Virus record (IMG/VR): IMGVR_UViG_3300048927_000120
Location: 1-30,955 of that record
DNA length: 30,955 nt
Direction: 5' to 3' (one strand)
Source of the DNA: a virus
Both the position numbers and the translations under genes were made by a program. The notes below the pieces were generated by a model. The model saw nothing but the letters and a program-made list of their open reading frames with translations, did not search any database and was not told the origin of the DNA. Below are positions 1-30,955 of this stretch, piece by piece (position 1 is the stretch's first letter; each line of letters begins with the position of its first letter).

Positions 1-2
1 CG

Positions 3-110
3 CAGTTCTGTGAGGATTGCGACGAGCCGATTCCGTTGGCCCGTCAGCAGTCGGTCGCGGGTTGCGAAACCTGCGTCGACTGCCAGGGGTTGCGGGAGCG
101 CCGGAGATGA
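3..110 (+). CDS. TraR/DksA-family C4 zinc-finger protein (3' end only)
   Basis: Only the last 35 codons are inside the window; the gene begins upstream. The frame starting at base 3 reads a Cys-x2-Cys pair, the stretch DEPIPLARQQ, then Cys-x2-Cys and one further Cys, and ends at TGA 108-110. This is the C4 zinc finger typical of small phage and plasmid TraR/DksA-like proteins, including the usual EPIP and ARR/ARQ residues. Family members bind in the secondary channel of RNA polymerase and alter promoter use; that role is inferred here. The stop overlaps the primase start as ATGA (107-110), so the two genes are probably translationally coupled. The family assignment is confident; the full length cannot be seen. 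Confidence 0.8.
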   Translation, partial: QFCEDCDEPIPLARQQSVAGCETCVDCQGLRERRR

Positions 111-2857
111 GCGGGCGCCCAACTCCTACCACAGCTGATTGGGCGCGGCGTTACATTGAAACCTTCAACCTGGCTCTGGTCCCGATCGAGCCAGGTGAGA
201 AGGGGCCGAAGGGTAAAGGTTGGAATCAGCCCGGTCGCTATTTCACTGTCGCCGATGATGCCGAGGCGTTCTGGACGAAGCGCCCGAGTCACAATCTTGG
301 GGTGGTGCTCGGGCCTAGTCGCGTCTGCTCGTTGGACGTTGATGACGTCGAACTGACGCGGCAGGTCATGCAGCAGACGCTGGGGCTCGACGTTGACGCC
401 CTTGCAGACGCATACCCGACCTCCGTGGGTAACCCTGAGCGTTTCCGTGTGATGTTCCGCGTCCCCGAGGGCGTGGAGCTGAGTCGCCACGCCCTGGTTT
501 GGCCCAACAAGAACGACCCCGATGGCACCATCTACAAGGGGCTAATGGCGCAGGTCCAAGCAGCTGTAGACGCGGAAGATGCCGACCGCGAAGCGGCTTT
601 CCGATTGGCTGCTGAGCCCTTCAAGAAAGTGACCGTCTTTGAGCTGCGGGGCGGCCTGGTGCAGGATGTGCTGCCGCCTTCCATCCACCCTGGCACGGGT
701 AAGCCATACACATGGCGCACTGCGCCCGACGCCGGCGGCTTGCCGGAGCTCCCGCCCGAGCTGCTGGCGATCTGGCAGGGCTGGGACGAGTTCAAGCCCA
801 AAGGGGAGGCCGTTTGCCCGTGGAGGCCGAAGCCGGCTATGCCCGCGGCTCGCCCAACGCCAAGGCCCTCACCAGTTGTTGCTCGATCTGGTGACAAGCT
901 CCCCGAGGTCATACCGGAGTTCAACCGCATCCATGACATCGCCACGATGATCGAGGCGCATGGCTACAAGCGCATCGACGGGAAGTGGCTGAGCCCGCAC
1001 AGCAGCTCTGGCATGCCTGGGGTGACTATCACCGACGGAAAGCTCTTTTCCCATCACACGTCGGACCCGCTGGCGAACGGACACAAGAATGATGCCTTCG
1101 ACGTGTTCTGCATTCTGATGCATGACGGCGATCAGAGGGCAGCCACCAGAGCGGCAGCGCAGATCCTTGGTCTCGATGCCAAATCGCGCCCGCCGGTACC
1201 CCCGCCGCTGGGTGAGCTTCCCCGCTCCCCATCTGTTGCCGAGCAGGCCGACCAAAGCGCTGCGGGCGTTGACACTGACGGATCTGCCCCCGACCCAATC
1301 GAGGCCAGCCCGGCCGCCTCCTCGGCCGACGGGGGGGAAGGGGGAAGCGCGCCGGATATTGAAGGCGCGCTGCGGCGGTTCGCGCTGATAGAAGGCACCA
1401 CGCAAGTATGGGACATGGACAAGGCGAAGCCGATGAAGAAGTCGGCTTTCGAAGCCCTGGTGGGTAAGCCGTTGGCCAAGGTATGGCTGGAGCGGCCCGA
1501 CAGAAAGCTGATTGCCCCTGAGCAGGCACAGGAGCTCGATGAGGCGCGACGCCTGGCAAGTAAGAAAGGTGGGGCGCTGAAGCTAGATCCCATCGAGCGC
1601 TACGTCTACATCGACGGGACCAAGGATGTCTGGGACCGCGAAAAGAAGCGTCGGATCCCAGAGGGCGCCGTGAAGATGGCATTGGGGGATGAGTACAAGT
1701 GGTGGCTGATCTGTCGAGAGCGGCGGGTGGTTGACGTCGACCACATCGTGTTCGACCCGACGATGACCAAGGACCCGAACGTCTACATCAATACCTTTGA
1801 AGGACTGCCCCTGGAGCCGGTGTGGGATGATGCTGCATGCGAGAATCTACGATGGCTGATTTCGTTCCTTTGCAACCACGACGAGCAGGCGCTGGAATGG
1901 CTGGTGAGATGGCTCGCTTACCCGCTCCAGCACATGGGCGCCAAGATGGATACCGCTGTTTTGATGCACTCGATCATGGAAGGGTCGGGCAAGAGTCTGT
2001 TGTTCGCCGACGTCTTCGGTCAGCTCTACGGGCAGTATGCCGCGACGGTAGGGCAGACACAGTTGGAAGGCAGCTTTAACGCCTGGCAGAGCCGCAAGCT
2101 CTGGGCAGTGTTCGAGGAAGTTGTCAGTAGGGATCAGCGGTACAACCAGGTCGGCAAGATCAAGCACATGATCACTGGCAAGACGGTGCGTATGGAGTCC
2201 AAATTCATCAACGGTTGGGAGGAGGCCAACCACATGAACGCGGTCTTCCTGAGCAACGAAATCATGCCTTGGCCGATCAGCGACGCCGACCGACGGATGC
2301 TGGTGATGTGGCCCATGGAGACGTTGCCTGTCGCGAGGCAAAAGGCGATCAGCTATGAGTTGGCCAACGGTGGGGTTGCGGCCTTGTACGGTTGGTTGTT
2401 GGCTGTCGATTTGAGGGACTTCGACCAGCGCACTCGTCCGCCCGAGACTGAGGCACGGCAACGTTTGGTCGCACTGAGTCGCACAGCTTGGCAGACCTTC
2501 CTCGCGTTGTGGCGCACCGGAGAGCTGGGGCGCGGCCTGTGGGGTTGTTGCCTCACCAGCGACGTCTATGCCCTCTTTATCGAGTGGTGCTCGCGCAACA
2601 AGGAACACTCCATGAGCCAGACGAAGTTCTCGCTGATGATCAGTGCGACGGTGGAGAAGACACGGGCTATCCCTTGGACGGATGGAAACAACCGGCGTTT
2701 CGCGGCGTTCTTCTTCCCGAGTGATGGTGATCCCTCCCTGCCCCCTTCCTTGAAGTCGGCCGAGCTGGGCAAGAACGTCGTCGAATGGCGCGCTCGGGCA
2801 AAGCTGGCGGGCTGGAACGTCGATGCTTGGGACCACGTGAAGGGGCTCGCAGCATGA
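107..2857 (+). CDS. Phage primase-helicase (prim-pol plus DUF5906-like helicase)
   Basis: A 916-residue replication protein. I start it at ATG 107, which overlaps the preceding TGA as ATGA and has GGGAG at 94-98; the frame is open further upstream, but that part lies over the zinc-finger gene. Residues about 20-200 look like a bifunctional primase/polymerase domain: NLGVVLGP is followed by SLDVDD (residues 75-80), the acidic motif expected to hold catalytic metals. After a Pro/Ala/Ser-rich linker (about 370-430), the C-terminal half is a superfamily 3-like helicase with Walker A EGSGKS (residues 625-630), a Walker B-like KLWAVFEEV and an asparagine sensor motif NAVFLSNE. It should prime and unwind phage DNA at the origin. 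The decamer cluster directly downstream fits a nearby origin or control site. Confidence 0.85.
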   Translation: MSGRPTPTTADWARRYIETFNLALVPIEPGEKGPKGKGWNQPGRYFTVADDAEAFWTKRPSHNLGVVLGPSRVCSLDVDDVELTRQVMQQTLGLDVDALADAYPTSVGNPERFRVMFRVPEGVELSRHALVWPNKNDPDGTIYKGLMAQVQAAVDAEDADREAAFRLAAEPFKKVTVFELRGGLVQDVLPPSIHPGTGKPYTWRTAPDAGGLPELPPELLAIWQGWDEFKPKGEAVCPWRPKPAMPAARPTPRPSPVVARSGDKLPEVIPEFNRIHDIATMIEAHGYKRIDGKWLSPHSSSGMPGVTITDGKLFSHHTSDPLANGHKNDAFDVFCILMHDGDQRAATRAAAQILGLDAKSRPPVPPPLGELPRSPSVAEQADQSAAGVDTDGSAPDPIEASPAASSADGGEGGSAPDIEGALRRFALIEGTTQVWDMDKAKPMKKSAFEALVGKPLAKVWLERPDRKLIAPEQAQELDEARRLASKKGGALKLDPIERYVYIDGTKDVWDREKKRRIPEGAVKMALGDEYKWWLICRERRVVDVDHIVFDPTMTKDPNVYINTFEGLPLEPVWDDAACENLRWLISFLCNHDEQALEWLVRWLAYPLQHMGAKMDTAVLMHSIMEGSGKSLLFADVFGQLYGQYAATVGQTQLEGSFNAWQSRKLWAVFEEVVSRDQRYNQVGKIKHMITGKTVRMESKFINGWEEANHMNAVFLSNEIMPWPISDADRRMLVMWPMETLPVARQKAISYELANGGVAALYGWLLAVDLRDFDQRTRPPETEARQRLVALSRTAWQTFLALWRTGELGRGLWGCCLTSDVYALFIEWCSRNKEHSMSQTKFSLMISATVEKTRAIPWTDGNNRRFAAFFFPSDGDPSLPPSLKSAELGKNVVEWRARAKLAGWNVDAWDHVKGLAA

Positions 2858-3186
2858 ATACGCCGATATATGTGTTGGGTGTGTTGGGCCTGTGTTGCAT
2901 TGATTTCGGGATGCCAACACAGCGTGAGGCTTTGAACTTGGCGGCGCTGCGGGGTTGTGCAGTGGGTGTGTTGGGTTTGCGTACGCGCGCGCGCAGGCGC
3001 GTCATTTATTGGGGAGGTGACAAGGACCAAAGCAGACTCCATACGAGCCCCGAAAAACTCAACAAACCCAACACACTCAACACATCTACTAATAATCCTA
3101 TGAATTCATTGAGCTTTGAGTGTGTTGGGTCTGTGTTGGGTTGGCAAAATGTGTGTTGGGTGCTGTTTTCGGAGGGATGGCGATGA
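2854..3186 (+). CDS. Doubtful 110-residue reading frame across the decamer cluster
   Basis: The frame begins with ATGA on the primase stop (2854-2857) and ends with ATGA on the next gene's start (3183-3186), so its junctions look like those of real coupled genes. The predicted protein resembles no family I know. It is odd in composition: VLGVLGLC near the start, an Asn/Thr/Pro-rich middle and a Cys/Trp/Val-rich end, all created by reading through copies of TGTGTTGGGT. The DNA may be conserved for the repeats rather than for a protein. The frame may serve only to carry ribosomes from the primase to the regulator gene. I treat it as possible, not established. Confidence 0.3.
   Translation: MNTPIYVLGVLGLCCIDFGMPTQREALNLAALRGCAVGVLGLRTRARRRVIYWGGDKDQSRLHTSPEKLNKPNTLNTSTNNPMNSLSFECVGSVLGWQNVCWVLFSEGWR
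2871..3161 (+). repeat. Cluster of TGTGTTGGGT decamers on both strands; candidate origin or operator array
   Basis: Exact copies of TGTGTTGGGT lie at 2871-2880, 2967-2976, 3121-3130, 3132-3141 and 3152-3161 on the plus strand, and at 3066-3075 on the minus strand. A 9/10 copy is at 2880-2889 and partial copies at 2891-2897, 2914-2921 (minus) and 3077-3084 (minus). The last three full copies begin 11 and 20 bases apart, close to one and two helical turns. Between the copies lies an AT-rich stretch (about 3081-3115) that stands out in GC-rich DNA. The arrangement resembles replication-origin iterons or a multi-site operator. The repeat itself is certain; its function is inferred from its place next to the primase gene. 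Confidence 0.85.
3066..3130. repeat. Perfect 15-bp inverted repeat around an AT-rich spacer
   Basis: The left arm ACCCAACACACTCAA (3066-3080) is the exact reverse complement of TTGAGTGTGTTGGGT (3116-3130). The 35-bp spacer is AT-rich and includes a TACTAATAAT run. Each arm contains one copy of the decamer that makes up the surrounding cluster. In DNA it could present two protein-binding sites facing each other; in RNA it could form a long-looped hairpin. There is no T tract after it, so it is not an ordinary terminator. Confidence 0.85.
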
Positions 3187-3731
3187 CGATTGACCATGGA
3201 TTGCGCCTTCAGCTCCTGGTGCGATTGGCGCAGCACCAGATGGATATGGCAGTACTGATCGACCCGGCCGAGCGACTGCGCCTGGTGGGCGAACTGATGC
3301 GCCACTGGGGGGAGCAGCGTGGGAAGGTGGGGCTTGAGGCGAGCTTGGGCAGCCAGATGGGCACGATCATGGAATGGAAGGGGGCGGCACCGCGCACAGG
3401 ATCGTCGGGGGCGCGTATTTTGGTGTCGGGTGCAGGCCTCGACCATTCCGCCGCCGAGGTTGACGCTGCAGTAGCGGAACTGGCGCGGCGTGATGCTCGG
3501 GGCGCCACGTTGGCCAAGCTGGCCGAGCTGCGCTACCTCCACGGCGTGACTGTGCGAGAGCAAATGCGCGAAGTAGGGCTTGCCGAAGACGCGGATCGCA
3601 CCTATCGCAACTGGGTGAAAGCGCTGCACTTGCAGGTGCTGGCCATCCTGGGGGCAAGGGCAGGGCGGGTGCGCTTGCCTACCGTTCGTCGGGTCGCTAT
3701 GCAACTTGCCTGCAACATGGATGCTACATAG
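3183..3731 (+). CDS. Probable late-gene regulator (Q-like position), helix-turn-helix protein
   Basis: A 182-residue protein. ATG 3183 is preferred because GGAGGG (3171-3176) is well spaced for it, whereas ATG 3177 touches that sequence. The C-terminal part (about residues 110-160) has the rhythm of a sigma-region-4-like helix-turn-helix: LAELRYLHG, then VREQMREVGLAED, then a Tyr-Arg-Asn-Trp recognition-like helix. I see no zinc-binding cysteines. It is the last gene before a terminator-like hairpin and the holin, where lambdoid phages place the antiterminator Q. Late-gene activation or antitermination is therefore the best guess, based mainly on position. It could instead be another DNA-binding regulator. 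Confidence 0.5.
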   Translation: MTIDHGLRLQLLVRLAQHQMDMAVLIDPAERLRLVGELMRHWGEQRGKVGLEASLGSQMGTIMEWKGAAPRTGSSGARILVSGAGLDHSAAEVDAAVAELARRDARGATLAKLAELRYLHGVTVREQMREVGLAEDADRTYRNWVKALHLQVLAILGARAGRVRLPTVRRVAMQLACNMDAT

Positions 3732-3877
3732 CGCCCACATTGTGGCGTACCGATAATTGCCCCTTTTCGGTTTTTCCGGTGGCATGTAAAAAGGCGCCAC
3801 GATATGAAAAGTGCGCTTAGGCGCTTCCCCCACAAGCACTGTGCTGTGCAACCGCTCCGACCTGTCGGTGCATTGAG

Positions 3878-3908
3878 AACCCTGCCATTTGGCGGGGTTT
3901 TCTTTTTT
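3878..3908 (+). terminator. Terminator-like hairpin before the holin
   Basis: CCCTGCC, a four-base ATTT loop and GGCGGGG form a GC-rich stem with one G-T pair, followed by TTTTCTTTTTT. This is a conventional Rho-independent shape. It lies between the putative late regulator and the whole late operon, the place of tR' in lambdoid phages, where a Q-type protein lets transcription read through. I could not identify a convincing promoter in 3732-3877. Confidence 0.7.
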
Positions 3909-3938
3909 CGGCGCCGTGCTTTGCCAATTGAGGCCTGC

Positions 3939-4286
3939 ATGAACAGTGAGCAACAAGCGTTAGCCGAACTGCCAATCTGGATGGTGATCGTACTGTCCCT
4001 GGTCGGCGGTGTGTCGGGAGAAATGTGGCGGGCGGACAAGGCGGGCGCTCGCGGTTGGGGGCTGGTTCGCCGGCTGGCCTTGCGGTCGGGTGCCTGCGTC
4101 ACCTGCGGGTTGTCGACCAACATGCTGTTGTACGCCAGCGGTATGTCGGTATGGGCATCGGCAGCGATTGGTTGCCTGACCGCGATGGCCGGCGCGGACG
4201 TGGCGATCAACCTGTACGAGCGCTGGGCGGCCAAGCGGCTGGGGCTGGCCCAGGTGCAGCCAGCAGGCAGCGAGGCAGGCCAGTGA
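3939..4286 (+). CDS. Phage holin
   Basis: A 115-residue membrane protein. The chosen start is ATG 3939 (MNSEQQALAELPIW), just after the hairpin; the frame runs further upstream only through the terminator. Three hydrophobic segments are visible: about residues 12-28 (IWMVIVLSLVGG), about 52-70 (a Cys/Leu/Met-rich stretch) and about 73-95 (WASAAIGCLTAMAGADVAI), separated by charged loops. This is the class I holin layout and matches holins common in Pseudomonas prophages. It should form inner-membrane holes that release the endolysin encoded about 22 kb downstream, which has no signal peptide of its own. Being first in the late operon and away from the other lysis genes is unusual compared with lambda but common in this phage type. 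Confidence 0.8.
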   Translation: MNSEQQALAELPIWMVIVLSLVGGVSGEMWRADKAGARGWGLVRRLALRSGACVTCGLSTNMLLYASGMSVWASAAIGCLTAMAGADVAINLYERWAAKRLGLAQVQPAGSEAGQ

Positions 4287-4422
4287 CCCGGCCTGGGGCA
4301 GGAGGTGGGGGGCGATTTTCTGGGTCCTCCCCCTGGGCCACCCCCTACACGGGTGCGCAGACTCGCGGTTTCCCTGCAGCTGAGAATCTGGCAGGGATGT
4401 CCGTCTTTTCAAGGACTTAGCG
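4287..4422 (+). other. Noncoding packaging region with a candidate cos site
   Basis: This 136-bp gap precedes a lambda-type small terminase gene, where cos is expected. It begins with runs of G and C (4297-4345) that could fold. It then contains GGGTGCGCAGACTCGCGG (4351-4368), close in form to the lambda nicking site GGGCGGCGACCTCGCGGG: the same GGG start, the same near-symmetric GCG...CGC core and a following T/C-rich stretch. TTTCCCT (4369-4375) resembles part of a lambda terminase-binding R site. The comparison was made by eye from memory of lambda; cut positions cannot be assigned. Confidence 0.4.
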
Positions 4423-4944
4423 ATGGGAAGGACAGTCAGCAAGCTTGAACTCAGCGAGATCGTGGGACGAGACGAGCGCACATTGAGCCGGTGGCAGAAC
4501 GAAGGCATGCCGGTGAATGAGTTCGGCGTGGGGCGTGGCAACGAAAACCAGTACGACACCCAGGCGGTGATCGAATGGCTGATGCGCCAGGCCTCGTTGA
4601 ACGGCAAGAAGGAGTCCTCACGGGACCGGCTTGACAGGCTGCGCGGCGACCGCGAAGAGATCGCGCTGGCTCGGGAGCTGGGCGAGGTGGTGGTCGAGGC
4701 CGAAATGGTCGAGCGCTTCGAGGCGGTGATCACCGCCGCCAAGATCGAGCTGTTGAACACCTTCCCTGATGAGCTGGCGATGACGCTGACCGCCAAGTAC
4801 GGCGTGCCGGTGGACAACCAGCTGATCCGCGATCCCATCGAATCCATACTGAGGAGGTTGTCCGCGTATGACGAGGACGACGATCTCGCCGGGGATCCTG
4901 ACGAGCCAGACGACGAGGAGGGCTCTGAAGAAGACGGCGAGTAA
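4423..4944 (+). CDS. Terminase small subunit, lambda Nu1-like
   Basis: A 173-residue protein with an N-terminal winged helix-turn-helix (about residues 5-50). The line VGRDERTLSRWQNEGMPV is followed by a Gly/Asn segment, then Tyr-Asp and AVIEWLMR, closely paralleling lambda gpNu1. The middle (about 60-110) is charged and helical and probably dimerises or contacts the large subunit; the last 20 residues are almost all Asp and Glu. It binds cos DNA and recruits the large terminase. AAGGA at 4409-4413 is the ribosome-binding site. The end overlaps the preferred start of the next gene by 77 bases, implying coupled expression. Confidence 0.88.
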   Translation: MGRTVSKLELSEIVGRDERTLSRWQNEGMPVNEFGVGRGNENQYDTQAVIEWLMRQASLNGKKESSRDRLDRLRGDREEIALARELGEVVVEAEMVERFEAVITAAKIELLNTFPDELAMTLTAKYGVPVDNQLIRDPIESILRRLSAYDEDDDLAGDPDEPDDEEGSEEDGE

Positions 4945-6880
4945 GGCGATGCGTCGCGTCTGCCGCAAGTGGGCGCCGCCGCCACGCATGTCCATCATCG
5001 AATGGGCTGACCGGTTCCGCTGGCTGGCTCCCGAAGAGTCGGCAGCACCAGGTAAATACCGGTTCGATAAAACGCCGCACCTGATCTGGCCGGGTGGCCC
5101 GCTCGAGGCGCTGGACGATCCAAACGTCACCGAAATTGTGGCGCGCAAGTCGGCCCAGGTGGCCTGGACGTCGGGCGTGCTGGGCAACGCCCTGGGCAAG
5201 TGGATAGATCTCGATCCGTCACCCATCCTGGTCCTGTTCCCCAAAGCCGAAGCGGCCAAGCAGTACGTCGCCGAGAAGCTCGAGCCGATGATCCAGGCCA
5301 CCAAGCGCCTGCGTAAAAAGGTCGACCTGCGCAGCCGCAAGCTGCAGCAGCGGCAGGACTTCAAGCGGTTTCCGGGCGGGTTCCTGAAGATGGTCGGCTC
5401 CAACAGCCCGGCCAGTGTGAAGTCGACACCGGTGCCACGGGTTGCCATCGAAGAACCCGACGACTGCAACCTGAACCTGCGGGGGCAGGGGGACAGTATC
5501 AAGCTCGCCAAGGAACGTCTGAAGACGTTCTTGCGGTCGAAGATCATCATCGGCGGCACGCCCACCATCAAGGGCCTGTCGGCGATCGACGCTGAGCTTG
5601 AGCTGTCGGACAAGCGCGTTGGCCTGATCCCCTGCCATGGTTGCGGACAGCTACACACGCCTAGCTTCGAGCATTTGCACTGCGACGAAGACCAGCACTA
5701 CTTCCACGAGGTGTACGGCAAGCGGCGCCCGGAGACGGCGTACTACGCCTGCCCGCACTGCGGCGAGATCTGGGATGACCACCAGAAGAACGCCAACCTG
5801 GGCGACCCTCGCTGCCGCTGGGAGGCGACGGCCGAGTTCCGCGGTATTGCCGGCTACATCATCAACGAGCTGTATGCCACGTTCCCTGGCTCTCGCTTCG
5901 AAGTGCTGATGGAGAAGAAGCTGCAGGCCGAGTACGCCCAGCGTCAGGGCAACATCGGACCGATGATCGCCTTCACCAACAGCTCGATGGGCGAAAGCTA
6001 CGAGTACAAGAGCGACGCGCCCAAGACTGACGAGCTGGAGAAGCGCGCCGAGCCTTACGCAGAACTCACTGCGCCAAAGGGCGTGTTGCTGGTGACGGTC
6101 GGTGTTGACGTTCAGGGCGATCGCCTCGCCGTGTTGTTCACGGGCTGGGGGCGGGGAGAGGAGTCCTGGCGGTTGTACTGGGGCGAGCTCCCCGGCAACC
6201 CTATCGATCCCCACGACCCGGTGTGGACCGAGCTAGACAAGATGATCGCCACGCCGATCCCGACCGACAGTGGCGCCCAGATCGCCGTGTCGGCGGTGAG
6301 CATTGACAGCTCTGACGGCAACACCAGCGACGCGGTGTACACCTACGTTCGGGATCGCCAGCGCTTCAACATCATGGCGATCAAAGGCGCCTCCATCGAC
6401 AGCCGGGATCGGGAGATCTTCACCAAGCCGGCCCAGTCGGCAGACACCAGCCAGGACAACACCAAGGCCTCGAAGTACGGCCTGCGAGTGTTCATCGTCG
6501 GCACCCACAAGGCCAAGACGCTGATCGATGGCCGGATGAAGCTCAAAGGCTCGGGACCAGGGCGCATGCACTGGTACAGCGAGATCCGCTCGGACTACTA
6601 CGAGCAGGTGACCAACGAGGTCTTGGCCCCGCATCCGCGTAACCCCAGCAAGATGGTGTGGCAGAAGAAAGCCGGCCGACGCAACGAGGCGCTGGACTGC
6701 GAGGTGTACGCCTTGCATGCGGCTCGCAGCCTCAAGACGCACCTGATGCGTGATCACGAATGGGACCAGCTGGAGCAGCAGCTGCTGCAGCCCACCCTCT
6801 TCACAACTGAACAGGCGGTGGCGCCGGTTCCTCGCCGGGCTGTCACGCGCGGCCGGGGCACGCGGAGCCGCGTCCAATAA
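4868..6880 (+). CDS. Terminase large subunit, lambda gpA-like
   Basis: A 670-residue packaging motor and nuclease. After a basic N-terminus, IIEWADRFRWLAPEES (about 43-58) matches the gpA opening. The ATPase domain has a deviant Walker A, RKSAQVAWTSG (Lys94), and an acidic Walker B-like PRVAIEEPDD. A possible zinc site follows: Cys-x2-Cys in PCHGCG and again in YACPHCG. The nuclease half starts at VTVGVDVQGD, whose Asp residues likely bind metal, and ends with RRNEALDCEVYAL. ATG 4868 has GAGGAGG at 4851-4857; ATG 4949, just after the small-subunit stop, is a possible alternative but lacks a good site. It cuts cos ends and pumps DNA through the portal. Confidence 0.92.
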   Translation: MTRTTISPGILTSQTTRRALKKTASKAMRRVCRKWAPPPRMSIIEWADRFRWLAPEESAAPGKYRFDKTPHLIWPGGPLEALDDPNVTEIVARKSAQVAWTSGVLGNALGKWIDLDPSPILVLFPKAEAAKQYVAEKLEPMIQATKRLRKKVDLRSRKLQQRQDFKRFPGGFLKMVGSNSPASVKSTPVPRVAIEEPDDCNLNLRGQGDSIKLAKERLKTFLRSKIIIGGTPTIKGLSAIDAELELSDKRVGLIPCHGCGQLHTPSFEHLHCDEDQHYFHEVYGKRRPETAYYACPHCGEIWDDHQKNANLGDPRCRWEATAEFRGIAGYIINELYATFPGSRFEVLMEKKLQAEYAQRQGNIGPMIAFTNSSMGESYEYKSDAPKTDELEKRAEPYAELTAPKGVLLVTVGVDVQGDRLAVLFTGWGRGEESWRLYWGELPGNPIDPHDPVWTELDKMIATPIPTDSGAQIAVSAVSIDSSDGNTSDAVYTYVRDRQRFNIMAIKGASIDSRDREIFTKPAQSADTSQDNTKASKYGLRVFIVGTHKAKTLIDGRMKLKGSGPGRMHWYSEIRSDYYEQVTNEVLAPHPRNPSKMVWQKKAGRRNEALDCEVYALHAARSLKTHLMRDHEWDQLEQQLLQPTLFTTEQAVAPVPRRAVTRGRGTRSRVQ

Positions 6881-6891
6881 CCGAGGTCACC

Positions 6892-7107
6892 ATGACTGAA
6901 GCACAAAAACGCCTCGACGAGGTCCGGGCGGCGATCTCGCGCGTCCTGAAGAATGGCCAGCGGCTGCGCCGGCAGGATCGTGAGGTCCAGCTGGCCGAAC
7001 TCAGCAGTCTACGGATGCTGGAAAAGCAGTACGCCGACGAGGTCGCCCGAGAGCAGGCCGCTCTCTTGGGCCGTGGCCGCAACCGCGTTTCGTACGCGGG
7101 GATTTGA
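6892..7107 (+). CDS. Head-tail joining protein, gpW family
   Basis: A 71-residue protein between the large terminase and the portal, exactly where lambda places gene W (68 residues). It is almost entirely helical and charged (AQKRLDEVRAAISRVLKN, then LAELSSLRMLEKQY) and ends in a basic Arg-Gly-Arg-Asn-Arg segment, like gpW. gpW-family proteins bind the filled head below the portal so that the next connector protein can attach. GAGGT lies just upstream of the ATG. The stop is two bases before the portal start. Confidence 0.8.
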   Translation: MTEAQKRLDEVRAAISRVLKNGQRLRRQDREVQLAELSSLRMLEKQYADEVAREQAALLGRGRNRVSYAGI

Positions 7108-7109
7108 CC

Positions 7110-8717
7110 ATGTGGCCGTTCAGCAAACGGGAGTCGGCTGCCGAGCAACTGATGACCGAAGCTATCCGGGTAGCCAGGGCGTCAGTCGACGGCCAGGAGA
7201 TCTCGGCCCAAGGCGGTGGCGGCGGGGTCGAAACCCGTTGGCGCGGTGCGTCGCGGGTACTTCGAAGCATGGCCAGCTGGCTGCCTGGTCTCGGCAGCCC
7301 CCGGCGCGACTTCAATCAGAGCGAGCGCCGCACGCTGGTAGCGCGTTCCCGCGATGCCATGCGCAACCACCTGGTGGCCCGCGCGGCGATCACGCGGCTG
7401 CGTACCAACGTGGTGGGAACGGGGCTGGTCTGCCGGGCGCAGGTTGATCATGAGGCGCTGGGCATCACCGAAGAAGAAGCCGAGCAGCTCAATGGCCAGC
7501 TGGATCGGTTGTGGTCCTTGTATGCCGATGACCCGCGTGAGTGCGACGCAGAAGCGACGCTCAACCACTATCAGCTCCAGGCCCTGGTGTTGGTGTCGTC
7601 GATGGTGGCGGGTGATGTGTTCGTCGCTAGCCCCGACCAGGAGCGGCCTGGCTGCCTCTTCAGTACGCGGTTGCAGTTGATCGAGTCCGACCGTGTCGGC
7701 AACCCCAACAGCGGCCTAGACCGGGTTGACCTGGTAGAGGGCGTCGAGTTCGACGGCCTGGGTGCGCCGGTGGCTTACCACGTGTGCACCGGCTACCCCG
7801 GCGAGCACCTGCAGGGCAAGACGCTGCAGTGGGAGCGGTTGCCGGTGTTCGGCGCCGAGACCGGGCGGCGCCGTGTGCTGCATGTCATGGCCGACAAAGA
7901 GCGGCCCGGACAGAAGCGCGGGGCACCGTACCTGTCTCCGGTGCTGGAGCCGCTGCAGAAGCTGGAGCGCTACAGCAGCGCCGAGCTGATGGCGGCGGTG
8001 ATCTCGGCGATGTTCACCGTCTTCATCAAGAAGAGCGATGGCTTCAACCCCGGCAACCTGCCGATGTCGGCACTCAGCGAAGAGAAGCCCGGCGGCGATG
8101 ACACCTCTGACGGTGTGCTCGCGCTGGGCGAGGGGGCCATTGTCGACCTCGGTGTGGGTGAAGAGCCGATGGTGGCCAACCCCGGCCGGCCCAACGCTCA
8201 GTTCGACCCGTTCTTCACCGCGGTGGTGAAGGAGATCGGTGCCGCGCTGGAGCTGCCGCTGGAGGAGCTGCTGTTGCACTACAGCAGCAGCTACAGCGCC
8301 GCCCGCGCCGCCATGCTCCAGGCCTGGCGGTTCTACAGCCTGCGCCGCTGGTGGCTGGCCTGTGACTTCTGCCAGCCAAGCCGCGAGCTGATTATCGATG
8401 AAGCCGTGGCCAGGGGGCTGATCGACCTGCCCGGGTACAGAGAGCCGGCCAAGCGCAAGGCGTATTGCCAAGCGCTCTGGATTGGTCCGGCGCGCGGCGC
8501 GATCGACGAGCTGAAGGAAGCCAACGCCGCCGGCAAGCGCATCGAGATCGGCGTCAGCAACGAGACGCTGGAGACGGCGGCCATGACCGGCGAGCCCTGG
8601 CAGCAGGTGATCCGGCAGCGAACCCGCGAAGTCGCCTACCGGCGGCAGCACAACATGCAGGCCTTGCCCAAGGGTGGCCTTGAAAACCCGCCAGATCCCG
8701 AACCCAAAGAGGACTAG
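7110..8717 (+). CDS. Portal protein, lambda gpB-like
   Basis: A 535-residue portal. I use ATG 7110, with GGGGA at 7098-7102; a TTG six bases earlier would add two residues and is less likely. Lambda-family features include the early RRDFNQSERRTLVARSRDA, RAAITRLRTNVVGTGL, QLIESDRVGNPN and, near the end, LELPLEELLLHYSSSYSAARAAML, the characteristic segment of lambda portals. Twelve copies form the ring through which DNA enters and leaves the head and to which the connector and tail attach. The C-terminus after about residue 505 is polar and probably flexible. Confidence 0.93.
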   Translation: MWPFSKRESAAEQLMTEAIRVARASVDGQEISAQGGGGGVETRWRGASRVLRSMASWLPGLGSPRRDFNQSERRTLVARSRDAMRNHLVARAAITRLRTNVVGTGLVCRAQVDHEALGITEEEAEQLNGQLDRLWSLYADDPRECDAEATLNHYQLQALVLVSSMVAGDVFVASPDQERPGCLFSTRLQLIESDRVGNPNSGLDRVDLVEGVEFDGLGAPVAYHVCTGYPGEHLQGKTLQWERLPVFGAETGRRRVLHVMADKERPGQKRGAPYLSPVLEPLQKLERYSSAELMAAVISAMFTVFIKKSDGFNPGNLPMSALSEEKPGGDDTSDGVLALGEGAIVDLGVGEEPMVANPGRPNAQFDPFFTAVVKEIGAALELPLEELLLHYSSSYSAARAAMLQAWRFYSLRRWWLACDFCQPSRELIIDEAVARGLIDLPGYREPAKRKAYCQALWIGPARGAIDELKEANAAGKRIEIGVSNETLETAAMTGEPWQQVIRQRTREVAYRRQHNMQALPKGGLENPPDPEPKED

Positions 8718-8719
8718 AA

Positions 8720-9940
8720 ATGCCTCGAGCACTTGAGCTGGCTGCCTCGCAGCCTTGGCTGATGATGCCCGACGCCTTGGACAACCTGCTGACCATCTCC
8801 GACCGCATGGGCGATCCGGTGGCGCTGGCGACCAAGCGCGGCGAGCGGCTGGAAGAGACCCGGCGCGTCACCATGCGCGGCAACGTGGCAGTGGTGCCGG
8901 TCACCGGGCCGATCTTCCGCTACGCCAACCTGTTCACCGAGATCAGCGGAGCCACCAGCACCCAGGTCCTGGCCACCGACATTCAACGTGCCCTGGACGA
9001 CCCCAAGGTCAAGTCCATCGTGCTGAACATCGACAGCCCCGGTGGCGTCGCCTCGGGCATCAACGAGCTGGCCGAGATGATCTACGCGGGCCGTGGCCGC
9101 AAGCGCATCGTGGCGTACATCGGTGGGATGGGCGCGAGCGCGGCTTACTGGATCGCCTCGGCGGCGGGCGAGATCGTCATTGATGAGGCCAGCCTGGCCG
9201 GCAGCATTGGCGTTGTCGTCGAGGCTGTGGTCGAGGACGACAAGAAGGCTGGGCGAGCCCGCTATCAGATTGTCAGCCGCAACGCGCCGAACAAGCGCCC
9301 CGACCTTGGTACCGAAGAAGGACGCGCCAAGGTGGGCGAGACCATCGACGCAATGGCCGAAGTCTTCGTGAGCAAGGTTGCTCGCAACCTCGGCGTGGCT
9401 GCCGAGAAGGTGCCCGAGATGGGCGATCACGGCGGCATCCGCGTCGGTGCGGACGCCGTCAAGCACGGCCTGGCCCACCGCACGGGCTCGCTGGAATCCC
9501 TGATCACCGAACTGGCCAAGCCGGCCATCAACTCCCCAAGGATACACACCATGACCACCGTCAAGACCACGGCAGAACTGCGCACCGCGATTGCGGCGGG
9601 CACTGACCCCAACACCATCGAGATCGCCCAGGCCGAGCAGGTGGACACCGCGGCGATCCGCACCGAGGCCACCACGGCCGAACGTGACCGCATCAAGGGC
9701 ATCAATGCGCTGGCGGTGAAAGGCTTCGAGAAGGAGATCGGCGCTGCCATCGACGACGGTAGCTCGGTCGAAGCCACTGCGTTGTCGCTGCTCAAGGCTT
9801 CGCAGGATCGCGGTATATCGCTGGCCGGTATCAAGAGCGACGCCCAGGGCGTTACTGGTACCGCCCCGCCAGCCGGCGGCAAGGAGGGCGAGCGCAAGGT
9901 CGCCGTCAACGCAATCGTTGCAGGCGCCACGCGCCGCTAA
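8720..9940 (+). CDS. Head maturation protease (S49/SppA-type) with C-terminal scaffold, gpC-like
   Basis: A 406-residue fusion-type protein two bases after the portal stop. Residues about 55-230 are an S49 peptidase: VKSIVLNIDSPGGVASG, then GGMGASAAYWIASAA with the likely nucleophilic Ser, then SLAGSIGVVVE. A general-base Lys is expected but cannot be assigned by eye. From about residue 278 the sequence becomes Ala/Thr/Glu-rich and helical, as in the scaffold part of lambda C/Nu3. The protease should remove the scaffold and trim head proteins during capsid assembly. An internal in-frame start supplies the scaffold alone (separate entry). Confidence 0.9.
   Translation: MPRALELAASQPWLMMPDALDNLLTISDRMGDPVALATKRGERLEETRRVTMRGNVAVVPVTGPIFRYANLFTEISGATSTQVLATDIQRALDDPKVKSIVLNIDSPGGVASGINELAEMIYAGRGRKRIVAYIGGMGASAAYWIASAAGEIVIDEASLAGSIGVVVEAVVEDDKKAGRARYQIVSRNAPNKRPDLGTEEGRAKVGETIDAMAEVFVSKVARNLGVAAEKVPEMGDHGGIRVGADAVKHGLAHRTGSLESLITELAKPAINSPRIHTMTTVKTTAELRTAIAAGTDPNTIEIAQAEQVDTAAIRTEATTAERDRIKGINALAVKGFEKEIGAAIDDGSSVEATALSLLKASQDRGISLAGIKSDAQGVTGTAPPAGGKEGERKVAVNAIVAGATRR
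9551..9940 (+). CDS. Nested capsid scaffold protein (Nu3-like), internal start in the protease gene
   Basis: ATG 9551 is in frame with the protease gene (its codon 278) and is preceded by AAGGA at 9538-9542 with an eight-base gap, a strong site for an internal position. The product would be 129 residues, Ala/Glu/Thr-rich, helical and ending in a basic segment, which suits a scaffold. Lambda expresses Nu3 from inside gene C in the same way. The initiation site is seen; its use is inferred from lambda and from the sudden change in composition at this point. Confidence 0.65.
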   Translation: MTTVKTTAELRTAIAAGTDPNTIEIAQAEQVDTAAIRTEATTAERDRIKGINALAVKGFEKEIGAAIDDGSSVEATALSLLKASQDRGISLAGIKSDAQGVTGTAPPAGGKEGERKVAVNAIVAGATRR

Positions 9941-9953
9941 TTAGGAGGTTCCA

Positions 9954-10304
9954 ATGCCAAATCCTACCCGCAGTTCCTACCTGCCGAGCCAGCTCTCGGC
10001 GGGCGACTTCCCCATCGTGATGGATACGGGCCTGATCGCCGCCGGCCAGAAACTGACCCGTGGCGCGGTGCTGGGTCAGATCACGGCCAGTCATGAGTAC
10101 GTGCTGTGCAAGTCGGCGACCGAGGACGGCTCGCAGGCGCCCTGCGCGATCCTCGACCAGGACGTCGACACCACCGACGGTGCCAAGAGCGCGCCGATCC
10201 GCCTGACCGGCCAGGTGCTGGGCAGCCAACTCACCTTTGGCGAGGGCTTGACCCTGGCCGCCGCGAAGGCCGCCCTGCGTCCTCTGTGCCTCTTCATCCG
10301 CTGA
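9954..10304 (+). CDS. Head decoration protein, lambda gpD-like
   Basis: A 116-residue protein with a strong AGGAGG just before the ATG. The sequence follows the gpD pattern: DFPIVMDTGLIAAGQ, LTRGAVLGQIT, CAILDQDVDTTDGAK and a β-rich end. gpD trimers sit on the three-fold positions of the expanded head and hold it against DNA pressure. It lies between protease/scaffold and major capsid protein as in lambda. A short gap (11 bases) leads to the capsid gene. Confidence 0.9.
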   Translation: MPNPTRSSYLPSQLSAGDFPIVMDTGLIAAGQKLTRGAVLGQITASHEYVLCKSATEDGSQAPCAILDQDVDTTDGAKSAPIRLTGQVLGSQLTFGEGLTLAAAKAALRPLCLFIR

Positions 10305-10315
10305 TCGGAGCAACC

Positions 10316-11347
10316 ATGACTGACATTTTCGACACCCTCACCATGCTGGAAGCCATCGAGCAGATGCCGACGCCGCGGCGCTTCCTGATGGACACCTTCT
10401 TCAACGCTGCCAATCCCGAGACCTTCGGCACCGAAGCGGTGACCATCGACATCGTGAAAGGTAAGCGCAAGATGGCGCCGTTCGTTCATCCGACCCTGCC
10501 GGGCAGCGTATCGCAGCGCGGCGGCATCAGTTCGTCGACTTACAAGCCACCCTACATCCAGCCAAAGCGCGCAACCCAGGCCGAGTTGATCCTGAAGCGT
10601 GGCGCGGGCGAGACCCCGTTCTCCACCCGCACGCCACTTGAGCGAGCGGGCGAGCGGCTCGGCCGGGACCTGGTCGATCTCGACGACGAGATCACCCGGC
10701 GGGAAGAGTGGATGTGCGCTCAAGTGCTGACTACTGGCCGTCTGCGCGTTGTCGGCGATGGTGTAGATGACACCATCGACTTCCTCATGGAGGACACTCA
10801 CAAGGTCTCGCTGGCCACCGGGCGCTGGAACACCGGCGATTCTGACCCGATCGGCAACCTGCGTCAGTGGCGTCGCTTGATTGCCAAGGACTCGGGTCGC
10901 TCCGCCAACGTGGCGGTGTTGAGTGCTGAAGCGCAGGACTCCTTCCACAACAACGATTCGGTGCTCAAGCAACTGAACAACCGTCGCGTCGACCTCGGCT
11001 TGATCAAGCCAGAGTTGCTGCCGGATGGGGTGACCTACCTGGGCTACCTCAACGATCCGGGCATTGACCTCTACGCCTATGACGAGTGGTACCTGGACGA
11101 CGAGGACGGCGAGAAGCCTATGGTGCCAGCCGGTGGCTTGATCCTGGGATCTACCGGGACGCGCAACGCGATGCTGTACGCGGCGATTCAGGACATGGAA
11201 GCCATCGAGAGTGGCCTGGTCGAGGCGTCTCGCTTCCCCAAAAGCTGGGTTACCCAAGAGCCGAGCCAGCGTTGGCTGAAGGTGCAGGCCGCCCCGTTGG
11301 CTGGCCTGCTGGAGCCGAATGCCTTCCTCTTCGCCAAGGTGGTGTGA
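10316..11347 (+). CDS. Major capsid protein, lambda gpE-like
   Basis: A 343-residue shell protein starting at ATG 10316 (MTDIFDTLTMLEAIEQMPTP) with GGAG at 10307-10310. Lambda-family features are FLMDTFF near the start, the early VTIDIVKGKRKMAPFVHP, YKPPYIQPKR, and the block RREEWMCAQVLTTGRL. The family is an HK97-fold shell protein. The length matches lambda gpE (341 residues). It forms the icosahedral head together with the decoration protein just upstream. Confidence 0.94.
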   Translation: MTDIFDTLTMLEAIEQMPTPRRFLMDTFFNAANPETFGTEAVTIDIVKGKRKMAPFVHPTLPGSVSQRGGISSSTYKPPYIQPKRATQAELILKRGAGETPFSTRTPLERAGERLGRDLVDLDDEITRREEWMCAQVLTTGRLRVVGDGVDDTIDFLMEDTHKVSLATGRWNTGDSDPIGNLRQWRRLIAKDSGRSANVAVLSAEAQDSFHNNDSVLKQLNNRRVDLGLIKPELLPDGVTYLGYLNDPGIDLYAYDEWYLDDEDGEKPMVPAGGLILGSTGTRNAMLYAAIQDMEAIESGLVEASRFPKSWVTQEPSQRWLKVQAAPLAGLLEPNAFLFAKVV

Positions 11348-11348
11348 C

Positions 11349-11651
11349 ATGGCCAAGGTCGAGTACGTGGTGGTGGATGGCTGCATTCAGGACGGCGGTA
11401 AGGTCGTGAAAGCGGGTGAGGTCTTCGTTCCGTCTTCGGCTGAGATCCGCGAGCTGCTGCTTGAAGGGGGGACCATCGTTGCTCGCGGCAAGCTGGGCAC
11501 CGGTAGTCGTTCCTCTGGTCGATCGCCTTCGGCGGGGCCGCCCGCTCCGGCCCCTGCTCCAGCACCTGGTCCGAATGCTGGTGGTGGTAACCCAGGAGAG
11601 GAGGATGAAGAAGAAGACGAAGAGGAGGAAGACGAAGGCGGGGAGGGCTGA
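11349..11651 (+). CDS. Small acidic head-associated protein at the gpFI position
   Basis: A 100-residue protein starting one base after the capsid stop. The first half (VEYVVVDGCIQDGGKVVKAG, FVPSSAEIRELLLEGGTIV) looks like a compact β-rich fold. The second half is low complexity: a Ser/Gly stretch, then Pro-Ala repeats, then a tail made almost only of Glu and Asp. Lambda has FI here, which helps terminase dock on the prohead; the folded part is loosely reminiscent of the C-terminal domain of FI. The function is inferred from position, not from firm similarity. Confidence 0.55.
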   Translation: MAKVEYVVVDGCIQDGGKVVKAGEVFVPSSAEIRELLLEGGTIVARGKLGTGSRSSGRSPSAGPPAPAPAPAPGPNAGGGNPGEEDEEEDEEEEDEGGEG

Positions 11652-11653
11652 TC

Positions 11654-11974
11654 ATGACCTTTCGCGAGGCGATGTCGGACATGGACGAATCCCTGCTCGA
11701 GGAACTGGGCGACGAAGTCGAGATCGAGGGCTTCGCTGAGCCGGTGCAAGGGTTCATGTCGGTACCGTGGCAGCAGCCACGGGTCGGCACGATCAACACC
11801 GGCTTGCGGCAGCCCGTGTTCTCGGTGCGCGTAGCCCAGGCCAATGGCATCAGGGAGGGTCTGCACCTGGTGTGTGATCTCGCCCCGGCAGATGGTGGTG
11901 GACGGTACGTCATTGCCAAGCGCGAGCCGGATGGGAGCGGCTGGATCAATTTTACCCTGCGGGAGGTGAAATGA
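11654..11974 (+). CDS. Head-tail connector at the gpFII position
   Basis: A 106-residue protein, acidic at the N-terminus (MSDMDESLLEELGDEVEIEG) and β-rich after that, with VPWQQPRVG, FSVRVAQANG and YVIAKREPDG. The size and the order after the acidic protein match lambda FII (117 residues), which completes the connector so that tails can join. Its stop overlaps the next start as ATGA (11971-11974). Direct sequence similarity to FII is not obvious by eye, so the role rests mostly on gene order. Confidence 0.6.
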   Translation: MTFREAMSDMDESLLEELGDEVEIEGFAEPVQGFMSVPWQQPRVGTINTGLRQPVFSVRVAQANGIREGLHLVCDLAPADGGGRYVIAKREPDGSGWINFTLREVK

Positions 11975-12633
11975 GCGTTGGTAGCTATTACAAGCAGTCC
12001 GGCAGCACCGGCCTGATTACGCTGCAGGCCAACCCCCGGCAGGTCAAGGGCTTCGAGCAGTTCGCCGGGCTGGTGCCCAAGGCGGTCGCTGCAGCGGAGC
12101 GCAGAGCCATCAACAAGACCCTGCGCTGGCTGCAGGGTCGCGTTGCCCGCTCGGTGGGCCAGCAGGAGCGCATTGCCATCAAGGCCGTGCGGCAGCGCCT
12201 GCGGGCCTACAAGGCCGGTAGCAATGGCCAGGGCAAGCTGTGGTTCGGCCTTAATCCGATCGAGGCCAGCCGAGCGGGGCGGCCACGGCAGACCCGTGCG
12301 GGTGTCTCTGTGGCAGGGCGCCGCTATCAAGGCGCGTTCTATCGGCAGGTATACGGCAGCAAGGCCGATATCTGGATCCGCACGGCCAGCAAGCACTTTG
12401 ATGCGAACGATTACCCCGACAGCGAGGTTTCCAAGGCCGGTGGGGCCAGTTCAGGCTGGATCGCCGAGAACGACAGCCGCTTCCCCCTGGCCAAGGCCAA
12501 GATCTCGCTGGAGGACGTCAGGCCTCACTTCGAGTCATGGACGAACAAGGCCCACCAGCGCCTGCTGGTGGTGATGGAGCAGGAGTTGAACTTCGAGATG
12601 GTCAAGCTTACACGGAGGGTCGGAAATGGCTGA
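11971..12633 (+). CDS. Minor tail protein, gpZ-like
   Basis: A 220-residue basic protein coupled by ATGA to the previous gene. It has long basic helices (AAERRAINKTLRWLQGR, AIKAVRQRLRAY) and, in the middle, GLNPIEASRAG then QGAFYRQVYG, a pattern seen in prophage minor tail protein Z. In lambda, Z sits after FII and is needed for the tail to deliver DNA correctly. Here it is the last lambda-type gene before the P2-type tail genes, so it may act at the head-tail interface. It overlaps the next gene by eight bases. Confidence 0.7.
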   Translation: MSVGSYYKQSGSTGLITLQANPRQVKGFEQFAGLVPKAVAAAERRAINKTLRWLQGRVARSVGQQERIAIKAVRQRLRAYKAGSNGQGKLWFGLNPIEASRAGRPRQTRAGVSVAGRRYQGAFYRQVYGSKADIWIRTASKHFDANDYPDSEVSKAGGASSGWIAENDSRFPLAKAKISLEDVRPHFESWTNKAHQRLLVVMEQELNFEMVKLTRRVGNG

Positions 12634-13159
12634 CGATCCAATCCCCCTGGCCAGGGTGTACGCGGCGATGGAAGAAGCCATCACGCAGGCGATACCGGGT
12701 CTGCGCTATGTGGGCACGATGCCCGGATTGCTCACCGTCGTTGATGTGCCGGCGGTGGTGATTGAGCTCGCGGGGTTCGACGCTGCAGAGCGTGACCCTG
12801 GCACCGGGGAAGTGGCGGTTGAGGCTCGCTTCGAGGCGCGGCCCATTGTTGGCGTCGAGGACGAGGATCACCTGCATGTCGTGGCGTTCATCGCTGCGCA
12901 GCTGGCCGTGCTGTTACGGCTGCAGACGTGGGGCATTGAAGTCGAGCCTGCACAGTTCGTCCGGGCGGAGCGGGACTGGAGTCGCCCAGAGTTGGACAGC
13001 ATGGCGGTCTGGGTTGTCGAGTGGACGCAGATCATCTACCTCGGCGAGGAGGAGTGGCCCTGGCCGAATCAGCCCCCCGGCACGATTGTATGGGGCTTTG
13101 TCCCGAACACTGGAGAGGGTAACGAAAGTAGTTATCAACCGCCGGAGGCCATGGAATGA
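12626..13159 (+). CDS. Unassigned tail-module protein, possibly tail terminator or completion protein
   Basis: A 177-residue acidic protein between the Z-like gene and the baseplate gene V. The first part is compact (MEEAITQAIPGLRYVGTMPG, VVDVPAVVIELAGFD) and is followed by β-rich segments, ending in a Pro/Trp-rich tail (EEWPWPNQPP). I do not recognise the family with certainty. In contractile-tail phages this place often holds the protein that caps the tube and joins tail to head, and the small α/β pattern is compatible. Both neighbours overlap it (8 bases before, an ATGA after), so it clearly belongs to the operon. Confidence 0.55.
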   Translation: MADDPIPLARVYAAMEEAITQAIPGLRYVGTMPGLLTVVDVPAVVIELAGFDAAERDPGTGEVAVEARFEARPIVGVEDEDHLHVVAFIAAQLAVLLRLQTWGIEVEPAQFVRAERDWSRPELDSMAVWVVEWTQIIYLGEEEWPWPNQPPGTIVWGFVPNTGEGNESSYQPPEAME

Positions 13160-13737
13160 GCTACGCAAGCGCGATGCACGACCGCATGCTGGCCAGTCTG
13201 GTGATCCCCTGCCGAGTAGTTGCCGTTGACCTGGCCGCCGCGATGGTGCGCGTATCAGACGGCAGCGGCTGGACCAGTGCCTGGGTCCGCTGGCACAGCC
13301 AGGCCGCCGGGAAAGCCCGTCACTGGCGGGCGCCGAGCCTGGACGAGCAGGGCGTACTGATCAGCCCCAGTGGCGAGCCAGCCCAGGGCACGTTCGTACC
13401 GGGGCTGTACGGCAACGCCGGCCCGGCGCCGGACAACCGCGACCATGTCGAAGTCTGGCGTTTCGACGACGGTGGCTCCCTGGTCTACGACTGGCAGGCC
13501 AACAGCTACACGATCGAGCTGCCCAGCGGCACGGTCACGGCGAAGGTTGGAGCCTCCCAGGCAGTGCTGACGGACGCCGCCATCACGGCCCAGTCCTTGA
13601 GCATCACCGCCCAGGCCGACACGATCACGCTGACCGGCGCGGTCACGATCAACGGGGCGCTGATGGTCACCGGTGACATCAACGGCGGTGGCCGGATCAT
13701 CGACACCGCCGGCAACACGGCAAACCACAAACACTGA
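13156..13737 (+). CDS. Baseplate spike protein, P2 gpV-like
   Basis: A 193-residue spike protein. The N-terminal part is an OB-fold-like domain (RVVAVDLAAAMVRVSDG, then QGVLISPSGEPAQG, GLYGN), as in phage baseplate assembly protein V. From about residue 115 short repeating β strands appear (YTIELPSGTVTAKV, then SITAQADTITLTGAV), as in a trimeric β-helix. The protein ends in Asn-His-Lys-His, an H-x-H motif at the very tip, like the iron-binding apex described for P2 gpV. It is the membrane-piercing tip of the contractile tail. The start overlaps the previous stop as ATGA. Confidence 0.88.
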   Translation: MSYASAMHDRMLASLVIPCRVVAVDLAAAMVRVSDGSGWTSAWVRWHSQAAGKARHWRAPSLDEQGVLISPSGEPAQGTFVPGLYGNAGPAPDNRDHVEVWRFDDGGSLVYDWQANSYTIELPSGTVTAKVGASQAVLTDAAITAQSLSITAQADTITLTGAVTINGALMVTGDINGGGRIIDTAGNTANHKH

Positions 13738-13741
13738 CCAT

Positions 13742-13764
13742 AGCCCGCCGAGTGCGGGCTTTTT
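13742..13764 (+). terminator. Intra-operon hairpin with T tract after gene V
   Basis: AGCCCGC (13742-13748) and GCGGGCT (13754-13760) are perfect seven-base arms around CGAGT, followed by TTTTC. The shape is that of a Rho-independent terminator, yet it stands between co-directional tail genes. It could reduce or process the transcript between V and the next genes, or be read through under antitermination. It is one of three similar hairpin-plus-CTGGAG units in the tail region. Confidence 0.65.
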
Positions 13765-13781
13765 CATGCCTGGAGAAAAAC

Positions 13782-13997
13782 ATGGCCAGAACACAGCAAG
13801 TGCCTGATGAAGGCGGCGAAGCGGCGCCGGTACCGCGCGGCCCGGTGACTTTCATCGATCAGGAGTACACCCGCCGCAAGTTGATCCTGCCCGACTGGGT
13901 GGAGCTTGAGGTGGTGCAGGGCCAGGTCACGATCAACGGCGATGACGCGGTGGGCCTGGCCTACATGCGCAACCGGTCCGACTTCAAGGAAGCCTGA
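13782..13997 (+). CDS. Small uncharacterised tail-region protein
   Basis: A 71-residue protein read from ATG 13782, with CTGGAG six bases upstream of it. The N-terminal third is polar (Gln, Glu, Pro, Gly); the rest is a plausible small β domain (VTFIDQEYTRRKLILPDWVE, then VVQGQVTINGDDAVG). I do not recognise a family. Its place between spike V and wedge W, with a two-base gap to W and a clear start site, supports a real gene, perhaps a baseplate accessory protein. Confidence 0.65.
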   Translation: MARTQQVPDEGGEAAPVPRGPVTFIDQEYTRRKLILPDWVELEVVQGQVTINGDDAVGLAYMRNRSDFKEA

Positions 13998-13999
13998 TC

Positions 14000-14326
14000 G
14001 TGATCGGCATGGATCGTCGAACGGGCCAGCCAGTCTCCGGCCTGGGGCATCTGCGGCAGTCCATCGAGGACATCCTCACTACCACGGTAGGCAACCGCCG
14101 GATGCGCCCTGAGTACGGTTGCCAGTTGCGCCGCTACGTCGACCTGCCGGTGAACGAAGGCTGGAAAAGTGCGGTGCAAGCCGAGGTCGCCCGTGCCCTG
14201 GGCCGTTGGGAACCGCGGCTGCAGCTGGAGCGGGTGCGGGTGCTTGCGGTCATCGACGGCAGGATCGACCTGCAACTGACCGGCATGTACCTGGGCGACA
14301 GTGCAGTATTGGAGGTGAGTGCATGA
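14000..14326 (+). CDS. Baseplate wedge protein, P2 gpW / T4 gp25-like
   Basis: A 108-residue protein with the family opening MIGMDRRTGQPVSGLGHLRQ. The start is GTG 14000, because AAGGAAG at 13986-13992 is properly spaced for it but too far from the ATG at 14009. The gp25-like core is SIEDILTTTVGNRRMRPEYG, with the conserved Arg-x-x-x-Glu-Tyr-Gly, followed by EVARALGRWEPRL. The protein initiates sheath assembly on the baseplate wedge. Its stop overlaps gene J as ATGA (14323-14326). Confidence 0.9.
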   Translation: MIGMDRRTGQPVSGLGHLRQSIEDILTTTVGNRRMRPEYGCQLRRYVDLPVNEGWKSAVQAEVARALGRWEPRLQLERVRVLAVIDGRIDLQLTGMYLGDSAVLEVSA

Positions 14327-15204
14327 GCGTAGTGGATCTGTCGCAGCTCCCGGCGCCGCAGGTGCTGGAGAGCCTCGATTTCGAAGGGGTGTACGAAGAA
14401 GAGCTGCAGCGCTTTCGCCAGTACATGGGGGACAAATGGGACGCGCTGCTCGAGAGTGACCCGGTCACCAAGCTCCTCGAGCTGGGCGCCTACCGGCGTA
14501 TGCAGAACCGGGCGCGGGTTAACGACGCGGCCAAGGCCTTGATGCTGGCCTATGCACGCGGCGCTGACCTTGACCAGCTGGCCGCCAATGTGAACCTGCA
14601 ACGGCTCGTGGTGCAGGCCGAGGATCTGAATGCGGTACCTCCGGTTGAGCGTGTGCTCGAGGCGGACGATGCGCTGCGTGAGCGCGTGCAGCTGGTCTAT
14701 GAGGGGCTGACTACTGCCGGCCCGCGTAACAGCTACATCCTGCACGCGCGCAATGCCTCCGGCCGGGTAGCAGACGCGACAGCCGAAAGCCCGGCCCCGG
14801 CCGAGGTGGTGGTCACGGTGCTGGATCTGGAGGGCATGGGCGTGCCGCCGCCGGAGTTGCTGGAGACGGTGCGCGCACACTTGAGCGACGACGATGTGCG
14901 GCCGGTGGCGGACCGTCTCACTGTCCAGGCGGCCGAGATCCTGCCGTATCGAGTCGAGGCCGTGCTGTACAAGGCTGGTGCGGGGCCGGAGAACGAGGCC
15001 ATCCTGGCGGCGTGCCGGGCTCGGCTGCAGGCGTGGGTTAACCCCCGGCGCCGCTTGGGCCTTGAGGTTTCGCGGTCGGGGATCGATGCCCAGTTGCACA
15101 TTGACGGCGTGAGCCGCGTGGAGCTGGTGGGTTGGATGGACATCCGCCCCACGAAGGAACAGGCAGCCTGGTGCGAGGCGATCGACGTGGCATGGGGTGG
15201 CTGA
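14323..15204 (+). CDS. Baseplate wedge protein, P2 gpJ-like
   Basis: A 293-residue protein starting MSVVDLSQLPAPQVLESLDF, with GGAGG upstream and an ATGA overlap with W. Family features are DPVTKLLELGAYRRMQNRARVN, ALMLAYARGADLDQLAAN, ERVQLVYEGLTTAGP and a C-terminal EVSRSGIDAQLHIDGV. gpJ joins gpW and gpI in the baseplate wedge. The length is close to P2 J (302). The order W-J-I-H is kept exactly as in P2. Confidence 0.92.
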   Translation: MSVVDLSQLPAPQVLESLDFEGVYEEELQRFRQYMGDKWDALLESDPVTKLLELGAYRRMQNRARVNDAAKALMLAYARGADLDQLAANVNLQRLVVQAEDLNAVPPVERVLEADDALRERVQLVYEGLTTAGPRNSYILHARNASGRVADATAESPAPAEVVVTVLDLEGMGVPPPELLETVRAHLSDDDVRPVADRLTVQAAEILPYRVEAVLYKAGAGPENEAILAACRARLQAWVNPRRRLGLEVSRSGIDAQLHIDGVSRVELVGWMDIRPTKEQAAWCEAIDVAWGG

Positions 15205-15205
15205 C

Positions 15206-15814
15206 ATGAAAAGCCTGCTCCCCGTGAACAGCACCCAGCTGGAACGCGCCGTCGAGGTCGCCACGGACGAGCTGACCGACATCCCCTTGCGGACTTTGTA
15301 CAACCCCGACACCTGTCCGGCGCATCTGTTGTACCAGCTGGCCTGGGCCTGGTCGGTGGACCGTTGGGACGACACCTGGCCGGAGTCGGTCAAGCGGTCA
15401 GTGATCCGCTCCGCGTTCTTCGTGCATGCGCACAAGGGCACGATTGGCGCGCTTCGCCGCGTCGTGGAGCCATTCGGCTACCTGATCGAAATCAACGAGT
15501 GGTGGGAGCAACTGCCCCCGGCCACGCCGGGCACCTTCGGGTTGAAGATCGGCGTTTCGGATGGGGGCATCGATGAGGAAACCTACCGGGAGCTGGCCGC
15601 GCTGCTGGATGACGCTCGTCCTGTAAGCCGACACCTCACCGCCCTCCAGATCAGTCTCGAGAGCAACGGCGCTTTCTACCTGGCCGGGGCACTCAGCGAG
15701 GGCGACGTGTTGGACGTTTACCCGCCCGTGCAGTTGGACATTGAGGTCACCGGCGCGATTGGGCGCGGTGGCCGTGAAACCACTATCGACACCCTGGACA
15801 TTGCACATGGTTGA
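15206..15814 (+). CDS. Baseplate/tail protein I, P2 gpI-like
   Basis: A 202-residue protein one base after J. I use ATG 15206, with GGGGTGG just upstream; a GTG nine bases earlier would add three residues. The family signature is clear: LLPVNSTQLERAVEVATDEL, TLYNPDTCPAHLLYQLAWAW, DRWDDTWPE and the following HKGTIGALRRVVEPFG. gpI connects the wedge to the tail fiber. The C-terminal third (after about 150) is less conserved and may contact the fiber. It overlaps the fiber gene by eight bases. Confidence 0.92.
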   Translation: MKSLLPVNSTQLERAVEVATDELTDIPLRTLYNPDTCPAHLLYQLAWAWSVDRWDDTWPESVKRSVIRSAFFVHAHKGTIGALRRVVEPFGYLIEINEWWEQLPPATPGTFGLKIGVSDGGIDEETYRELAALLDDARPVSRHLTALQISLESNGAFYLAGALSEGDVLDVYPPVQLDIEVTGAIGRGGRETTIDTLDIAHG

Positions 15815-18386
15815 TCAAAATTCCCAGTTCTACGCGATCCTCACGAATGTGGGCGCGGCGAAGCAAGCGAACGCGGACGCCCTGGGCGTGCCGTGGAAAA
15901 TCATGCAGATGGCGGTCGGCGATGCCAACGGCACCGACCCGACCCCCAACGCGACCCAGACCAGCCTGCTCAATGAGTGGCGCCGGGCGCCGCTGAACCA
16001 GTTGAAGGTGGACGACAAGGACCCCGCGATCATCATCGCCGAGCAGGTGATTCCGGCAGACGTTGGCGGCCATTGGATTCGCGAAATCGCCCTGTACGAC
16101 GCCGACGGCGATATGGTCGCCGTGGCCAACTGCGCGCCGACCTACAAGCCGCTGCTCAGCCAGGGCTCGGGGCGCACCCAGGTGGTGCGCATGAATCTGG
16201 TGGTGAGCAGTTCCAGTAATGTACAGCTCAAAGTTGACCCCAGTGTCGTGCTGGCAACCCGTGAGTTTGTGCTGGAGGAACTGGCCCGCCAGGACTTCAA
16301 GCACTCGGTGTCGGCTGCGACCACGGCTGCCATCACCCTGAGCGGACTGCAGACGATCGACGGGGTGGCCCTGACCGCTGGGGCGCGAGTTCTGGTCAAG
16401 AATCAGGCCGCTGCGAAGGATAACGGTCTGTACACCGTGGTCGCCGGTGGCGCCTGGACGCGCTGCACCGATGCCGACTCCGCCGCGAAGGTCACGCCCG
16501 GCCTGCTGGTGTTGGTGGAGCGTGGCACGGTCAATGCCGACAGCGCCTGGCAGTTGGTCACGGATGCCCCGATCACCCTGGGCGTTACGGGCCTGGCCTT
16601 TGAAATGGCTTTCGGCCGAACCGGGGTAGCGGCTGGCACTTATCGCAGCGTGCAAGTGGACGCTTACGGCCGCGTGCTCGCGGGTACCAACCCTACGACA
16701 GTCGCCGGCTACGGGCTCACCGACGTATACACCAGGACCCAGGTCGACTCGGCGCTGGCCGCTAAGGCGCCGTTGGCAAGCCCGGCCCTGACCGGCATCC
16801 CGACGGCCCCGACCCCGCCCAAGGGCACGAACACAATCCAGCTGGCGACCACCGAGTTCGTGCTGTCCGAGGTCCTGGGGCTGGTCGACTCGGCGCCGGG
16901 GGCGCTCGACACGCTGAAAGAGTTGGCGGCGGCTCTGGGCAATGACCCGAACTTTTCGACCACGGTACTCAACGAGCTTGCGAAGAAAGCGCCGTTGGCC
17001 AGCCCGGCCTTCACCGGTACGCCCACAGCGCCGGTCGTCGCCCCGTTGGATGCTAGTCAGAAAATCGCGACTACCGCGCATGTGTATGCATCTCAGCATG
17101 GCCTGATTGGTGTCGATGTAGCGGGAGCCGGTGAGTTCGTGCTGACTGATGACCAGGCGGGCAAGGGGATGATTTACCTGACGGGCGCCCTGACCGGCGA
17201 CCGCACGATCATTCTGCCGCGCGGGATCAGGCGTTACACGATCCGCAATGCCACGTCGTATCCCTTCAAACTCACGGTGAAAATGAGCGTTGGGGCGGGC
17301 GTAGTAATTACTCAGGGCAGGGTTTCGAGTGTCTTTACAGACAACGCGAACACCTTGCTCGCGCAGACCGATTTTGCCGGGGCCGCACTGACCGATACGC
17401 CGACCGCGCCCACCGCGCCCGTGGGCACGAATACCGACCAAATCGGGACAACGAAGCACCTTCGCGACACGCTGACCGCGCATGGCTTGGGGGTTTCCAA
17501 AGTCCTCAAGGGGGATATTGATGCGATAGGGGCGCCAAGTGGCCTCTATTCGTTCAGCGCCGGGTCAACGGGGTTTGCCGAGTATTCGTCGCTGATCAAG
17601 CTGCCGTATGTCGACGACCGCTACAGCGCTCAGATCGGCCTTGTGCTCAGTGGCACCGAGCCGAAACTGGCGTTTCGCACTTGCGCTCAGCCCAACGTGT
17701 GGGGGCCTACCCGTTACGCCTGGCATGACGGCAACTTTGATCCGTCGACCAAGGCTGACAAGGCCAATACCTATACGCGGGTGGAGACTGATGCCTCGGT
17801 ACGCGCCACGCTGAACATGTTCGGCCTGGGCGCTACAAATACTGGCTCAGTCAGTTCCGCCGCCCAGCTGCCGGGGCTGGCTTCAGGGCACTATTACTAC
17901 GCCGCCGACTTCTCGCCGTATGGCTCCTATGCGTTCGTGCAGCGCACAACCTACGCGAGCAACCGTGGGTTCGAAGTCGCGAACATTCCGTACACCGATC
18001 GCTTTATGGGGCGCAGCAGCAACAGCGATGGTACATGGCGGGCGCCGGTTGAATTCGCGACTGCGCAGGCGTTGCAGGCCGGCCTTGAAGGCATTTTGGC
18101 CGGGCTGTCGATCAACAAGGCGCCGAACGGTTACATCAAGCTCCCGGCCTCGATGGGCGGGCTGATCTTGCAATGGGGCAACGTCGCGCCTGTGCCTGCG
18201 GCTGGTACCACGGTCACATTCCCGATGGCGTTCCCCAACACTGTGCTTGGGGTTTACCCCAGCATCATTACCCCGACGCCAGATGACTACGAAATCATGA
18301 CCTCAAATGTGGGGCTGCAGACTTTCGTACTCCGTTCTTACGCAGTCCAAATCCCCAATGCGTACTGGTTTGCACTCGGCTACTGA
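15807..18386 (+). CDS. Tail fiber protein, gpH-like, with collar domain and receptor-binding tip
   Basis: An 859-residue trimeric fiber. Residues about 1-155 are the phage tail-collar attachment domain (FYAILTNVGAAKQANADALG, then HWIREIALYDADGDMVAVAN). A β-rich shaft follows, including three related repeats (separate entry). The C-terminal part (about 775-859), beginning GYIKLPASMGGLILQWGNV and ending NAYWFALGY, resembles the gp53-like fiber tip found in several phages, and would contact the host surface. ATG 15807 overlaps the gpI end. Bases from about 17240 onward have a slightly less GC-rich character and more varied codons than the head genes, as often seen for exchanged receptor-binding ends. 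Confidence 0.9.
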   Translation: MVDQNSQFYAILTNVGAAKQANADALGVPWKIMQMAVGDANGTDPTPNATQTSLLNEWRRAPLNQLKVDDKDPAIIIAEQVIPADVGGHWIREIALYDADGDMVAVANCAPTYKPLLSQGSGRTQVVRMNLVVSSSSNVQLKVDPSVVLATREFVLEELARQDFKHSVSAATTAAITLSGLQTIDGVALTAGARVLVKNQAAAKDNGLYTVVAGGAWTRCTDADSAAKVTPGLLVLVERGTVNADSAWQLVTDAPITLGVTGLAFEMAFGRTGVAAGTYRSVQVDAYGRVLAGTNPTTVAGYGLTDVYTRTQVDSALAAKAPLASPALTGIPTAPTPPKGTNTIQLATTEFVLSEVLGLVDSAPGALDTLKELAAALGNDPNFSTTVLNELAKKAPLASPAFTGTPTAPVVAPLDASQKIATTAHVYASQHGLIGVDVAGAGEFVLTDDQAGKGMIYLTGALTGDRTIILPRGIRRYTIRNATSYPFKLTVKMSVGAGVVITQGRVSSVFTDNANTLLAQTDFAGAALTDTPTAPTAPVGTNTDQIGTTKHLRDTLTAHGLGVSKVLKGDIDAIGAPSGLYSFSAGSTGFAEYSSLIKLPYVDDRYSAQIGLVLSGTEPKLAFRTCAQPNVWGPTRYAWHDGNFDPSTKADKANTYTRVETDASVRATLNMFGLGATNTGSVSSAAQLPGLASGHYYYAADFSPYGSYAFVQRTTYASNRGFEVANIPYTDRFMGRSSNSDGTWRAPVEFATAQALQAGLEGILAGLSINKAPNGYIKLPASMGGLILQWGNVAPVPAAGTTVTFPMAFPNTVLGVYPSIITPTPDDYEIMTSNVGLQTFVLRSYAVQIPNAYWFALGY
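16761..17461 (+). repeat. Three related repeats in the tail fiber shaft
   Basis: Three copies of a roughly 34-residue unit occur within the fiber: from residue 319 (KAPLASPALTGIPTAPTPP...), from 393 (KAPLASPAFTGTPTAPVV...) and from 523 (FAGAALTDTPTAPTAPVG...). Each ends in a segment like IATTEFV, IATTAHV or IGTTKHL. The first two are very similar; the third has diverged. Such units are common in phage fiber shafts and can change fiber length by recombination. Confidence 0.75.
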
Positions 18387-18398
18387 CCTGGAGTTGAT

Positions 18399-18881
18399 AT
18401 GAAGAAGTTCTATAGCCGCAGTACCGGCGGCTTTTACAGTGAAGACGTGCACGGGCCGCGCCTGCTCGAGGGTGAGGGTGGCGAGCTGGTCGACAACCCC
18501 CAGTGCGGCATGCCGGCGGACGTGGTCGAGATTAGCGACGAAGCACACGCCGAGCTGCTCGCGGGGCAGAGCGGAGGCAAACGGATCACCGCGAACGAAG
18601 ACGGCTACCCAGTGCTCGCTGATCCACCACCACCAACGTCTGCAGAGGTGGCCGCCGGCGAGCGGCAGTGGCGCGACAGGGAGTTGCAGGCGGCTATCTG
18701 GCTGCGTGAGCGGCATCGCGACCAGCAAGAAATCGGCACTGGTACGTCGCTGACGGCGGAGCAGTTCAAGGCGTTGCTGGTGTACATGCAGGCCCTGCGC
18801 GACTGGCCCCAGTCGGAACTGTTCCCCGAGGCGCAGCACCGGCCCGTCGCGCCGCCGTGGATCGCTGAACAAACCCAATAA
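18399..18881 (+). CDS. Tail fiber assembly chaperone
   Basis: A 160-residue protein directly after the fiber gene, with CTGGAG five bases before the ATG. It begins MKKFYSRSTGGFYSEDVHGP, the usual opening of Pseudomonas fiber-assembly proteins, and continues through VEISDEAHAELLAGQSGGK, a Pro-rich link and a C-terminal helical part (LTAEQFKALLVYMQALRDWP) that is the signature of the family. It helps the fiber fold into a trimer and may remain bound to the tip. Fiber and chaperone are usually exchanged together. Confidence 0.9.
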   Translation: MKKFYSRSTGGFYSEDVHGPRLLEGEGGELVDNPQCGMPADVVEISDEAHAELLAGQSGGKRITANEDGYPVLADPPPPTSAEVAAGERQWRDRELQAAIWLRERHRDQQEIGTGTSLTAEQFKALLVYMQALRDWPQSELFPEAQHRPVAPPWIAEQTQ

Positions 18882-18908
18882 AGCCCCGCACTGACGGGGC
18901 TTTTCTTT
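18881..18908 (+). terminator. Terminator-like hairpin after the fiber genes
   Basis: AAGCCCC (18881-18887) pairs with GGGGCTT (18896-18902), with GCACTGAC as the loop and TTTTCTTT after it. It touches the stop codon of the chaperone gene. It would separate the fiber genes from the sheath transcript if active. A second hairpin follows at 18945-18964. Confidence 0.75.
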
Positions 18909-18944
18909 GTGCGCGGTTCGGCGCTTGCCGGCGGCACTTTTCCA

Positions 18945-18985
18945 GGCCTCGCGCGTGCGGGGCCCTTTCGTATCTGGAGACTTGC
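18945..18985 (+). promoter_or_regulatory. Second hairpin plus ribosome-binding segment before the sheath gene
   Basis: GGCCTCGC (18945-18952) and GCGGGGCC (18957-18964) form a stem with one G-T pair around GCGT. It is followed by CTTTCGTATCTGGAGACTTGC and the sheath ATG. The stem, TTTC, CTGGAG and spacing match the segments before 13782 and 24827. The high output needed from the sheath gene may depend on this leader; stabilising the mRNA 5' end is one possibility. Confidence 0.5.
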
Positions 18986-20152
18986 ATGAGTGGCTTTTTC
19001 CACGGCGTTACCGTAACGAACGTCGACACCGGCGCGCGTACCATCGCGCTGCCATCGTCCTCGATCATCGGCCTGGTCGACACCTTCACCCCTGGCCCCG
19101 ACGCCACGGCCAAGGCGAATGACTTGGTGATGATCACCAGTGAGCGCGAGGCGGTGGCCGCGTTTGGCCCGAATGCGGCAATCACCAAGGCCTGCCGCGC
19201 CATATACATGCGCGCCAAGGCGGTCATCGTCGCCTGCGGCGTGGCCAAGCTGGAAACGCTCCCTGAGCAAACCTCGGCAATCATCGGCGGCACCCTGGCC
19301 GACGGCCAGCGCACCGGCCTGCAGGCGCTGCTGGACGGCAAAAGCCGGTTCAACGCCCAACCGCGCCTGCTGATCGCGCCCAAGCACAGCTCGACCCAGG
19401 CCGTCGGCACCGCCCTGGTGGCCCTGGCCGACAAGCTGCGCGGTATCGCCATCCTCGACGGCCCCAACACCACCGACGAGGCGGCGCTGGCCTATGCCGG
19501 CGAGTTCGGCGCCAAGCGCGCGTTCCTGGTCGATCCCGGCGTGCAGTACTGGGACACCGACGCAAGCACGACGGTGAATGCCCCCAGCTCGGCCTGGGTC
19601 GCCGGCCTGTTCGCCTGGACCGACCGCGAGTACGGCTTCTGGGCCTCGCCGTCGAACAAAGAGTTCGTCGGCATCACCGGGACCTCGCGACCGATCGAGT
19701 TCCTCGACGGCGATGAAACTTGCCGCGCCAACCTGCTGAACAACGCCAACATCGCCACCATCATCCGAGACGACGGCTACCGCCTGTGGGGCAACCGCAC
19801 GCTGTCGAGCGATCCGAAGTGGGCCTTCGTCACCCGCGTGCGAACGATGGACATCGTCATGGACGCGATCCTCTACGGCCACAAGTGGGCTGTCGACCGC
19901 TCGATCACAGCGACCTACGTCAAGGACGTCACCGAGGGTCTGCAGGCGTTCATGCGCGACCTGAAGAACCAGGGCGCAATCATCAACTTCGAGGTGTTCG
20001 CTGACCCGGAGCTGAACACTGCCAGCCAGCTGGAGCAGGGCAAGGTGTACTGGAACATCCGCTTCACCGACGTACCGCCTGCCGAAAACCCCAACTTCCG
20101 CGTCGAGGTCACCAACCAGTGGCTGACCGAAGTCCTCGACGCCAACGCATAA
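18986..20152 (+). CDS. Contractile tail sheath protein, P2 FI-like
   Basis: A 388-residue sheath subunit, close to P2 FI (396). It opens FFHGVTVTNVDTGARTIALP and continues SSIIGLVDTFTPGPDA; the last 50 residues hold GKVYWNIRFTDVPPAENPNF, typical of the family. It wraps the tube and contracts on infection to drive the tube into the cell. Codon use is strongly biased toward C-ending codons here and in the next gene, as expected for highly expressed structural genes. CTGGAG lies six bases before the ATG. Confidence 0.95.
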   Translation: MSGFFHGVTVTNVDTGARTIALPSSSIIGLVDTFTPGPDATAKANDLVMITSEREAVAAFGPNAAITKACRAIYMRAKAVIVACGVAKLETLPEQTSAIIGGTLADGQRTGLQALLDGKSRFNAQPRLLIAPKHSSTQAVGTALVALADKLRGIAILDGPNTTDEAALAYAGEFGAKRAFLVDPGVQYWDTDASTTVNAPSSAWVAGLFAWTDREYGFWASPSNKEFVGITGTSRPIEFLDGDETCRANLLNNANIATIIRDDGYRLWGNRTLSSDPKWAFVTRVRTMDIVMDAILYGHKWAVDRSITATYVKDVTEGLQAFMRDLKNQGAIINFEVFADPELNTASQLEQGKVYWNIRFTDVPPAENPNFRVEVTNQWLTEVLDANA

Positions 20153-20164
20153 GGAGCGAACCCC

Positions 20165-20674
20165 ATGGCGATGATTCCCGAAACACTGGCCAACCTGAAC
20201 CTGTTCGTCGACGGCGTCAGCTTCCAGGGCGACGTGCCCAGCCTGACCCTGCCCAAGCTCACCCTGAAGATGGAAGAGCACCGCCCGGGCGGTATGGATA
20301 TGCCGATCGAGATGGAGCAGGGCATGGAGAAGCAAGAGGCCGCCTTCACCACCACCGGCATTCGCCGGGAGGCGCTGAAGTTCTTCGGTCTGGCTGATGG
20401 CACCGCCTTCAACGGTACGTTCCGCGGCGCCTTCAAGGGCTTCAAGGGCAAGATCACCCCGGTGATCGTCACCCTGCGCGGCGCGCTGAAGGAGGTCGAC
20501 ATGGGCGACTGGAAGGCGGGCGACAAGGCCGAGATCAAGCACAACGTCGCGGTGACCTACTACAAGCTCGAGGTCGACGGGCGCCTGATCTACGAGATCG
20601 ACGCCCTGGGCATGAAGCGCGTGATCGACGGCGTCGACCAGCTCGCCCAGCAACGCCAGGCCCTGGGCCTGTAA
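20165..20674 (+). CDS. Tail tube protein, P2 FII-like
   Basis: A 169-residue protein twelve bases after the sheath gene, with AAGGAG upstream. It matches the contractile-tail tube family: IPETLANLNLFVDGVSFQGD, LTLPKLTLKMEEHRPGGMD, then GDWKAGDKAEIKHNVAVTYY and KLEVDGRLIYEIDALGMKR. It polymerises as hexameric rings forming the inner tube. Length equals the P2 FII range (172). Sheath and tube in this order are a hallmark of P2-type tails. Confidence 0.95.
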   Translation: MAMIPETLANLNLFVDGVSFQGDVPSLTLPKLTLKMEEHRPGGMDMPIEMEQGMEKQEAAFTTTGIRREALKFFGLADGTAFNGTFRGAFKGFKGKITPVIVTLRGALKEVDMGDWKAGDKAEIKHNVAVTYYKLEVDGRLIYEIDALGMKRVIDGVDQLAQQRQALGL

Positions 20675-20701
20675 CTTCCTCACAGACAAGGACAACACCC
20701 C

Positions 20702-20998
20702 ATGAGCAAGAAAATCCCCGCTTACCTGCAGATTGATGCCGACCGCGTCATCGTCACCTTGAGCAAGCCCGCCGAGTGTAATGGCGTGCAGGTGGACAAG
20801 CTGAGCCTTCGGGCGCCGACGGTGCGTGACATCCGTGCTGCGCAGCAGCTCACCAATGGTGATGACGAGCAACGTGAACTGAACCTGTTCGCTTCGCTCG
20901 CTGAGGTCGGTTTGAAGGACCTCGAAGGCCTGACCCTGAAGGACTACGCCCGCCTGCAGGCCGGCTATTTTCGCTTGGTGCAAGACGACGAACTTTGA
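20702..20998 (+). CDS. Tail assembly chaperone E (short form)
   Basis: A 98-residue protein between tube and tape measure, as P2 gene E (91). The segments VDKLSLRAPTVRDIRAAQQL and NLFASLAEVGLKDLEGLTLK fit the phage tail assembly chaperone family of E/41-like proteins, which keep the tape measure protein soluble until the tube forms. It ends ...DDEL with CTT TGA C at 20993-20999. In P2 a fraction of ribosomes shift frame here to make E+E'; the equivalent extension exists in this window (next entry). Confidence 0.88.
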   Translation: MSKKIPAYLQIDADRVIVTLSKPAECNGVQVDKLSLRAPTVRDIRAAQQLTNGDDEQRELNLFASLAEVGLKDLEGLTLKDYARLQAGYFRLVQDDEL

Positions 20999-20999
20999 C
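20993..20999 (+). promoter_or_regulatory. Candidate +1 programmed frameshift site CTT TGA C
   Basis: The last sense codon of E, its stop and the next base read CTT TGA C. This is the same heptamer at which the release factor 2 gene shifts +1: tRNA-Leu slips from CUU to UUU while the weak UGA-C stop waits. A +1 shift joins E exactly to the E' frame. I see no strong Shine-Dalgarno-like stimulator directly before it (the bases are GACGACGAA). A -2 slip upstream would reach the same frame and cannot be excluded. Confidence 0.6.
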
Positions 21000-21110
21000 C
21001 CGCGATCCCAGAAGCAGCTGGCCAAGCGGCTGGCGAAGGAACTGGGTTTCTCGGCGATCGAGATCTCGGCGATGTCGTGGATGGACATCGTCTGGTGGCT
21101 CACGGATTGA
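20997..21110 (+). CDS. E' extension (GpE family), probably made by frameshift from E
   Basis: The frame one base ahead of E is open from 20940 to TGA 21108-21110. After the shift point it reads DPRSQKQLAKRLAKELGF followed by SAIEISAMSWMDIVWWLTD, which fits the small P2 GpE family (helical, with a Trp-rich end). It has no ATG, GTG or TTG start of its own in the open part before this sequence. An E+E' fusion joined at CTT TGA C would be 135 residues; P2 E+E' is 142. The coding content is convincing; the shift mechanism is inferred. The stop is 19 bases before the tape measure start. Confidence 0.8.
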   Translation, partial: DPRSQKQLAKRLAKELGFSAIEISAMSWMDIVWWLTD

Positions 21111-21129
21111 GCCTGCAGGAGGGTAGCGC

Positions 21130-23736
21130 ATGGCAAAGCTGGCGATCGCGCTGGAAATCGGTGGGGCCGTTGCTGCATCGCTTGGTTCGGCATTCGGCAC
21201 TGCCAAGGGTCATATCAAAAAGCTCGAGGAGAGCGGCAGCCGCGCGAAGGTGTTGAAGAACACCATCGGCGAGACGATCAAGCTCCGAGAGGAATGGAAG
21301 AAAGCGCACGACAGTGGCTCGGCGGCGGCCTCTGGGCTGCTGCGGCGCCTGGATGGCAATCTCGCTGCGCTGAAGAAACAGGGCGTCGAGGTCGGCCGGC
21401 TGTCCAGGGAGTACCAGCGACTTGGGCGTGAAGCGAAAGCTGCAGATCTGCAGCAGAAAGGCCGGCAGCAGATCGATGCAGGTAAGTCGTCGCTCAAGTC
21501 CAACATCGGTGCCACCGTGGTCGGTGCGGGTCTGGCTGCGATCCCGACGAAGATCAGTGCGGACTATCAAGCGATCATCCGTGACATCGCGATCAAGTCG
21601 GACATCGTCAACAAGCCGCAAGAGGCCCAGCTCAGTCGGGCGGTAATCGATACCGCGCGTGATACCGGGATGTCGCGTAACGACGTGGCGGACCTGATCA
21701 ACCAGCTGGTCGGCGCCGGTATGGAGGTGGACAAGGCCATGGCCTATGCGCCGACGGCGGCGAAATTCGCCGTGGGCCAAGGCTCCTCGGGCGTCGACAC
21801 GGCGGCGATGATCCAAGCGCTGCAGCAGAACGCTAAGATCACCGATCCCAAGGTCATGCAGCAGGCGTTGGAGGCCATCGCGTACCAAGGCCAAGCGGGC
21901 AGCTTCGAAGCGTCCGATATGGCCAGGTGGTTCCCGCAGTTGCTGGCCGGCATGGAGAAGAATGGTGTCACCGGGTTGGATGCGGTGACGTCGCTGGGCT
22001 CGATGCTCCAAGTCCAGATGAAGACCGCTGGTAGTGCAGACGAGGCAGCGAACAACTTCAAGAACTGGATTGAGAAGATCGGCGCCGGTGATATCCAGAA
22101 GAACTATGCAAAGGCCGGGATCGACTACCAGAAGTCGCTGAACACCGGCCTCCAAAAGGGCATGAACGTCATTGAAGCGTCCATGGGCCTGGCCATGCAG
22201 TACGTCGAGAAGACCGACCCGAAGAAGGCTCAGGCGATGAAGGACGCTCAGGCCAACATTGATAAGGAGGCTAACCCGGAGAAGGTCAAGGCGTCGCTCG
22301 AGGCGCTTGAAAGAAGCCTGCGCACCGGTGATGTGTTCGCCGACATGCAGGTTAAGGCGGCGCTCACGGCCTACGCGCAGAACCGGGGGCTGTACAACAC
22401 CCTCAAGGCCGATTCGGCTGATGCGAAAAAAGTAGGGGGCATCCTCGACAAGAACCTGGCCGAGCGTCGAGAAACGTCCAAGCAGCAGTGGAGCGAGTTG
22501 GGCCAGGCCGTGGATGACTCGATGCGCAGCATTGGCGATGCGATCCGCCCGGCCACTGACCTGCTGGCCACAGGGCTGACCAAGGTCGCTCATGGCATCA
22601 CCTATCTGTCGGACAAGCTGCCTGGGTTGGTAATGGGCATTTCGGGCGTTGCTGCGGCGGTGATGGCCTTCCTCACGGCACGCAGCGCGATCAAGGTTGG
22701 GCGCGGGGTGTTCAACCTCGCACGGGGCCGCAGGATGGGGCGTGGCGCCGGTGGTGCGGGAGAGCTGCCGGAGACCGGCAATCCGGTGGTCGATGCAGGC
22801 CTTGGCGCGTTAGGCAAGGTGTTTGGCGCGGGTGCTGCGAACGATGATCGTGGTGGCCTCGCGAGCGAGCCGCAGCGTGTGTTTGTCGTCAACGCCAAGG
22901 ACCTCGGCGGGTTTGGCTCATCGGCCGACGCTGGTGAACCAGGTGGTCGACGGCGCCGCCGGCAGCGCAGGGGCCGGGGTGGGCCTGCGCCGCGTCGATC
23001 TGCTCCTACGGGGGCTGTCGGGCGAGTCGCTCGAGCAGGTGCAGCGACAGGGGTGGCGGCCGCAGGTGCTGCGACGGCTGTTGCCGAGGTCGGCCGGATA
23101 GGCCGGATGATGGGCGCGGTCGGCAAGGTGTCGAAGGTGGTCGGCAGGCTCCCGGGCGGGAAGGTGCTCGATGCGGGCATGACCGTGGTCGAGACTGTCA
23201 TGAACGCGAAAACGCAGGACGAGAAGGCCGAGGGCTACGGCAGTGCGGCGGGCGGGTTGGCCGGCGCGCTGGCGGGCGGTGCTGCAGGTGCGGCGCTCGG
23301 TTCGGTTGTACCGGTCTTGGGTACGGCGATTGGTGGTGCCATCGGTGCTGCGATCGGCGGCCTCGGTGGTGAGGGTCTGGGCGGCTGGCTGGGCAAGAAG
23401 CTGTTCGGCGAGGACGAGCAGGTGGCGAAGGCCGACAAGGACAAAGCCGCGCCAGGTAATGTCGCGCGATCCATCGCCGCCGCAGCGCCCGCTCCCACGG
23501 CGCCCGTCGTGGCCCAGGCGCTCGAGCAGGCCAAGCCCAAGGCGGACCCGCCCAAGGTCGACCAGCAGTTCTCCTACATGCCCAACATGCCGATCACGGT
23601 GCAGGGTGACGTCAAGGATCCGCAGCAGGTGTTCCGCTCGCTCGAGGGGATGATCCGCAACAGCTGGGAAACCTGGTCACGGGAAAGCCTGGCTCGTCAG
23701 GCCGCTGGTCAGCTCTTCGATCAACCTCACGTTTAG
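21130..23736 (+). CDS. Tail tape measure protein, P2 gpT-like
   Basis: An 868-residue protein whose length sets the tail length (P2 T is 815). AGGAGGG at 21117-21123 gives a strong start. Residues about 30-120 are charged and coiled-coil-like. The middle holds VIDTARDTGMSRNDVADLIN and MAYAPTAAKFAVGQG, typical tape measure segments. One membrane-like stretch lies at about 495-520 (LPGLVMGISGVAAAVMAFL), followed by an Arg-rich linker near 600-620. A second hydrophobic Gly/Ala-rich stretch lies at about 704-755. The end (FSYMPNMPITVQGDVKDPQQ, then a Trp-containing helix) matches P2-type tape measures. E and E' should chaperone it. Confidence 0.93.
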   Translation: MAKLAIALEIGGAVAASLGSAFGTAKGHIKKLEESGSRAKVLKNTIGETIKLREEWKKAHDSGSAAASGLLRRLDGNLAALKKQGVEVGRLSREYQRLGREAKAADLQQKGRQQIDAGKSSLKSNIGATVVGAGLAAIPTKISADYQAIIRDIAIKSDIVNKPQEAQLSRAVIDTARDTGMSRNDVADLINQLVGAGMEVDKAMAYAPTAAKFAVGQGSSGVDTAAMIQALQQNAKITDPKVMQQALEAIAYQGQAGSFEASDMARWFPQLLAGMEKNGVTGLDAVTSLGSMLQVQMKTAGSADEAANNFKNWIEKIGAGDIQKNYAKAGIDYQKSLNTGLQKGMNVIEASMGLAMQYVEKTDPKKAQAMKDAQANIDKEANPEKVKASLEALERSLRTGDVFADMQVKAALTAYAQNRGLYNTLKADSADAKKVGGILDKNLAERRETSKQQWSELGQAVDDSMRSIGDAIRPATDLLATGLTKVAHGITYLSDKLPGLVMGISGVAAAVMAFLTARSAIKVGRGVFNLARGRRMGRGAGGAGELPETGNPVVDAGLGALGKVFGAGAANDDRGGLASEPQRVFVVNAKDLGGFGSSADAGEPGGRRRRRQRRGRGGPAPRRSAPTGAVGRVARAGAATGVAAAGAATAVAEVGRIGRMMGAVGKVSKVVGRLPGGKVLDAGMTVVETVMNAKTQDEKAEGYGSAAGGLAGALAGGAAGAALGSVVPVLGTAIGGAIGAAIGGLGGEGLGGWLGKKLFGEDEQVAKADKDKAAPGNVARSIAAAAPAPTAPVVAQALEQAKPKADPPKVDQQFSYMPNMPITVQGDVKDPQQVFRSLEGMIRNSWETWSRESLARQAAGQLFDQPHV

Positions 23737-23745
23737 GGAGGTGCC

Positions 23746-24588
23746 ATGGCCTACATGGCGTCCATGCAGTCGACGCTGTCGTCGTTGATTGCGGCGGGGG
23801 AGGCTGGCCGTACCAGTCTCGATGGGATGCTCGGCCCGCTGACCGGTGCTGTCGGTGACATGACCGGCGCCGCTTCGGAGCTGGAGAGCCTGCCAGTCCT
23901 TGGCCCGGCCCTCGGCCTGAAGCTGCAGCGCACCATGCGAGCTATCAGCGCTGCCCAGTCCACGGTGGGGCAGGTGGCATCAACCTACAGCCAGGTGGTC
24001 AGCGGAGCGGCAGCGGTGCAGGACCGCCTCGGCTCGCTGAAGGAACAGGCCGGCAGGGCCTCGGCGGCGATCCGCCGCATTGCTGGGCAGGCAAGCCCTA
24101 CGCTGGCCAACATCCTGCCGACCAGTGCGCTTGCGCCGCTGGCCACACCGGCCGCCGATGCAATTAAGCCTTTCCCGCATCTGCTAATCCTGCAGCCGCT
24201 CGATGCCAAGCTGCAGCCGTACTACTTCAACCTCGATACAGCGGCCTTCGACGAGCTGCGCCGGCAGACCTCGGCGCGCTGGGCCGGCCAGGAGCGCCTG
24301 ACGCGAACCATTGCGCAGCAAGCGGTCGGGCAGGGCGAGGACAAGATCACGCTCAAGGGGGTGATCTTCACCAGCAGGGGCGGGATCAAGCAGTTGGATG
24401 CGCTGCGCACCATTGTTCGTCGGCTGCAGCCGGTCAGCCTGGTGACCGGTTACGGCGACGTGCTGGGCACCTGGTGCTTGACCAGCCTGGACGAAGAACA
24501 GGGCGCGCTGCTGGCCGGCGGCATTCCGCGCAAGCAGCGTTTCTCACTGGAGTTCGTGAGTTATGGCAATGACATGCAGAACGTCTGA
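23746..24588 (+). CDS. Tail protein U, P2 gpU-like with an extra N-terminal part
   Basis: A 280-residue protein with GGGAGG just after the tape measure stop. The C-terminal half (about 145-280) has gpU features: a β-rich start (FPHLLILQPLDAKLQPYYF), then RRQTSARWAGQERL, GEDKITLKGVIF and RRLQPVSLVTGYGDVLGTW. The N-terminal ~140 residues are Ala/Ser/Thr/Gly-rich, probably helical, and have no match in P2 U, which is only 159 residues. The extra part may contact the tape measure end. gpU acts in tail assembly, in the order T-U-X-D. It overlaps gene X by 26 bases. Confidence 0.88.
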   Translation: MAYMASMQSTLSSLIAAGEAGRTSLDGMLGPLTGAVGDMTGAASELESLPVLGPALGLKLQRTMRAISAAQSTVGQVASTYSQVVSGAAAVQDRLGSLKEQAGRASAAIRRIAGQASPTLANILPTSALAPLATPAADAIKPFPHLLILQPLDAKLQPYYFNLDTAAFDELRRQTSARWAGQERLTRTIAQQAVGQGEDKITLKGVIFTSRGGIKQLDALRTIVRRLQPVSLVTGYGDVLGTWCLTSLDEEQGALLAGGIPRKQRFSLEFVSYGNDMQNV

Positions 24589-24769
24589 CGGGGATCTGCT
24601 CGACACGCTGTGCTACCAGCATTACGGGCACCTCAACGGCACCGTCGAGCTGGTGCTGCAGGAGAACCCTGGGTTGGCGGATGAGCCGCAGCCCTACCGC
24701 GCCGGGGTGATCATCGTGCTGCCCGAACTGGCAGTGCCGTCGATCGAGACAATCGAGCTGTGGGGATGA
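24563..24769 (+). CDS. Tail protein X, LysM-like
   Basis: A 68-residue protein that begins inside the end of U. The pattern GDLLDTLCYQHYGHLNG, then VELVLQENPGLAD, then the end IIVLPEL is the P2 gpX / LysM-like signature. gpX-type proteins sit in the baseplate hub or spike base. ATG 24563 is used; ATG 24569 is a near alternative. It is followed closely by a strong hairpin and then gene D. Confidence 0.92.
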   Translation: MAMTCRTSDGDLLDTLCYQHYGHLNGTVELVLQENPGLADEPQPYRAGVIIVLPELAVPSIETIELWG

Positions 24770-24785
24770 CCCACCGCCACACACC

Positions 24786-24811
24786 GAGCCCCGCCCAGTG
24801 CGGGGCTCTTT
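24786..24811 (+). terminator. Strong hairpin between X and D
   Basis: GAGCCCCGC (24786-24794) and GCGGGGCTC (24800-24808) are perfect nine-base arms around CCAGT, followed by TTTC. It is shaped like a terminator but has a short T tract and stands inside the tail operon. The bases after it, ATTCTGGAGGGGCT, carry the ribosome-binding site of gene D. This is the clearest of the three hairpin-CTGGAG units. Confidence 0.65.
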
Positions 24812-24826
24812 CATTCTGGAGGGGCT

Positions 24827-25885
24827 ATGCAACCCACTTTCCGCATCGTCGCTGATGGCAGGGACATCACAACGCTGATCAACGACCGACTGATCCTGCT
24901 TAGAACCACCGACAAGCCCGGCATGGACTCCGACGAGTTCGAGCTGCGGATCGATGACCGCGACGCAGCGGTGGCTTTGCCTGCTCGAGGTGCGCGGATC
25001 GAGGTTCACCTGGGCTACGTTGGCCAGCCGTTGGCTCGCTTGGGCCGATACACCGTCGACGAGATCGAGGTCTCGGCGCCGCCCCGCACCATGGTGATCC
25101 GTGGCAAGGCCAGCGACATGCGCGGCACCGGCAAGACCACACGCAGTGGCAGTTGGGAGGGCGTGCCTCTGTCGCAGATCGTCCGCGATATCGCCGCCCG
25201 CAATGGCTGGACTCCGGTCTGTCCGGTGCAAACCAAGGTCGATCGCGTCGACCAGCGCAACGAATCCGACTTCAACTTCATCACCCGCCTGGCCAAGCAG
25301 TACGACTGCACGGCGAAGGTGGCCGACGGCAAGCTGCTGGTCATGCCTCGCGAAGCCAGCCTGAGTGCCAGCGGCAAGGCCTTTGGCACGGTCACGATCG
25401 CCCCGGCGGACGTGAGCCGGTGGCAGTTCCGACTCGGCGATCGCAGCGCGCAGGCAGCCGTGAAGACCACGCACCAGGACAAGAGGACTGGAGAACTGGC
25501 CGTCATCGAGCTGAGCAACGACGACGCTCCCTCCGGCCTGCCGGGCGTGCACACCGATCGCCACATCTATCCGAACAAGTCGGCAGCCCAGCAGGCGGCC
25601 AAAGCCAAGCTCGCGGCATTCAACCGCAGCACGGCGAGTGTGCGCCTGCAGATGGCCGGTCGAACCGATCTGTTCGCTGAGCGGGTGATCAACGCCCAGG
25701 GCTTCAAGGATGGGCTGGATGGACAGTACCTGGTCGACAGCGTCGAGCAGACGTTCGATGCCTCTGGCTGGTCAACTGCGGTGGAGTGCAACGGCGGGAA
25801 GAAGGGCAAGGCCAAGGCCAAAGGCAAGGGCAAGAAATCGAAATCCGATAAGCCACTGAAGGTGGTCGCGGTGAACCCGGCCTGA
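24827..25885 (+). CDS. Baseplate hub protein, P2 gpD-like
   Basis: A 352-residue hub protein, gene D of the P2 tail (387). Family features are RIVADGRDITTLINDRL, then DELELRID-like EFELRIDDRD, LGRYTVDEIEVSAPP, IRGKASDMRG, NESDFNFITRLAKQYDC and AERVINAQGF. In P2 it is called a late-control protein for historical reasons but forms the hub that binds the spike V. The C-terminal ~30 residues are an unusual Lys/Gly-rich tail (GKAKAKGKGKKSKS) that may be disordered. It is the last tail gene and runs directly into the lysis genes. Confidence 0.92.
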   Translation: MQPTFRIVADGRDITTLINDRLILLRTTDKPGMDSDEFELRIDDRDAAVALPARGARIEVHLGYVGQPLARLGRYTVDEIEVSAPPRTMVIRGKASDMRGTGKTTRSGSWEGVPLSQIVRDIAARNGWTPVCPVQTKVDRVDQRNESDFNFITRLAKQYDCTAKVADGKLLVMPREASLSASGKAFGTVTIAPADVSRWQFRLGDRSAQAAVKTTHQDKRTGELAVIELSNDDAPSGLPGVHTDRHIYPNKSAAQQAAKAKLAAFNRSTASVRLQMAGRTDLFAERVINAQGFKDGLDGQYLVDSVEQTFDASGWSTAVECNGGKKGKAKAKGKGKKSKSDKPLKVVAVNPA

Positions 25886-25908
25886 GCGGCCACAACAGGA
25901 GAATCAAG

Positions 25909-26460
25909 ATGACCGTCACACTCAAGCAGCTGCAGCAAATCCTTCCCAACGCCGGCACCCAAGCCGGCGTTTTTCTTCCTGTCTTGAACGCGTCGATGGT
26001 GAAGTGGGGGATTGTCACTCCCTTTCGCAAGCGTGCTTGGCTTGCCCAGGTCGGCCATGAGTCTGGCCAGCTGCGCTACGTCCGCGAGCTGGGCGGCTAC
26101 CAGTACCTGAGCAAGTACGACACCGGCAAGCTCGCTGCGCGCCTCGGCAACACGCCCGAGGCCGACGGCGACGGCCAGAAGTACTGTGGCCGTGGCCTGA
26201 TTCAGGTCACCGGGCACGACAACTACAAGCGCTGTGGCGAGGCGCTGGGCCTGGACCTGCTGGCCCACCCCGAACTCCTCGAGCGGCCTGAGCATGCCGC
26301 TGACTCGGCGGGGTGGTTCTGGCATCAGGCGGGCCTTAACTCGCTGGCCGACAAGGGGCCGTCGGCGTTCGAAGCCATCACGCGCCGCATCAACGGTGGC
26401 CTGAATGGCCAGGAGGATCGCTTGGCGATCTACAGGCGTGCCGAGCAGGTGCTGATCTGA
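25909..26460 (+). CDS. Endolysin, glycoside hydrolase family 19 type
   Basis: A 183-residue lytic enzyme with AGGAGA at 25897-25902. The GH19 (chitinase-like) core is plain: LAQVGHESGQLRYVRE with Glu51 and Glu60 as likely catalytic residues, then YDTGKLAARLGNTPEADGDG, KYCGRGLIQVTGHDNYKRCG, and the C-terminal AITRRINGGLNGQEDR. It should cut peptidoglycan sugar chains. No signal peptide is visible, so it depends on the holin. A terminator-shaped hairpin lies inside codons 14-23 (separate entry). The opening QLQQILPNAG is normal for the family, so the start upstream of the hairpin is real. Confidence 0.94.
   Translation: MTVTLKQLQQILPNAGTQAGVFLPVLNASMVKWGIVTPFRKRAWLAQVGHESGQLRYVRELGGYQYLSKYDTGKLAARLGNTPEADGDGQKYCGRGLIQVTGHDNYKRCGEALGLDLLAHPELLERPEHAADSAGWFWHQAGLNSLADKGPSAFEAITRRINGGLNGQEDRLAIYRRAEQVLI
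25949..25977 (+). terminator. Terminator-shaped hairpin inside the endolysin gene
   Basis: ACGCCGGC (25949-25956) and GCCGGCGT (25963-25970) are perfect eight-base arms around ACCCAA, followed by TTTTCTT. It begins 40 bases after the endolysin ATG and stays in frame as coding sequence (Asn-Ala-Gly-Thr-Gln-Ala-Gly-Val-Phe). By shape it is as strong as the intergenic hairpins. Ribosomes moving over it would normally melt it, so it might link lysin transcription to translation. Confidence 0.6.
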
Positions 26461-27002
26461 TGGGCCTCGAATCGCGGCTAGCCCTGCTGGCTCTGGTATT
26501 CGGGGCGGTGGTCGGCGCGCGGCTTACCTGGTTGTGGCAGGCCAACGAGCTGGCCACGCAGGCGGCGGGCTATGAGCAGCAGCTTGCGACAAAGGATCTG
26601 GACCATAGCCGGGAGCGGGAGGGTGCTGCGGTGGCGGTGCTCGGTCAGCTCGAACAGCAGCAGGCAGCCAGGCGCGAGTTGGAAGATCGCCTGCAGGCAC
26701 AGGACCAAACCCACTGGAAGGAGATGAACGATGCTCAACAAGCTCAGGCTCGCCTGCGCGACCGGCTTGCTACTGCTGATCTGCGGCTGTCAGTCCTGGT
26801 CGACGCCGGATCCGTTGCCGCCCAGGGTTGTGGCGGTGGCGTGCGAGCGCCCGCCGGCACCGGAGGTGTGGTGGATGGAGCCCTACGCGCCCAACTTGAC
26901 CCAGCGCATGCTCGACGAATTGTCGCCATCACCGACGAAGGCGATCGAGGATTGATTGCGCTGAAGGCCTGTCAGGCCTACGTGCGCGAAGTTTCGAAGT
27001 AG
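26460..27002 (+). CDS. Inner-membrane spanin Rz-like
   Basis: A 180-residue type II membrane protein whose ATG shares one base with the endolysin stop (TGATG). One N-terminal membrane segment (about residues 6-27, LALLALVFGAVVGARLTWLW) is followed by a long periplasmic coiled coil rich in Gln, Glu, Arg and Ala (about 28-110) and a Gly-rich bend. The ending LIALKACQAYVREVS is typical of Rz proteins. It pairs with the nested lipoprotein to fuse inner and outer membranes in the last step of lysis. Confidence 0.88.
   Translation: MGLESRLALLALVFGAVVGARLTWLWQANELATQAAGYEQQLATKDLDHSREREGAAVAVLGQLEQQQAARRELEDRLQAQDQTHWKEMNDAQQAQARLRDRLATADLRLSVLVDAGSVAAQGCGGGVRAPAGTGGVVDGALRAQLDPAHARRIVAITDEGDRGLIALKACQAYVREVSK
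26731..26955 (+). CDS. Outer-membrane spanin Rz1-like lipoprotein, nested in Rz
   Basis: A 74-residue lipoprotein read entirely within the Rz gene in another frame, with AAGGAG at 26718-26723. The N-terminus is a lipoprotein signal: basic start, hydrophobic LLLLI and lipobox Ile-Cys-Gly-Cys, so Cys20 should be lipidated. The mature part is Pro-rich (TPDPLPPRVVAV, RPPAPEVWW), as in Rz1 proteins. Its C-terminus is thought to meet the Rz coiled coil across the periplasm. Full embedding in Rz is the same architecture as in lambda. Confidence 0.88.
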   Translation: MLNKLRLACATGLLLLICGCQSWSTPDPLPPRVVAVACERPPAPEVWWMEPYAPNLTQRMLDELSPSPTKAIED

Positions 27003-27121
27003 TAAAGAGGCGAGCCGGGTGGATGCGTCAACATCCAGCCCGGCCCGCCGAACCCGCAGACCCTTCCTGCAAGTCCAGCCGTGGCCCCTGCCTTGTGCAC
27101 AAAGCGCGGCGAGCCTAACAC

Positions 27122-27137
27122 CTGTTTATCCATACAG
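27122..27137 (+). promoter_or_regulatory. LexA (SOS) box upstream of the adenine methylase gene
   Basis: CTGTTTATCCATACAG has the CTG-N10-CAG form of a LexA box with an AT-rich centre. It ends 16 bases before the methylase ATG, so bound LexA would block the start region. A convincing -35/-10 pair around it could not be fixed by eye. The methylase would then be induced by DNA damage together with prophage excision. Confidence 0.75.
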
Positions 27138-27153
27138 TAAAGACTTGCAATCA

Positions 27154-27948
27154 ATGACCTCTCCAATCATTCCCTGGATGGGCGGCAAACGCCGCCTGGC
27201 CGATCGCTTGATCCCACTCTTTCCCCCTCATGAATGCTATGTCGAAGTCTTCGCCGGCGGGGCCGCGTTGTACTTCATGCGCCCCCAGGCTGCCCCGGTC
27301 GAGGTGCTCAACGACCTAAACGGCGACCTGGTGACGCTCTACCGGGTGGTGCAGAACCACCTCGAGGAGTTCGTCCGCCAGTTCAAATGGGCACTCAGCT
27401 CCCGGCAGATCTTCGAGTGGCAGAAGATGACGCGCCCCGAGACGCTGACCGACATCCAGCGTGCCGCCCGGTTCTTCTACCTACAGCAGCACGCCTTCGG
27501 CGGCAAGGTCACCGGGCAGACGTTCGGTACCGCCACCACTGGGCCGGCCATCAACCTGCTGCGCATCGAGGAGAACCTCTCGGCCGCATGGCAGCGCCTG
27601 GCCGGCACCTACGTCGAGAACCTCTCGTGGCTCGACTGCGCCGAGCGCTACGATCGAGCGCACACGTTCTTCTACATGGACCCGCCTTACTGGCAGACCG
27701 CCGGCTACGGCGTCGACTTCCCGTTCGAGGAGTACGAGCGGATGGCCGACTTCATGCGGCGCTGCAAGGGCAGGGTGATGGTCAGCATCAACGATCACCC
27801 GGACATCCGGCGAGCTTTCGAAGGCTTCCACTTCGAATATCTAGATATCCGCTACAGCAACACCAACCAGAGGCAGGGCAAGGCCGAGGTGACTGGCGAG
27901 CTGGTGATCATGAATTGGCGGCCTTCAGTACTGGAGCAACTTTTCTAG
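27154..27948 (+). CDS. DNA N6-adenine methyltransferase, D12 (Dam-like) class
   Basis: A 264-residue methylase. Motif order fits the D12 class: an N-terminal PIIPWMGGKRRLADRLIPLF (AdoMet-binding start), YVEVFAGGAALYF (motif I), then DPPY at residues 176-179 (motif IV, catalytic) in FYMDPPYWQT. The C-terminal end holds YSNTNQRQGKAEVTGELVI. I start at ATG 27154; the longer frame from GTG 27019 would place the LexA box inside the gene and adds a sequence that looks noncoding. It would methylate adenine in phage DNA, perhaps against host restriction; the target sequence cannot be told. It follows the lysis genes as probable cargo. Confidence 0.9.
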   Translation: MTSPIIPWMGGKRRLADRLIPLFPPHECYVEVFAGGAALYFMRPQAAPVEVLNDLNGDLVTLYRVVQNHLEEFVRQFKWALSSRQIFEWQKMTRPETLTDIQRAARFFYLQQHAFGGKVTGQTFGTATTGPAINLLRIEENLSAAWQRLAGTYVENLSWLDCAERYDRAHTFFYMDPPYWQTAGYGVDFPFEEYERMADFMRRCKGRVMVSINDHPDIRRAFEGFHFEYLDIRYSNTNQRQGKAEVTGELVIMNWRPSVLEQLF

Positions 27949-28175
27949 TTGTAGTAGGTGAATCCATCGCACAACTTCAATGCAGAGAATAAGAAACAAA
28001 TTGAAGGTCGACATACTTTCTCCAAGATGAGCTCAAGCGCTCAGCGGTTGTGTGAGTTGGCTTTTTTTCTACATTGGTGGTGAATTTAATATGAGTTTTT
28101 AAAATCTTGTCAACAGTTCTTTTTGTGGCCTGCATTCGGGGGCTTGGGGTGGCCCCTAGCCCAAGGGTTGCGTAC

Positions 28176-28239
28176 GTTTTAGCGTTTTAGCGTTTTAGCG
28201 TTTTAGCGTTTTAGCGATTTAGCGATTTAGCGCAAAAGC
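28176..28239 (+). repeat. Tandem octamer array, unit GTTTTAGC
   Basis: Five perfect copies of GTTTTAGC (28176-28215) are followed by two GATTTAGC (28216-28231) and one GCAAAAGC (28232-28239). All units stay in the same 8-base register. The core TTTTAGC recurs nearby as TTTAGCTAAA (28303-28312) and as an inverted pair at 28344-28358. A pure tandem array like this can change copy number by slippage. Role unknown. Confidence 0.92.
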
Positions 28240-28303
28240 GTTTTTGTTCATTTGAACATTGGTAGATATGTAGATTTCTACATTTGAAGATTTGAAGATT
28301 TCT
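28240..28303 (+). repeat. Degenerate continuation of the 8-bp period, with small palindromes
   Basis: Read in the same register, the next eight octamers include AGATTTCT, ACATTTGA, AGATTTGA and AGATTTCT, so the 8-base period continues with a new consensus. Two exact neighbouring copies of TTTGAAGA lie at 28283-28298. Two inverted repeats with TT centres are present: TGTTCA-TT-TGAACA (28245-28258) and ATGTAGA-TT-TCTACAT (28268-28283). The palindromes suggest protein sites or small hairpins, but none matches a regulator I know. Confidence 0.65.
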
Positions 28304-28373
28304 TTAGCTAAACACTTCGCTAGAAGGTATGAGGGTTCATGATTTTTAGCCGCTAAAATTGCTTGCCCGAATA

Positions 28374-29078
28374 CTAGCTGCGGCTTTTTAAAACCGTAGG
28401 TAGTATCAATTCAGGTCCTTGGCTACGGACATTGCCCACCTCCTTACGAACTGCATGCCACTTGAAATCACTGGCGGCTCGGCAACCGGTTCGCACTATC
28501 TCTTCTGCCTGCTCAATCGAGGTGTCTGACGAGATCCACTCACAGGCAACCTCGGGCGTGAGCACAAGCGGTTTGCGGTCGTGTATATCAACGAGGCCTT
28601 GGTCAGCTGCTGCGGTGATGATCACGAAACCGTCGCGCTCATCTGGCTCGATGCTGGCGTGGACTTCAGCCAGCGCCGCGAAGAACAGCGGGGCCTCGTC
28701 TGCGGCCTGGATATAGTAAGGCTGCTTACGCTTTGGGTCCGCAGGATCGGATATCCACTCGAACCAGCCATTCGCCGGCGCTAAGGCTCGGCCATTTGGC
28801 CAAAGCGACTTGAAGAACTTCCCCGTCATCACCGTCTCGGCCCGCGCATTGATGGGGTCGGGCCGCTTCCCCTTCGCCCAGAATGGCGACCATCCCCACT
28901 TCACTCGATCGACGCTCAACCCTCCAGGCACTGGCCTTATCAGCTCTACACGGGTAGAGGGCGCCACGTTGTACCGGTTGATCCGCTCATGGTCGTACCC
29001 ATTGATGACCACCAGATCGAGGGCCAGCTGCCTCAGGTAGTCGTCCATGCTCTCGTAGATCGAGTACCTCCCGCACAT
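28374..29078 (-). CDS. SOS response-associated peptidase family protein (SRAP, YedK/HMCES-like)
   Basis: A 234-residue protein on the minus strand. The start is the ATG at 29078 so that the protein begins MCGRY: Cys2 must be N-terminal after Met removal because it attacks abasic sites. Other key residues are Asn78 in PINARAET, Glu107 in ANGWFEW and His166 in IHDRKPLVL (the family more often has HDRMP). SRAP proteins form a covalent bond with abasic sites in single-stranded DNA and protect them. GAGGTGG precedes the start. The gene is divergent from umuD, sharing a 106-bp region that holds a LexA box, which fits SOS induction. Confidence 0.93.
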   Translation of the reverse strand: MCGRYSIYESMDDYLRQLALDLVVINGYDHERINRYNVAPSTRVELIRPVPGGLSVDRVKWGWSPFWAKGKRPDPINARAETVMTGKFFKSLWPNGRALAPANGWFEWISDPADPKRKQPYYIQAADEAPLFFAALAEVHASIEPDERDGFVIITAAADQGLVDIHDRKPLVLTPEVACEWISSDTSIEQAEEIVRTGCRAASDFKWHAVRKEVGNVRSQGPELILPTVLKSRS

Positions 29079-29118
29079 ACCCACCTCGCTCGTTTGTCGG
29101 CTGCCTCGCGTCCGCGCA

Positions 29119-29147
29119 TTGACGTAAGAACGGTCTGACAGTTTACT
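29119..29147 (+). promoter_or_regulatory. Predicted umuDC promoter overlapping the LexA box
   Basis: TTGACG (29119-29124) and TTTACT (29142-29147) are separated by 17 bases, matching the sigma-70 consensus at five and four of six positions. The -10 element runs into the LexA box at 29146, so LexA binding would block RNA polymerase. On the minus strand the same box contains TATATT (29158-29153), a possible -10 for the SRAP gene, though I see no good -35 for it. Confidence 0.6.
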
Positions 29148-29161
29148 GTATGAATATACAG
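29146..29161 (+). promoter_or_regulatory. LexA (SOS) box between the SRAP and umuD genes
   Basis: CTGTATGAATATACAG fits CTG-N10-CAG with an AT-rich, nearly symmetric centre, close to the ideal SOS box. It is 23 bases before umuD and 67 bases before the divergent SRAP start. One box could control both directions. Confidence 0.88.
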
Positions 29162-29184
29162 CTATTCATTTGAGTTGATCTGCC

Positions 29185-29613
29185 ATGACCATCACCTTCC
29201 TGGGCGCGCCGACGGGCGGCCCTGCGCTGCTGCCGCTGTATTCGTTCCGTGTGCCGGCCGGATTCCCTTCGCCAGCGGCGGATCACCTGGAGCGCCATAT
29301 CTCCCTCGATGAGCTGTTCGACCTGCGTGCCCCGCACGTGTACCTGGTGCAGGTGGAGGGCGACAGCATGCAGGGCGCCGGGATCTTCTCGGGCGACCTT
29401 CTTATCGTAGACCGCAGCAAGGAGGCCGAGCACGGCGACATCGTGATCGCCGCGATCAACGCCGAGCCCGTCTGCAAACGCCTTTATCGTCGCGACGGCG
29501 TGCTGGTCCTGCAATCGGAGAATCCAGCCTACCCCCCGCGCCACGTCATGGAAGGCGACGACCTGGTCCTCTGGGGTGTGGTTCGCTACAGCGTGCGCGA
29601 CCATGCCCAGTGA
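29185..29613 (+). CDS. umuD: UmuD-like polymerase V accessory protein (S24/LexA-type self-cleaving)
   Basis: A 142-residue protein of normal UmuD length. The self-cleavage site is Ala25-Gly26 in FRVPAGFPSPA; the catalytic pair is Ser61 in VEGDSMQGAGI and Lys98 in EPVCKRLY, spaced as in E. coli UmuD (Ser60, Lys97). RecA filaments stimulate cleavage to UmuD', which joins UmuC as polymerase V for error-prone bypass of damage. E. coli cuts at Cys-Gly; Ala-Gly as here is the LexA form. It is followed by umuC with an 11-base overlap and lies behind a LexA box. Confidence 0.95.
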   Translation: MTITFLGAPTGGPALLPLYSFRVPAGFPSPAADHLERHISLDELFDLRAPHVYLVQVEGDSMQGAGIFSGDLLIVDRSKEAEHGDIVIAAINAEPVCKRLYRRDGVLVLQSENPAYPPRHVMEGDDLVLWGVVRYSVRDHAQ

Positions 29614-30874
29614 CCAGGTGTTCGCGCTGATCGACTGCAACTCGTTCTACGCGAGCTGCGAGCGCGTGTTCCGGCCGGATCTGGCCAAGACGCCCATCGT
29701 GGTGCTGAGTAACAACGACGGCTGTGTGATTGCCAGGTCATACGACGCCAAGCCCTACGTGAAGATGGGCGAGCCCTATTTCCAGGCCAAGGAGAAGCTG
29801 CGGCGGCATGGCATCGTGGCGTTCTCGTCCAACTATGCGCTGTATGGCGACATGAGCGAGCGGGTCATGTCGCTGATCGAGGCGATGGTGCCAGCCAGCG
29901 AGGTGTATTCGATCGACGAGTGTTTCGCCGACCTGACGGGCGTGCAGGGGAGCCTGACCCAGTTCGGCCGGGAGGTGCGTGCCAAGATACTGCGCTGTAC
30001 CGGCATCCCCGTCGGTGTGGGCATCGCCCGCACCAAGACCCTGGCAAAGCTCGCCAACCACACTGCCAAGCGCCTGCAGGCGCATACGGGCGGGGTGGTC
30101 GATATCACTGATGACTTCAAGCGCGACTGGGTACTGCGCAACACCGAGGTGAAAGAGGTGTGGGGCATCGGCCGGCGAATGACGGCGCACCTCGAGGCGA
30201 TGGGCATCCGCATGGCCATGGACCTGGCGAAGGCCGACCCTCGAATGCTGCGCGACAAATTCAGCGTGGTGGTGGAGAAGACCGCGCGCGAGCTCGCCGG
30301 CACGCCCTGTCTCGAGCTGGATGAGGCTGACCCGCCGAAGCAGGAGATCTGCTGCAGTCGGATGTTTGGCAAGCGGCTGACGGAGCTGGCACCGATCAAA
30401 CAGGCGGTGGCCACCTACACGGCGCGAGCGGCGGAGAAGCTGCGCGCTCAGGGATCGGTATGCAAGCGCATGCGGGTCAGCATCCGTACTGGGATGTTCA
30501 ATCCGGACGAAGCTAAGTATGCCAAGGGCGCCTTGGTCGAGCTGCCATACCCAACCAACGATACGCTGCTGCTCACCAGGGCGGCCACTGAAGCGGCGGC
30601 GCAGGTCTACCGCTCGGGTCTCCGCTATAGCAAGGCCGAGGTTCTGCTGATGGATCTGCGGCAGCCAGGGGAGTTCAGCGATGATCTGTTCGCAATGACG
30701 CAGCCGGTGGCTTGCGATCGACTGATGTCGATGCTGGACGAAATCAACGGCAAGTACGGCCGAGGGACGATGCGCACGGCCAGCGTCCCCGACACCCCAG
30801 ACTGGGGGATGCAGCGCGAGATGATGAGTCGTTCGTACACAACGCGGATCGATCAGCTATGGCGAGTCCGGTAG
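29603..30874 (+). CDS. umuC: UmuC-like translesion DNA polymerase (Y family)
   Basis: A 423-residue Y-family polymerase, the same size as E. coli UmuC (422). I start at ATG 29603, inside the end of umuD; the frame upstream only overlaps umuD. Catalytic acids are Asp11 in ALIDCNSFYASCE and Asp105/Glu106 in VYSIDECFADLTG. The segment VPVGVGIARTKTLAKLANH-type follows, here IPVGVGIARTKTLAKLAN, then the helix-hairpin-helix-like VWGIGRRMTAHLEAMGI. The end SRSYTTRIDQLWRV matches UmuC. The clamp-binding motif that is QLNLF in E. coli appears as SDDLF here. With UmuD' it would carry out mutagenic bypass; as prophage cargo it may raise host survival and mutation after damage. Confidence 0.95.
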   Translation: MPSDQVFALIDCNSFYASCERVFRPDLAKTPIVVLSNNDGCVIARSYDAKPYVKMGEPYFQAKEKLRRHGIVAFSSNYALYGDMSERVMSLIEAMVPASEVYSIDECFADLTGVQGSLTQFGREVRAKILRCTGIPVGVGIARTKTLAKLANHTAKRLQAHTGGVVDITDDFKRDWVLRNTEVKEVWGIGRRMTAHLEAMGIRMAMDLAKADPRMLRDKFSVVVEKTARELAGTPCLELDEADPPKQEICCSRMFGKRLTELAPIKQAVATYTARAAEKLRAQGSVCKRMRVSIRTGMFNPDEAKYAKGALVELPYPTNDTLLLTRAATEAAAQVYRSGLRYSKAEVLLMDLRQPGEFSDDLFAMTQPVACDRLMSMLDEINGKYGRGTMRTASVPDTPDWGMQREMMSRSYTTRIDQLWRVR

Positions 30875-30922
30875 AAGGGCAGTCCAGATCAAGGGGCAAA
30901 CTGAGCGCCATTCCATGGCCCC

Positions 30923-30955
30923 TCATATGCCCTTTGGGATCTTCACCAGCAGGTA
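30923..30955 (-). CDS. Possible 3' end of a leftward gene cut by the window edge
   Basis: On the minus strand the last 33 bases read YLLVKIPKGI and then TGA (30925-30923). The ten residues are compatible with a protein end but too few to name a family. If real, this gene converges on umuC, and the segment 30875-30922 between them would be an intergenic gap; it holds AGGGGC and GCCCCT arms that could form a loose hairpin. Chance is an equally good explanation. Confidence 0.2.
   Translation of the reverse strand, partial: YLLVKIPKGI

What the first reader, a model, noticed from the sequence alone, without database searches (positions are those of the whole stretch)
20940..21110. Tail chaperone E/E' apparently joined by a +1 shift at CTT TGA C instead of the P2-type -1 shift
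Seen: gene E ends CTT TGA C, and the frame needed to read the GpE-like extension (ending MDIVWWLTD) is +1 relative to E. The extension has no start codon of its own and the fusion length (135 residues) is close to P2 E+E' (142). Known: P2 and most tail chaperone pairs use a -1 shift, Mu uses -2, and the heptamer CUU UGA C is the +1 site of the release factor 2 gene. Inference: this phage borrowed the same termination-dependent chemistry, so the E:E' ratio would depend on release factor 2 activity and cell state. The absence of a clear Shine-Dalgarno stimulator before the site makes it different from prfB.
Basis: partly seen in the sequence, partly recalled or inferred. Interest (0 to 1): 0.78.

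Follow-up and report, generated by a model that had tools for sequence, protein, structure and literature searches.

The report
Tail chaperone +1 frameshift at TTT-CGC
A Pseudomonas phage, and the phage-tail-like killing particles called R-type pyocins, very probably make their long tail-assembly chaperone by letting the ribosome skip one base at the sequence UUU-CGC, the same kind of signal influenza A virus uses, and not at the stop codon as first proposed.

Summary
In detail: gene E (20702-20998) ends CTT TGA C, and the E' extension is read in the +1 frame with no start codon of its own. CTTTGAC is not the conserved site. Only 51 of 176 non-redundant relatives have it; others have GTT/ATT/TTT before TGA, TAA or TAG. 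Fourteen, including the R2-pyocin type, have no stop there, yet still encode E' in +1.

What never changes lies 24 nt upstream: TTT_CG[C/T] (20969-20974). The Phe codon is TTT in 176/176 relatives (no third-position change on a tree where other two-fold codons mostly change 12-41 times), although hosts prefer TTC. Suppressed synonymous change, and a conserved +1 peptide F-[A/V]-W-[C/S/T], begin exactly there. In ORFs holding two tandem E copies, only the copy followed by E' keeps TTT; the other has Ser or Ala.

Best explanation: P-site tRNA-Phe slips +1 from UUU to UUC at UUU_CGN, a motif known from influenza A PA-X and plant amalgaviruses, proposed for archaeal haloviruses, and not found reported for a bacterial system. 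More distant relatives use -1, so shift direction switched once in the Pseudomonas lineage. No protein-level evidence exists yet.

The parts
20702..20998 (+). gene E, tail assembly chaperone, frame-0 product (98 aa)
   Evidence: ORF; PF10109 Phage_TAC_7 E 4.6e-23; phrog_166 tail protein E 5.8e-24
20969..20974 (+). TTT_CGC: proposed +1 slip site; tRNA-Phe moves from UUU (20969-20971) to UUC (20970-20972), next codon GCU (20973-20975)
   Evidence: TTT in 176/176 non-redundant relatives, 0 third-position steps on the tree; next codon CGC 158, CGT 18; position in window
20972..20998 (+). dual-coded stretch: frame 0 RLVQDDEL-stop, frame +1 AWCKTTNFD
   Evidence: third-position changes drop from a mean of 26 to 9.5 per codon exactly after the slip codon; +1 W 176/176
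20973..21110 (+). E' extension in the +1 frame (AWCKTTNFDPRSQKQLAKRLAKELGFSAIEISAMSWMDIVWWLTD) with its stop TGA 21108-21110; fusion 135 aa
   Evidence: translation; +1 and -1 type E' of relatives both match phrog_10636
20993..20999 (+). CTTTGAC of the finding: last E codon, E stop and one base; in frame +1 it is Phe (TTT) and Asp (GAC). Not the conserved shift site
   Evidence: variable in relatives
20937..20939 (+). TGA closing the +1 frame upstream; the shift must occur after it
   Evidence: sequence; open-frame length
20165..20674 (+). tail tube protein gene (context)
   Evidence: PF04985 E 1.4e-58
21130..23736 (+). tape measure protein gene (context)
   Evidence: PF10145 E 9.9e-26; follows the E' frame directly

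Best explanation
E and E' form a tail assembly chaperone pair whose long form, E+E' (135 aa), is made by programmed +1 ribosomal frameshifting at UUU_CGC (20969-20974), 24 nt before the last E codon and stop. With UUU in the P site, tRNA-Phe (anticodon GAA, wobble G-U) slips one base forward to UUC, where it pairs fully. Translation continues GCU UGG UGC AAG ACG ACG AAC UUU GAC..., so the fusion replaces RLVQDDEL by AWCKTTNF and then reads E'. The E stop plays no essential part; its TTTGAC overlaps the +1 codons Phe-Asp. As in lambda and P2, a small proportion of E+E' beside E would link tube subunits to the tape measure. Shown by comparison: the frame relation, the invariance of TTT_CGY, dual coding that starts there, and loss of TTT where E' does not follow. 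Inferred: that the event is ribosomal slippage, its efficiency, and the chaperone role.
For: (1) 323 loci: all 322 with E' have TTT CGC or TTT CGT at this place (five first missed by the script's pattern are); the single exception, L227 (TTC ATG), has no E' and no tape measure gene seen after E. (2) On a tree built without codons 0-9, third-position steps are 0 at this Phe, 26 at the other Phe codon, 12-41 at nearly all other conserved two-fold codons; the 35 upstream codons average 26, minimum 11. Phe is TTC in 210 of 243 codons of window genes, and TTT is only 5% in a related host chromosome (691 TTT, 12583 TTC). (3) Codons 1-8 after TTT sum to 76 third-position steps, against at least 143 for any 8 codons upstream; +1 residues are F 176/176, A/V, W 176/176, C/S/T. 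W survives Leu to Met and Val to Glu/Asp changes in frame 0. L326 has lost the usual stop and keeps TTT CGC. (5) Natural control: in 19 distinct ORFs with two tandem E copies the first copy, not followed by E', has TCN at the homologous codon (GCG in L348), and the second copy has TTT CGY. (6) Of the codons in the overlap only UUU_C allows full re-pairing at +1. (7) UUU_CGN is a +1 site in influenza A, mapped with peptide evidence (PMC3498833), and an almost identical site in human PLEKHM2 was defined by junction peptides (PMC12551717); amalgaviruses share it (PMC5052127).
Against: No peptide, ribosome profiling or reporter data. No stimulator found: no conserved downstream RNA structure, no well-placed Shine-Dalgarno-like stretch. 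CGC is the commonest Arg codon in a related host, so a hungry A site is not the cause, and why CGN is kept is open; its first bases may be held by E (Arg) and its last base by the +1 frame. TTT_CGN is not avoided in host genes (60 seen, 38 expected), and three other window genes contain TTT CGC in frame, so the motif alone is probably weak. +1-type E' has no significant Pfam match.
Confidence: 0.9

Rival explanations
1. One reading: +1 slip of the P-site tRNA on CTT at the stop (CTT_TGA_C), as in prfB, with dosage set by release factor 2.
For: The heptamer is identical to the prfB site in the window and in 51 of 176 relatives; the E stop sits at this place in 162 of 176; NTT_T is strictly kept where a stop is present.
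Against: GTT, ATT and TTT replace CTT; TAA and TAG replace TGA, and TAG is not a release factor 2 codon; 14 of 176 have no stop there. The conserved TTT of NTT_T is explained as a +1 Phe codon. The model explains neither the invariant TTT 24 nt upstream nor the W kept 176/176 between the two sites. No Shine-Dalgarno element 3 nt upstream.
Confidence: 0.04
2. Both sites contribute: UUU_CGC is the main site, and in lineages with CTT_TGA_C some ribosomes that reach the stop also shift there, giving a minor second fusion of the same length.
For: CUU_UGA_C is a proven slip site in prfB (general knowledge); the frames fit in the window.
Against: No sequence conservation needs it; close relatives lack it.
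Confidence: 0.1
3. -2 slippage as in phage Mu, at or before TTT.
For: -2 and +1 reach the same frame; Mu gp41 is named in the description of the same Pfam family (PF10109).
Against: On TAC TTT (52 of 176) a -2 move would put tRNA-Phe on ACU, with two mismatches; TAT/TAC changes 16-17 times on the tree, so the upstream bases are free.
Confidence: 0.03
4. E' is translated from its own start codon, or joined by transcriptional slippage.
For: None found.
Against: No ATG/GTG/TTG in the +1 frame before the domain in the window; the +1 peptide from TTT onward is conserved. The longest run at the site is TTTT or TTT, too short for usual polymerase slippage (general knowledge).
Confidence: 0.01

Closest known systems
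P2 gene E / E+E' (-1 shift at T_TTT_TTG) and its -1 relatives (FoX, Persinger, Bas97, Mica, WO)
   Same: Gene order tube-E-E'-tape measure; PF10109 chaperone; E' homologous by phrog_10636; slip at a Phe TTT near the end of E.
   Different: Shift is -1 there and +1 here; +1-type E proteins form one clade (100/99 support).
UUU_CGN +1 motif of influenza A PA-X, plant amalgaviruses, human PLEKHM2 (PMC3498833, PMC5052127, PMC12551717)
   Same: UUU in P site slipping to UUC, CGN as next codon, invariant UUU; no further stimulator is needed in PLEKHM2 or influenza.
   Different: Eukaryotic ribosomes; influenza and PLEKHM2 have UCC before UUU, here TAY; CGN is called a rare Arg codon there, but CGC is the commonest Arg codon in a related host.
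HF1-group haloviruses (archaea) tail chaperone with TTT-CGC (proposed, PMC7230728)
   Same: Tail assembly chaperone pair, +1, TTT CGC near the first stop; read directly in HF2 (AAG TTT CGC AGA TAG).
   Different: Archaeal host, few genomes, stop two codons after TTT CGC begins its A-site codon; homology of the chaperones was not tested.
prfB (release factor 2) CUU_UGA_C
   Same: +1 direction; identical heptamer present in the window.
   Different: The stop is not conserved as part of the signal, stop type varies, no Shine-Dalgarno element, nothing points to autoregulation.
Listeria PSA/A118/A500 tail protein +1 at CCC_UGA (PMC5009743)
   Same: Phage tail gene, +1.
   Different: Shift at proline codon and stop, in a structural protein, not a chaperone.

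Membership tests
P2-type E/E' tail assembly chaperone | PF10109 domain between tube and tape measure genes | tested here: met
   PF10109 E 4.6e-23; PF04985 before, PF10145 after
P2-type E/E' tail assembly chaperone | frameshifted C-terminal extension homologous to E' | tested here: met
   +1-type E' of relatives (E 1.1e-4, 0.0036) and -1-type E' (0.0041) match phrog_10636; the window's own E' gives no hit
P2-type E/E' tail assembly chaperone | -1 direction on a heptamer such as T_TTT_TTG | tested here: not met
   +1 in all 322 relatives with E'; P2 site seen
prfB-like shifty stop | conserved CUU_UGA_C at the frame-0 stop | tested here: not met
   51 of 176; TAA 28, TAG 8, no stop 14
prfB-like shifty stop | Shine-Dalgarno-like stimulator about 3 nt before the slip codon | tested here: not met
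   no such stretch before CTT in the sequence; anti-SD scan around TTT shows only weak pairing
UUU_CGN +1 motif | invariant UUU followed by CGN in the zero frame, at the start of the overlapping +1 reading | tested here: met
   176/176 TTT, CGC 158, CGT 18
UUU_CGN +1 motif | +1 frame under selection from the motif onward, not before it | tested here: met
   third-position steps 26 per codon before, 9.5 after; W 176/176
UUU_CGN +1 motif | junction peptide showing slip on UUU | not testable with these tools
   needs mass spectrometry; none found in the held papers
Mu-type -2 shift | re-pairing possible two bases upstream | tested here: not met
   TAC TTT in 52/176 would pair tRNA-Phe with ACU

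The most novel reading that the evidence does not exclude
UUU_CGN works as a programmed +1 shift site on bacterial ribosomes without any other signal and with an abundant A-site Arg codon, so its effect is not tRNA scarcity. It arose independently in bacterial phage tails, archaeal viruses and eukaryotic viruses, and assembly of the R-type pyocins of Pseudomonas aeruginosa depends on it.
Probability: 0.55. Interest if true: 0.82.

Novelty: new variant of a known kind. Interest (0 to 1): 0.7.

Why it matters
UUU_CGN is established for influenza A PA-X, and Firth et al. 2012 (PMC3498833) and Nibert et al. 2016 (PMC5052127) leave open why CGN follows UUU. A conserved bacterial case with CGC, the commonest Arg codon of a related host, argues against the rare-codon explanation and moves the question into easily manipulated systems such as E. 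coli and P. putida. It also points to an apparently undescribed second product of the R-type pyocin chaperone gene, which matters for understanding how these particles are built, and it shows that shift direction in a conserved chaperone pair can flip (-1 to +1) while the protein architecture is kept.

Tried and rejected
Shift at CTT_TGA_C: rejected on relatives with other stops or none. -2 at upstream repeats: rejected on pairing and on free variation of the bases before TTT. Own start for E': none in frame. Stimulatory RNA: alifold on the downstream 60 and 111 nt gave no structure (z 0.5, 0.3); a 3-bp pair upstream (z -3.1) is too small to use. Shine-Dalgarno: an AGGA-like stretch lies about 26-32 nt before TTT, too far. 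Avoidance of TTT_CGN in host genes: not found; it is over-represented, as are most other NNT_CGN pairs. Pfam gave no significant match for E' alone. The class-wide genome search gave few hits; the order-wide one gave the -1/+1 contrast.

Full report
What is there. Gene E (20702-20998, 98 aa) is a tail assembly chaperone (PF10109, E 4.6e-23) between a tail tube gene and a tape measure gene. It ends GAC GAA CTT TGA C. The extension ending MDIVWWLTD is in the +1 frame, which is open from the TGA at 20937-20939 to 21107 and has no ATG, GTG or TTG before the E' domain.

Relatives. I collected 80 + 80 relatives from viral contigs and from named genomes, nearly all Pseudomonas, then 161 loci found with more divergent members, plus phage records. 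Every locus that has E' keeps it in the +1 frame of E. The -1 reading after the junction is not conserved.

The stop-codon site fails. In 176 non-redundant relatives (less than 97% identical over 235 nt), CTT_TGA_C occurs in 51. Others have CTT_TGA_T 27, GTT_TGA_C 21, GTT_TGA_T 20, GTT_TAA_C 19, GTT_TAG_C 5, ATT_TAG_C 3 and further variants; 14 have no stop there. TAG is not a release factor 2 codon. The 14 include the P. aeruginosa type, where E continues to 103-114 aa and stops inside the E' coding region. L184 has CTT TGC and L187 has CTT CGC near the site. L178, of this type, carries the R2-pyocin tube gene (PA0623, PDB 6pyt, E 6.7e-92). L326 has also lost the usual stop. In all of these E' is still in +1, so the shift cannot need the stop.

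The invariant site. 24 nt upstream is TTT CGC (20969-20974). Among 323 loci, every one with E' has TTT followed by CGC or CGT. The one exception, L227, has TTC ATG, no E', and no tape measure gene seen behind it. On a tree computed without this region, the third position of this Phe codon never changes. The other conserved Phe codon changes 26 times and the 35 upstream codons 26 times on average, minimum 11. TTT is otherwise disfavoured: 33 of 243 Phe codons in window genes, and 691 of 13274 in 1.6 Mb of the chromosome of a genome that carries a relative of this gene (genes called by a simple codon-usage method).

Dual coding starts there. Codons -10 to -1 before TTT show ordinary synonymous change, so the +1 frame is not under selection upstream. 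The eight codons after TTT show 76 third-position steps in all, while no stretch of eight codons upstream has fewer than 143. The +1 peptide is F (176/176), A/V, W (176/176), C/S/T. The Trp codon TGG spans two E codons and is kept even where E changes Leu to Met or Val to Glu or Asp. Only a shift at or before the codon following TTT makes these residues part of a protein. Of the codons at the edge of the constrained stretch, only UUU_C offers full re-pairing at +1, with tRNA-Phe moving to UUC.

Natural control. Nineteen distinct ORFs contain two tandem E domains about 97-100 codons apart (46-57% identical in four examples). In the first copy, which is not followed by E', the homologous codon is TCN (Ser), or GCG (Ala) in L348. 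In the second copy, followed by E', it is TTT CGY. TTT is kept only where a +1 shift would lead into E'.

Direction switch. Relatives at about 33-44% identity (FoX5, Persinger, Bas97, Alexa, PPpW-3, Mica, Mano, AcaML1, Arya, MQ-4, several genomes) have E' in the -1 frame behind sites such as A_AAT_TTT or T_TTT_TTG. VHML, VP58.5, WO and ZRG1 are also -1. The +1 types form one clade in the E tree (support 100/99; few columns, long branches outside). E' of both types matches phrog_10636. So one change from -1 to +1 in the Pseudomonas lineage is the simplest history (inference).

Stimulators. I found no conserved structure downstream and no well-placed Shine-Dalgarno-like stretch. TTT_CGN is not avoided in host genes, and three other window genes hold an in-frame TTT CGC. 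A low efficiency, about 1% as reported for influenza and PLEKHM2 (PMC12551717), would fit both this and a chaperone needed in small amounts; lambda uses a 30:1 ratio (PMC5009743). Influenza and PLEKHM2 were reported to need only the slippery site (PMC12551717).

Known and new. UUU_CGN was mapped in influenza A PA-X (PMC3498833), proposed for amalgaviruses (PMC5052127), and shown for an almost identical site in human PLEKHM2 (PMC12551717). A TTT-CGC was proposed for tail chaperones of HF1-group haloviruses (PMC7230728), and I read AAG TTT CGC AGA TAG in HF2. Tail chaperones using -1, -2 or +1 are known (PMC5009743). In the papers held I found no bacterial example of UUU_CGN and no report of a frameshift in the R-pyocin chaperone gene; subscription papers are mostly missing from that library. 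I therefore call it a new variant of a known kind.

What is shown and what is inferred. Shown by sequence comparison: the frame relation, invariance of TTT_CGY, onset of dual coding at TTT, independence from the stop. Inferred: that this is ribosomal slippage, that tRNA-Phe moves in the P site, the efficiency, and that E+E' acts like P2 E+E' or lambda GT. No experiment was available.

Noticed in passing
L313-L318, L320-L323, L327, L328, L333, L335, L341, L298, L305, L307, L311, L348/L362 (E ORF): E exists as two tandem, in-frame E domains in one ORF (193-196 aa in several; halves 46-57% identical in four examples); only the second keeps TTT CGY. A naturally duplicated tail chaperone.
   Followed up: partly
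L227:1495-1791: A stranded E gene without E' or a visible tape measure gene behind it, with the slip site changed to TTC ATG; looks like a prophage remnant.
   Followed up: partly
window 4868-25885: Lambda-type head genes (GpA terminase, lambda-family portal) joined to a P2-type contractile tail module; head-tail mosaic. The sheath matches VHML-like and WO phages at about 39-45%.
   Followed up: partly
window 28374-30874: SRAP (SOS response associated peptidase) on the minus strand beside an S24 peptidase / Y-family polymerase (UmuDC-like) pair on the plus strand: an SOS-type cargo region.
   Followed up: partly
window 27019-27948: D12-class N6-adenine DNA methyltransferase gene in the phage, with no restriction partner examined.
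   Followed up: no
L375 (halovirus HF2) end of HrrHF2_550: Archaeal tail chaperone ends AAG TTT CGC AGA TAG with an open +1 frame, apparently a convergent UUU_CGN site.
   Followed up: partly
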